Origin: Microcaldota archaeon
Lineage (GTDB): Archaea; Micrarchaeota; Micrarchaeia; Anstonellales; Anstonellaceae
Assembly: GCA_026396415.1 (NCBI GenBank)
Contig: JAPLWX010000015.1
Coordinates: 1 to 45,053 of the forward strand
Reading direction: 5' to 3'
Length of the DNA stretch: 45,053 nt
Position numbers and translations under genes: made by a program. Of this stretch, positions 1-45,053 are shown one piece after another. The notes under the pieces were generated by a model. It searched no databases. It was not told where the DNA came from and saw nothing but the letters and a program-made list of their open reading frames with translations. Position 1 is the first letter of the stretch. The number at the start of each line of letters is the position of its first letter.

Positions 1-680
1 ACGGCTCCCCCGCACTGCGCAGCCTGGCATGTCCCTCCATCGCACTCCAGCCCGCTGCAGCATGAAACGCCATCGCAGGATTCCCCATCGCCTGCGCACA
101 TTGGCGCCGCGCAGGTGCCAGCATCGCACTCCAGCCCGCTGGCGCACGAATACGTGGCGCAGGATTCGCCGAGAATTGCAAGCGGCGGCAGGCTGTTGGT
201 GATGATTATCGGGATTGAGCCATACTGTATGCGGGACAATCCATATGCCGATGTGTAGCTTATGGAAATATTCGCGTTCATCGACCTGCTTGCAGAGGAT
301 GAGATGGCGGCAGGCACGTCAATTGTCGCCTTTTCGCCAGAGTCCAGCCTTATCTCGCCGGCCGCAGCCTGCCCAGACCTGCAAAACGTCGAGCTTTGGC
401 CTGCGATGGACACGCCTGTCAGCTTAATGGGGGTGGCCTCGTGGTTCTCCAAAGTCATGGTGTAGCCGCGGCTGCCTCCGCAGGCGGATTCCGTCGTCTT
501 GGCGTCATACACGCCTGTCGGGCGCGCAGACAGCCAATAGGTCTGGCTTTGCTCGGCGTTTGTGCTGCCCGCTGTGCTTGGGAAAAAGCCGAGAAGGGAA
601 ACTGAAACAAGTGCGATTACGAGAACAACTGCCGCAATGACCAGGTATTCAGTTGCGCCTTGGGCGCGCAAAGACGTCAT
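1..680 (-). CDS. class III signal-peptide pilin-like protein with Cys-rich tail (partial)
   Basis: This frame is missing from the ORF track because it runs off the left edge, but it is open from an ATG at 680 to base 1 (226 codons, no stop). The N-terminus reads MTSLRAQGATEYLVI followed by a hydrophobic stretch. This is the archaeal class III (QGATEY-type) signal of pilin-like proteins, cut by a prepilin peptidase before the Q. A beta-rich middle follows, then from about residue 170 Cys-rich repeats of the form SC..xxCxSGLECDxGTC. Those repeats suggest disulfide-stabilised surface modules. It is likely an assembled pilus or surface protein. It lies downstream of rps2 on the same strand with about 100 bp between. 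The C-terminus is not in the window. Confidence 0.8.
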   Translation of the reverse strand, partial: MTSLRAQGATEYLVIAAVVLVIALVSVSLLGFFPSTAGSTNAEQSQTYWLSARPTGVYDAKTTESACGGSRGYTMTLENHEATPIKLTGVSIAGQSSTFCRSGQAAAGEIRLDSGEKATIDVPAAISSSASRSMNANISISYTSAYGLSRIQYGSIPIIITNSLPPLAILGESCATYSCASGLECDAGTCAAPMCAGDGESCDGVSCCSGLECDGGTCQAAQCGGA

Positions 681-787
681 GTTCGCTGCTATTGGAGGCG
701 AATCCTTTTATTCTTTGCCTCTCTCCAGAAAAATCCCGATGCGCCAGCTTGCGCTAAGAGGCAATAAAATAATAAAAATAAGCGCGC

Positions 788-1696
788 TCACTCCTCTTTC
801 TTCTTGTGGGCATGGGCGTGCTTCTCTTCAGTAGGCGCAACAGGTTCCTCTTTTGGCGCTTCCGCCTTTTCAGATGGCGCAGGGGTTGCAGCTTCAGCAG
901 GCTTTCCACTCGCCTTCGGCGACTGTCCCTCCAGATGCTCCCGATTCGAGCCTTCAGCTCGAATGGGCGCAGTTTTGCTGTGCAAAACTGCCGTCGCATC
1001 TGAAGGTTCTTCCACTTTCTCCTCCTGCACCGCCGCTTTCACGCTCTCCTCCGCAGCTGCAGGCGCGGCTGCGCCTTCAGGCACCGCAACTTCCTCTCCA
1101 GGCTCTGCCTCGAATGCGGCAAGCGGCTTTTGGAACTCGTCATAAGATGCAATCTTGCCCTTCCCCATCAGGTATTCTCGCGCGAGCAAATAGAAGATAA
1201 GCGCCAAAGAGCGCCTTCCCTTGTTGTTGCAGGGAATCACCCAGTCCACGAATGTGGTGATGTTGTCGCTGTCGCAAAGGCCCACGATGGGGATTCCCAT
1301 TGTGCCCGCCTCGGTGACCGCCTGCCTCTCGCTTCTCGGGTCGCAGATGAGCAGGATCTTCGGCTCCATGAAATCCGCGCGCGCCACGTTGGTAAGAATG
1401 CCCGGGATGAACCTTCCCTGGAAAACCTTTATGCCTGTGACCGCGGAAAACACCGATGCCGCATTGCCCGAATACGTCCTCGAGGCAACCACCATCACCT
1501 CGCCAGGCTCGTACTTGGCAAGGAGCTTCCCGGCCATGCGTATCCTTTCATCAATCTTTCTCAGGTCAAGCACGTAGAGCCCGTCGTTCCTGATGCGGTA
1601 GATGAACGGGTTCATGTCCACGACTTTGAGCTTGGTGCCGATGTGTATGCCGGCCTCAAGATACGTCTCTTGCTTTATCAGGAAATTTTCAGCCAT
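788..1696 (-). CDS. rps2: 30S ribosomal protein S2
   Basis: Small-subunit protein S2 (archaeal uS2), which binds between the head and body of the 30S subunit. The core, about residues 1-195, is typical (EAGIHIGTK near the start; later FVDWVIPCNNKGRRSLALIF). The ORF track starts 19 codons early. The ATG at 1696 (MAENFLIKQ) is preceded by a GGTGA ribosome site and is preferred, giving 302 residues. The C-terminal 100 residues or so are an Ala/Glu/Lys/Pro-rich tail ending in His/Lys repeats, longer than usual. Part of the tail is encoded by a nested palindrome (932-1002). In archaea S2 normally closes the S13-to-RpoN cluster; here it is cut off from it by the 36-kb element. Confidence 0.97.
   Translation of the reverse strand: MAENFLIKQETYLEAGIHIGTKLKVVDMNPFIYRIRNDGLYVLDLRKIDERIRMAGKLLAKYEPGEVMVVASRTYSGNAASVFSAVTGIKVFQGRFIPGILTNVARADFMEPKILLICDPRSERQAVTEAGTMGIPIVGLCDSDNITTFVDWVIPCNNKGRRSLALIFYLLAREYLMGKGKIASYDEFQKPLAAFEAEPGEEVAVPEGAAAPAAAEESVKAAVQEEKVEEPSDATAVLHSKTAPIRAEGSNREHLEGQSPKASGKPAEAATPAPSEKAEAPKEEPVAPTEEKHAHAHKKKEE
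932..1002. repeat. nested palindrome inside the rps2 coding tail
   Basis: An outer stem CAGATGC/GCATCTG (932-938 with 996-1002) encloses two perfect hairpins: ATTCGAGC/GCTCGAAT (944-951, 957-964) and GCAGTTTTG/CAAAACTGC (969-977, 983-991). It is translated in frame as part of the S2 tail. The first hairpin and its flanks (CCGATTCG...CGAATGGGCGC) recur in rps11. Confidence 0.75.
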
Positions 1697-1807
1697 TTTT
1701 TTCACCTTTTTACGGCTTCCCGCAGGCACTTCCCCGCGCGCTTGCGCGGGCACGCCACTCTCGGAACCGCCGAATTACAATAAAATATGGGGCCATCGAG
1801 ATTTGAA

Positions 1808-2003
1808 TTTTCGGAACCCCGAACCTTTCATTCTTAGATTGGAACTTCATTGCCAACTGAGCGATACTCCGCTGCTTGCAGCGGAGCGAAGTTGGCAATA
1901 TTTCGACCGAATGGCGATGATACCCCGCTGCTTGCAGCGGGGCGCCTTCGGTCGAATTCATTCCAATTCTGGCAAATTTCTCTCGAAATTTGCCAAGGGC
2001 ACT
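1808..2003 (-). other. highly structured intron of tRNA-Pro
   Basis: This is the inferred intron. It holds two near-identical hairpins, CTCCGCTG/CAGCGGAG (1867-1886) and CCCCGCTG/CAGCGGGG (1923-1942). Each sits inside its own longer stem (ATTGCCAACT/AGTTGGCAAT and TTCGACCGAA/TTCGGTCGAA), and an outer ATTGGAA/TTCCAAT stem encloses both. A third 10-bp hairpin GGCAAATTTC/GAAATTTGCC spans 1971-1994. The short ORFs reported here are products of the palindromes. No homing-endonuclease ORF is present. Confidence 0.7.
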
Positions 2004-2040
2004 CTCGAATCTCTAGCACCCCAAGCTAGAAGGCTAGCCA

Positions 2041-2057
2041 GGTTACCCCATGGCCCC
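2041..2057. repeat. left attachment repeat (5' end of tRNA-Pro)
   Basis: The 17-bp sequence GGTTACCCCATGGCCCC overlaps the acceptor strand and D-stem start of tRNA-Pro. An identical direct copy lies at 38215-38231. The intact tRNA lies to the left and the element to the right. Confidence 0.8.
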
Positions 2058-2073
2058 CTGTAGTTTGGCTGGG

Positions 2074-2084
2074 GTTATTTAAAC
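2074..2084. promoter_or_regulatory. shared divergent TATA element for integrase and tRNA-Pro
   Basis: The symmetric core TTATTTAAA lies about 25 bases upstream of the integrase ATG (2107), fitting a leaderless mRNA. On the other strand it lies about 20-25 bases upstream of the first tRNA-Pro base (2057). It belongs to the element, so integration appears to supply tRNA-Pro with a new promoter. This is inferred from spacing only. Confidence 0.55.
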
Positions 2085-2106
2085 TTTGCTGCCCCATATA
2101 CTACTC

Positions 2107-3408
2107 ATGGTCACAGAAGAGGAAAGCCGTCTCATGGGATTCCAGAGGCAGCTTGCATCATCTCGTATGGTAGAAGCCAATCGAGGATATATTGGGAAAT
2201 ATTTAAAAGATGCCCTACTGCGCGGGCTGTCGCCAGGACGCCAGAAAATACTGCTCATGGAAGCACTCTATTGGGAAAAACTGCTCAAAAAGGACTTCAA
2301 GAAGGCGACCGAGGACGACCTGAAGGACGCGGTTTCAAGGATGCAGGCATCGAAATACAGGGATGCGACGAAAAAGAAGAAGGTTGCAATCCTCAAGAAC
2401 TTCTACCGCTGGCTTTATGACGGCGACGAGCTGCCACCGCAAGTCAAATTCGCGAAACGCATCCACTTCAAGGACGTGGAGCTCGATGCAAAGTCAATAA
2501 TCAGGCGCGACGACCTCGAAAAACTGCTCAAGGCCTGCGACAACGTGCGCGACTCAGCCCTGCTTTATCTCATGTGGGAAAGCGGCGTCAGGATTGGCGA
2601 GCTCACGAACGCCAAGCTTGACGACTACAAGGACGAAGGGGCATACTACTCGCTTGAGGTCAATGGAAAGACGGGCAGGCGGAAGATTGTCCTAGTCGAG
2701 TGCGTGCCCTACATGAAAAAATGGCTCAATAAACACCCATTCAGGGCCGCCGCGAACGCCCCCCTCTTCTGCTCCCTGGTCCATAAGACCATGGCGCCGC
2801 TCTCAATCCGCCACACCAATACAACGCTCAAGGCACTGGCTGGAAAGGCGAACATCAAGAAGCCGATTAACCCCCATGCCTTCAGAAGGGCGGCGGCGTC
2901 CGACAAGGCCCCGAGGTACTCCCATGCGACAATCTGCGCCTATTTCGGGTGGCGCCAGGGCAGCCGGACCCCCGCCCGCTACATTGGCGTGGACGCCGAG
3001 CAGACGAATGCCGAAGTGCTCAAGAGCTACGGCATCGGGAAGGACACGAAGCCTGCCCCCATTGCCATGGTGAAGTGCCCGAACTGCGGGACTGAGAACA
3101 TATCCGGGAACCTTGTCTGTGAGCTGTGCTCGCGCGCGCTGAACATGGGGGCGGCGCTAGAGGTGAAGAAGCAGCTCGAAAACGTGCCTTCCCTCCAGCA
3201 GCAGCTTGAGGAGATGCGCAAGGAGCAGGAAGAAACGAATAGGAAGATGCGCGAGGAACAGGAACGGATGAAGAAAGAGATGGAGCAGATGGCGACGCCT
3301 GCCGCGCTCACCACGGTGAGCCGCGGGAAACGGATCAGGGAAGCGCAGCCGTTGATGAAAAAGACCGTGGGGAAGGCGCGCGCCGCCAAGCCAGGCGACC
3401 TGGCTTAG
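2107..3408 (+). CDS. int: tyrosine recombinase / integrase with zinc ribbon and coiled-coil tail
   Basis: A phage-type integrase that would join the attachment site to tRNA-Pro. An N-terminal SAM-like core-binding region covers about residues 20-115. The catalytic domain follows with Arg in ESGVRIGEL (about 161), Lys in NGKTGRRKI, HAFR (HxxR, about 256), Trp in AYFGW in place of the second His, and Tyr in ARYIG (about 291). A CPNC...CELC zinc ribbon follows at about 323-342, then a Glu/Lys/Met coiled coil and a basic tail. The track starts at a TTG (2086). The ATG at 2107 is preferred because a TATA box sits about 25 bases upstream. It is the first gene inside the left attachment repeat, as expected for an integrase. 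Confidence 0.9.
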   Translation: MVTEEESRLMGFQRQLASSRMVEANRGYIGKYLKDALLRGLSPGRQKILLMEALYWEKLLKKDFKKATEDDLKDAVSRMQASKYRDATKKKKVAILKNFYRWLYDGDELPPQVKFAKRIHFKDVELDAKSIIRRDDLEKLLKACDNVRDSALLYLMWESGVRIGELTNAKLDDYKDEGAYYSLEVNGKTGRRKIVLVECVPYMKKWLNKHPFRAAANAPLFCSLVHKTMAPLSIRHTNTTLKALAGKANIKKPINPHAFRRAAASDKAPRYSHATICAYFGWRQGSRTPARYIGVDAEQTNAEVLKSYGIGKDTKPAPIAMVKCPNCGTENISGNLVCELCSRALNMGAALEVKKQLENVPSLQQQLEEMRKEQEETNRKMREEQERMKKEMEQMATPAALTTVSRGKRIREAQPLMKKTVGKARAAKPGDLA

Positions 3409-3412
3409 GCGG

Positions 3413-3559
3413 CTACTCTTTCCGCGCCTCGCTTGTTTTGCCCCTGTCCCTGACACGGATAACCAGCGCGCCATCTGCCTCACCGGCTTCAAGTTCTGCC
3501 CAATCTTCCAATATTGCGAGCCTCAGGGCGTTCAGGCGAAAGTCAAGTGCCATGCTCAT
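3413..3559 (-). CDS. small charged protein downstream of a transfer-type promoter box
   Basis: The track ORF starts at a TTG (3616). The ATG at 3559 (MSMALDFRLNALR, 48 residues) is preferred because a copy of the approximately 40-bp box found before the methyltransferase and virB4 genes ends at 3571. That makes it a likely expressed gene despite its size. The product is an amphipathic helix followed by an acidic turn and a basic, beta-like tail (ALVIRVRDRGK). No family is recognised. It is convergent with the integrase, with only 4 bp between stop codons. An excision or regulatory accessory role is possible but unproven. An ATG at 3553 is an alternative start. Confidence 0.5.
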   Translation of the reverse strand: MSMALDFRLNALRLAILEDWAELEAGEADGALVIRVRDRGKTSEARKE

Positions 3560-3570
3560 TTTATGCACGA

Positions 3571-3610
3571 GGGATAACTTATCGTTTCCTGGACAATGAG
3601 TTACGTTAAG
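3571..3610 (-). promoter_or_regulatory. transfer-regulon box, copy C
   Basis: Read on the minus strand it begins CTTAACGTAACTCATTGTCC and ends GTTATCCC. It matches copies at 8011-8050 and 16585-16623 over nearly the whole length. It lies just upstream of the small minus-strand gene. Confidence 0.75.
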
Positions 3611-3643
3611 GCGCAAAATGGCCGCTAGCGCCTACAGACCCCA

Positions 3644-3696
3644 AATTTCCTAGGAAATTCCCAGGGGATATCTCGGAGAATTTTCCTTCCTAGGAA
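3644..3696. promoter_or_regulatory. paired CCTAGG palindromes (putative operator)
   Basis: AATTTCCTAGGAAATT is a perfect 16-bp palindrome (3644-3659), and TTCCTAGGAA recurs at 3687-3696 just before the wHTH reading frame. A related inverted repeat occurs at 4256-4275. The arrangement suggests binding sites for the adjacent regulator. Confidence 0.5.
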
Positions 3697-3747
3697 ATGC
3701 ACTGTCTGCGGTCTTGCACAAATCCTTCACTATGCACAAGACAACCC

Positions 3748-4014
3748 ATGGCAGGAAGGGCAGATGGGGTTCTCATGGCGAAGCTGCTTGGCTCCATTAC
3801 GGAAAAGGGGATGAGCATCCGCCAGCTGTCCTGCAAGACAGGCATCAACTGCAAAACGGTCAGGAAGTTCATCGACCTGATAGTGCAGGTGCAGGGTTCG
3901 CCCAGGCTTAAGCTGGAGATGGTGGGCCTGCGGGTGCTTGTGACGCGGGAAAAGCCAGCTACGCCGAAAGCGCGCATCTGCGATAACCTGCCAAACCAAG
4001 AGCAAATGAGGTGA
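3748..4014 (+). CDS. small helix-turn-helix protein
   Basis: Small putative DNA-binding regulator of 88 residues from the ATG at 3748. The middle reads MSIRQLSCKTGINCKTVRKF, a helix-turn-helix pattern, followed by a strand-like wing (LKLEMVGLRVLVTRE). The reading frame is open back to an ATG at 3697, which directly abuts the second CCTAGG palindrome and would suit a leaderless start. The ATG at 3775 is also possible. It is probably co-translated with the next gene, whose GGTGA site overlaps this stop region. It likely controls its own promoter and perhaps that of the nuclease gene at 4319, since similar palindromes precede both. Confidence 0.65.
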   Translation: MAGRADGVLMAKLLGSITEKGMSIRQLSCKTGINCKTVRKFIDLIVQVQGSPRLKLEMVGLRVLVTREKPATPKARICDNLPNQEQMR

Positions 4015-4020
4015 TTTGGT

Positions 4021-4215
4021 ATGGCACAGAACGAAAAAACCGCCGTGGTTGACGGCAAGGAAAAGGGCGCGCCCGATTTTGTCGTGAAAATGCCCATGGA
4101 AGACGGCAAATGGATGAAGGTGGGGGTCGGCTTCTTCAATCCCCGAAGCGAATCGTACACCATCTACTTCGACATCATCCCGGACAGGCTGAAGGTCGTG
4201 ATGTTCAGGAGATAA
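4021..4215 (+). CDS. small conserved-looking hypothetical protein
   Basis: A 64-residue protein with a GGTGATTTGGT site directly before the ATG, six bases after the helix-turn-helix gene stop, so the two form an operon. The N-terminus is charged and probably disordered. The rest (about 20-64) looks like a small beta sheet with aromatic and hydrophobic alternation (VKVGVGFFNP, YTIYFDIIP). The family is not recognised. A role as partner of the preceding regulator is only suggested by coupling. Confidence 0.6.
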   Translation: MAQNEKTAVVDGKEKGAPDFVVKMPMEDGKWMKVGVGFFNPRSESYTIYFDIIPDRLKVVMFRR

Positions 4216-4255
4216 TGGCGGGCCATCCGCTGGGACTCAGATTCAGCGTCAGACA

Positions 4256-4294
4256 CTAGGAAGTGCGCTTCCTAGATCTGGCGATATCTATATA
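4256..4294. promoter_or_regulatory. inverted repeat plus TATA box before the nuclease gene
   Basis: CTAGGAAG and CTTCCTAG form an inverted repeat (4256-4275) with a 4-base centre, echoing the CCTAGG palindromes upstream. A TATA sequence TCTATATAAC follows at about 4286-4295, about 25-30 bases before the ATG at 4319, fitting a leaderless start. Confidence 0.5.
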
Positions 4295-4318
4295 ACCCCC
4301 CAAAAGCATGTTTTTATC

Positions 4319-5920
4319 ATGCAGTATTCTTACCCAAATATCGCACAACAGATGCTTACGTATTCAAAAAAATATAGCTCAATAGATTTGTCTGGCAAAA
4401 CCTTGCAAGGCGAGGCATTGAGGTTGGTTCTTAAGGATCTAATGGATTACGACCTCCTTTGTTTTGCAAATTCTATAAGCATATATGATAAGGAAAATCT
4501 TTTTGACATGGCTGGAAGAATGGTCCGAGGGGTTGAAGAGTTCATCAATCTTATGACGGAAATAGACCCAAATGACTACTGGACTGTAATGAATTTTCAA
4601 TTAGGAAATTATGACGCCATACCTGAATTAGACAGTATAATATATCGTAATTTTCAAGATCGAAAAGTCGTTGGCAGATTAATCAACATATATATTCAAT
4701 TAAGTGTTTTTAGTGAAACAACCCAGCGATTAGGCATCGATCTTGAGATAAGGACTATTGGGGATGGTATTGGCTATCTTCAATCAAGAAGAATATATCT
4801 CCAAACACTCCAATCGTTGATTGCACTATATTGTAATGGAACTCAAAAAATAGATAGCCGAGAAATGATGATTGTTCTGTTTCCTCCAATTGAATTTTAC
4901 TTGATGAGAATTGGCTATTTGAGCGATTATATTCCTCCCAGCTATTGTTTGGAAGACTATACTGTAAAAATCACTGGTACTTTTCCAGGTTATTCTTTTG
5001 AATCAAACTATGATTATAGAACTTTAGAAAACTTTTTTTTAGTGCCCCTTAGGTTTCCAGCAATGGAAATGCTCGAATATCTGGAATTTGATAAAACTAA
5101 AGCCAAACCCCCAAATAAAGCTAAAAATAAGATTTTCTCATTCGAAGAATTCGAGGTTATGCCCGAAAACTGGAAAGTCCTTTTTTCAGAATATGGACTG
5201 GATAAGTGCACTTTATTTGGAAAATATGCTGATCTATTCAAAGATTTGCGTCCCAACGTTCTACACGACTATTTTATTGCTATTAATAAAACGGCCCTAT
5301 TAGACAAAATAAAAACGTTTTTTGGTGAAAAGGAAACGAATGCCATCTATGACTCATTGTTGGTACCTGAGAACGACTTTATAGGCATGGTCAATTCGAG
5401 GAATCCTTTTGTCATATACAACGGGGTTCTTTATTCAAACGTAAATCTCCTCTCAAAATTTCTCATATTTCTTACCGAAGATTACTTAAACACGATAAAA
5501 AAATATCAAATAGATGCAGGGTTTGCATTCGAAAAGGTCATCAGCACTCTTCTTCAGAAGCACAAGTATGATATACGTGAAATAAAGCGAATAAAGAATA
5601 CGGGGGGCACCTATAGTGAATTTGATGTGATTGCATTGAAAGATGGCGAAGGATATAATTTTCAATGCAAGAACAACATTATTGACATATCCAACATAAA
5701 GACTGATCTTCATAAATTTAAACAGCGGAATGATTACTTGCTTGCAGCGTATGAAAAGGCCTACAATAAAGAATTGAACCGAGAGAAACATCTTTTAGAT
5801 AAACTAAGTGTAAAGGTAGTTCATCACGTCGTGGTAACTAGATTTCCGGTTATTACTCGTTCTCCACACATTATAACTTACCAGCGTTTTGAAGATTGGA
5901 TAAGAGAGAATCGATGTTAA
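4319..5920 (+). CDS. AT-rich protein with C-terminal PD-(D/E)XK nuclease-like domain
   Basis: A 533-residue protein, clearly more AT-rich than the transfer genes. Residues 1-390 match nothing I recognise. The C-terminal 140 residues hold a restriction-endonuclease-like pattern: helix FEKVISTLLQ (about 401), then EFDVIA (about 437) and FQCKN (about 453), i.e. E...D...QxK of the PD-(D/E)XK fold, Mrr-like. No transmembrane segments are evident. It would act on nucleic acid in the cytoplasm. It is followed 58 bp later, same strand, by another large nuclease-like gene, so the pair may be one defence module. Function and partner dependence are inferred. Confidence 0.6.
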   Translation: MQYSYPNIAQQMLTYSKKYSSIDLSGKTLQGEALRLVLKDLMDYDLLCFANSISIYDKENLFDMAGRMVRGVEEFINLMTEIDPNDYWTVMNFQLGNYDAIPELDSIIYRNFQDRKVVGRLINIYIQLSVFSETTQRLGIDLEIRTIGDGIGYLQSRRIYLQTLQSLIALYCNGTQKIDSREMMIVLFPPIEFYLMRIGYLSDYIPPSYCLEDYTVKITGTFPGYSFESNYDYRTLENFFLVPLRFPAMEMLEYLEFDKTKAKPPNKAKNKIFSFEEFEVMPENWKVLFSEYGLDKCTLFGKYADLFKDLRPNVLHDYFIAINKTALLDKIKTFFGEKETNAIYDSLLVPENDFIGMVNSRNPFVIYNGVLYSNVNLLSKFLIFLTEDYLNTIKKYQIDAGFAFEKVISTLLQKHKYDIREIKRIKNTGGTYSEFDVIALKDGEGYNFQCKNNIIDISNIKTDLHKFKQRNDYLLAAYEKAYNKELNREKHLLDKLSVKVVHHVVVTRFPVITRSPHIITYQRFEDWIRENRC

Positions 5921-5978
5921 CATCGGAGATTTGTTACTTAAGCGATAGTTTTATATCGTCAATATAGATAACTATTTT

Positions 5979-7931
5979 ATGGAGGTTAAAAAAGACCGCC
6001 TAACGAAAAGGGATCAGCGATTCCTTAGTCAGATATCTGCTAAATTAAGGTTGAGCACACCTGTAGGCATGGGTTTCTTAGCTGCACTGGATAAACTTGT
6101 CAATGATTATCCGTATCGTTCTCAGGCCGACCTAGACCCAACAAAACAGCAGTTAAATCAAACAGAGATTAAGAAGGTGTTCAAAAAGAAGTCGTCGAAT
6201 ACCCACCTGTACAAGTTTGGGTATCTTACAGCAGGTTCAAAACGAAAGCTAGTGGGGCTTGTTTTGAAAACCGAGTTGAGAACTTTGTACCGAAGTGGCA
6301 ACAAAGGCGAAACTATAAATGATAACGACTTCTCCATATTTTCAATTGACGGCAATCGAATCACATTCACTGGAAAAGAAAAGCAATTCAAAAAATACTT
6401 TTTAGATTATTACCACCACGACATTTTCTCTGTTGATCGTCCAGTTGTGCAACAAGATCCAAAGAAACTCAGTGAAACTTTTCTACTCGCTGGAAACAAG
6501 GACAATGCTCTAGAGATTTATCAATTACACCTTAATCAAACTAAAGATGGAAAGAAACTGCGAATTAGGATATTTTCCGACTCCGGCGCGTTAATGGAGA
6601 ACTTCAATAAGAGCCTTTTATCAGAAAAGCTATTAGACGGGGTTGAACTGAAAAACATCAATTCAATCGGCTTCAAAAAAGGCAATGATACGGTGACTTT
6701 GAAAATCAGCCGTGTTAATGCCAACCAGTTTCTTCTTAGGTGGAAGAGCAAAAATAAGCTGAGCAAAGAACTTTCCAACAAGTTCAATATAGGTGATTCG
6801 GATTCGGTCATATTTGACCAAATGAATGAAGCCGCTCTTATTAGCGACCTCTTTAGGGAAGTCAAATTACTCCCATATCAAAAAAACAAAATCTACCAGT
6901 CTATTCTAAAGGATAGATTTTATTCTGACTTGATAAAGATAGATAAAAACTCGGTTCCTTGGCTTAATTATGATTCATTAAGCAAGAAGCTGCAGGCAAC
7001 TCTTCGGGGCAATGGAGCGAAAATCAATGTTACACGAGTAAAGAAAAAGTGCGGAGTATTCTTTCCAAGCAGAAAAGCCAAAGGCTCAAGTCCGCATAAG
7101 AGGTTGTTGGTTATAAGTAAAAAGAGCAAAATAGTGCAGCACCTTCTGATAGACCATCAGCAAATCTATAACATGGGCGAACAAGCAGCATTAAAGCAGT
7201 ATTTTGTTTTTGTCCCATTTCTAGTTCTTGACTTCCGGAAAAACCAAAGAGAAGATTATACTGACGAGAAAAACCAGGAATTGTTGTTAAGCAGCGGTGC
7301 TTTTCTCAGCGATTTGAAGAATAAACCGAATGATGTTTCTAATCTTGTATTAAATAAAAGCAAAAAAATAATCGAGGATAAATTACTTGACCAGTATTTC
7401 CAGGTTGCGTGTGAGCTTCTTGATAACCTTGCGAGTATCAATCCATTGCTTGACTCCCAGCAGAAAGGGGCACTGTTCGAATCCCTCTGCTTTTGCATCC
7501 TTTCCCGCATTCTTCTTACTAAGAAAGTTGGAAATGCCTACGAGCCGGATGGAAAGTTTATTCTTGATGATGAGAAAATAATTTATGACGCAAAGAACTT
7601 AGGCAAACGGGCGGATAATCCCCTTTTGGCTAGTGTATCCCATAAGGGCAAAATCAAGGATATCTCTTATATCAAGAATGAAGGGGTAAAAAATTACATC
7701 TATATTGTTAATGAAACTCCCGAGGCGCATTTCAAACCTGTAAAAGAAGCAATAGAACGAGAATGTAATGGCTGCAAAGTTTCTGCAATAACCCTGAGTG
7801 CCGTTCGCGATATCGTAAATGTGTATAAAAAAGATCCAAGAAAAATCTCACAAACTAAGCTGAAAAGTGCCATTCTTTCCGGTACTCTCAAATCATCTAT
7901 TGCTGAGTCTGAGATAACAGTCGATGTCTAA
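5979..7931 (+). CDS. AT-rich protein with FokI-like C-terminal cleavage domain
   Basis: A 650-residue protein. The N-terminal 480 residues are Lys-rich and not recognised; they could be a DNA-recognition or sensor part. Near residues 505-545 a nuclease pattern appears: helix GALFESLCFCILSR, then EPDGKFIL and IIYDAKN. This E...PDG...DxK layout resembles the cleavage domain of FokI-type type IIS enzymes. It follows the 533-residue nuclease-like gene, and a methyltransferase gene lies downstream. That methyltransferase has its own promoter box and different base composition, so a restriction-modification pairing is uncertain. A stand-alone or two-gene anti-phage system is equally possible. Confidence 0.6.
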   Translation: MEVKKDRLTKRDQRFLSQISAKLRLSTPVGMGFLAALDKLVNDYPYRSQADLDPTKQQLNQTEIKKVFKKKSSNTHLYKFGYLTAGSKRKLVGLVLKTELRTLYRSGNKGETINDNDFSIFSIDGNRITFTGKEKQFKKYFLDYYHHDIFSVDRPVVQQDPKKLSETFLLAGNKDNALEIYQLHLNQTKDGKKLRIRIFSDSGALMENFNKSLLSEKLLDGVELKNINSIGFKKGNDTVTLKISRVNANQFLLRWKSKNKLSKELSNKFNIGDSDSVIFDQMNEAALISDLFREVKLLPYQKNKIYQSILKDRFYSDLIKIDKNSVPWLNYDSLSKKLQATLRGNGAKINVTRVKKKCGVFFPSRKAKGSSPHKRLLVISKKSKIVQHLLIDHQQIYNMGEQAALKQYFVFVPFLVLDFRKNQREDYTDEKNQELLLSSGAFLSDLKNKPNDVSNLVLNKSKKIIEDKLLDQYFQVACELLDNLASINPLLDSQQKGALFESLCFCILSRILLTKKVGNAYEPDGKFILDDEKIIYDAKNLGKRADNPLLASVSHKGKIKDISYIKNEGVKNYIYIVNETPEAHFKPVKEAIERECNGCKVSAITLSAVRDIVNVYKKDPRKISQTKLKSAILSGTLKSSIAESEITVDV

Positions 7932-8010
7932 TTTTTTATCTCAACCAGCCTCGTTTTCACGAATGTATCTGGACGGAATCATAGACACTGTGCCCCGGAT
8001 TACCATGTGT

Positions 8011-8050
8011 CTTAACGTACCTCATTATCCACGAATCATAATCTTACCCC
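8011..8050 (+). promoter_or_regulatory. transfer-regulon box, copy A
   Basis: It begins CTTAACGTACCTCATTATCC and ends TCTTACCCC. It lies 13-19 bases before the candidate ATGs of the methyltransferase that heads the pilin operon. It is nearly identical to copy B before virB4 and copy C beside the integrase. Confidence 0.8.
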
Positions 8051-8068
8051 TGCCCTATAATTATGGGC

Positions 8069-8845
8069 ATGGAAAAGAAACACCTCGTTGTAATCGGCTA
8101 CCCGCGCAGGATGGCCGAAGTGCCGAACAGTTCCGTGCAGTTCGTTGTAACCACTCCGCCCTATTTTGACATGGGCTGCTGCGACGAATGCGCGGAATGC
8201 CAGGAAGATTTCAATGACTACCTCCAAGAAATGCAGCTTGTCTTTTCAGAGTGCCACCGGGTGCTGGAAGACGGCTGCAACATCTGCGTAAACATCTGCG
8301 ACGTTGTAAACTACAAGTGCAAATATCCAGTTCCAGCGCACTACACGCTTCTCCTTCAGCGCGCTGGCTTCGAGTACCGGGAAGATATGGTCTGGCGCAA
8401 GCCCTCTGGAAACCTTGCTGGTACCCGCCGGGGCCTGTTCAGTCATCGCCCCTCTCCAATAGACTACTCGCCAAGCAACATTCTCGGGCATGTTCTCGTT
8501 TTCCGCAAGGGCGATTTCAACCGCAAGAAAGTCGGCAATGAGGAAAAGCGCCAGGCGGTGTTTGACATAAGGGAAGTGATGCGCCACCGCAGCCAGGACA
8601 TGGATGCCAATTCAGCATATCCAGCCGAGCTTGCCGAGACGCTCATCAGACTTTACACTTACGAGGGGGAAACGGTGCTTGACCCGTTCCTTGGTGGCGG
8701 CATGACCGTTAAGGCAGCGGCGTGCCTTGGGCGCAGGTCCATAGGCTACGAACCCGACCGCTCCCGCCTGCCGTCCATCCTGCAAGGGTCGCGCATCGCC
8801 CCAAACGACCTGAGAATAATAGGGCAAAGGAGGCTGTTTGAATGA
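8069..8845 (+). CDS. beta-class DNA methyltransferase heading the transfer operon
   Basis: An amino-methyltransferase (N6-adenine or N4-cytosine) acting on DNA with S-adenosylmethionine. The catalytic motif TPPY is near residue 30 and the SAM-binding motif DPFLGGGMT near 205, so the order IV-then-I marks the beta class. The TPPY variant leaves the target base open. The N-terminal half is unusually Cys-rich (CCDECAEC, CNICVNIC). The ATG at 8063 is six bases upstream of the chosen one. The stop codon overlaps the start of the VirB2-like gene (ATGA), so it is translated with the pilus genes. It may mark the element's DNA before transfer or protect it from host restriction. Confidence 0.85.
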   Translation: MEKKHLVVIGYPRRMAEVPNSSVQFVVTTPPYFDMGCCDECAECQEDFNDYLQEMQLVFSECHRVLEDGCNICVNICDVVNYKCKYPVPAHYTLLLQRAGFEYREDMVWRKPSGNLAGTRRGLFSHRPSPIDYSPSNILGHVLVFRKGDFNRKKVGNEEKRQAVFDIREVMRHRSQDMDANSAYPAELAETLIRLYTYEGETVLDPFLGGGMTVKAAACLGRRSIGYEPDRSRLPSILQGSRIAPNDLRIIGQRRLFE

Positions 8846-9147
8846 AAAAAACAATACTGGCAGTTGCTGCGCTGCTGTGCCTGGCCGGCATGGTTTCAGC
8901 CGATTTGGTGATTCCGCCAGACCAGCCCATCTGCAGGCTGTACGGGATGATCCAGGTGTTCGCCACCATGGGCGGCGTCCTGGCTTTGGCGTACGCAGGG
9001 TTCATCCTTGCCACGACCCACGACCTTGCGGAGCGCAACAATGCCAAGCTGCTGGTTGGCGGCGTGGTGATAGGGCTGATAGTCATCTGGCTCGCCCCGC
9101 TGGTTGTGAAAAGCCTCGTGGACGCGGCTGATGTTTGCGGGTGGTGA
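8842..9147 (+). CDS. VirB2/TrbC-like pilin subunit
   Basis: A 101-residue membrane protein with a signal peptide (MKKTILAVAALLCLAGMVSA) followed by two hydrophobic helices joined by a short polar loop (ATTHDLAERNNAK). This is the size and layout of VirB2/TrbC conjugative pilins. It overlaps the methyltransferase stop by four bases and is followed by a second protein of the same layout. Expected to be processed and inserted in the membrane as a pilus or channel subunit. The call rests on topology and context more than on sequence identity. Confidence 0.7.
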   Translation: MKKTILAVAALLCLAGMVSADLVIPPDQPICRLYGMIQVFATMGGVLALAYAGFILATTHDLAERNNAKLLVGGVVIGLIVIWLAPLVVKSLVDAADVCGW

Positions 9148-9149
9148 GC

Positions 9150-9374
9150 ATGGCATTTGATTTCGTCTCGCTTGCAGGCTACATGAAGGCGGTTGCCGTG
9201 CTCTTCGCCACCCTCGCCATCACGTTCGCGGGCTTTTCCCTTGCCACCAACATGAGCCCTTCTGAGCGCGAGGAATGGAAGGAAGTGATAGCTGGCGCGC
9301 TCATCGGGCTCGTCCTCCTCTACCTCGCGCCCATCATAGCTGCACAGCTCAGCGGCGGCTCGTATTGCGGGTGA
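9150..9374 (+). CDS. second VirB2-like small membrane protein
   Basis: A 74-residue protein with two transmembrane helices (about 10-32 and 47-66) around a charged loop SPSEREEWKE, like the preceding protein but without a clear cleaved signal. The ATG at 9150 is chosen because a GGTGAGC ribosome site overlaps the preceding stop codon. The second helix (GALIGLVLLYLAPIIA) resembles that of its neighbour (GGVVIGLIVIWLAPLVV), so the two genes look like a tandem duplication that has diverged. It is probably a second pilus or channel subunit. Confidence 0.65.
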   Translation: MAFDFVSLAGYMKAVAVLFATLAITFAGFSLATNMSPSEREEWKEVIAGALIGLVLLYLAPIIAAQLSGGSYCG

Positions 9375-9378
9375 TATT

Positions 9379-10332
9379 ATGGCTTGTTTGAAATCCTATT
9401 GCCTTGCGCTTCTCGCATTGTTCATCTTCATAGGCACCTCCCACGCAGATTCGACCAACTCCACGAACTACGGCGACCTCATAGGCTCACTTACATCCGC
9501 GCTCACAAACCTTCCCGGCAGGATTGTGGATAGCTTCTTCACTTATGCTGTCTCGGGCCTCATGTCTTCCTCCCAGCAGCTCGTGGACGCCTCGTTCAAG
9601 TTCATGTTCTCAAACCCAGACCCCGCGTGGTTCTGCACAGCCTACAACGGCGTTATGGAGATAGTGGAGAGCCTCTACTCACTCTCGCTCATGGCGCTTG
9701 CGCTCTACCTCATATTGCGCTCCAATGACGCGGAAGGGCGCGCAAGCGCGAAAAAGTGGATGGAGAACATGCTGGTGATGATAGTTCTCCTGGCATTTTC
9801 CTTCCAAATCTTCAAGGTGATGCTGGACTTCAGCGCCTATCTTGCCGCAAGTGCAGCCAGCGAGTCCATGAAAAGCATGTTTTCAACCCCTCTCAGCTTT
9901 TCCACCTCCGTCTTCGCGCTAGTAATCCTCCTTCCGGCAATCGCAGGCATGCTCCTGACCTTCCTGACGCTCCTGCTCCGCTATCTTCTCATTCCATTCC
10001 TGCTTTTCCTCTTCCCAATCGCAATCTTTCTCTATTTCACGCCTCTAACGCAGCGGTGGGGCAGGGCATTTCTGGGCGTAATAGCATCCGTGGTTTTCAT
10101 GACCGTATTCGACGCCCTCATATTGCTTGGGCTAAGCTCACTCTTCAATTCACACGACCCCAATCTGGCGGATTCGCTTGCGCGCGCGTTCGCCGTGCTT
10201 TTCGGCTTCGCGGCAATCGGGCTGGTCAACCTGCTCATGTTCGTGCTGGCTATCCTCTCAATCATACTGCAGAACAACACGGTGAGGAGCATCGTTGGGT
10301 TTGCGGTGGCAGGGAAGGTGCTGACAAGGTGA
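9379..10332 (+). CDS. VirB6/TrbL-like polytopic membrane protein
   Basis: A 317-residue protein with an N-terminal signal sequence ending near SHA (about residue 23) and about six to seven transmembrane helices from residue 95 to the end. The loop DAEGRASAKKW lies between helices. This matches VirB6/TrbL inner-membrane channel components. It starts four bases after the VirB2-like gene and ends the rightward operon, convergent with znuB (28 bp between). Expected to form the membrane translocation pore of a type IV secretion-like apparatus together with VirB4. Confidence 0.65.
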   Translation: MACLKSYCLALLALFIFIGTSHADSTNSTNYGDLIGSLTSALTNLPGRIVDSFFTYAVSGLMSSSQQLVDASFKFMFSNPDPAWFCTAYNGVMEIVESLYSLSLMALALYLILRSNDAEGRASAKKWMENMLVMIVLLAFSFQIFKVMLDFSAYLAASAASESMKSMFSTPLSFSTSVFALVILLPAIAGMLLTFLTLLLRYLLIPFLLFLFPIAIFLYFTPLTQRWGRAFLGVIASVVFMTVFDALILLGLSSLFNSHDPNLADSLARAFAVLFGFAAIGLVNLLMFVLAILSIILQNNTVRSIVGFAVAGKVLTR

Positions 10333-10360
10333 ACTGCTAGCCAAATGCTCGGAAGAGGAG

Positions 10361-11164
10361 TTATTTTGCGGCAATCTTCTTGTACACAAGCATTGCAGCG
10401 AACGCAGCCACCAGCACCATCACTATCGCGCCGCCTGCCGCCAGGTCAAAGTAATACGCAAGCAAAAGCCCGGCAACCACAGACGCGACCGCAAAAAGCA
10501 CGGACATCAAAACCGCCTGCCGGAAGCTTCTGCATAGGGGAAGCGCGATGGAGGCAGGTATGACAATGAACGATGACACTAGGAGGATGCCCACCACCTG
10601 CATGGAAAGCACGACTGCAACCGAGGTGAGCACAAGTAGCACGGTGTTCAGCCTTTCCACAGGCACGCCTGCCGCCCTGGCGGATTCCTCGTCAAAGGTG
10701 ATGTAGAACAGCTCCTTGTAGAAAAGCACCAGCATGGCAAGGGTCGCAAGCCCTACGGCAAGAATGAGCAGTATGTCCGCCTCGCTTACTGAAAGTATGC
10801 TCCCGAAAAGGTAGGACATCAGGTCGGCATTGAAGCCGTGCGACAGGCTCACCAACACCACGCCAAGCGCAAGCCCGAAGGAGAAGAATATCGCAATCGC
10901 TGAGTCGCTGTAGATTTTCATCTGCTTCAGTTTCTGTATCCCGATTGCAGCCAAAACCGAGAACACCAGCGCGGAAACAATTGGGTAGACTTTGAAAAAC
11001 ATCCCTGCCGCGATGCCCCCGAACGAGATATGCGCAAGCCCGTCGCCCAGAAGCGCCATCCTGCGCAGGACAAGGAAAACTCCTATTGCCGAGCATAGGA
11101 TGGCGATAAGGATGCCTCCCACGAATGCGCGCTGCATGAACGAGTATTGGAGTATCTCAAGCAT
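10361..11164 (-). CDS. znuB: ABC-3 family metal transporter permease (ZnuB-like)
   Basis: A 267-residue integral membrane protein with about eight helices, typical of the ABC-3 (zinc/manganese) permease family. Family-typical stretches include GDGLAHISFGGIA near residue 35 and SFIVIPASIALPL near 200. It is the last gene of a leftward znuA-znuC-znuB operon, nine bases after znuC. Metal ions pass through it into the cytoplasm, powered by ZnuC. Specificity (Zn, Mn or Ni) cannot be read from the permease. Confidence 0.9.
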   Translation of the reverse strand: MLEILQYSFMQRAFVGGILIAILCSAIGVFLVLRRMALLGDGLAHISFGGIAAGMFFKVYPIVSALVFSVLAAIGIQKLKQMKIYSDSAIAIFFSFGLALGVVLVSLSHGFNADLMSYLFGSILSVSEADILLILAVGLATLAMLVLFYKELFYITFDEESARAAGVPVERLNTVLLVLTSVAVVLSMQVVGILLVSSFIVIPASIALPLCRSFRQAVLMSVLFAVASVVAGLLLAYYFDLAAGGAIVMVLVAAFAAMLVYKKIAAK

Positions 11165-11172
11165 AGGAGCAC

Positions 11173-11919
11173 CTAGTCATGGTGATGGGGCACCCGTCCC
11201 ATGTCATTGCCGTATGCGCACAGGAGCGCGGCGTCAATGCCTTTTGAAGCGTCGTGCATGGTGACGCCAACATTCACGCAGGCTATCTTCCCGGCATTTT
11301 TTGCCACCACGCCGACATCATGCGAAATCAGCACCAATGTCATGCCCATCTCTCTATTCAGCCTGCCAAGGAGCAGATAGAATTCATGCTGCGCCTTCTG
11401 GTCCACTCCAACGGTGGGCTCGTCAAGGATGAGCAATTCCGGCTCGGCTGCAAGTGCGCGCGCGATGAAAACCCTCTGCTGCTGCCCGCCCGACAGGTCG
11501 CCTATCCGTTTGCCCCGCAGCCCAGATATGCCAGAAACTTCAAGCGCTCTTTCAACAGCTTTGCGGTCATTTTCAGAAAACTGCTTCATCAGCCCGGCTT
11601 TCGGAATGCGCCCCATGCTTGCCACTTCGAATACGGATGCCGGGAAATTCTGGTCAAAGCCCGTGGCCTTCTGGGGCACATAGCCGACTTTATGCCATTC
11701 ATGAAAATCTGCAATGTCCTTCCCAAAAAGGCGGATTTTGCCCTTGTCGGGCTTGAGCAGCCCGAGCGCAAGCTTCACCAGCGTGGTCTTGCCCGCCCCG
11801 TTCGGGCCTATCATGCCCACAAAGTCCCCTTTTTCGATTGAAAAGGACGCCTTTTCCACTGCGAGTTGCTTGCCGTAGCTGAATGAAACGTTTCTGAATT
11901 CAAGGATCTTCTCAGCCAT
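11173..11919 (-). CDS. znuC: metal ABC transporter ATP-binding protein (ZnuC-like)
   Basis: An ABC ATPase of 248 residues. It has Walker A GPNGAGKTT (about 36), signature LSGGQQQR (about 138) and Walker B LLILDEPTVGVD (about 157). The ATG at 11919 (MAEKILEFRNVSF) is preferred over the track's upstream start, which lies inside the znuA 3' end. It sits between znuA and znuB in one operon and energises import through ZnuB. The C-terminus ends in a His-rich PHHHD stretch that may bind metal. Confidence 0.92.
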   Translation of the reverse strand: MAEKILEFRNVSFSYGKQLAVEKASFSIEKGDFVGMIGPNGAGKTTLVKLALGLLKPDKGKIRLFGKDIADFHEWHKVGYVPQKATGFDQNFPASVFEVASMGRIPKAGLMKQFSENDRKAVERALEVSGISGLRGKRIGDLSGGQQQRVFIARALAAEPELLILDEPTVGVDQKAQHEFYLLLGRLNREMGMTLVLISHDVGVVAKNAGKIACVNVGVTMHDASKGIDAALLCAYGNDMGRVPHHHD

Positions 11920-11929
11920 GTTCCCACTT

Positions 11930-12832
11930 CTAGCCGCAATCAAGGTTTGCCTTTATCGTTGCCACGTTCTCTTCCTGCTGTGAGAGGTAATCCTCGCCGC
12001 GCTGCTGTTCCTCGGGCGTAAGCCCGTGCAGTGTGTTGAAAACCGCGACCTTGCCGCCTATTTCGCTGGCAATGGTCTGCGCAACCTTCGGGCTATATAG
12101 CTTCTCGACGAACACAACGGTGATGTTCTTCGCCTTTGCCTGGTCCACGATTGCTGCCACCACTACCGGTGTGGGCTCGCCCTCTGCGTTCACTCCCTCA
12201 ACCGGCACCTGGTTGCAGCCATACTCCTTGCAGAAGTACGCCAATGTCGCGTGCGTGATTATCATGTTTTTGTTCTTGCATATTGCCATCGTGGCGCGGA
12301 ATTCCGCATCGAGCTTGTCAAGCTTCGCCATATAGGCATTTGCATCGGCTTCATAATAGTCCTTTCCCGCCGGGTCTGCCTTCTCCAGCGCATCGCGGAT
12401 GTTAGCCACCTGGATTTTTGCATCCACCGGGTCAAGCCAGATATGGGGGTCGTTTCCCGGCATATCAGCGTCCTCCGACGCCACAAGCTGCACCCCCTTG
12501 CTAGCATCAACGACCGTCAGGTTGGGGTTGTCAATTCCTTCCAGCAGCTTTGGAGCCCATGTGTCTTCAATCACCCCATTAAGAACAAGCACCCGCGCCG
12601 AACTGAGCGTCTTTATGTCAGAGGGCGTTGGCTCGAAGTCGTGCGGTTCAACGCCAGCAGGTATCAGCGAGGTGACTTCAACACGGTCCCCGCCCACATT
12701 CTTTGCGAAATCGTACATGGGGTAAAAGCTTGCGACGACCTTGAGCTTCCCGCTGTTTTGCGGCTGGGGCTGCGCAGTGCAGCCGAAAAGCAGCAGCCCG
12801 ACAACAAAAATAATGGCAATCCCGCTTTTCAT
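11930..12832 (-). CDS. znuA: metal-binding substrate-binding lipoprotein (ZnuA-like)
   Basis: A cluster A-I solute-binding protein of 300 residues. The signal ends in lipobox-like LLLFGCTA, so it is probably lipid-anchored outside the membrane. Metal-ligand motifs of the family are visible: EPHDFEPTPSD (His, about 71), DPHIWLDP (about 134) and ITHATLAYF (about 197). A long His-rich loop typical of some zinc proteins is absent, so Mn or Ni remain possible. The ATG at 12832 follows GGTGATTTGG. It is the first gene of the operon and divergent from the NikR-like gene. Confidence 0.92.
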   Translation of the reverse strand: MKSGIAIIFVVGLLLFGCTAQPQPQNSGKLKVVASFYPMYDFAKNVGGDRVEVTSLIPAGVEPHDFEPTPSDIKTLSSARVLVLNGVIEDTWAPKLLEGIDNPNLTVVDASKGVQLVASEDADMPGNDPHIWLDPVDAKIQVANIRDALEKADPAGKDYYEADANAYMAKLDKLDAEFRATMAICKNKNMIITHATLAYFCKEYGCNQVPVEGVNAEGEPTPVVVAAIVDQAKAKNITVVFVEKLYSPKVAQTIASEIGGKVAVFNTLHGLTPEEQQRGEDYLSQQEENVATIKANLDCG

Positions 12833-12847
12833 CCAAATCACCTTCCG

Positions 12848-12930
12848 CTCAATTTACATGTTATTAATATTTAAACATATTCTTATTAAGATTGGTTAGT
12901 CGGTTTATATTCAAGTTAATAACCGAGGTG
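12848..12930. promoter_or_regulatory. divergent promoter region of znu operon and nikR-like gene
   Basis: An AT-rich intergenic segment with a TATA-like core TATTTAAAC for the leftward znu operon and GGTTTATATTC for the rightward regulator. Inverted repeat halves GGTTA/TAACC flank the rightward box. It is a likely operator for the NikR-like repressor, but the exact site cannot be defined here. Confidence 0.5.
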
Positions 12931-12936
12931 GTTCCT

Positions 12937-13320
12937 GTGCCGATAATCAGCATGTCGCTGGACGAAAACACGCTTTTGGAGCTGGATTCCCTGCCTGCAA
13001 AATTGGGCTTTGCAGGCCGTTCCGAGGCTATACGCGCAGGGGTGAAGACACTTATTGCGGAGAACAAAGGCGTGGATTCTCTTTCTGGAAGGATTAAGTC
13101 CGTCCTCCTCATGGTGCACGATGAGTCTGACGAGGAAAAGGCGACCGCAGTGAAGCACAAATTCGATGACATCATAGCCACGCAGGTGCACAGCAACCTT
13201 AAAAGCGGGAAGTGCCTTGAGATATTCGTGCTGGATGGCAAGGCTTCGCGCGTAAGGGAGATGTTCCGTTCGGCGCAGGCAAACCGGAAAGTGGAGTACC
13301 TCAAGCTCGTCGTGCCGTGA
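12937..13320 (+). CDS. nikR: NikR-like metal-responsive ribbon-helix-helix repressor
   Basis: A 127-residue regulator with an N-terminal ribbon-helix-helix (ISMSLDENTLLELDSLP...GRSEAIRAGV) and a C-terminal ACT-like metal-binding domain. The latter holds the NikR pattern QVHSNL...KCLEIF, giving His and Cys ligands, with a further His in VLLMVHDESDEE. The GTG at 12937, five bases after a GAGGTGG site, aligns with the usual NikR start better than the track's upstream ATG. It is divergent from znuABC and so probably represses that importer when metal is plentiful. NikR with a ZnuABC-type importer is not the textbook nickel pairing. Confidence 0.88.
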   Translation: MPIISMSLDENTLLELDSLPAKLGFAGRSEAIRAGVKTLIAENKGVDSLSGRIKSVLLMVHDESDEEKATAVKHKFDDIIATQVHSNLKSGKCLEIFVLDGKASRVREMFRSAQANRKVEYLKLVVP

Positions 13321-13324
13321 TTCC

Positions 13325-13480
13325 ATGAAGATTTCCAAGGAAAAGCTCATGAAAAAGGGTAACGAGAGCCTTGCGGTAGGCGCGCTTTTCTCTCTTTCAA
13401 GCGTCGCGTGCCCATGCCCGGTCTGCATAGGCTCGTCCCTGCTATTTCTCATTAACGGAATACGCGAAAAGATTGCCTGA
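13325..13480 (+). CDS. 51-residue CPCPVC small protein
   Basis: Too short for the ORF track. It starts with an ATG four bases after the nikR stop and ends in TGA at 13480. The sequence has a basic N-terminal helix (KISKEKLMKKG), a hydrophobic segment, the motif CPCPVC, then a second hydrophobic helix (GSSLLFLINGIRE). The Cys cluster flanked by hydrophobic helices, directly behind a metal-sensing repressor, suggests a metal-binding or membrane-associated helper in metal handling. This function is inferred. Confidence 0.65.
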   Translation: MKISKEKLMKKGNESLAVGALFSLSSVACPCPVCIGSSLLFLINGIREKIA

Positions 13481-13539
13481 CTTTTTGATGCGGGAGCCAC
13501 GGCGCATATATTTCCACGTGGCATGAAAGTACCATGTAT

Positions 13540-14253
13540 TCATTCTCGATAATGCTTGACGAAAGCCGTCATCAGCCCAAGCGAATTCACCGAATCAAGG
13601 GCAATACCCTGCTTTTCTGCGTAGCCTGCAATATCGCTGGATTCGAGAAGAGGCGAGGCGCCATTCTTCCGCACGCGCAGGGCGGAGTCCTTGAACTTTT
13701 CAAAAAGCGCGGCTGCCTGCTGGCTGGTCAATTTCCCAACCACCTGTGTCAGTGCCTCTTTCCCGCTATCTTCTGCGAGCACCTTTCCAAACATTTTATG
13801 CGCTGAGCCCTGTGCCTCGGATTTATCTGGGGTCCACCAATCCGCCTTCAACAGTGGAGAGCCTTTTATGATAGAAAGTTTTCGCAGAACTACTGAAACA
13901 AAGGGATGGTTGAAAAAATCGTAGCGCAAGATGTCATCTGCAAGCGCATCAACCGTTTTTCTGCTAAGATTGTATGAAATCGTGCCTCCAACCGCATCGT
14001 CTTGCCAATCAATGATTTCCCAGATTGGGCGCTTCGGAAGGCAAGCGCCTATTTTTCGCCCGTCTCGCACTGCCGTGACAGCTTCATAAACCGCAAGCTT
14101 GGCGAGTGTCTTTGCCTCGCCGGGCGCGCCTTGCTCCTTCGCAATGGCGCATTTGGCAAGATACTGCTGGATGAGCGGAAGGTTCTCGATGTTCTTGCCC
14201 TTCCTTTCGAGCCTCCGCAGCGTTGGACTGACATTCTTTGTTGCTTCCACCAT
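13540..14253 (-). CDS. hypothetical protein, third gene of an unknown operon
   Basis: A 237-residue soluble, mostly helical protein with no recognised family. The N-terminal basic part reads SPTLRRLERKGKNIENL; the middle has aromatic/acid stretches (PIWEIIDWQDD). The ATG at 14253 (MVEATKN) is preferred, with a GAGGTG site upstream. It follows the two-helix membrane protein gene by only four bases, and they share a leftward operon headed at 15696. It is convergent with the nikR operon. Confidence 0.6.
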   Translation of the reverse strand: MVEATKNVSPTLRRLERKGKNIENLPLIQQYLAKCAIAKEQGAPGEAKTLAKLAVYEAVTAVRDGRKIGACLPKRPIWEIIDWQDDAVGGTISYNLSRKTVDALADDILRYDFFNHPFVSVVLRKLSIIKGSPLLKADWWTPDKSEAQGSAHKMFGKVLAEDSGKEALTQVVGKLTSQQAAALFEKFKDSALRVRKNGASPLLESSDIAGYAEKQGIALDSVNSLGLMTAFVKHYRE

Positions 14254-14257
14254 CACG

Positions 14258-14953
14258 TTAAACACCTCGTTTTTCCTTGGTTTCATCTGTCTTCACATCC
14301 TCCTTCATCTTCTCGTAGCGCTCAACCGCCTTGATTTTTGATTTTGTGCTGGCAATCAGATGATCTAGTGTTACGCCGACAATCCCCAAACCGATTCCAA
14401 TTGCGAATTCTGTGATGGAAAAAGCTTTGCCGAGTACCGCGTGTGCAACGGCTTCACCAGTCATTATAATGCCGAATCCTAACCCGATAATTCGAGCACA
14501 GTATACCGCGATTGCCCCGAGGGAAGCAAACATGTCCTGCGGCTTCACAACCGAAGCAAAACCGGCATATTTTGCCTGTTTCACTTCGCTGTCCTGGAAT
14601 TTTTGGCATATCTCTGTCGCCTTGTCATTCACTATCTTCTCTGCATCATTCATCTTTTCTCTTGGCAGTATGTGATAGTAGTTATGAACAAGTTCCTCGT
14701 ATTTCTCAGCCAGCCCATCATATTCTTCCATTTCTCTGAAAATCGCGTCCAACGTCTTTTTTGGCTTGCGCCTTCTCTCTTTCAGCATTGCCTTGCCCTC
14801 TTTCAGGTAGCCTGCCAGCCTAGCGGCATCCGTGATTATCTCTTCCCGTAACGGAGACTTTTTCTTGGAGTGCCATATCCTTATTTTTCCGCAAAATCCT
14901 GTTTTCTCTATGTTCTGCGATGAAGTACCAGTTGCTTTTGTTACGTTTTCCAT
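14258..14953 (-). CDS. hypothetical membrane protein with long cytoplasmic coiled region
   Basis: A 231-residue protein. Residues 1-125 are charged and helical, with a coiled-coil-like stretch (about 45-115). Two hydrophobic segments follow (about 138-165 and 175-197), then a charged Lys/Glu tail. The ATG at 14953 follows a GAGGTGA site. It is the middle gene of a three-gene leftward operon. No family is recognised; the layout would suit a membrane-anchored partner of the neighbouring soluble proteins. Confidence 0.6.
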   Translation of the reverse strand: MENVTKATGTSSQNIEKTGFCGKIRIWHSKKKSPLREEIITDAARLAGYLKEGKAMLKERRRKPKKTLDAIFREMEEYDGLAEKYEELVHNYYHILPREKMNDAEKIVNDKATEICQKFQDSEVKQAKYAGFASVVKPQDMFASLGAIAVYCARIIGLGFGIIMTGEAVAHAVLGKAFSITEFAIGIGLGIVGVTLDHLIASTKSKIKAVERYEKMKEDVKTDETKEKRGV

Positions 14954-14970
14954 AATTCTCACCTCATTTA

Positions 14971-15696
14971 TTACATCCGTGACTCGTTATTCACCTGCTC
15001 GGTTGTGCTATTTTCAATGCTAGTCACAGCCGCAAAACATAGGTCTGGGGGAAGGTCCAAGCGGACGCCAAACCGACCGTTGAAATTGAAGAGGAAGAAC
15101 CCCCTGACTCCAAGCCCGACATAATTATCAGCGCGATGGAGATAGCGTGCGCCTTTGTCACCAGGTGAAACCTCTCGATTGCCGGCAGGTATGCCAAACT
15201 TTTCGTCTGCGACATAAAATGCGTTTTTCTTAGGGAAATTCGGTATAAACCCAATCTCGTGCATATCAGTAATCTCGTAGAATATGCCGTTCTTGCCATT
15301 TTTCTTGGGTATTATCAGCGGAGTGCCACCTGCAAGGATTTTGTGGTTGATAGCAAGTATGCCATTCCTTTCCTTCCTGAATTCGACAGGTACTTCAAAA
15401 GTGTAGGTCATATTATTGGACGGGCTAGTGTAATTTATCACCGAACCAAGTTTTTCATCCGGTCTTGCGTACGCAAAGAGCGTTCCTGCCAAGCCAGGGC
15501 AGATTTTGTGGCAGATATCATCCTTACTTTTCCACGGATCAGAAAGCACGAGTATTCCGTCAAATTCCTTGTTGTTGATGATGCGCACCTTAGCACTGTT
15601 CGCTTCGCGTATCACATCTATTTGCGAGAACTTCGTTATATCGCGGCGGTCATAGACAGTCCGATTGAGTATGACGGCCCTTTCTAATTTTTGCAT
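14971..15696 (-). CDS. hypothetical protein, first gene of an unknown operon
   Basis: A 241-residue protein predicted mostly beta, with several Gly/Asn-rich strands (GVRGFFLFNFNGRFGVRLD) and no transmembrane helix. The ATG at 15696 (MQKLERAV) follows GAGGTGA. A TATA box (TTTATAATATG on the minus strand) lies in the short region shared with the divergent TrmB-type gene. That neighbour is therefore the probable regulator of this three-gene operon. The family is not recognised. Confidence 0.6.
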   Translation of the reverse strand: MQKLERAVILNRTVYDRRDITKFSQIDVIREANSAKVRIINNKEFDGILVLSDPWKSKDDICHKICPGLAGTLFAYARPDEKLGSVINYTSPSNNMTYTFEVPVEFRKERNGILAINHKILAGGTPLIIPKKNGKNGIFYEITDMHEIGFIPNFPKKNAFYVADEKFGIPAGNREVSPGDKGARYLHRADNYVGLGVRGFFLFNFNGRFGVRLDLPPDLCFAAVTSIENSTTEQVNNESRM

Positions 15697-15744
15697 ATTT
15701 TTCACCTCACGGTTAATTTCCATGTTCTTCTATCTAAACCAACA

Positions 15745-15780
15745 TACATATTATAAAGTGTAGTAGCTAATAGATACTAC
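15745..15780. promoter_or_regulatory. divergent promoter with GTAGTA/TACTAC operator
   Basis: The TATA core ATATTATAAAG is readable on both strands. It is followed by the inverted repeat GTAGTA (15760-15765) and TACTAC (15775-15780), just before the TrmB-type gene. It is a likely autoregulatory operator also controlling the leftward operon. Confidence 0.55.
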
Positions 15781-15794
15781 AAGATGGTGATTAC

Positions 15795-16526
15795 ATGGAA
15801 AAGGAGATTTTGAAGGGGCTTGGCTTTACCGACATCGAGGTGAAGGTCTATTGGGAGCTTCTTGGCTTGGGCGCAAGCCCTGCGGGAAGGCTTGCAAAGA
15901 CGGCGGGCGTTTACCGGAAGAACCTCTACGATGCGCTTGAGAGGTTAATAGAGAAAGGATTGGTCACCTTCGTGGTTGAAAATAAGCGGAGAACCTTCCA
16001 GGCAAAATCCCCGAAAAACCTGCTGAAGTATGTGGAAGAGAAGGAGCGCGCCCTAAGCGAGAGGAAAAAGGAGCTTGAGGATGCGATTCCCTCCATGGAG
16101 GCGCGGCGGCTGTCCGCACAAGTTGAGATTGAGGCTGAGATATACCGTGGCAACGAGGGGATAAAGACAATCCTGCGGGAATGCCTAGAGCACCGCGAAG
16201 TTCTCCTTATTGGTGCAACCGGCGAGGTGGAGGACCGGCTGCCTAATTTTTGGCCGGGGTACAACAAGAAGCGCGAGGGGCTTGGGTGCGCCTGGAAGCT
16301 GCTGCTCACCTACGAGGCGCGGAACCGGGAAATCACAAAGTCCAGGCACTATCATTACAAAGTCCTTCCAAAAACACTGAGCGGACCCAACGTGATATAC
16401 ATTTACGGGGAGTCGGTGGCAAATGTGCTTTGGCTGGAAAAGCCGGTTGCATTCGTGGTAAGGCACCGCGAGCTTGCGGAGAGCTATAAGCGATATTTCC
16501 ACTATCTGTGGGATAGCCTACGGTAG
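15795..16526 (+). CDS. TrmB-family transcriptional regulator
   Basis: A 243-residue protein. The N-terminal winged helix (LGFTDIEVKVYWELLGLG...YRKNLYDALERLIEKGLV) is diagnostic of TrmB regulators. A coiled-coil linker (about 80-105) follows, then an effector-binding C-terminal domain (EIYRGNEGIKTILREC and onward). The ligand is unknown. It starts 15 bases after the inverted repeat and is divergent from three hypothetical genes, its likely targets. It precedes virB4 but is separated from it by copy B of the transfer box. Confidence 0.85.
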   Translation: MEKEILKGLGFTDIEVKVYWELLGLGASPAGRLAKTAGVYRKNLYDALERLIEKGLVTFVVENKRRTFQAKSPKNLLKYVEEKERALSERKKELEDAIPSMEARRLSAQVEIEAEIYRGNEGIKTILRECLEHREVLLIGATGEVEDRLPNFWPGYNKKREGLGCAWKLLLTYEARNREITKSRHYHYKVLPKTLSGPNVIYIYGESVANVLWLEKPVAFVVRHRELAESYKRYFHYLWDSLR

Positions 16527-16584
16527 TCGGGAATGAAAAATTATTTCATTCATCTGTGCAATAATGCCAAATCTTCATTGATGC

Positions 16585-16623
16585 CTTAACGTACCTCATT
16601 GTCCACGAATGAATATCTTATCC
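16585..16623 (+). promoter_or_regulatory. transfer-regulon box, copy B
   Basis: It begins CTTAACGTACCTCATTGTCC and ends ATCTTATCCC. It matches copies A and C and lies about 30 bases before the virB4 start. The segment ATATCTTAT inside it may act as the TATA box. Confidence 0.8.
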
Positions 16624-16651
16624 CGTGTGCCTAAGCATACGGGTGCTTCCC

Positions 16652-19600
16652 ATGAGCTACGATATCCCGGACGAAGTGAAATACCGCGAGAAGATAGTCT
16701 TTGGATTGGACCTCAAGCAGCTGTGCTACTTCTGCGTTTTTACCGTGCTTGCGTTCCTTTCGTTCAACCTTCCGCTCGAAGGCGAGGCAAAGCTCATTCT
16801 GCCCTCCTTTTTCAGCATCCTTGGCGCGGGCTTCATCTTCCTGAACCTGGAGGAGCGCGTGCTTGACGCCTGGCACTTTTACAGCGGGGTGAGAAAAGCA
16901 TCTTCATCGGACAAAAAGGCGCAGCAGCTCGTGGGCGTGCGCACGATTGAAAACGACCAAATCATCCTCATGGACGGTTCATTGCGCGCGGTTCTGCAGG
17001 TGGAGCCCATAAACTTCAGCCTGCTGGACGAGGGGCAAAAAACCGCGTTCGTTTCCAACTACCGGGAGTTCCTCAGCCACCTCACCGACCCCATACAGAT
17101 ACTCGTGAGGACTGAGAAATCCGATGCGGAAGCGGTGTTCGCAGAGATGCAGGGCGGCCTGGAGGGGGCAGAAGTCGAAATAGCCTCGCTTTTCCGCGAC
17201 TTCTTCAGCTTCGAGCGCGAGTTCATGGAGGCAAACAACGTGAAAAGCAGGCGCTACTACTTGATAGTGGCGCAGCCGCCGCGCGCCATGCTGGGGAATG
17301 GGAATGCGGAGGAGGAAAGGAAGCAGCTTGAACAGAAAACGAAGATAGTGCAGGAAAAGCTCGCAGCCTGCAACCTGCGCTCGGAGCGCCTAAACAGCGC
17401 AAGGCTAAAGCAACTCTTCACATCCTATTCAACTGAGGAAAACGATGAGCAGGAGAAGGAAGCAGAGCCGAAAAGTGCCGGAGCGTTCGTCAATTCATTA
17501 ATCTGGCTGGCAATCAAGACCAAGATAGACATTGGCGCATTCTTCTCCCCAATATCTGCGCATGCCGTCAAAAAGGAAAAACAAATCGAATCCACATCAG
17601 CGTCTTCTTTTATTGAGGAAATCACGCCCGACTTCGACATCGCGCGCGAGCACGCGGGCGTAAACGGGATACTCCACCGTGTAATAAAGGCGGTGGGGTA
17701 TCCCCGCAACGTGGAGGACGGCTGGCTGGAGCAGTTCATGGCGACAAGCGAGCCGTACGACGTTTCCATACACATACATCCCGCAAGCATCAGCCGCACC
17801 CTCGCAAACATACACAGGCAGATAATCAAGCAAACATCTGACCTGCTTTCGGGCAACGCGGAGCACGCGCCCAACCCCTCGCTCGAAATAAAACGCAAGG
17901 ACACTCTCAAGGTCTATGGGCTTCTTTACAAGGGCAAGGAAAAGATGTTCGATGTTTCGCTCTACGTGGACAGCCAGGCGCGCGGCAAGGACGAGCTTGC
18001 GCTCATGGAGGAGCGCTGCAAGGCGAACATGAATGCCATGCTAATAGTGCCGAAAAGGACGGACTTCCGCATGGCAGACGGCATAAAATCAATGCTTCCG
18101 ACAGGCACTGACGCTCTCGGAGCAAGAAGGGAATTCCTCACAAGCTCGCTGTGCGCTACCTTTCCCTTCCTTTACCCGGTGGACTCGCGCGGCAAGGGCA
18201 CGTTCTTTGCGCACGAAAGGAGAACGCTAAACCCGCTTTTCATAGATTTTGACGCGATGAGCAACAAGCACTTCTTCGTACTCGGGATTTCCGGCTCGGG
18301 CAAGAGCTACGCGGCAAAATTCCTTCTCATGCAGCACATCCTCTCAAGGGAGGCGAAAATCTACGTACTCGACCCGAACGCGGAGTATTCAAGCCTCGTG
18401 GAGCGTTTGGGTGGCACGGAAATAGTTCTTTCCAAGGACTCGGACAAAATCATAAACCTTTTCGACCTAGCGGGCGAGGACTTCGGAAGCAAGATGCTCA
18501 CGCTCATTTCGGTGTTCGACATAATAACGGGAGGATTGACAGAAAGCCAGAAGGGAGTGCTAAATGAGGCGCTGGTGCGCGTCTACAAAAAGAGAGGGAT
18601 AGTAGCGACCAACCCGGCAAGCTGGGATAGAAAAGCGCCCACGTTCAGCGACCTCCGGTGGATATTGGAGGACATGAAAAAGAGAGTGGGAAGGCGCGTT
18701 CAATCATCAGAGGAACGGAGCGTGGAGGTGCTGCTGAACAGGGTGAGGATGTACGCGCGCGGCGGCTTTTTCGGCTTCCTTGATAGGGGAACAAGGGTAG
18801 ATTTGAACAACAGGATGCTGAGCTTCAACCTGAGCAACCGTCCGCCGCAGGTAAAGCAGCTTGTGATGTTCTCCGTGCTGGAGTTGATATCGCGCGAGAT
18901 GCGGAAGGACAAGAATCCCAAGGTAGTGCTAATTGACGAGGGCTGGTCGCTCCTGCGCAGCAAGGAGGCTGAGGATTACATATTGGAATTCATCAAGACC
19001 TCGCGCAAGTTCAATGCCTCGATTGGATTCATCACACAGGAGATAGAGGATTTGATGCGCAGCGAGGGCGGCAAGAGCATACTGAACACGACCTCAACGA
19101 AAATACTGCTGCGTCAGAACTCAAGCAACCTTGACCTGATATCAAAGACGCTTGCGCTCAACGCAAAGGAGAGGGACTACCTTTTGCGCGCGGAAAAGGG
19201 CGAGGGATTGATGATAAACGAGCAGGGGAGATATGAATTCATCGTGAAAGCGCCGCCGATGATAAACGCGCTCATAACCACCGACCCGAACGAGAAGCGC
19301 GCGGAGGGAATGCCTGCAAAAAAAGAGGAAGCGGAAGAAGAAGAGCCCGAGGAATATGCTGGGCACGGCTACTACCACGAAGACGAAGTGAGCGAGGACG
19401 AGCAGGGCAGGCTTCTTTCAAGGGGCTACGTGCACCACAACAGCATGATTCTTGGCGCGTGCGGCAGCTACAGGCTCCTGGTCAAGAGGCAGCCGCAGGA
19501 ATCTGCCGAGCATTCGCTCCTTGTCTGGGCCATAGCGGACGAGATATTGAAGCACGGCGGCAAGCCTGAGGTGCAGGCGACCGTGGGGGCGGACGTTTCA

Positions 19601-19831
19601 GTGAAGGTTGGGAAGAAGAGGATTTGCTTCGAGGTTGAGACTGGCAGCAACCTTGACTCGTACGATGAGGAGCATGTCAAGGAAAAGTTCGAGGAACTGA
19701 GGAACGAGTACGACAGGCTCATTGTGGTGGTGACAAACAGGAAGCAGAAGGCGAAGTACGCGAAGATTGCGCGCGCGGAGGCCATAACGCGGACGGAAGT
19801 CCCGGGGACAGTCGCTAGGCTGTTCAGATAA
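16652..19831 (+). CDS. virB4: VirB4-type conjugation ATPase with PrgI-like N-terminus and nuclease-like C-terminus
   Basis: A 1059-residue motor ATPase of a type IV secretion-like system. Residues 1-90 form a PrgI/VirB3-like module with two membrane helices (DIPDEVKYREKIVFGL then hydrophobic segments). The VirB4 region follows, with Walker A GISGSGKS near 545 and Walker B VVLIDEGWSLL near 758. An acidic linker (about 890-915) leads to a C-terminal domain with EHSLLVWAIADEIL, GADVSV and ICFEVETG (about 950-1000), a PD-(D/E)XK-like pattern. The ATG at 16652 is chosen over GTG 16625. It stands alone behind its own transfer box. The C-terminal nuclease reading is an inference. Confidence 0.88.
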   Translation: MSYDIPDEVKYREKIVFGLDLKQLCYFCVFTVLAFLSFNLPLEGEAKLILPSFFSILGAGFIFLNLEERVLDAWHFYSGVRKASSSDKKAQQLVGVRTIENDQIILMDGSLRAVLQVEPINFSLLDEGQKTAFVSNYREFLSHLTDPIQILVRTEKSDAEAVFAEMQGGLEGAEVEIASLFRDFFSFEREFMEANNVKSRRYYLIVAQPPRAMLGNGNAEEERKQLEQKTKIVQEKLAACNLRSERLNSARLKQLFTSYSTEENDEQEKEAEPKSAGAFVNSLIWLAIKTKIDIGAFFSPISAHAVKKEKQIESTSASSFIEEITPDFDIAREHAGVNGILHRVIKAVGYPRNVEDGWLEQFMATSEPYDVSIHIHPASISRTLANIHRQIIKQTSDLLSGNAEHAPNPSLEIKRKDTLKVYGLLYKGKEKMFDVSLYVDSQARGKDELALMEERCKANMNAMLIVPKRTDFRMADGIKSMLPTGTDALGARREFLTSSLCATFPFLYPVDSRGKGTFFAHERRTLNPLFIDFDAMSNKHFFVLGISGSGKSYAAKFLLMQHILSREAKIYVLDPNAEYSSLVERLGGTEIVLSKDSDKIINLFDLAGEDFGSKMLTLISVFDIITGGLTESQKGVLNEALVRVYKKRGIVATNPASWDRKAPTFSDLRWILEDMKKRVGRRVQSSEERSVEVLLNRVRMYARGGFFGFLDRGTRVDLNNRMLSFNLSNRPPQVKQLVMFSVLELISREMRKDKNPKVVLIDEGWSLLRSKEAEDYILEFIKTSRKFNASIGFITQEIEDLMRSEGGKSILNTTSTKILLRQNSSNLDLISKTLALNAKERDYLLRAEKGEGLMINEQGRYEFIVKAPPMINALITTDPNEKRAEGMPAKKEEAEEEEPEEYAGHGYYHEDEVSEDEQGRLLSRGYVHHNSMILGACGSYRLLVKRQPQESAEHSLLVWAIADEILKHGGKPEVQATVGADVSVKVGKKRICFEVETGSNLDSYDEEHVKEKFEELRNEYDRLIVVVTNRKQKAKYAKIARAEAITRTEVPGTVARLFR

Positions 19832-19901
19832 CATGACATAATATATGGACGCATTTAGGGGGTATCGGCAACTGCATTTTCTCGCCTGAAGATGCCTGGA
19901 A

Positions 19902-19984
19902 AAAGTCGCGCCAAAGTCGCGGCTTTTTGTTTATATACTGGGCGCGACTTTGTGCAGATGGGGTGGTCGCGCCCAATGTCGCGG
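19902..19984. repeat. GTCGCG repeat cluster around a TATA sequence (candidate origin or operator)
   Basis: AAGTCGCGCCAAAGTCGCGG (about 19903-19922) recurs as GGTCGCGCCCAATGTCGCGG (about 19965-19984). An inverted copy GGGCGCGACTTTG lies between, beside an AT-rich TTTTTGTTTATATAC. The region separates convergent genes, so it is not needed as their promoter. It lies next to the Cdc6/histone-like gene pair. An origin, a transfer origin or an unseen small-RNA promoter are all possible. Confidence 0.5.
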
Positions 19985-19990
19985 ACGATT

Positions 19991-20170
19991 TCACAAATCC
20001 TGCGCCATTACGGTGATTCTTCCGTTGCCTTCCGCTCTTTTGATGGCTGCCTCAAGGATTTCCCTCACCCTGCCATCAAGCTGCGGAAAGGATTCCGGCG
20101 AAACCCGCCTGCCCTTGCCGCGAAGGTACAAACCGACACTGTTTTTTGAAACAAGGCTTTTCCCGCCCAT
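19991..20170 (-). CDS. small histone-fold-like protein
   Basis: A 59-residue protein. The C-terminal 40 residues (RVSPESFPQLDGRVREILEAAIKRA then GRITVMAQDL) have the helix-strand-helix pattern and final R-x-TV-xx-DL of archaeal histone-fold proteins. The N-terminal helix appears shortened or replaced by a basic segment. The ATG at 20170 follows GGAGGTGA, which overlaps the stop of the Cdc6 gene, so the two are coupled. It probably binds DNA as a dimer and may act with Cdc6 at the element's origin. The fold assignment is by pattern only. Confidence 0.6.
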   Translation of the reverse strand: MGGKSLVSKNSVGLYLRGKGRRVSPESFPQLDGRVREILEAAIKRAEGNGRITVMAQDL

Positions 20171-20175
20171 GCGAT

Positions 20176-21252
20176 TCACCTCCCAACTCCAAGCTGTATC
20201 ACCCTCATGTTGAGCAACGGGCTCGCGCCATCCACTGTTTGTATGCTCAGGAGCTTCTTTGCCTCAAGCTCGCCCAGGTAATTCCGTATCTGCCGCTTGC
20301 TCCTATAAAATTTCCTGAAAAATGCGAGATAAAGGTTTGTTGAGCTTATCGGGCCGGTCTTGACTATATCAAGAATCAGCTGCTGCTCATCGCTCAAGCC
20401 CATCGAAGAAGGATTGAAGCCATTTTCCAATAGGCCTGCTGAATTGCCAAGTCTGCGCTCGTCCGCAGCCTTCACGTCCTCAAGCGTTATTTTTGCCCTT
20501 CCTGCCTTCTCCGCCCTCTTTGCCGCAGCCCATAGCAATTCCAAGCCTGCCTTAACGTTGCTTTTCCCTGCCACTGCTTTTTGCGCGCAAGCTTCGATTG
20601 TTTTCCCGTCCCAGCTGCCCGGCGACAAGCCAAGTTTTGCCCGTTGTGCCAATATATCCGCCATCTGCGCCGCGCTATAATGCTTGAACTCCAACCGCGA
20701 GAACTGGATGCTGTTTCCCACCCCCTTGCTTGAGAGCAGGTTTCCGTTATCTGATATGCCTATCACGCCAAAGAACGGTTTTCCGTTCCCCGCTCTTGCG
20801 ACATCATGGAGCAATTTTCCCTCATTATGGAAAAACAAGCCCTCGATATCGTCCAGCACAAGAAGCACGCGCGTGCCGTCCTTCTCCATCATTTCAATTA
20901 TCCTGTCGTAAACCTCATCGCGCGCAAGCCCCCTGCGCGGCATCATCTCCTCCAATGTCTTTGTAATGAGGGAATAGATTGCCATTCTTGTGGAGTGCTG
21001 CCAGCAATTCACGTAAATTGACTTTACCCTTGAGTTTCCCTCAAGCTTCTTGAGAATGTGCTTTATGCACGCTGTCTTGCCCGTTCCAGGGTCTCCGTAA
21101 ATGAAAAGGTTGTCTGGATGCCTGCCCTCGAAAAGCGGCTTTATTGCCTCGCTAATCTCCTTTATCTCACTCCCCCTGTGCAGCAGGCTGTCGGGGTTGT
21201 AGCCCGGCATCAGCACATCTTCCCTGGTTATCACTGAGCCCATTCGTACCAT
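20176..21252 (-). CDS. cdc6: Orc1/Cdc6-type replication initiator ATPase
   Basis: An AAA+ initiator of 358 residues. It begins LMPGYNPDSLLHRGSEI, has Walker A GDPGTGKT (about 53-60) and Walker B VLLVLDDIEG (about 115), and ends in a winged-helix DNA-binding domain (about 275-350). This is the archaeal Orc1/Cdc6 layout. The ATG at 21252 is preferred over the track's TTG; 21243 is an alternative. It overlaps or abuts the membrane-protein gene upstream and is coupled to the histone-like gene downstream. As an element gene it probably initiates or licenses element replication. Confidence 0.9.
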   Translation of the reverse strand: MVRMGSVITREDVLMPGYNPDSLLHRGSEIKEISEAIKPLFEGRHPDNLFIYGDPGTGKTACIKHILKKLEGNSRVKSIYVNCWQHSTRMAIYSLITKTLEEMMPRRGLARDEVYDRIIEMMEKDGTRVLLVLDDIEGLFFHNEGKLLHDVARAGNGKPFFGVIGISDNGNLLSSKGVGNSIQFSRLEFKHYSAAQMADILAQRAKLGLSPGSWDGKTIEACAQKAVAGKSNVKAGLELLWAAAKRAEKAGRAKITLEDVKAADERRLGNSAGLLENGFNPSSMGLSDEQQLILDIVKTGPISSTNLYLAFFRKFYRSKRQIRNYLGELEAKKLLSIQTVDGASPLLNMRVIQLGVGR

Positions 21253-21266
21253 CTCAATCCAAACTT

Positions 21267-21809
21267 TCAACCTGGAAGCGTGATATTCAGTCCGTAATCA
21301 TTGCTCTTGTTCTGTACAACAGGTGCACTGCCGTTCGTGCAACTCGCCTTGAGCGCAGCGTATTGCTCGCAGCACTTGGAGCACGAATTGAACAGGCTGG
21401 TGCCATTCGCAAAGGTTTCGTAAGCGAGGTATGCGAAGAACAACACAGCTAAACACACAAGGAAAAGCAAAAGCGAGGGAATGGCCGGTTTTCTGGCAAT
21501 CTCAAGGTATATCGCCATTCCGTTTGAAACCACGAAGGCATAGACGCCCGTTGCAATCAGGAGGATTATCACAGCATAGTCAGCGTTCTGGAACGAAATG
21601 AGGTAAACCAAGGCAAAGAAACAGATGATTTCAAGCGCCTTGAAGATATAGAGGTGCGCGCGCCTCTCCTTCAGCAACATGCGCATGAGCGGGTTTGCTT
21701 CAAGCTCGCGCCCCTTCTTTTCCGTGCTCTTGAGTGTGAAGAAAAGGTCAGCTATCCACAGGAGAAGGAAGAAGGCGGAAAGAATGATCACGAAAGGCAG
21801 GATGAACAC
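21267..21809 (-). CDS. four-helix membrane protein (DUF5658-like)
   Basis: About 180 residues from a GTG at 21809 directly after a GAGGTGATG site; the track's TTG start lies inside the upstream gene. Four transmembrane helices are evident. The first is followed by DLFFTLKS and ELEANPLMRMLL, a pattern seen in DUF5658-type proteins. The tail is Cys-containing and likely outside (CSKCCEQY). It sits between the coiled-coil surface protein and cdc6 in one leftward operon. Function unknown; a membrane role in transfer is possible. Confidence 0.65.
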   Translation of the reverse strand: MFILPFVIILSAFFLLLWIADLFFTLKSTEKKGRELEANPLMRMLLKERRAHLYIFKALEIICFFALVYLISFQNADYAVIILLIATGVYAFVVSNGMAIYLEIARKPAIPSLLLFLVCLAVLFFAYLAYETFANGTSLFNSCSKCCEQYAALKASCTNGSAPVVQNKSNDYGLNITLPG

Positions 21810-21813
21810 ACCA

Positions 21814-23715
21814 TCACCTCTTCTTGCCGTGTTTCTTGTCGGCTTTTTTGTATGCCTCCGTGGCTTTCTCAAATTTGCCTCCTTTCGCGTAATAATCTGC
21901 CGCCTGCTTGTAATCGCCCTTGGAGTCGCAGATGCGCGCGGCTTCCTCGAATTTGCCTTCCTTGATGAGTTGCCCGAGCTTGCCTGCCGGTGCCCTGCTC
22001 TTTTCCCTCTTGGCCCTGCGCTTCCAGAACATGAATCCTACTCCGACCGCTACAATGACGGCGGCAATAGCTACTCCATACTTCATGTAGGCGTCGTTTC
22101 TCGCAGACTCCGCCATTTGCAGGCTTGCCCCCGCAGTGTCGTTCACGTTCTGCAGCTTCCCGAACGCATCGGCAGACTCGTCAAGGAAATCAGAAAGGCC
22201 GGTTGCCTGTTTCGCGGTTGCCACTGCCCCCTGTGCGCCAAGAAGCGCGGCTTGCGCATCGGTGAGCTGCTGCTGCGCGTAGATTGTCTTGGCAGAGTCC
22301 GCCAGGAAGGTGCCTCCCGCTGCCGCAGTCGCATTCTTCGCTTTTCCGACTGCGTTTTCAGCCTGCAAGGAAGCAGTTTCCAGCGCAGACACTATAGTGT
22401 CCTTCATCCTTTCCGCTACCCGGCTCAGTTGGTTGCTTGCATCAGCAGCGTCGTTTCTCGCGCTTATGCTGCTGTTCACCGACTGCTCGCAATAGCCCGC
22501 CGAAAGCTGTGTCTTTGCCTGCGAAATCTCGTTCTTCGCCCTGTCAAGCTTCTGCCTCTGTGTCTCCACGTCCTGCGCAGCAGCGCCAGCGTTCATCTCG
22601 CCAGGCAGACTCCGCACAACCGAAGCAAGCTTTGCATAGATGGCATCGGCATCGGATATTTCAGCCTGCGCGGAGGGAATCTGCCTGTAAGCCTCCTTGC
22701 ACGTCTCAATGTTGCTGTTCAGCGATTCATAGGCTGTTCTTGCCTTCTCCCCTGCCTGGTTGGCATACTCGTTTGCCTTGTCCGCGTCGGATTTCGCTCC
22801 CTCGTCGCTTGCGGAAATGTATGTCTGCGCGCTTTGCAGGTAATCCCTCGCGTTCTGCAGCAGGCCCTTGGAAGTTGCAACTGCTGCGATTTCGTTCCTC
22901 GTATCCATCCCGATGTCAGAGGCATTGCTGATAACGCCGCTTGCCATGTCAATCCAAGTCTGCGCGCTGGCTATGCTCTTGTTTGCCTGGTTGATTGCCA
23001 GGCGGACAGGGTCTGGTTTGTATTGCACTTCTATTGCCGTCTGCCTTTCGCCGCTCATGTAGCTCCCGACAGAGCAGGACACATAGACAAGGAACTGTAT
23101 TGTGCCGTTGCCACTTGGCGGTGCCTGCACGGTCGCTGGGAAGCTCTGCGTGCCTGAAGGGGGAATTATTCCAATCTCCTGCAACGGCGTTTGGGAGGTC
23201 TGATAGCCACAGTCCAGCTTCCGGTTGTCGCGGGATGCCAGCCGGATGAGGACAGTGGTTGAGGTTCCGTCTGCAAGTTGGAGTGAAGACTGGTCTGCTG
23301 TTATTTCATAATTCAGGGGAGCGGTGAGCGCGGAATGGAGTGCATTTGTTGCAGAGTCAGCGGTGGATTTTGCCTGTGCAGCATAGCTTTGCGCGCTTGT
23401 TGCATCGTTTACGCAGGCATCGTATTCCGCGCCTGCGAATTCTGCGCTTGCTGAGTGCTCTGCCGCTTTCGCCTTGGTGAGCAGGCTTTGCGCGCTGCTG
23501 GCGGAGGAGGAATAAGTCATGGAAGTGATTCCGTACTTGTCAGCGTCCGCAAGCTTGCTGTTCAAGGTGTCAAGCGAGGATTGCGCGCTCTTGATTGATG
23601 GGGACATGGTGTTTATGGCGTTCAGGCAGTCATCGAATGAGGCGGCGGGATAAACGGCTGGAAGAAGAAGCATAAGCCCAAAGACGAGTGCCACCGTGTT
23701 CGCGCGCCAAATCAT
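21814..23715 (-). CDS. secreted coiled-coil membrane-anchored protein with C-terminal TPR-like tail
   Basis: A 633-residue protein. A signal peptide (TVALVFGLMLLLPAVYPAAS) is followed by about 530 residues of Ala/Ser-rich helices with heptad character, broken by a beta domain (about 130-210). One transmembrane helix (AIAAVIVAVGVGFMFW) precedes a basic stop-transfer RRAKREKSR. A cytoplasmic TPR-like tail then repeats KFEEAARICDSKGDYKQAADYY. The ATG at 23715 follows GGAGGTG. The layout suits a long extracellular stalk or adhesin that could help mating contact. It follows an Lrp-like regulator gene and precedes the membrane protein and cdc6. Confidence 0.7.
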   Translation of the reverse strand: MIWRANTVALVFGLMLLLPAVYPAASFDDCLNAINTMSPSIKSAQSSLDTLNSKLADADKYGITSMTYSSSASSAQSLLTKAKAAEHSASAEFAGAEYDACVNDATSAQSYAAQAKSTADSATNALHSALTAPLNYEITADQSSLQLADGTSTTVLIRLASRDNRKLDCGYQTSQTPLQEIGIIPPSGTQSFPATVQAPPSGNGTIQFLVYVSCSVGSYMSGERQTAIEVQYKPDPVRLAINQANKSIASAQTWIDMASGVISNASDIGMDTRNEIAAVATSKGLLQNARDYLQSAQTYISASDEGAKSDADKANEYANQAGEKARTAYESLNSNIETCKEAYRQIPSAQAEISDADAIYAKLASVVRSLPGEMNAGAAAQDVETQRQKLDRAKNEISQAKTQLSAGYCEQSVNSSISARNDAADASNQLSRVAERMKDTIVSALETASLQAENAVGKAKNATAAAGGTFLADSAKTIYAQQQLTDAQAALLGAQGAVATAKQATGLSDFLDESADAFGKLQNVNDTAGASLQMAESARNDAYMKYGVAIAAVIVAVGVGFMFWKRRAKREKSRAPAGKLGQLIKEGKFEEAARICDSKGDYKQAADYYAKGGKFEKATEAYKKADKKHGKKR

Positions 23716-23716
23716 C

Positions 23717-24226
23717 TTACACACCTCCAATTAGCATCTTTACCAGGTCTCCGTAATCTTCTTTCAGTATCCGTTTTGGCTGGATGAAGAACGTTTCAAG
23801 GCCCGAAATGGACGCCCCGTATTTGCGCCTGAATTCTGCAATAAACTCGTTGTAGTCCTCGAAGTCAACGAATGCCATCTTGGCGATGTACTTGCTGTTA
23901 GGGTTGGAACCCTCTGCAAAATAGATGGTCTGGGCTGTGGAAGTGAAGTCCTTCTCCATCTTTTCAGTAAGTTTCCTGTCTGCGAAGGCATTCCACTGGA
24001 AAACAAGTACGTAGTAGAAGCAGACGCCCATTTTCTCAAGGTCAAGCTTGGGTGTGGCACCGGCAAGAAGGCCTTCTTCAGTAAGCTTCTTCCTGATGCG
24101 CGAGACGGTGCCTTTGCTTACCTTCATTTCCTTGGCTATCTCAGAGTCGTTCTTGTCGCCGCCCTTCGTGAGGCTGATTAAGAAGCGTCTTTCTGTTTTC
24201 GTCAGCTTGATGGAACTTTGTTGCAT
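23717..24226 (-). CDS. Lrp/AsnC-like transcriptional regulator
   Basis: A 169-residue protein with an N-terminal helix-turn-helix (LTKTERRFLISLTKGGDKNDSEIAKEMKVSKGTVSRIRKKL) and a C-terminal alpha-beta effector part of Lrp/AsnC type (YYVLVFQWNAF...). A TATA box (TTTAAAATAT on the minus strand, about 24250) lies about 25 bases before the ATG at 24226. It is the first gene of a leftward operon leading to the stalk protein, the membrane protein, cdc6 and the histone-like gene, so it probably regulates element maintenance and surface genes. Confidence 0.8.
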   Translation of the reverse strand: MQQSSIKLTKTERRFLISLTKGGDKNDSEIAKEMKVSKGTVSRIRKKLTEEGLLAGATPKLDLEKMGVCFYYVLVFQWNAFADRKLTEKMEKDFTSTAQTIYFAEGSNPNSKYIAKMAFVDFEDYNEFIAEFRRKYGASISGLETFFIQPKRILKEDYGDLVKMLIGGV

Positions 24227-24321
24227 ATTATCAGTTTATAACGCAACATATTTTAAACATATCGAATTCGACGAGGGTTTGCTGTAGATGTAGCTTCCTT
24301 CCACGCAGTAATATTTTCCTT

Positions 24322-24642
24322 TCAGTCTCCTTCCCTGGATTTTCCATAGGGCTTTACTCGCTTTACATCAAAGATTTCGTAGACGGTGTCCTCAAATTTG
24401 TAGCGATATATCAAGATAAACGCGGCTGTGCCCGCAAACACCGTTAGGCTGTAGTCAAGGATTGCCTTCTGTATTTCGCTTGGAAGATTGCCGCCCAAAA
24501 TATCCAAGTATCTGGCAATCACGTTGATGCCGCTTATAACCATGAAAATAACAAAAACTAGGTGCACAACACCAAGTAGCAGACCCACCGCTATTGCTTT
24601 CACCGTTCGTGGAGTTTTTTTGGGTTGGCGGGCCTTTACCAT
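24322..24642 (-). CDS. small two-to-three-helix membrane protein
   Basis: A 106-residue protein with a basic N-terminus (KARQPKKTPRT) and hydrophobic helices at about 14-40 and 60-85, then a charged tail. The ATG at 24642 follows GGAGGGG and lies inside the stop region of the zinc-ribbon gene, so the pair is translationally coupled. No family is recognised. It is in a leftward pair between the HsdR gene and the Lrp-like operon. Confidence 0.6.
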   Translation of the reverse strand: MVKARQPKKTPRTVKAIAVGLLLGVVHLVFVIFMVISGINVIARYLDILGGNLPSEIQKAILDYSLTVFAGTAAFILIYRYKFEDTVYEIFDVKRVKPYGKSREGD

Positions 24643-24812
24643 ATCTTTCCCCTCCAATCCAGCGGCTGCCCGCAGTTTGGGCAGAATACGTTGCTCTCAT
24701 CGATAGGATAGTTGCAGCGCGGGCATCGGTATTTCTTAAGGGCATCAACCAGCAGTTTGCCAAAAACGAGAACTCCGAGAAACGCTAGGAGGTCCTTCGA
24801 GTCTTTATCCAT
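24636..24812 (-). CDS. 58-residue zinc-ribbon protein
   Basis: Below the ORF-track threshold. From the ATG at 24812 it has a hydrophobic helix (LLAFLGVLVFGKLLV) followed by a CPRC...FCPNCG zinc ribbon (about 31-49) and ends at a TAA (24636). The last codons overlap the start of the next gene. Such helix-plus-ribbon proteins are often small membrane-associated factors. Function unknown. Confidence 0.7.
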   Translation of the reverse strand: MDKDSKDLLAFLGVLVFGKLLVDALKKYRCPRCNYPIDESNVFCPNCGQPLDWRGKIW

Positions 24813-24862
24813 TCAATCACAGCCCACACCGGTCTTCGTATTTTGTCATTTTATTCATCCGC

Positions 24863-27800
24863 TCATTCAGCCAGCCAAGCACCAGCAAGCAGCTTTGTCT
24901 GTTCAAGCACAGTATCAGTTGCCTTCTTTTGCTTGTCTGGGGGATAACCGTATCTTCGCAGTATACGTTTTACAATGACGCGCATTTCAGACTGCACACT
25001 CTGCTTGAGCGTCCAGTCAATGGAAACACTGTTCCTGACTGCTTTGACCAATTCCCTTGCGATTGTTTTCAGAGTGTCGTCCCCGAGCACTTTTACCGCG
25101 CTGTCATTGGTTTCGAGCGCGTCATAGAACGCCAGCTCGTCATCATTCAAGCCCAAATCCACTCCACGGTCTGTTTCCTCATTGATTTTCTTGGCCAAAT
25201 TGATAAGTTCTTCCACAACCTGAGCCGAGTCAAGGTTCCTGTTCAAGTAGGCGCGGACGGCCTCTTCCAGCATTTCCGAGAATTGCCTTGCCCTTATCGC
25301 GTTTTTCTTCGCCATCTTCTTTGTCGCGTCGTTTATCAGCTTCCTCAGGACTTCAAGCGCGAGGTTCTTCTGGGGCATGTTCCTTACTTCATCAAGGAAT
25401 TCATCTGAAAGAATGGAAATGTCCGGCCTTTTCAGGCCCGCAACTTCGAAAATGTCAATTACCTGGTCTGAGCTTATTGCCTTGGAAACTATCTGCTTGA
25501 TGGCAGCGTCGGTCTTTTGGCTGTCGCCTGAAGAGGTTATTGTGTATTTGACAAATTGCGCCTTTATTGCCTGGAAGAATGCCAGCTCGTCGCGTATTTT
25601 CGTGGCTTCCGGGTGGGGATAGGCGAGCGCAAACGCGCGCGAAAGCATGTCCACATTTTTCATGAACCTGTCCTTTTGCCCTTTCTGCGAAAGCAGGCGC
25701 TCGATGGTCTGTATTACGATGTACTTTTCCTTAAGGGGAGACTTGAGGAACTGCAGATAACTGACACCATGGAGCATATCCTTCACTATCTCATACTTTT
25801 CAAGCATCGTCTTGACGACCTTTTCCTTGTCAATCGCAGTTTCGCTTCTGTCCTCCTTGGTGTAGTTTGCAAGCGCGACCTTGAGGTTTTCGGCAAGCCC
25901 GATATAGTCAACCACCAGGCCGCCTGGCTTGTCCCTGAACACCCGATTTACCCTGGCAATTGCCTGCATCAATCCATGCCCGCGCATGGGCTTGTCAACA
26001 TAAATGGTGTGCAGACAGGGGATGTCGGTGCCTGTAAGCCACATGTCGCGGACAATCACCATCTTTATCGGGCTTGCGGGCTTTTTGAAAAGAAGCTCGA
26101 TTTCCTTTCTCCTTGGCTTGTTCCTTATGTGGGGCTGCCAATCCAGCTTATCTGTCGCAGAACCAGTCATAATCACTTTTACAACGCCTTTCTTGTCGTC
26201 TTCACTGTGCCACGCCGGGCGAAGCCGGATTATTTCATTGTAAATATCAACGCAAATCCTTCTGCTCATGGCAACGACAAGCACCTTGCCTTCCATTGCC
26301 TCCTGCCGCTTGTCATAGTGGGCGAGCAAATCCTCCACAACCTGCTTTATGCGCTTCTGGCTGCCTACCAGTGCTTCTAGCCTGCTCCATTTGCTCTTGA
26401 GCTTTTCCTTGTGCTCGACTTCCTCCCCTTCGGTAACTTCCTCGAATTCCTCGTCAAGCTTTGGCTTTTCCTCTTCCTTAAGCTCTATTTTGGCAAGCCT
26501 GCCCTCATAGTAGATTGGAACGGTTGCCCTGTCCTTTACGGCTCTCTCAATACTGTAAACATCAACATATTCGCCGAAAACCGCCCTCGTGTCCCTGTCC
26601 ACAAGCTCAATTGGCGTGCCGGTAAAGCCTATGAACGCGGCATTTGGCAGCGCGTCGTGCATGTGCCTTGCAAACCCGCTTATGAAGCCGTATTGGCTTC
26701 TGTGCGCTTCATCCGCGATAACCACGATATTCTTCCTGTCTGAGAGCAGCGGATAAGCGGTTCCTTTCTCATCAGGGAAGAACTTTTGGATGGTGGTGAA
26801 AATAATTCCTCCAGCGGGCCTTGAAAGGAGCTTCTTCAGGCTGTCCCTTGAATCTGCCTGGACCGGCGCCTGCCTAAGGATTGGGGAATTGGCGCAGAAA
26901 GTGTCGAAAAGCTGCCCGTCCAAGTCGTTTCTGTCGGTTAAGACAACAACGGTAGGATTGTTCATCCTGTCATCAAGGAAAAGTAAGCCCGTGTAAAGAA
27001 CCATGGTAAGGCTTTTGCCAGAGCCTTGCGTGTGCCAGACCACGCCGCCTTGCCTGTTTCCTTTCGCGGAGGTTGCCTTTATGGTTGAGGCAAGAGCGGC
27101 TTTCACTGCCCTGTATTGGTGATACTGAGCTATTTTCTTCTTCAGCCCCTCGCCAATGTCCTCGAAAAGAACAAAATGCCTTGCAAAATCAAGCAAAACC
27201 TCCTTTTTCAGCATTCCTCTCAGCATGACTTCCATGGGCATTATTGTCGGGTCATCAACGGTTTCGCCATCAAGCAGCTTCCATTTCATGAACCAGTTCT
27301 GCTCGCTTGTTATCGAGCCAACGCGCGCGTCTCCCGCGTCGCTGAGCATGATAAGCTCGTTGTAATGGAAAAGGGAGGGGATTTGCAACTTGTAGGTCTG
27401 TATTTGGTTGTAGGCTGAGCTGATATCCGCTTTTTCATCGGCAATGTTCTTCAGCTCAATAACTACCAAGGGAAGCCCGTTCACGAAAACGATTATGTCC
27501 GGGCGCCTATTGTTGTTCTGCTCTATTATGGTGAATTGGTTTATGGCTGCAAACTCGTTGTTCTTTGGGTTTTCAAAGTCGAAAAGCCAGAGTTTCTTGC
27601 TCGTCTGCTTGCCCTTTTCCTTTACCTGAACATCTATTCCATTGACGAGGAGATTGTGGAATGCCTGGTTGTTCTTCACCAAGTTCTGGCTTTCCGCGCG
27701 CTGGAGCTTCTTTACAGCGTCGTCGATTATCTCTTCCGGCAAGGTAGGATTGATGCGTTTAAGCGCGCGTTTGAGCCTTCCAGTAAGCACAACCTGCGAA

Positions 27801-27934
27801 TAGCTTTCGCGCTCAGGCCGCACACCGTCAGGTGCAGGCGCAATGTCGGGCCCATAAACTATCTCGTAGCCCATGCTGGCGAAGAGCTTGAGCGCGTGCT
27901 CCTCAATTTCGGATTCAGTTATGTAGGCGGGCAT
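24863..27934 (-). CDS. hsdR: type I restriction enzyme R subunit
   Basis: A 1023-residue DNA translocase-nuclease. The N-terminal nuclease domain has the PD-(D/E)XK signature RRPDIIVF...VVIELKN (about 142-162). The superfamily-2 helicase motor follows with Walker [11 protein letters not shown] (about 298), DEAH in [12 protein letters not shown] (about 400) and the later helicase motifs. It cuts unmodified DNA after ATP-driven translocation when bound to the M and S subunits. It is the last gene of the leftward operon hsdM - two membrane genes - hsdS - two HEPN-like genes - hsdR. All key motifs are present, so it is probably active. Confidence 0.95.
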
Positions 27935-27938
27935 CTTC

Positions 27939-29780
27939 TTACCTACTTGTTGTGTTCTTTAATATTTTAATCAGTTTTAATAGGCAATATGCTAGGTATT
28001 TTACATTTCCTTCAATTATCTGTGCGGATTCGAGTTTTCCGTGTAATAAATCATTACGGAGATTTGCTTGGTCATTGTCAGTTAAAGCAACTTTGAGTGT
28101 CTTTTGCAAATCAACACCTATAAGCTCTCCAATTTCATCTTTTGAGAGGAGTGAACCAAGTTCTATTGAACGGAAATATTTCTCTTTTTCATTCCGTAAA
28201 ACTAAATCAACTTTTCCGGCTTTTCGGACAGTTCGCCGCAGAATTTCCTCAAAATAGGGCATGAGGATATGCACTCCTGCGATGAAATCCGGTTTGTCTG
28301 AGAAAATGTAATTGAACCCCTGTTTTAATGTTGGTTTAATATCATCTAGATCAGGATTATCAAGCAGTTCATCAATATACGTGTAAGATTCTTTTCCAAA
28401 TTCGCGCTCCATTTCTTCTAGAGTGTACTTAAGCATAAGTTCACCAATCTTCATTCCGAGTAAAGTGTTCTTTCGCACCCAATAATCGAAAATATCTTCT
28501 TCTTGTGATATTTGTAAAACTGGCTCCTCACTTCGACTCACAACAACTGGAAAGATGTAAAGCAGTGGCGACTCTTTCTTTTGTTCCAAAGTAGATTTTA
28601 AAGTGTGTTCATAGGACGGAATAAGCTCAGAGTTATCTATCAAAGCCTTAAAGGGATTGGAATCTGTATCAGTTAGCTGTTTGAGGAATTGGTCGATTTG
28701 GGCTTTTTTGATTTCAAAGGTAGAACTAACTTGTTTATAACGTATTTTCGGCCCCATCTCAGTAATCTCAGATGTAAGTTCGTTGATTCTTCTCTTAATC
28801 TCATCCTTATGTTCTGGAAACGAACCTAGCATTGACTGATATTTTTTTGCCGCATCAGTGCAAAATGAAGAACGCAAAAGTTCTCCTCTTCCATTTCCTT
28901 CATTAATGTGGGATTCTGCAATTTTATTATGGAGATCATACAGTTTTTCTTTAGGTGAATATCGAATCTTTAACTCAAGATAGCTCCTTAGAAAATGATA
29001 GTTGCGGCTGGTTTCAACTGTTTTTTCGATATCAGCTATACACTTATCAAGTTGTTCTGCACTTTCTTTTTTTAGTTCATCAAGACCTTGAATTTTAGCT
29101 AGATATCTTGCTTCGACTTGGAAGAGTTCTAACTGCCATCGTTTCTCACCGCCAGTAATAAGTTTGATTATGGAGTGATGGAGTGACGAGAAAACTCGTT
29201 TGGATAGCTCTTGGTCGTTAATTGAAAGACTCAATTTGAGGGCAATATCATACGCCAGAGGAGGAATTTCATAATATTCCGGATATTTGCCATCATTGAT
29301 ATATTTCTCCGCAGTCTCGAGCCAGCCTTCGATGGATTTTTTCATCCAATCTAGATGCTCCTTGCCAGTACTAAATGTCATTATAGCAAACGCATATCTT
29401 GCTTTTGATAATGGACTGGTTGTTTGTTCATAGCGTATTTTGTAATAGTCTACGGCATCTGAGGACCATTCACAAAATGGAGGATTAGATAACGGTCCGA
29501 AGTCTCCAGATTCTTTGCCTAAGTAGTACTTCCACTTGTTGCTAATCTCTGTTACTTCTTGCCCCTTGTATTGGCCAACATGACCAAATGTTCTATTGAG
29601 AAGATCGACCTCCCAAAGTATCTTCTTTTGAGTATCAACATCTTTATTATCGACAACCTCGCCCATCACTTTCCCGAGTTCTCGTTCGATTTCAAAAGGA
29701 AACATTCGTTCATAATTTGAACTAAGGGCCACTTCAAGAAGTTTGATTACGCTTGTTTGGTTGTACTTAGATATATCCAT
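27939..29780 (-). CDS. DUF4209-like protein with C-terminal HEPN-like motif
   Basis: A 613-residue, AT-rich helical protein. Residues 1-480 look like helical repeats with no family I can name firmly. The C-terminal part ([20 protein letters not shown] then [10 protein letters not shown], about 583) resembles DUF4209, with the RN-xxx-H signature of HEPN RNase domains. The ATG at 29780 follows GGTGTGAG. It overlaps the preceding gene and ends five bases before hsdR. HEPN ribonucleases inside hsd loci are known in bacteria (PrrC, RloC), so an RNA-cleaving back-up to restriction is plausible. Activity is inferred. Confidence 0.6.
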
Positions 29781-30681
29781 TATACTCACACCATGTTAGA
29801 AATTGCCCAAAATAAACTGTCAATAATAATACATCATCCGGAAGATGTGGACTTTTCAGCCCATAATGAGCGAAAGTGGTTCTGATACCATTTATCCTCT
29901 CGACACTGTCGATAACAATCTTACCTTCCTGCTCATTATCTGGCTTTGTATTGAAGACGTTCTTGCTATTTAGATTAGAATCAAGGAGTTTAACTTTGAA
30001 CAATCCATCTTTATCTGCACTTTTTGTTGCAGGATTTTCCGAAAGTAAATAAGGTTTTCCTTTAAGAGTTTTAAGATTTGCACCTATTGAAAATCCTTCA
30101 TTTAATGAAATGCTTTCCTTTTGAGCGATTCTAAATAGCAATTCCTCCGTGATTACGCATAATGAATATGCTGAATAATAGGCATGCCGAACATCATATG
30201 TTTCATTATAATCTTGGAAAGCATCAAGTGCAAACTTAATCCGTTCCGAAATATCAGTTGTTTTGCCTTCCAAATAGTCTCTGAGGACAAAAAATGGGAG
30301 TCCAATAACTGATTTTAAATCTGTGTTTTCTTTTATATCCGATATATGAATTTCATCTGATTTTATCTCGGCGTTTAGAGTAGAATTTAGTTCTTCTAGC
30401 TTTTGTTTAGATAGGGTGTATACATCTTTCAAATCATCCTCGATATGTGCAATAAAGAAGCCCCCAGCCCACCCATATTCTTTCTCGTTTATTCTTAGGT
30501 GTTTTTTAGTATCTGCGTTGTTTGTTTGAAGACACAACCCAGTTCTTTTTTTTATATCATCAAGATTAATGTTATTGCCTAAACGTATTTGTACGCAATA
30601 TATTTTCCCACAATATGGGTTCATAAGGAAACTGGTGTAAAGTTTTATTGTTTCTTTTGCAACGGGTAGGTTATCCACCAT
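29767..30681 (-). CDS. hypothetical protein with HEPN-like RxxxxH motif
   Basis: A 304-residue, AT-rich protein. The N-terminal half is mixed alpha-beta. The C-terminal half is helical and ends with GIRTTFAHYG (about 271), an Rx4H pattern like that of HEPN domains. The stop overlaps the next gene, also HEPN-like, by 14 bases, and the start overlaps the hsdS stop (TAATG). The tight coupling says it is made together with HsdS and the following protein. It may be a partner or control subunit of the larger HEPN-like protein. Family not recognised. Confidence 0.55.
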   Translation of the reverse strand: MVDNLPVAKETIKLYTSFLMNPYCGKIYCVQIRLGNNINLDDIKKRTGLCLQTNNADTKKHLRINEKEYGWAGGFFIAHIEDDLKDVYTLSKQKLEELNSTLNAEIKSDEIHISDIKENTDLKSVIGLPFFVLRDYLEGKTTDISERIKFALDAFQDYNETYDVRHAYYSAYSLCVITEELLFRIAQKESISLNEGFSIGANLKTLKGKPYLLSENPATKSADKDGLFKVKLLDSNLNSKNVFNTKPDNEQEGKIVIDSVERINGIRTTFAHYGLKSPHLPDDVLLLTVYFGQFLTWCEYNGYI

Positions 30682-31994
30682 TAATTCACCCGTATTTTTC
30701 CAGACATTAGTTTTGGAAGAAGAGACCCACGGAGCTGGGTAATATTGTCGTTTTCATTAAGATTATATTCATACTTGCTGAATAGTTTTTCTACCATTTG
30801 AGAAAATTTCTTTTGCATATCTATAGGTGGAGCAACAAATCTAAATGATAAAAGTAGTTTTGTATTAAGCGATGGTCTAGTTGAGCCTACTGCATACCCA
30901 TTTACCATATCTATGAACAGAGATTGTTTGAAAACTTGTGCCAAATATTGTGGATTTATCTTAGTCTTATCTGCTCTTACTCGGAGCATTTGCCCGGAAA
31001 TCATCCACGCAGTGTTTCTATCTCGTATAATTGCGGACTCTCCTACAACAGCTACCCTAGTAAATACTATATCACCATAATTTAAGAGATAACGATTCAT
31101 TTCTGGAAACTTATGGACTCCGACCAAAGGCATGTCAGAACCCACTATCTGACCATTCTTTACATGCTTAACTAATATCAATGGCACACCTGTATTGCGA
31201 TAATCTGCTGAATGCAGATTACTACCAAATGGGCCAGTAATCACGCAGTCACTTTTCGAATCGTGAAGTTCTGCTAGTGAAGTTACTTCCCACCCTTCAG
31301 GTATTTCTCCTAGTTCCGACTCCACCATCTTCCCGCCACTCGACTTATAGGATCTGCCTTTTTCGTCCAGAAACTCGAAATCCACGAACCAGTGCTTGAA
31401 GATTGTCTGTGCCATCTCCTCAAGTGTCTTGTTCATCTGGCGGTTCAGGTCGATTCTTGCATCAAAATCGGAAAGAATTTTGGCGATGGAGTGCTGCTCA
31501 GGGAGTGGTGGAATTGTGATTTTTTCGTTGGCGAACACTTTTTCTTGGACGCGCTGTCGCCCGGATGTACCAGACATAGACCTTATGGCCACATTTCTCA
31601 GTGCAGATGATTTTGCGAGATAATAGACAAATTCATTGATACTTTTTCCATCCTTGCCCGACAATACAATAAATTCTGTCGATCCCCAAGCAATTTCCCC
31701 ATTTTTCAGGAAATCGACATAAGCAGTTTTACCATTCTCAAGACAGGGGCTGATGCGTGCCAAAAGCGTATCTCCGTTTTGGAATTTTGACCCTCCATAA
31801 AATTTTCGTTCCACATAATATGTGACTGACTTTTGATTGGCAGTTATATCCGCCATGGATACGTACTTTGCAACATCGTTTTTCTTTAGTTCCCTCTTTG
31901 GATTAATCGAAACGCATTCACTGATTGTGTCTTCTTTCCAGTTTGTCAATTTAAGCACCCATTTTCTGTCAGAGCCGCAGGTTTGAAATATCAT
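30681..31994 (-). CDS. hsdS: type I restriction enzyme S (specificity) subunit
   Basis: A 437-residue DNA-recognition subunit with two target-recognition domains. The first lies at about 15-160, followed by IPPLPEQHSIAKILSDFDARIDLNRQMNKTLEEMAQ, the typical conserved helical spacer. The second begins at EIPEGWEVTSLAELHDS (about 235) and ends in a C-terminal helix. It sets the sequence methylated by HsdM and guarded by HsdR. The AT-rich character of its recognition domains is usual for exchanged modules. Confidence 0.93.
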   Translation of the reverse strand: MIFQTCGSDRKWVLKLTNWKEDTISECVSINPKRELKKNDVAKYVSMADITANQKSVTYYVERKFYGGSKFQNGDTLLARISPCLENGKTAYVDFLKNGEIAWGSTEFIVLSGKDGKSINEFVYYLAKSSALRNVAIRSMSGTSGRQRVQEKVFANEKITIPPLPEQHSIAKILSDFDARIDLNRQMNKTLEEMAQTIFKHWFVDFEFLDEKGRSYKSSGGKMVESELGEIPEGWEVTSLAELHDSKSDCVITGPFGSNLHSADYRNTGVPLILVKHVKNGQIVGSDMPLVGVHKFPEMNRYLLNYGDIVFTRVAVVGESAIIRDRNTAWMISGQMLRVRADKTKINPQYLAQVFKQSLFIDMVNGYAVGSTRPSLNTKLLLSFRFVAPPIDMQKKFSQMVEKLFSKYEYNLNENDNITQLRGSLLPKLMSGKIRVN

Positions 31995-31997
31995 GCA

Positions 31998-32849
31998 TCA
32001 CTTGCAGAATTTTTGCTCTATCTCCAAGATTTTCATGCCATCAATGGTTCCATAATTGCCGTCATCGTCTGCCTTGTCATCAATTTCTAATCCCTCTTCG
32101 CGCTGTTTTTCATCTGCTGGCCGGTATGAAAGAGAGCCGCCGTAATATATCAGGTCTTTTCCGTTCACATGGATGGAGAGTTGCACAGATACGGGATTCG
32201 AAAACCAGTGTTCCTCTATCTTTTTCTCGTTGAAAATCACTATTGGCACGCCATCGTTGAAGTAGATAGGTAGATTTGCTATTGGCATATTGCGCTCAAG
32301 CCCGCCAAGATAAACTTCTTTCAAATCAAAGACGCACTCCAAGTCAATCGCCTCGTGCGGTTGTAGATTTATCGGCAATGATGGCTTCCTTGATGCCGGG
32401 CGCAGGGTAAAGCAGGTCGGTTTGCCGTATTTGTCAAGCCCAGCCTCTTTGTGCTTTTTCCTGTCGTATTTGAACGTTCCAAGGATATCGGTTATGCAGA
32501 TGCTCTCTTCTTTATTATTGATTATTCCAACGTGTAGCTTACCTCTCAGGTTTGCAAGGCGATTTTTCATTCCTGCTTGTTTCTGCATGCGGTCGCGAAC
32601 CCTCTTTGGTATCTTCGCGTTGCCCTGATAGCCTTTGTTTTCTCCTACTAACGCCACGCCGCCCTCTTGTATAGGGATGCCTGAGAGGACTAAGGTTCGT
32701 TCACCTGTGAAATATAAATGACCTGTAGCATAAGAAACCTCAATCTTCTTCGTCAATTTCTTCCATAACGAGTAGGCGACCTGAACGGCAGCGTACGCGC
32801 CACCTATTATCCCCATTACAGTGTATGCCAATGCAAAATCAAACGTCAT
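31998..32849 (-). CDS. membrane-anchored hypothetical protein in the hsd operon
   Basis: A 283-residue protein with one N-terminal transmembrane segment (about 5-28), a basic stretch, then a mostly beta cytoplasmic domain and an acidic C-terminus. The ATG at 32849 is embedded in a relic of the hsdM 3' end. No family is recognised. It lies between the two-helix membrane protein and hsdS, so it is likely made with the restriction complex. It could be an effector or sensor tied to it. Confidence 0.55.
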   Translation of the reverse strand: MTFDFALAYTVMGIIGGAYAAVQVAYSLWKKLTKKIEVSYATGHLYFTGERTLVLSGIPIQEGGVALVGENKGYQGNAKIPKRVRDRMQKQAGMKNRLANLRGKLHVGIINNKEESICITDILGTFKYDRKKHKEAGLDKYGKPTCFTLRPASRKPSLPINLQPHEAIDLECVFDLKEVYLGGLERNMPIANLPIYFNDGVPIVIFNEKKIEEHWFSNPVSVQLSIHVNGKDLIYYGGSLSYRPADEKQREEGLEIDDKADDDGNYGTIDGMKILEIEQKFCK

Positions 32850-32892
32850 ACCCAATTCCCTTCATGTTCTTCTTTATCTCCTTCTTAAGCTC
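32839..32892 (-). pseudogene. duplicated 3' end of hsdM
   Basis: Read on the minus strand this 54-base piece encodes [17 protein letters not shown] and a stop, out of frame with both neighbours. The functional hsdM ends [18 protein letters not shown]. The two tails share near-identical DNA. In both cases the tail overlaps the ATG of the gene that follows. It marks the spot where a gene was inserted behind or into hsdM. Confidence 0.75.
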
Positions 32893-33569
32893 CACCGATT
32901 TGTTGTGCGGCTATCTTTCCTTTTCTCATGTTCACTAGCATGTTCTTTAACTCAGACAAAAAGGCGCCGTGCTTATCTACGGGCGTATTAATTAATCTCT
33001 CAATATCTGTTTCACTCGCAATTGATGTGTTGAGTTCGACTTTGAGCAGGTGGAGAAGCTCTATTGCTTCTTCAACATCATCGAGATCTTTATCTACTGG
33101 TTTTATTGTTTTATTATATAGATACTCATACCAGATTAATCCAAATATGACACATGCAATAAACACGCCCATGGCAATTACAAGCAATCCGAACGTACCA
33201 GCTATTGATTTGTTAGCTTGCGCGTAACTATCTGCAAGGTTGATCCAGTTAAGGGTTGAATTAAGCACGGTTTCTTTCAGAGAAGTTGAATTGGTTTGAT
33301 TGAAATTGCAAAATGGACCGTTTACAAGACTGTTTACTTGCTCTTGCGTTTTTGATACTGCCTCTAAGGTCAACCCACTAGTCTGTACTACGGATGAAAA
33401 GAATGTACCTAATAGCAATGCTATCGTTAATGCTATTGTACTTATTGCAAGAAATGTATCTATTCTGTTTTTCTTTTCTGTCATCTGTTCGTTCTTGATG
33501 CGCATAAGTATTTCCTGCTGGAACTTGAAGTAGGCGATTGACTTTTCAATAAATGCTTCTTCCTGTGCA

Positions 33570-33583
<14 letters not shown>
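32885..33583 (-). CDS. two-transmembrane protein inserted behind hsdM
   Basis: A 232-residue protein: an N-terminal helical region, two transmembrane helices (about 46-70 and 125-150), then a helical cytoplasmic tail (about 160-232). The ATG at 33583 overlaps the hsdM stop codon. The gene is flanked by the true hsdM end and by a copied hsdM end, suggesting it entered by recombination. The layout resembles small membrane effectors of abortive-infection systems, but no family is recognised. Confidence 0.55.
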
Positions 33584-35093
<1,510 letters not shown>

Positions 35094-35110
35094 ATAAACA
35101 CCATCATTCC

Positions 35111-35124
35111 GGCTAATATTAGCC
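35111..35124. promoter_or_regulatory. palindrome upstream of hsdM
   Basis: GGCTAATATTAGCC is a perfect 14-bp palindrome 18 bases before the chosen hsdM ATG, in the gap after the AlbA-type gene. It is a candidate operator for the restriction operon. Confidence 0.45.
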
Positions 35125-35171
35125 ATTTAGGCCTCAAATTCACATACTACGGCCAGGACGTTCCCCTCACA

Positions 35172-36515
35172 TTAACGTCCTTTAACTTCCCATTTTCCGC
35201 CTCTAGCGGGACCGACATGCTTGAGCACGCCGTCCTTCTTGAGCTTGCGCAATCTGGAGAGTATCGTGCTTGCAGGCTCATTCAGCGTCTGGGCGAGCTT
35301 TTTACGTGATATGGTCGGATTCGTTCGAATAACCTCTAGAAGTTTCAGATACTTTTCGGATACTTTTCTGGTACTTTTCAGCTTATCCTCGTCGGTCGTT
35401 TCTGATACTTTTTCCTGTGTGGCTTCTTTTCTCTTGAACACCGTTATGAACTGCCTTCCCACTTCCTTGAACGTTGCCGTGGGCTCCTTGCTGAGAATCT
35501 TCGGTATCCCGCGCCCCCATTTCTCAATGAAGTGTATGCGGTGGAGCATCTGGGCGATCAGCGGGTTCCTCCTGGACGACACGCCTCCCTTCCTGATGCT
35601 TGCAATGGTCAGATTGCCATAAAGGAGCCCCGGGCTCCGTATCTCCAGCCTGTCCGGGAATATTGCCACCTGCACCTCCTGGGAGTTGTAGTAGTCCCGG
35701 TGGCAGAAGGCGTTGATGACCGCCTCGCGGAACGCCTCCGGGTCGATTTCAGGGACATCTGCCCTGTAAAGTCCTTCCAGCCGCTCTCCGGTATGTATGT
35801 TCTTGAGTATGTAGGACTGCGCCTCTTCGATGAGCGAGAACAGGTCCCCTTCGTAATCCTTCATGTCGATTATCGTGTAGGCGTTCGTGAACACGGCGCA
35901 GCGGAGCTGGGCATTCTGCATGAATTTCTGCGGCGCACGCCCGAACAGGAGGACTGCAGTGTTCGTGAGCGCCCCGCTTGGGGAAAGCATAAGACCTAGG
36001 TTGTGCAGCGCGACATCCGTTGATACGAATTCAAGATTGGCCTTTTTGAGGAAAACGCCCAATTTCCCAGGGTCGATGTCGCTGAGCTTGGCATCGTGGC
36101 AGGGCTTGTCGTCCCAGTGGAGCGCCTCCTTGTTCTTGTGCAAGTATAACTCCTGCAGCTCCTTGCTGCTCAAGACCCGATTCGCGTCCCCAACCCGTGT
36201 GTAGGCGCGCCCGTAGGCGAAATAAGGCATATCGTTGCCGCTGGTTTTGACCCGTATGCAGCTTTGCCCTTCGATGGCTTCTTCCTTTATGCTGGGGAAT
36301 ATCTCGGGTTCCATGTGGTCCTGGATGGACTTCGAAATCTCGGTCATCGTCATCTTTCCGATGGTCTGGCCCACAACCTTCCCGCTGTCCTCTATGCCAA
36401 AGATGACTTCGCCCTGCCCATGCTTGTTGAGCATGGCTGAGATGGAGATAATCGCCTCCTTGAGTTCGGAGGTTGATTTCTTCAGCTCCAGGGTTTCTGT
36501 TTCCTTGAACAACAT
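35172..36515 (-). CDS. Schlafen/AlbA_2-type putative regulator or helicase-like protein
   Basis: A 447-residue protein. The N-terminal AlbA_2/Schlafen domain includes TLELKKSTSELKEAIISISAM and GEVIFGIEDSGKVVGQ (about 5-55). A middle domain of the ATP-dependent-helicase RecG-like/HATPase_c_4 type has INAFCHRDY and VAIFPDRLEIRSPG (about 255-290). A C-terminal winged helix (LLEVIRTNPTISRKKLAQTLNEP) follows. The ATG at 36515 is preferred. It lies directly upstream of hsdM and is divergent from the gene at 36718 across a repeat array. Such proteins often accompany restriction systems; it may regulate this one. Confidence 0.75.
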   Translation of the reverse strand: MLFKETETLELKKSTSELKEAIISISAMLNKHGQGEVIFGIEDSGKVVGQTIGKMTMTEISKSIQDHMEPEIFPSIKEEAIEGQSCIRVKTSGNDMPYFAYGRAYTRVGDANRVLSSKELQELYLHKNKEALHWDDKPCHDAKLSDIDPGKLGVFLKKANLEFVSTDVALHNLGLMLSPSGALTNTAVLLFGRAPQKFMQNAQLRCAVFTNAYTIIDMKDYEGDLFSLIEEAQSYILKNIHTGERLEGLYRADVPEIDPEAFREAVINAFCHRDYYNSQEVQVAIFPDRLEIRSPGLLYGNLTIASIRKGGVSSRRNPLIAQMLHRIHFIEKWGRGIPKILSKEPTATFKEVGRQFITVFKRKEATQEKVSETTDEDKLKSTRKVSEKYLKLLEVIRTNPTISRKKLAQTLNEPASTILSRLRKLKKDGVLKHVGPARGGKWEVKGR

Positions 36516-36579
36516 CGGCGAACGCCTCACATGCCCCAATTAAGGCACGGAGTATAAAAAAGCTTGGCATAAGAAAGCC

Positions 36580-36660
36580 TTGCTCATAAAGTAGTCGATT
36601 TAGGCGACATTATGAGCAGACCACCGACTTTATGAGCAAAACGCGGTTTATGAGCAAGAC
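36580..36660. repeat. TTATGAGCA repeat array in a divergent promoter
   Basis: Three direct copies of TATGAGCA start at 36611, 36631 and 36649 (spacing 20 and 18 bases), most within TTTATGAGCAAxAC. An inverted copy (TTGCTCATAAAG) lies at 36580-36591. They sit between the divergent AlbA-type gene and the gene at 36718. TATA-like boxes lie at about 36552 (leftward) and at TTTTTAAAC, about 36677 (rightward). Likely operators. Confidence 0.65.
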
Positions 36661-36717
36661 TATACACACACATACATTTTTAAACACTTGTAAGCATATC
36701 TGAGCAGGAGAGATAAC

Positions 36718-37977
36718 ATGCAGGGAACTAAGGCACCTAGAATAATGACTCCTGGACAATCATTTTGGCACCCGCGGGAAGCTGCGCGCGCTTGCAGCCA
36801 GTTGAACAAGGAAAACGCCACGCTCAAAAAGCAGTTGAACTGGAAGGCTGAGGCACCCGTGGAAATGGCTCCTGGAAGGGCATTCTGGCATCCCTGGAAA
36901 ACTGCGCGGGCATTCAACCGCATACTGACAGAAAACGAAGAACTTGGAAAGCGAGTGGAAAAATTAAACCAGGTTGAGCCCGAAAAGGTCGCTGAAAAAA
37001 ATCCCGAGCCATTGCCAGTTATCTCTGTCTCTGGGAACGAGAAGGATATTGTAGCTCCCGCGCGCGAGATAAATTTCGAGAGCATGAAATTGCTTGCGTC
37101 AGGTGACACGCGGCTAACCACTTTCGAGATAATCGCCCTTTACACGGGCTGGCCCATACACAATGCCATAGCGGATGAGAAAAAGGCGCAGCGATTCGTG
37201 GAAAATGCCAATTCCTGGCTGCCAAAACTAAATCTTCCAAAAATTAGCGAAACAAGCACGATAAAGCACCTGATGGCAGCCATGCTCCCCCTCCAGGATG
37301 CGAACGCAGTCAAATCGAAATTCTACAAATTCTCCCCTGCCTCTGACCAGCTCTTTGTTACTGTGAACGAAGCAACGACATTTTACGAGGCAAACAAAGG
37401 CATGGTCAATGGCAAGTATTTCATTTCCAAGGATAGAACCGGCCAGCTATGGGCTTTTGAGCTTCCAAAGGTGTATATTGGGCATGACGGAAACGAGATT
37501 GACATTGCCAAAAGAGTCAGCGGAAAGGATAACATCGTTGCCGTCATGACAACACCACTTGGCAATGTAAAGGAAATTGAAATCCAGGGATTAAAGCAGA
37601 AACCAGGCTCATCCATACATGTCCTTGATATTGATCCATCTGCTTGGAAGACGTTCGTGATAGGGGAACGGAACAGCAATTACACTTCGTTCGGATTGAA
37701 ATATGATAACGATGGCAGAATTCAATACCTTGAAGGTGAGTATCTGGGGGGTCATATCCGCCTAACCAATCTGCTGGTGCTGGATTATCAGTCTCGAGGT
37801 ACTGACCCTCGCCCGAACTGGCTCGGGCTTCTTGTCGCTGGGCTGCATCATGATAATGAGTATCTGCTCCAGCCGCTTTATCGCGATAGGAACCACATAT
37901 CTGCAGGGCATCCACAATCCTTGCCCATGGACGTAATCATTGATACCGCAAAAATCAGCTCGAGCAGCGCAGATTGA
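36718..37977 (+). CDS. hypothetical protein with duplicated N-terminal motif
   Basis: A 419-residue protein with an AGGAGAG site before the ATG. The first 85 residues are two copies of one unit: TPGQSFWHPREAARACSQLNKEN and APGRAFWHPWKTARAFNRILTEN, each a PGxxFWHP turn followed by a coiled helix. A Pro/Glu linker (about 85-115) leads to a mixed alpha-beta domain with no recognised family. It is the last gene before the right attachment site and is preceded by four TTATGAGCA repeats. The duplicated aromatic unit may bind a partner or DNA. Function unknown. Confidence 0.65.
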   Translation: MQGTKAPRIMTPGQSFWHPREAARACSQLNKENATLKKQLNWKAEAPVEMAPGRAFWHPWKTARAFNRILTENEELGKRVEKLNQVEPEKVAEKNPEPLPVISVSGNEKDIVAPAREINFESMKLLASGDTRLTTFEIIALYTGWPIHNAIADEKKAQRFVENANSWLPKLNLPKISETSTIKHLMAAMLPLQDANAVKSKFYKFSPASDQLFVTVNEATTFYEANKGMVNGKYFISKDRTGQLWAFELPKVYIGHDGNEIDIAKRVSGKDNIVAVMTTPLGNVKEIEIQGLKQKPGSSIHVLDIDPSAWKTFVIGERNSNYTSFGLKYDNDGRIQYLEGEYLGGHIRLTNLLVLDYQSRGTDPRPNWLGLLVAGLHHDNEYLLQPLYRDRNHISAGHPQSLPMDVIIDTAKISSSSAD

Positions 37978-38214
37978 TGGAATGCCTTGCGCGCGTTCCA
38001 TGGCCCGTGTTTCCCTCCGCGCTCCAAGCAGTCTGGAGCCCACCACGCACGCCACCGCGATTATGAGGTTGTCGCCCTTGCGTTCTTGCGCCCAGAAGCC
38101 CGCATTTAATTGAGACTTTTGCTCCCCAACCCTATTCTTCGGGGTAAAATGGGTCTGAAAGGCTATTTTTCTGGCAAAAACTGCTCATGTAGTAACCCCA
38201 GAAGAAGTCAAGAG
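37978..38214. other. right end of the element, no convincing gene
   Basis: This 237-bp stretch holds a hairpin GCTCCA/TGGAGC (38021-38039) that could end the preceding transcript. It also has a near-repeat of the attachment core (GTAACCCCA at 38192-38200) close to the true repeat, possibly an integrase arm site. The minus-strand ORF here is open but overlaps the 419-residue gene and has no start signal. Confidence 0.4.
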
Positions 38215-38231
38215 GGTTACCCCATGGCCCC
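38215..38231. repeat. right attachment repeat (orphan tRNA-Pro 5' fragment)
   Basis: GGTTACCCCATGGCCCC is identical to 2041-2057. On the minus strand it is the acceptor strand and D-stem start of tRNA-Pro, but no matching 3' half (TGGCCCC) follows within the element end. It sits 26 bp downstream of the rpoN stop codon, where tRNA-Pro would originally have begun. Confidence 0.8.
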
Positions 38232-38256
38232 ATCAGCATGACTCTGTTTGATTCTC

Positions 38257-38454
38257 TCAGGATTTCCTGTACTTCACAATCTTGTCCATCACTTCGACGT
38301 GCGACAGGAACATCCTGCGGCAGCAATACCGCTCTACTTCCATCTCCTCAAGCACCTTGGCGGGGTTCTTCCCCTCCTTGACGCGCTTGGCGTACTCCTC
38401 GTACTTGTCGGCAATCACTGCGCCGCAGGTAAAACACCGTATTGGAAAGTACAT
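38257..38454 (-). CDS. rpoN: DNA-directed RNA polymerase subunit N
   Basis: A 65-residue archaeal homologue of Rpb10. The zinc-binding pattern is complete: [11 protein letters not shown] at the N-terminus and RYCCRRMF near residue 43. It helps assemble the Rpo3-Rpo11 platform. It follows rps9 by nine bases in the classical L18e-L13-S9-RpoN order. RpoK and enolase, which often follow in archaea, are absent here; the element begins shortly downstream. Confidence 0.96.
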
Positions 38455-38463
38455 ATTGCCACC

Positions 38464-38904
38464 TCACCTGTATGATTTCTGGAACCTTGCGCGCGCCTTT
38501 GGTCCCTTGTACTTCTTCGGCTCCACGCGCCTGGAGTCCTCGGCAATCATGAACTTGTCGTGGCCGATTATCCTGCGCTTGAGCGCCTCGTCGCCGGAAA
38601 AGCCGACCAGCGCCCGCGCTATCGCGGTCCTGCACGCCTGCGCCTGGCCCATCTGCCCGCCGCCGAACACGTTCACCGCGATGTCGACCTGCGTTGCAAC
38701 CTCCGGGGCAAGCGTTAGCGGCTCTGCAATCATCTGGCGCACATATTTGTTGTCGATGGCATCCAGCCTCACGCTGTTGATGCGGATGACCCCCTTGCCT
38801 TTCCTGATGCTTGCGCGCGCGATGCTCTCCTTGCGCTTGCCTCGGAAAACGGAAATCACGTCCTTCTTCTTCGCCTTTGCGGGCTTTTTCTTCGCTGCAA
38901 CCAT
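38464..38904 (-). CDS. rps9: 30S ribosomal protein S9
   Basis: uS9, 146 residues. A Lys/Ala-rich N-terminus is followed by FRGKRKESIARASIRKGKG, a central VFGGGQMGQAQACRTAIARAL and the usual basic C-terminus ending KARARFQKSYR. That tail reaches the P-site tRNA. Located between rpl13 (nine bases upstream) and rpoN. Confidence 0.97.
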   Translation of the reverse strand: MVAAKKKPAKAKKKDVISVFRGKRKESIARASIRKGKGVIRINSVRLDAIDNKYVRQMIAEPLTLAPEVATQVDIAVNVFGGGQMGQAQACRTAIARALVGFSGDEALKRRIIGHDKFMIAEDSRRVEPKKYKGPKARARFQKSYR

Positions 38905-38913
38905 GATACCACC

Positions 38914-39336
38914 TTAGTCTTTCCTTATGTGCTTGCCAAGTTCATCGCAAAGCTCCTCGAGCGTGAATGTCACGCGCTTCTTGTCTGCAGCCGCCTCCGG
39001 GATTTTCTGCGCCTTTGCCCCCTCTGGCGCGCCGACCACCACCTTCAGCCTGTGGTATGCGTCCCTTCCCCTCCTGCTCTTGCGGGGGAGCATGCCGCGC
39101 ACAATCCTCCGCAGAAGCAGGTGCGGGACGCGGGGCCAAACCGGCGAATCCTCCGGCGTCCTCTTGTTCTTCTGGCCCCTGCGCGAAAGGTAATTCTCCT
39201 TTGCAGCGGAAAGCGAGCCTGCCATCACCGCCTTGTCGGCGTTGATTATCTCCACCTGCTGGTTCGCAAGCAAGAGCTTCGCCACGCGCGCGCAAAGCCT
39301 TCCCACGATCGCGCCTGATGCATCAATTGTCACCAT
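38914..39336 (-). CDS. rpl13: 50S ribosomal protein L13
   Basis: uL13, 140 residues from the ATG at 39336 (MVTIDASGAIVGRL), which follows an AGGTGA site; the track's start five codons earlier is not favoured. Family features include VEIINADKAVMAG, the stretch PHLLLRRIVRGMLPRKSRRGRDAY and a C-terminal helix. Binds 23S rRNA early in assembly. It overlaps the end of rpl18e closely in the operon. Confidence 0.96.
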   Translation of the reverse strand: MVTIDASGAIVGRLCARVAKLLLANQQVEIINADKAVMAGSLSAAKENYLSRRGQKNKRTPEDSPVWPRVPHLLLRRIVRGMLPRKSRRGRDAYHRLKVVVGAPEGAKAQKIPEAAADKKRVTFTLEELCDELGKHIRKD

Positions 39337-39351
39337 GTTTTCACCTGTCAA

Positions 39352-39705
39352 TCACTTGATTATTGCAACGTCCTTGCCTGTGGGGTGCTTTTTTGCAATG
39401 TCCACCAGGGACATCGCCTTGCCCCCCGCCGCCTCGATGGCCTTCTTCGCGGTTGCGGAAAATGCCATTGCCCCGATTGTAAGCTTGGGCGAGCAAACGC
39501 CGGCTCCCAGCACCTTGTCGACCACAACTACTGTGGCGCCATCCTTCACGTTTGCCGAAATCCTGCTTATGTTCACCCCGCACTTGCTGCGCGACGGGGC
39601 GCTGAGAAGCTCAAGCACGCGCTTCCAAAACAGGCTTTTCCTTGCCTCCGGCGGAATGCCTGCGGATATCAGCAGATTCTTCGGCGAAAATTTTTCCTTT
39701 CTCAT
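39352..39705 (-). CDS. rpl18e: 50S ribosomal protein L18e
   Basis: eL18, 117 residues, with the archaeal pattern of an N-terminal basic helix (FWKRVLELLSAPSRSKCGVNISRI) and TVVVVDKVLGAGVCSPKLTIGA in the middle. Present in archaea and eukaryotes but not bacteria, which supports the archaeal origin of the window. It lies directly after tRNA-Leu, which interrupts the cluster between rpoD and rpl18e. Confidence 0.96.
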   Translation of the reverse strand: MRKEKFSPKNLLISAGIPPEARKSLFWKRVLELLSAPSRSKCGVNISRISANVKDGATVVVVDKVLGAGVCSPKLTIGAMAFSATAKKAIEAAGGKAMSLVDIAKKHPTGKDVAIIK

Positions 39706-39742
39706 AAAAACACCACTCGATTTTCACTGTTCATTAGCAGTA

Positions 39743-39827
39743 TGTGGGGGAAGGGATTTGAACCCTCGAAGCCCTAAGGCACTAGCCCCTCAAGCTAGCG
39801 CATTTGACCTAGCTCTGCCACCCCCAC
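39743..39827 (-). tRNA. tRNA-Leu(GAG)
   Basis: The acceptor stem is GTGGGGG (39821-39827) with CCCCCAC plus discriminator A (39743-39750). The anticodon stem CTAGC/GCTAG encloses TTGAGGG, anticodon GAG. The long variable arm (TGCCTTAGGGC) is typical of tRNA-Leu, and the T arm AGGGTTCAAATCCCT is canonical. CCA is not encoded. No intron. It lies within the ribosomal operon and is probably processed from its transcript. Confidence 0.95.
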
Positions 39828-39835
39828 GCTGAACA

Positions 39836-40423
39836 TCAATCCTCCTTTTTCTTCACGCCTGACAGCTTCCCGTCCAGCTCCTCGCACCTTGCAATTATCT
39901 GGTCTGCCGCCGAGGCGAGAAACTCCCGTGGCTCAAGCTGCATGAACGTCTCCGCCTTGAACTTGAAGTCCTTGCCATCAAGTGCCTCGTATGCAATCAG
40001 GCCGGCCTGCCACTTGGCGTGCATCCTTCCGGTTCCTCGGCGCGCCTTTGCCTCAAGGCGGAGGTTCTGCCCCTCGAGAAGTTTCAACAGCGGGATGTTG
40101 TCCAGCGCGGACCTAATCTTTGAGTCCGAGCTCCGAAGCTCCTTGGTGTAGACCGTGGAGGGGCCTGTTGCATCCAGCGTGAGCAATATCTCGTCCTTTG
40201 CCTTGCCCGCGGAGTCGGACAGCAGGGGCACCTGCCCTATCCTGTGCGCGACATACTCGTCAAACATCGCCGAGCCGTTCTCGTAGAATGTCACCGAGTC
40301 TATCGCAAAGACAGGCACCTGCCCCATTCCGAACCTGCGCAGGAGATTGGCAAACGACGTGGAGCTGCCCTTGAGCAAAAACTCCATCCGGTTGCCTTTT
40401 TCCATAGCCATTTCAATGTTCAT
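39836..40423 (-). CDS. rpoD: DNA-directed RNA polymerase subunit D
   Basis: A 195-residue archaeal alpha-like subunit (Rpo3) that dimerises with RpoL to nucleate the polymerase. Typical motifs are SFANLLRRFGMGQVPVFAID and EYVAHRIGQVPLL. The additional Cys-containing iron-sulfur domain found in some archaea is not seen, so this is the short form. The ATG at 40423 follows GAGGTGT. Placed between rps11 and tRNA-Leu. Confidence 0.95.
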   Translation of the reverse strand: MNIEMAMEKGNRMEFLLKGSSTSFANLLRRFGMGQVPVFAIDSVTFYENGSAMFDEYVAHRIGQVPLLSDSAGKAKDEILLTLDATGPSTVYTKELRSSDSKIRSALDNIPLLKLLEGQNLRLEAKARRGTGRMHAKWQAGLIAYEALDGKDFKFKAETFMQLEPREFLASAADQIIARCEELDGKLSGVKKKED

Positions 40424-40440
40424 GTGCACACCTCAGCGCG

Positions 40441-41136
40441 TCATACGCGGCGACCTCTCCTTCCGCCCGGCCTTTTCGTGGTGTCGGTCGGAGTGGGGGT
40501 GACGTCCTCAATCTTCCCAATCCTCAAGCCCATCCTTGCAAGCGAGCGGACCACCGACTGCGCGCCTGCGCCTGGCGTCTTTGCGCCATGGCCGCCAGGT
40601 GCGCGTATCCTGATGTGAAGCCCGGTTATCCCGCGGTTCTTCACCTCGTTTGCAACCTTGGCTGCAGCCTGCATTGCCGCATAGGGCTTGCCCTCCTCCC
40701 TGTCCGCCTTCACAATCATCCCGCCCGATGCCTTGGCAATCGTTTCCGCGCCGGACAGGTCGGTGACCGTGAGTATCGTGTCGTTTTTCGAGGAGAAAAC
40801 ATGGCACACCGCCCACTTGTAATCCCTCCTCGCCATCGGGCGCGGGGGAAGTGCCCCTGTCGCCGGTGCGACGGCGGCTGGTGCCGCTGCGGCAGGCGCT
40901 GCTGCCGGAGCCACAACTGGAGTGGATGCGCCGCCTGATGGCACATCCGGGGGCTTGCTGTCATCTCCCTTGTTTTCAGGAGCCTCCTTTGCTGCTGCCT
41001 CGGCGTGCTTGTGCTCCTCCCGATTCGCCGTCTTCGGCGAATGGGCGCCGCCTTCGGCGCGCGTTGCGTGAACGTGCTTGGTCGCTTCTTCGGCAACCTT
41101 CACTTCCTCTTTTTTCTCAACTTCGTCTGAAACCAT
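40441..41136 (-). CDS. rps11: 30S ribosomal protein S11 with long N-terminal extension
   Basis: uS11, 231 residues. The conserved protein starts only near residue 105 ([23 protein letters not shown]) and ends PGGRRGRRV as usual. The first 100 residues are an extra Glu/Lys/His then Pro/Ala-rich arm, far longer than in most archaea. A palindromic DNA segment (41011-41060), shared in part with rps2, is translated inside this arm. The ATG at 41136 has a GGTGATT site five bases upstream. The arm is likely flexible and surface-exposed. Confidence 0.95.
41011..41060. repeat. palindromic element inside the rps11 coding extension
   Basis: Two adjacent perfect hairpins, ATTCGCCG/CGGCGAAT (41023-41042) and GCGCCG/CGGCGC (41045-41060), share the flank CCCGATTCG...CGAATGGGCGC with the rps2 element. 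It is in frame within the S11 N-terminal arm. Confidence 0.7.
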
Positions 41137-41152
41137 AAGAATCACCAATCAC

Positions 41153-41743
41153 TTAGGCTGCCTCGGCAGGCGCTTCGGGCTTGTCTGCCCCCTCGGCAGA
41201 AGCAGGCGCCTCCGCTTTCTTGGATGCTCTGGCCGCCTTTGCCTCCTTGTCCTCCTCGTGAACCGTTATGTCAATGGGCTTGTAGTAGGAGACAAGCGAG
41301 TCCTCCCTCACCCCCACCACGTAGGAGGGGATGGTCACGCACTTGCCGCCGACCGCGATGAAGCCGTGCGTCACAAGCTGGCGCGCCTGGCCCGGCGTCC
41401 TTGCAAGCCCCTTTTTCATCACGCGCGTCTGGAGCCTCCTGTCCAGGAAGTTCTCGACCGAAAGCGCCAGCACGTCGTCAAGCTTTGCCTCGGGCGGCAC
41501 AATGCCAAGCTTTATGAGCCTCTCCATCAGCGGCTTGCCCTTTTCCGCGCTGGCTTCGCCCAATGAAAGGTATTTCATTGCCCCGCTCCTCGCCTTCTTA
41601 AGCTCGCGGAGCGCCACCCAGATTTCCCTGGTGTTCTTCAGCCCGTAGACCGCGGTAAGGCCCTTGTCCCTCTTTATCCTTTCCGCGTCCCAGACTTTCC
41701 TGGGCGATTCGTATTTGTTCCTAAGTTTCCTTGGATCTCCCAT
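41153..41743 (-). CDS. rps4: 30S ribosomal protein S4
   Basis: uS4, 196 residues from the ATG at 41743 ([12 protein letters not shown]), preceded by GGTGATTTTG. The track's longer start runs through the palindromic intergenic region and is rejected. The S4 RNA-binding domain ([33 protein letters not shown]) spans about 100-165. The C-terminus is an Ala/Glu/Lys-rich tail. A primary 16S rRNA binder. The unusually long gap to rps13 holds structured repeats. Confidence 0.96.
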
Positions 41744-41762
41744 CAAAATCACCAACAATCCA

Positions 41763-41841
41763 AGCCCGAAGCCCGCCCTCTTCGCGCTCTGCGCGAAGGG
41801 GCCCCTTTTTGCCACGAGGCAAAAAGAGGGTGCCTTTCGGG
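41763..41841. repeat. nested palindrome between rps13 and rps4
   Basis: An outer stem GCCCGAA/TTCGGGC (41763-41769, 41835-41841) encloses CTTCGCGC/GCGCGAAG (41779-41797) and CTTTTTGCC/GGCAAAAAG (41804-41825). The rest of the 184-bp gap holds a further AACGGCT/AGCCGTT stem (41842-41915 region). It could shape the rps4 leader. Confidence 0.7.
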
Positions 41842-41927
41842 CACGGGTAACGGCTTGTTCCTGCTTCGATTGCAATTTTCCATATCCATCTGCAAACCCG
41901 AGCCGTTAGGCTTGGGTTGTTGACCGC

Positions 41928-42707
41928 TTACTTCTTTTCCTCCTTCTTGGCCGGTGCCGCCGCCTTTGGCGCGCCAATCGGTGCCTTGGGTGCTATTCCT
42001 GCAGGCGCCTTTGCGCCTGGCGCCGCAGCCGGTGCCTTTGCTCCTGCTGCCTGCGCCGCCGCCCCTGTTGCCGCCGCTGCCGACTCGCCAGCCTTGGCAA
42101 GCACTGCTTTCCTCAGCACTCCAACCGTCATGCCGGTCCTGCCCGTTGTGCGTGTCCGCTGCCCGCGCACCTTCTGCCCGTAGGTGTGCCTGTAGCCTTT
42201 CCACGTGTACGCGTCCTTCTCGTGGTCAATGTCCTGCCTCACAATATATACCAAATCAGAACTGATGTAGTGCAAATTGTTGCCTGTGAAAAGGTCCTTC
42301 TGCCTGTTCAGCATGCGCACGGGGACGCCGAACTCGGCCGGGTTCCTCATGATATTCTCGAGCTTTTCCACTTCCTGCTCGGACAGTTCGCCGATCATCG
42401 TCTTGTCGTTGATGCCCAGCTGCTGGCTCGCTATCTCGGAAACCACCTTCCCGAGATTGATGCCTATGCCCTTTACCGATGTTATCGCGCGGCGCAGCGG
42501 CAGCGAGCCCCTCAGGTCGTACCCTGCCAGGCGCACGATTCCGCGCACTTCCTTGCCCGAGGCGGATATCACCGCCTTCATGGGCGCCTGCATAGGCCTT
42601 CCCTTGTTCATAGGCTTTTCTTCCGGGGCGCTGGCACTGCGGTTAAAGCTGTGCGCGCCTTTCTTTTCCTGGGGCTTTTCGCCGCCCTTTTCATTTTTTT
42701 CAGCCAT
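41928..42707 (-). CDS. rps13: 30S ribosomal protein S13 with extended ends
   Basis: uS13, 259 residues, much longer than the usual archaeal length. The core (about 50-205) is canonical: LAGYDLRGSLPLRRAITSVKGIG and YRHTYGQKVRGQRTRTTGRTG. It has a polar N-terminal extension and a C-terminal tail of about 55 Ala/Pro/Gly/Lys residues. A GGTGA site precedes the ATG at 42707. First ribosomal protein gene of the cluster, downstream of tRNA-Ser. Confidence 0.96.
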   Translation of the reverse strand: MAEKNEKGGEKPQEKKGAHSFNRSASAPEEKPMNKGRPMQAPMKAVISASGKEVRGIVRLAGYDLRGSLPLRRAITSVKGIGINLGKVVSEIASQQLGINDKTMIGELSEQEVEKLENIMRNPAEFGVPVRMLNRQKDLFTGNNLHYISSDLVYIVRQDIDHEKDAYTWKGYRHTYGQKVRGQRTRTTGRTGMTVGVLRKAVLAKAGESAAAATGAAAQAAGAKAPAAAPGAKAPAGIAPKAPIGAPKAAAPAKKEEKK

Positions 42708-42762
42708 AAATATTCACCTTCTCTTTGCAAACGCAACTTCCTCTCTTCCTTGTAAAGGGGCA

Positions 42763-42885
42763 CGCCGGGAATGGGATTTTTGGGCGGCACTGCTTTCGAA
42801 GAATCCCAGCACATGCCAGAACCCATACGGCCTTGCGACCACACGCTTTCCAGGCGTGCGCACTACCAGGTTATGCGACCCCGGC
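42763..42885 (-). tRNA. tRNA-Ser(GGA) with a T-loop intron
   Basis: The acceptor stem is GCCGGGG (42879-42885) with TCCCGGC plus discriminator G (42763-42770). The D stem is GCAT/GTGC. The anticodon stem CACGC/GCGTG encloses CTGGAAA, anticodon GGA. The long variable arm GGTCGCAAGGCC marks a class II tRNA. The T stem ATGGG/CCCAT has loop parts TTC and AAAT separated by about 39 bases (42780-42818), read here as a non-canonical intron. CCA is not encoded. Splice points are inferred from the fold. Confidence 0.85.
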
Positions 42886-42998
42886 TTTCCTTCGGAAAGC
42901 CGAGTTCCCAAAATCCGTCTCGCACTTTTTCGCTTGCGCGAAAAAGGCGTCCCCTTTCTGCTTCGCAGCAAAAAGTGGGTGGATTTTGCGACCCCGGC
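42886..42998. repeat. nested palindromic element with 12-bp flanking repeat at tRNA-Ser
   Basis: An outer stem CAAAATCC/GGATTTTG (42909-42916, 42981-42988) encloses CTTTTTCGC/GCGAAAAAG (42925-42946) and an imperfect CTTTCTGC/GCAGCAAAAAG hairpin. A further hairpin GGCTTTCC/GGAAAGCC (42883-42901) borders it. The tRNA 5' end TGCGACCCCGGC (42874-42885) is repeated exactly at 42987-42998, so the block is flanked by a 12-bp direct repeat like a target duplication. Confidence 0.7.
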
Positions 42999-43045
42999 GC
43001 TTCCAAATATGTGCCCCTATTACCGCTATCATATCCTTTCCGGGC

Positions 43046-43936
43046 TTACCAGTTCTTCTGGTACTTTCCCCGTTCCATCACTATCGTTTCAGGCGTGCAT
43101 GCCACGCCAGACTTGTGTGCGCCCATTTCCTCCGAGGTGAGCCGCGCGACGCCAACGCCTATGAATTCGCCCTTCCCCGTCAGGAGCGAGACGAAATCTT
43201 CCCGGCGTATTTTCGCGTCACAGGACGCGAGGCCGGGTGCGTAAAGCGGTGCGCCTGCACAAACCGCCTCGACTGCGGAATCGTGCAGCACGACTTTCCG
43301 GAGGCTTAATGCCTCCTGCGGGGGAATGAGATACCGCATCAGGGCGGATTCTTCCCCTCGCCGTGCAGCCCAAATGGCGTCGGATACCTGCTGAAGGTTA
43401 TGCGCCGAGGATTCGTAGATGTTGCCGACGGCAACCCTCCGAAGCTCGAGCATTTCAGCTCCGCCGCAAAGCCTGCCGAAGTCTGAAACCAGCACACGTA
43501 TGTACGTTCCAGCCTCGCAGTGCACCTCAAATAGGGCTTGAGTGGGCTTCATTTGGATGGGCTTAATATAATAAACCTTGCGCTTGCGCGCCTTTTTCGC
43601 GACCGCGCTTTCCTTCGGCGGAGTTTGGGTGATTGTGCCAGTGAAGCGCGCGAACATCGCGCGGTACTGCTCGTCTGTCTGCGGCTTTTTCGTGCTCATC
43701 AGGCACACGTATTTCTTGTCCTTCGTCGTGAGGAAAGGCAAAAGTTTCGTCGCCTTGCCAATTCCCACGGGAAGCACGCCCGACACTTTCGGGTCCAGCG
43801 TGCCCGAGTGCCCGCTCTTTTGCGCGCCCGTGAGCTTGCGCACCCACGCCGCAACCTCATGCGAGGATGGCCCGCGCGGCTTGTCCACTATCACAAATGA
43901 GCAGCGGAGAAGCTCGTTAAGTTCATCGGACACCAT
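43046..43936 (-). CDS. cbf5: tRNA/rRNA pseudouridine synthase Cbf5 (TruB family)
   Basis: A 296-residue catalytic subunit of archaeal H/ACA ribonucleoproteins. Motif SGHSGTLDPKVSGVLPV holds the catalytic Asp (about 55). KKYVCLM and GTYIRVLVSDFG follow, then a C-terminal PUA domain (about 210-290). The ATG at 43936 follows CAGGTGC; the track's earlier start is rejected. It pseudouridylates rRNA by guide RNA and can modify tRNA U55. It heads the cluster with its own TATA box, as often in archaea. Confidence 0.93.
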   Translation of the reverse strand: MVSDELNELLRCSFVIVDKPRGPSSHEVAAWVRKLTGAQKSGHSGTLDPKVSGVLPVGIGKATKLLPFLTTKDKKYVCLMSTKKPQTDEQYRAMFARFTGTITQTPPKESAVAKKARKRKVYYIKPIQMKPTQALFEVHCEAGTYIRVLVSDFGRLCGGAEMLELRRVAVGNIYESSAHNLQQVSDAIWAARRGEESALMRYLIPPQEALSLRKVVLHDSAVEAVCAGAPLYAPGLASCDAKIRREDFVSLLTGKGEFIGVGVARLTSEEMGAHKSGVACTPETIVMERGKYQKNW

Positions 43937-43982
43937 GAAAAGCACCTGTGGATAGGCAGCGGCACAGTTCTTCTTCTCCGCG

Positions 43983-43990
43983 CTTAAATA
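43983..43990 (-). promoter_or_regulatory. TATA box of cbf5 and the ribosomal cluster
   Basis: On the minus strand CTATTTAAGC lies about 50 bases upstream of the cbf5 ATG, fitting a start point about 25 bases further down and a short leader with a GGTG site. Confidence 0.5.
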
Positions 43991-44097
43991 GGTTTCGATG
44001 AAACGCAGCAAATAAGATATTATAGGCATTAGAACGATTGTTTTTCAGAAAAGTAGGTTTTTACAGTTTTTGAACGTAATGGTCCTTGGCGAGATAT

Positions 44098-44886
44098 ATG
44101 GACGATTTCGATGTGGAAATGAAAAATGTCAATCTATCACTGGTTCTTGAGGATTGTCCGATTCTTAAGTCATATCTAGGCCCCCTCTATATCAACCACT
44201 TCAAAGTAAATTCAAAGGATGATAAATATACGGTCAATATCGATGGAAAATCAAAGAGCGGTATTTATCTATTAATAACGCAGAATGGCATCTATTTTGT
44301 CCAAGATGTCACCAAAACTCGCCATAATTTTCCTATCAGATTTGGTAATATTATGGTCAGTCTTTTTGGTAGCAAAAGTGAGACAACAAAGAACATCATT
44401 TTTCATATAGAACGTGGAGCGTATTGTCTTTCAAGACTTTATATTTCCCACAATAAAAAAGACGAAATAAATAATAAATCAGTCAATTCGATTTTTTATG
44501 AACTGCCCGATTTTGGGGGAGATAATTATCAAAATAAAAATAACAACCTTGCAGATTCGATATTAAGTGATTCAGTACTTACAACAAGTGGGTTGAGTAG
44601 TGTATCTACAAATATTGCTCAGTATATAGTTTTGCTTTTAGAGCAAGAACGAAAACTTGCTCTTAATATGAATTTACCTGATGGTGCACGCATGCGCCAT
44701 AGCGACCAATTTAATGATCAAATCTCTATAATTTCGAAAAATTTTGATCAACCCGGGATAACTAACATCTTTCCATTTGTGACATTCGTGGATATTAAAA
44801 AACCAAATACTTGGGTTTCATTTATGTTGGAACCAAATAATGAGGAAAAATTAAAAGAAATTAATGAATGTTTGCAATCAATCTGA
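44098..44886 (+). CDS. AT-rich orphan protein of unknown function
   Basis: A 262-residue protein from the ATG at 44098 (MDDFDVEMKN); a TTG four codons upstream is the track's start. Strikingly AT-rich beside GC-rich cbf5, so probably acquired. The N-terminal third is beta-rich (YTVNIDGKSKSGIYLLITQNGIYFVQDV), the middle is Asn/Ser-rich, and the C-terminal third is mixed. No transmembrane helix or known motif. Divergent from cbf5 and followed by a transposase fragment, consistent with an insertion-prone spot. Confidence 0.65.
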   Translation: MDDFDVEMKNVNLSLVLEDCPILKSYLGPLYINHFKVNSKDDKYTVNIDGKSKSGIYLLITQNGIYFVQDVTKTRHNFPIRFGNIMVSLFGSKSETTKNIIFHIERGAYCLSRLYISHNKKDEINNKSVNSIFYELPDFGGDNYQNKNNNLADSILSDSVLTTSGLSSVSTNIAQYIVLLLEQERKLALNMNLPDGARMRHSDQFNDQISIISKNFDQPGITNIFPFVTFVDIKKPNTWVSFMLEPNNEEKLKEINECLQSI

Positions 44887-44936
44887 CTATTTTCTGATCT
44901 GCTATTTGAATAAGGTAATTGTAAAGCTTTAGCCAC

Positions 44937-45053
44937 CTAATTTTTCATCTTTGCAAGGTACTTTACGACCAACTGGAATATATCCTTATCGCGGTTGTTG
45001 TAGCGGAATTCCTGCTCTTTCAGGTACATAGGGAACTTGCGGGGGTCAACCCC
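44937..45053 (-). CDS. IS1595/IS1016-like transposase C-terminus (partial)
   Basis: Open at the right edge and absent from the ORF track. The last 38 residues before a TAG at 44937 include FPMYLKEQEFRYNNRDKDIF, close to the YLKExEFRxNxR motif at the end of IS1595/IS1016-type DDE transposases. Whether the gene is complete beyond the edge is unknown. It suggests an insertion sequence beside the AT-rich orphan gene. Confidence 0.65.
   Translation of the reverse strand, partial: GVDPRKFPMYLKEQEFRYNNRDKDIFQLVVKYLAKMKN

Follow-up and report, generated by a model that had tools for sequence, protein, structure and literature searches.

There is debate over how the introns of archaeal tRNA genes acquire their length and sequence. 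The site between nucleotides 53 and 54 is a documented non-canonical intron position, and reviewed lengths run from 11 to 129 nt (2014 review, PMC4090602). Mobile DNA has been implicated at the Caldiarchaeum tRNA-Thr(GGU) locus, where the proposal is that introns are introduced or split by an integrating element (PMC3293823), and pTN3-like integrases target the 5' half of tRNA genes, the tRNA then being expressed from element DNA (PMC8371274). The palindrome-associated transposable elements (PATEs) of Haloquadratum are without inverted repeats, have near-terminal palindromes and are often nested (PMC3119063). A limited search, covering mainly open-access literature, found no precedent for MITEs or palindromic elements lodged in the introns of tRNA genes.

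The window analysed here, a stretch of 45,053 nt, holds on its minus strand a complete tRNA-Pro(GGG) gene (2057-1789) with an intron of 196 nt at 53/54. The organism is a micrarchaeon; the rps2 relatives that come from named genomes are mostly labelled Candidatus Micrarchaeota. We propose that this is a single-copy and probably functional gene whose ancestral BHB (bulge-helix-bulge) intron of ~34 nt at 53/54 was, very probably, enlarged by two successive palindromic non-autonomous elements. A preliminary description had assigned the gene a 196-base T-arm intron at 1808-2003, and these coordinates are right. The parts of the gene are as follows.

2004..2057 (54 nt), minus strand: exon 1, comprising acceptor, D arm, anticodon arm and the 5' half of the T stem; matches the orthologue of the nearest relative (L010) at every position
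2003..2009, minus strand: 5' side of the BHB, with central helix UUCG (2009-2006) and bulge AG|A (2005-2003); predicted cut between 2004 and 2003
1808..2003 (196 nt), minus strand: intron between nucleotides 53 and 54, placed by coordinates and BHB covariation
1807..1813, minus strand: 3' side of the BHB, with central helix CGAA (1813-1810) and bulge AA|U (1809-1807); predicted cut between 1808 and 1807
1789..1807, minus strand: exon 2, comprising T loop, 3' T stem and 3' acceptor; identical in L010

The discriminator A is at 1788 and the spliced sequence is normal (acceptor GGGGCCA/TGGCCCC, anticodon loop TTGGGGT, T arm UCGAG-UUCAAAU-CUCGA), while ARAGORN did not report the gene at 2057-1789. 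The tRNA-Pro(GGG) pattern occurs once in this genome and once in each of the 51 further genomes of the order in which it is present, and the gene lies before rps2 in the same arrangement as in relatives. A second intact tRNA-Pro(GGG) gene, which the preliminary description had linked to pseudogene status for this locus, was not found in this assembly (a draft of 52 contigs, ~92% complete). A search of plasmids with the gene region gave no match.

Across the order, 24 tRNA-Pro(GGG) genes with an intron at 53/54 were aligned at their junctions. The layout is constant: on one side four exon nucleotides are followed by AG (in one gene GG) and the cut, on the other four intron nucleotides by two more, the cut and U. 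The covariance check for a BHB that had been suggested for these junctions found 95 of 96 cells of the 4-bp central helix paired and the helix complete in 23 of the 24 genes. Changes are two-sided (UUCG/CGAA, UCCG/CGGA, UCCG/CGGG, UCUG/CAGA, CCCG/UGGG). None of 10,000 shuffles, in which the relatedness of the genes is still present, reached 23 complete helices (shuffled mean 12.9), and sliding one side of the alignment left no complete helix. On this covariation the intron is of the standard archaeal 3-4-3 BHB type. It shares with described introns at non-canonical positions (PMC4090602) the 53/54 site, the 3-4-3 BHB, the cut sites and a host endonuclease gene; it departs from them in consisting mostly of inserted repeat DNA and in its 196 nt, outside the range of 11-129 nt. 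It had been noted beforehand that non-canonical intron positions are known in some archaeal groups and that the intron exceeds typical lengths; both points hold, and 53/54 introns are common in tRNA-Pro(GGG) of the order. The tRNA splicing endonuclease gene of the same genome is a 447-aa frame with two PF01974 domains, reminiscent of the fused three-unit enzyme of ARMAN-2, which accepts relaxed motifs (PMC12397907; PMC4033280).

A 17-bp direct repeat, GGTTACCCCATGGCCCC, corresponding to the 5' end of tRNA-Pro(GGG), is present at window positions 2041-2057 and 38215-38231 and bounds an element of ~36 kb. This element separates tRNA-Pro-rps2 from the rps9 end of the operon; in L010 the two are contiguous. 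Its cargo includes a tyrosine recombinase (2086-3408), a T4SS-like ATPase and pilin, a Cdc6/Orc1-like ATPase and a type I restriction system. The use of a tRNA 5' end as putative attachment site resembles pTN3-like integration (PMC8371274), a likeness drawn from the choice of site. A TATA-like TTTAAATA lies at window positions 2071-2084, ~26 nt upstream of the tRNA; since this stretch belongs to the integrated element, the promoter of tRNA-Pro, and perhaps that of rps2, probably now comes from that element. The Caldiarchaeum tRNA-Thr(GGU) locus (PMC3293823) likewise has mobile DNA altering an archaeal tRNA gene and a direct repeat of the tRNA 5' end alongside, but the integrating element is there the proposed source or splitter of introns, whereas here small transposable hairpins would have enlarged an existing one.

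The broken upstream operon, together with an intron length beyond the usual range, would fit a decaying pseudogene in which insertions abolished splicing and another tRNA reads the CCC/CCU codons. We regard such decay as very improbable, as the exons are those of the relative, the BHB is intact, the assembly yielded no other tRNA-Pro(GGG), and the integrated element keeps both the tRNA 5' end and the TATA-like sequence upstream. The locus is most likely a working single-copy gene, and probably an essential one.

In L010, from the same genus, exons identical letter for letter flank an intron of 34 nt, AGCGCCCTGGACAAAAGGTTCGGGGTTCCGAAAA, and 53/54 introns in the rest of the genus measure ~31-39 nt. 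The 196-nt intron would shrink to 85 nt with one of its repeats (family B) reduced to ATGAA. The ~160 nt in excess of the L010 intron consist of two nested dispersed repeats, families A and B, laid out in the intron as follows.

1962..1994, minus strand: left part of family A, made of hairpin 1 GGCAAATTTCGAGAGAAATTTGCC (1994-1971) and the left arm of hairpin 2 AGAATTGGA (1970-1962)
1846..1961 (116 bp), minus strand: family B element, a 111-bp double hairpin plus ATGAA at both ends; precursor nt 97-212
1925..1940, minus strand: apical hairpin of B hairpin 1, CCGCTGCAAGCAGCGG
1869..1884, minus strand: apical hairpin of B hairpin 2, CCGCTGCAAGCAGCGG
1836..1845, minus strand: right arm of A hairpin 2, GTTCCAATCT, separated from the left arm by element B

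The twin hairpins already remarked upon in the preliminary description are the two apical hairpins of B. That description had also treated the elaborate folding as what makes the intron unusual. Nearly all of the folding resides in the two dispersed repeats, which also occur outside tRNA genes, and the intron at the same place in the closest relative is plain. Rather than an 'unusually elaborate intron', this is better seen as one that palindromic mobile elements have invaded.

Family A is a double-hairpin repeat of ~50 bp that surrounds element B in the intron. Its copies are dispersed in this genome and in relatives, and it is absent from the L010 intron. Some copies are uninterrupted, with hairpin 2 intact (for example ATTGGAATATAGAAATTCCAAT), whereas in the tRNA intron this hairpin is split by B; the order is therefore intron, then A, then B. 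Repeats of 116 bp are prone to misjoining in short-read assemblies. The flanks of B in the intron belong together, as the tRNA halves match and the arms of A hairpin 2 are complementary, which is evidence against a misjoin at this site.

Six other copies of B, with 99-100% identity, are found at C5 (twice), C26, C14, C8 and C46. These near-exact copies have sharp ends, a length of 116 bp and unrelated flanks, and every full 116-bp copy starts and ends with ATGAA. Four more loci (C25, C31, C51, C38) share the left end of B and hold longer or diverged versions of the element. Terminal inverted repeats are absent, palindromes lie near both ends, and each half forms a hairpin that combines an apical stem of the CCGCTGCAAGCAGCGG type with an unpaired GTATC-like segment. 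Of 84 genomes of the order, 12 contain relatives of B, some of them short core matches; viral contigs searched with the hairpin core gave no match. Over seven aligned elements two-sided changes affect 10 of 26 predicted pairs, nearly all in hairpin 1, which covaries across genera; the outer stem of B hairpin 2 fell outside what this alignment could resolve. One relative (L094, in G076) bears ATCAA at both ends where the copies here have ATGAA, which suggests that the target pentamer of the family changed between clades. Longer B copies hold further hairpin cassettes in their loops, palindromes nested within palindromes. Such cassettes (for example CCCACTTTTT...AAAAAGTGG) are found in the loops of B copies and also alone elsewhere (L047, L143, L144, L145 and window 42923-42982).

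Empty sites are available for two copies. At the G003 orthologue of the C26 site the sequence is GGCAGATGAACCG, in which ATGAA occurs once, and the alignment to G008 runs ungapped across the junction of the C5:12783 copy. The net addition of B is 111 bp at a single ATGAA; with ATGAA at both ends of B against one in G003, a 5-bp duplication would give the same picture as an IS200-like insertion beside a fixed pentamer. When the flanks are joined through one ATGAA, the host frames at C14, C8, C51 and C5:12783 are restored. Copies of B occupy either strand, some in intergenic DNA and others within protein genes or at their ends. The C14 host gene ends in an MCM C-terminal domain, and B (L141, G000:C14:33268-33383) lies near the 3' end of this helicase gene, where the last ~20 residues give way to FIAN-stop. 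The C5 host is an SdpI-family protein, and one B copy extends such a protein in frame. At C31 (L143, G000:C31:24082), a 194-bp copy has a metal-transporter-like frame on one side and a NikR-like frame on the other, as read from translations; since its two flanks come from different genes, this copy may be a rearrangement or a misjoin.

Rickettsia palindromic elements are bacterial palindromic repeats of ~100 bp inside genes. B is likened to them by description, being of similar size, palindromic and found in genes, but it is archaeal and its host frames are often broken. An element of this type would be kept by in-frame survival within genes, a matter that concerns the spread of B and not the reading of the intron. 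The 111 bp added equal 37 codons and the SdpI-family protein is lengthened in frame, as such survival would have it; yet among the genes examined one clearly keeps an open frame through B, other copies stop or shift the frame of the host (at C14, at the MCM C terminus, and at C8 and C51), and several are intergenic. We consider this reading unlikely.

Element B behaves instead as a non-autonomous transposable element resembling PATEs: its dispersed copies are multiple, near-identical and too short to encode a transposase. Like the PATEs of Haloquadratum (PMC3119063), it lacks terminal inverted repeats, has palindromes close to its two ends, leaves no space for a transposase and is found nested; it differs in lineage and sequence, in having ATGAA at both ends and in residing inside a tRNA intron. 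B would be moved in trans by a single-strand transposase of the IS200/IS605-like kind. A further difference from PATEs is that no parental IS200/IS605 element with the ends of B was found in this genome. All eleven left ends of B in the genome were followed in search of an autonomous partner and none encloses a gene (one runs off the contig). The two Y1 transposase genes of the genome have flanking hairpins that differ from B. They belong to two IS200-type single-gene insertion sequences with end hairpins of their own (L136 and L137, G000:C25:92104 and 118044).

An archaeal tRNA-Trp intron contains a C/D guide, and the intron described here might likewise carry a functional structured RNA, such as an H/ACA-type guide, with stems kept for that role. 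Folding of the precursor is far beyond chance (MFE -132.5 against a shuffled mean of -88.1, z = -9.9), covariation is seen across the order in the stem pairs of family B, and Rfam gives a weak, sub-threshold match to H/ACA snoRNA (24.5 bits against a cut-off of 50, E 0.72). Such a role is nevertheless quite improbable, for the same 116 bp occur in intergenic DNA and protein genes on either strand, are missing from the intron of the nearest relative, and exist in scattered copies nearly identical to one another, as expected of recent mobile DNA. A guide-RNA origin of the intron was set aside given the sub-threshold score and the presence of element B outside tRNAs. B as a self-contained BHB intron was likewise rejected, the flanks differing at every site so that no common exon-intron central helix is possible.

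The BHB is missing from the MFE fold of the full precursor. Forcing the motif costs 4.8 kcal/mol over the MFE, whether B is present in full or cut down to ATGAA, and B itself therefore adds no folding penalty; the cost in L010, with its 34-nt intron, is 2.7 kcal/mol. With shuffled inserts of the same size the mean cost was 6.3, and in 84 of 200 cases it was no higher than with the real B. The idea that the folding of B specially protects the BHB is thus unsupported, and we make no claim that B is specially adapted.

We propose that intron invasion proceeded in three steps. A family A repeat of ~50 bp would have entered the ancestral ~34-nt intron; the 111-bp family B element would then have inserted at ATGAA in the loop of the second hairpin of A; and the BHB would have stayed available because the inserts sit inside the intron and fold on themselves, so that the tRNA splicing endonuclease should still excise the intron, now of 196 nt, in vivo. 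This proposal draws on features that are read directly from sequence, namely (i) the exons; (ii) the conserved BHB; (iii) the short intron of the relative; (iv) the dispersed copies; (v) the nested order; and (vi) the ATGAA target.

Elsewhere in the order some tRNA-Pro(GGG) genes have a pair of T-arm introns or a long one, with putative introns at 59/60 among them; the largest apparent interruption is ~225 nt (L185, in G069). In another family of the order, very long or double T-arm introns occur at L158, L161, L167 and L185, some with palindromic inserts of their own. Because several long introns hold their own palindromes, T-arm intron growth by hairpin insertion may be recurrent in this order, a lead and not a result. 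A broader and rather doubtful suggestion is that A, B and the cassettes form an undescribed class of archaeal mobile palindromes preferring hairpin loops, including those of tRNA introns. The pentamer that shifts between clades (ATGAA/ATCAA) would then suggest structure-guided single-strand insertion, and the endonuclease would release one element as RNA per tRNA precursor.

At this locus both the before and the after can be read: the relative has an intron of 34 nt, and the 196-nt intron here is built from insertions that can be identified and ordered. The inserted repeats help explain why tRNA finders miss such genes, and the locus offers a natural test of the intron length that an endonuclease of the Micrarchaeota type is able to handle. 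The intron of a probably essential single-copy tRNA gene would be a tolerated landing site for mobile DNA while the splice motif survives, and the locus gives a direct view of one route by which an archaeal tRNA intron grows.

Follow-up and report, generated by a model that had tools for sequence, protein, structure and literature searches.

A type I restriction-modification (R-M) operon is carried on the minus strand of the 45,053-nucleotide stretch of DNA analysed here, referred to as the window, which derives from the contig JAPLWX010000015.1 of a Microcaldota archaeon. Its genes are transcribed in the order Schlafen/AlbA gene, hsdM, P4, P3, hsdS, P2, P1 and hsdR (Table 1), and the three subunits required of a type I system, HsdM, HsdS and HsdR, appear intact with their catalytic motifs. 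An earlier note on this DNA had pointed to two overlapping genes between hsdS and hsdR whose products carry RNDLLH (P1) and RTTFAH (P2) in their C-termini, and both open reading frames, on the minus strand, and both motifs were indeed found there.

Table 1. Genes of the type I R-M operon and of its embedded cargo, with positions in the window
Feature	Coordinates	Strand	Basis
HsdR restriction subunit	24863..27934	-	GSGKS, DEAH, PD...ELK motifs intact
P1, DUF4209/C6orf70 protein, predicted TPR-like N-terminus and C-terminal HEPN domain	27939..29789	-	Pfam/PADLOC match, residue conservation, AlphaFold model
P2, orphan of 304 aa, probably a divergent HEPN protein	29767..30681	-	motif layout; relatives: none found
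HsdS specificity subunit	30681..31994	-	Methylase_S, E 1.9e-28
P3, cargo of the hsdM-hsdS gap, 285 aa with one apparent membrane segment at the N-terminus	31998..32855	-	segment read from sequence
P4, 234 aa, two apparent membrane segments, AT-rich cargo between hsdM and hsdS	32885..33589	-	segments read from sequence
HsdM methylase subunit	33570..35126	-	NPPF motif intact
Schlafen/AlbA_2 - HATPase_c_4 - wHTH protein, at the head of the minus-strand gene cluster	35172..36539	-	domain matches

From hsdS through hsdR, successive genes overlap or almost touch. The hsdS stop and the P2 ATG overlap in TAATG, the start of P1 overlaps the end of P2, and the P1 stop lies 4 nt upstream of the hsdR ATG. 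The P1 reading frame has the full length given in Table 1 if a GTG at 29789 is used as start; the ATG at 29780, which yields 613 aa, is more likely and is the one from which residues are numbered below.

Family membership and predicted structure of P1

Residues 514-595 of P1 correspond to Pfam DUF4209 (PF13910), one of the families to which the earlier note had directed attention, with a score of 32.1 bits above the curated cut-off of 22.3 (E 1.3e-7), and the protein also matches PADLOC PDC-S39 (E 4e-23). The RNDLLH motif occupies residues 575-580, and the upstream HEPN signature E-x3-[KR] is found as E511-x3-R515 beside R575-x4-H580. Among 34 aligned sequences, counting P1, no variation was seen at R575, H580, G581, E511 and H504, and R515 was conserved in at least 90%; the family motif of this set reads RNxxxHG, an Asn following the Arg in most homologues. 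The Rx4H motif by itself was found in 38% of P1 shuffles, that is, not above chance, and it is the family match together with the invariance of R575 and H580 that raises it above chance. The earlier note had made its case depend on the conservation of these two residues among homologues, and in P1 they are conserved. In addition, alignment of P1 with the RiboL-PSP HEPN profile brought the Rx4H motifs together (P 4e-4, probability 34%).

The AlphaFold model of P1, built with the homologue alignment, is confident (mean pLDDT 83.7). A TPR-like helical N-terminus is predicted, followed by a mostly helical C-terminus with confident helices at 482-493, 499-520, 548-567, 574-579 and 590-609. Foldseek with full-length P1 returned helical-repeat proteins (BamD, LGN TPR, IFIT1) at low TM-scores and no HEPN structure among the matches listed, since helical repeats dominate the fold search; these matches fit the predicted TPR-like N-terminus and do not themselves show a HEPN fold. 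Only repeat proteins were found in the fold search against viral proteins, and the profile of the HEPN domain gave no HEPN match among PDB sequences. Of the four-helix HEPN core that the earlier note had anticipated, helices are predicted in the HEPN region of P1, and a matching HEPN structure was not found among the fold matches listed. The case for P1 as a HEPN protein thus comes chiefly from its family and its conserved residues, and on these grounds it is well supported. P1 is not of a new kind: DUF4209/C6orf70 is already listed as a HEPN family of R-M operons and is the PADLOC candidate PDC-S39, and P1 is an archaeal addition to this known kind.

P2 and its relation to P1

In the 304-aa P2, RTTFAH stands at residues 267-272 with E180-x3-R184 upstream. 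The search for relatives was negative: no Pfam match was obtained for the full-length protein or for its C-terminal half, and no homologue was detected in plasmids, phages, IMG/VR and GTDB contigs, in 301 genomes of its own phylum or in 371 genomes of the phylum of the Pacearchaeota relative of P1 described below. Matches at E 0.001-0.009 were short and judged to be due to chance; one of them, read as a gene (L012), encodes a DnaK-type protein. A 301-aa HEPN-like protein (L090) of similar layout by eye was also considered as a look-alike, and hhalign gave nothing. The idea that P1 and P2 arose from one gene by duplication was rejected, the match of P2 to the DUF4209 profile being insignificant and off the motif.

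The best profile match of P2, a marginal one (p about 0.005-0.015), is DUF4145, a HEPN family, centred on the motif (hhalign P 0.015). It was equalled by 1 of 200 shuffles and beats all negative fragments tested on that profile, and because five profiles were tried the corrected support amounts only to about 0.05. Of the P2 shuffles, 1.1% show the combined layout, in which Rx4H falls within the last 64 residues and E-x3-[KR] precedes it by 60-120 residues. Both results argue against the alternative that RTTFAH is there by chance and that P2 has some other role in the operon. This alternative, which is doubtful, draws on the 16% of P2 shuffles in which Rx4H is found by itself, on the failure of even the C-terminal half to match any family, and on a structure model that is uninformative. 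The latter, predicted by AlphaFold from the single sequence, has a pLDDT of 33, and its Foldseek list was meaningless, as expected from such a model; helices of low confidence do fall at the expected HEPN places, at 165-188 (containing E180 and R184), 259-272 (ending in RTTFAH) and 282-300. P2 is likely to be a HEPN protein, probably a divergent one, and this falls short of proof because the tests were picked after the sequence had been seen and several profiles were tried. Thus, of the HEPN identity that had been proposed for both proteins, the part concerning P1 stands and that concerning P2 is probable only.

It had also been proposed that one of the two proteins might control the other, as in a toxin-antitoxin or heterodimeric pair. 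The overlap of the genes and the presence of Rx4H in both products would favour such a pair, and the distribution of P1 relatives speaks against it. The nearest of them, 44% identical over the full length, lies on a Pacearchaeota contig in the order HsdR-128aa-DUF4209-HsdS, without P2. Since this closest relative belongs to another type I operon, one that lacks P2, the two genes do not form a conserved toxin-antitoxin unit. Elsewhere too, R-M-linked relatives of P1 stand without P2: a Bacteroidetes contig has the order HsdM-HsdS-DUF4209-HsdR, a slot identical to that of P1, and on the archaeal contig L103 a DUF4209 gene adjoins a C5-methylase-like gene. Among the open reading frames of all retrieved loci no convincing P2 relative was found. 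Moreover, P2 matches no antitoxin family, and a minimal nucleotidyltransferase, the adjacent antitoxin expected in a HEPN-MNT toxin-antitoxin system, was matched neither by P2 nor by the other cargo genes. The survey of other hsd operons for the pair therefore yielded P1-type genes without P2, and control of one protein by the other, very improbable in our estimate, is the least likely of the readings considered. Within the collections searched, the combination of P1 and P2 is local to this operon.

Cargo of the operon and its distribution

P1 and P2 are AT-rich cargo in the hsdS-hsdR slot, which in sister operons either holds nothing or holds other genes. The GC content of hsdM and hsdR is 0.496 and 0.500 (GC3 0.60 and 0.62), and that of P2, P1 and P4 is 0.341, 0.372 and 0.379 (GC3 0.28, 0.33 and 0.37), with intermediate values for hsdS (0.405) and P3 (0.455). 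In a related operon of the phylum (L077) the slot is empty and the order is HsdM-HsdS-HsdR. Among the sister operons, L076 carries a gene of 304 aa in the hsdM-hsdS gap; in L078, hsdS is preceded by Schlafen/AlbA and 140-aa genes and followed by a 311-aa gene; and in L079 it is preceded by Schlafen/AlbA and a 212-aa gene and followed by a 385-aa gene. With the exception of Schlafen/AlbA, this cargo is likewise more AT-rich than hsdM and hsdR. A second AT-rich block is present in the window at 4319-7931 (+), where two large open reading frames have a GC of 0.35-0.39 compared with about 0.50-0.60 in their surroundings.

Some of the sister cargo is HEPN-like in appearance. The 385-aa hsdS-hsdR cargo protein (L079:10983-12140) has the C-terminus YRNMIHG, in register with the DUF4209 motif (P 0.01) and with an R-to-H spacing one residue shorter. 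The C-terminus of the 304-aa AT-rich cargo protein (L076:9719-10633), IRSELKSHSD, is HEPN-like by eye and has no profile support.

Other genes are embedded in or near the operon. The AlbA_2 - HATPase_c_4 - wHTH gene lies directly upstream of hsdM, and homologues of 52-70% identity occur in or adjoining sister hsd operons (L078:10435-11814, L078:7271-8530 and L079:7716-9056). In BREX systems this architecture has been described as a suicidal effector that serves as back-up (PMC12839542). P3 and P4 have no relatives in Pfam, NCBIfam and plasmids, and in the PADLOC-DB 2.0 catalogue P2, P3 and P4 have no match, P3 reaching Mem_04 at a sub-significant E of 0.04. Together, the putative membrane proteins P4 and P3 are possibly another embedded effector module.

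With regard to DUF4209, recognisable R-M genes were observed at 8 of 47 loci from genome contigs, a raw count on retrieved DNA, and were absent nearby from the remaining 39, where some contigs end early. Linkage to R-M is thus frequent and not a rule. In the phylum itself the domain was found in 4 of 301 genomes, in three of them above the cut-off, a rarity that fits horizontal spread. One and the same DUF4209 protein of 587 aa is encoded at locus L018 of a Candidatus Micrarchaeota MAG and in genome G272, both of the class to which the genome of the window belongs. The L103 locus (4011-7918) consists of the archaeal DUF4209 gene, the C5-methylase-like gene and a 372-aa gene, possibly the restriction partner, which suggests a type II R-M setting. 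An isolated 143-aa C-terminal piece, 54% identical to P1, was also noticed (L102:7687-8118) and is apparently a decayed remnant.

A possible back-up role and its known counterparts

On balance, we favour the view that P1 and P2 are embedded back-up effectors in a type I R-M operon whose own genes are all present, with a logic similar to that of PrrC. The N-terminal helical-repeat region of P1 would hold the protein or sense a signal, and its HEPN domain would cut RNA via R575 and H580, backed by E511-x3-R515. P1 would be made together with the R-M subunits and held silent; if restriction failed or was inhibited during infection, it would be released, RNA would be cleaved and the host cell would be stopped, as in an abortive back-up. 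P2 would probably be a second, divergent HEPN protein in the same slot that works in parallel and not as an antitoxin. In support of embedded back-up effectors, we counted the family membership, conserved residues and confident helical model of P1, the translational coupling suggested by the gene overlaps, the presence of DUF4209 in other hsd operons and with R-M genes at 8 of 47 loci, the AT-rich nature of the cargo, the empty or otherwise occupied sister slots and the occupation of the same slot by DarTG2 in E. coli (PMC12255303), and for P2 its motif layout and its DUF4145 match. Counted against them were the many DUF4209 loci that lack an R-M gene, the fold search with no HEPN structure among the matches listed for P1, and a P2 that has neither relatives nor a usable model.

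The chief rival to a guarded effector is that P1 and P2 work autonomously in defence, with triggers of their own, using the R-M operon as landing site and promoter and escaping any control by the HsdMSR complex. The 39 loci without R-M genes on the retrieved DNA indicate that P1-type proteins can work without R-M, PDC-S39 is treated by PADLOC as a single-gene candidate, and the cargo in sister slots is unrelated. However, the repeated embedding with different R-M types and the tight gene overlaps fit functional coupling at least equally well, and we consider autonomous cargo to be rather unlikely. A more speculative extension of the back-up effector view, which we regard as less probable still, is that P2 is the first member of a new HEPN family and that the operon is a stacked unit of archaeal immunity, with several independent suicide effectors under the guard of a single type I R-M system, namely Schlafen/AlbA, the P4-P3 membrane module, the P2 HEPN and the P1 TPR-HEPN, all released when restriction is blocked. 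Since the closest P1 relative occurs in another archaeal group and another hsd operon, and since the sister slots are empty or differently filled, the hsdS-hsdR and hsdM-hsdS gaps are natural places in which to seek undescribed effectors of archaea, with P2, P3 and P4 as candidates.

C6orf70, which overlaps DUF4209, has been described as a HEPN family with a conserved Rx4-6H, TPR fusions and R-M related operons (Anantharaman et al. 2013, PMC3710099). P1 resembles it in its domain, in Rx4-6H and E-x3-[KR], in its predicted N-terminal helical repeats and in its R-M operon setting. The family was described from Bacteria and Eukaryotes, whereas P1 and its Pacearchaeota relative are archaeal. An uncultivated archaeal phylum thereby lends support to the 2013 prediction that HEPN RNases act as second-line weapons of R-M systems; the layered-defence arrangement is familiar and the lineage is new.

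The comparison with PrrC made in the earlier note is borne out in its logic. PrrC, which is associated with the PrrI type Ic R-M system, has a C-terminal HEPN-type RNase and a proposed back-up function beside a type I hsd operon, as P1 would have, and the principle of a silent RNase beside R-M that is freed on the defeat of restriction has been generalised to such families (PMC3710099). The genes of P1 and P2 likewise lie within a type I hsd locus. Neither protein matches PrrC or RloC in sequence, and the difference in layout seen earlier was confirmed: the anticodon nucleases PrrC and RloC carry an N-terminal ABC ATPase fused to HEPN, while P1 and P2 have no ABC match and the N-terminus of P1 appears to be helical repeat-like instead. 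In E. coli EPEC (RRDM island), the hsdS-hsdR slot of a type I operon is also filled by a second defence module, DarTG2, whose proteins are unrelated to P1 and P2, and the site has been proposed as a recombination hotspot (PMC12255303). Finally, PDC-S39, the family matched by P1, belongs to the phage defence candidates collected by guilt-by-embedding (Payne et al. 2024 preprint, PADLOC-DB 2.0).
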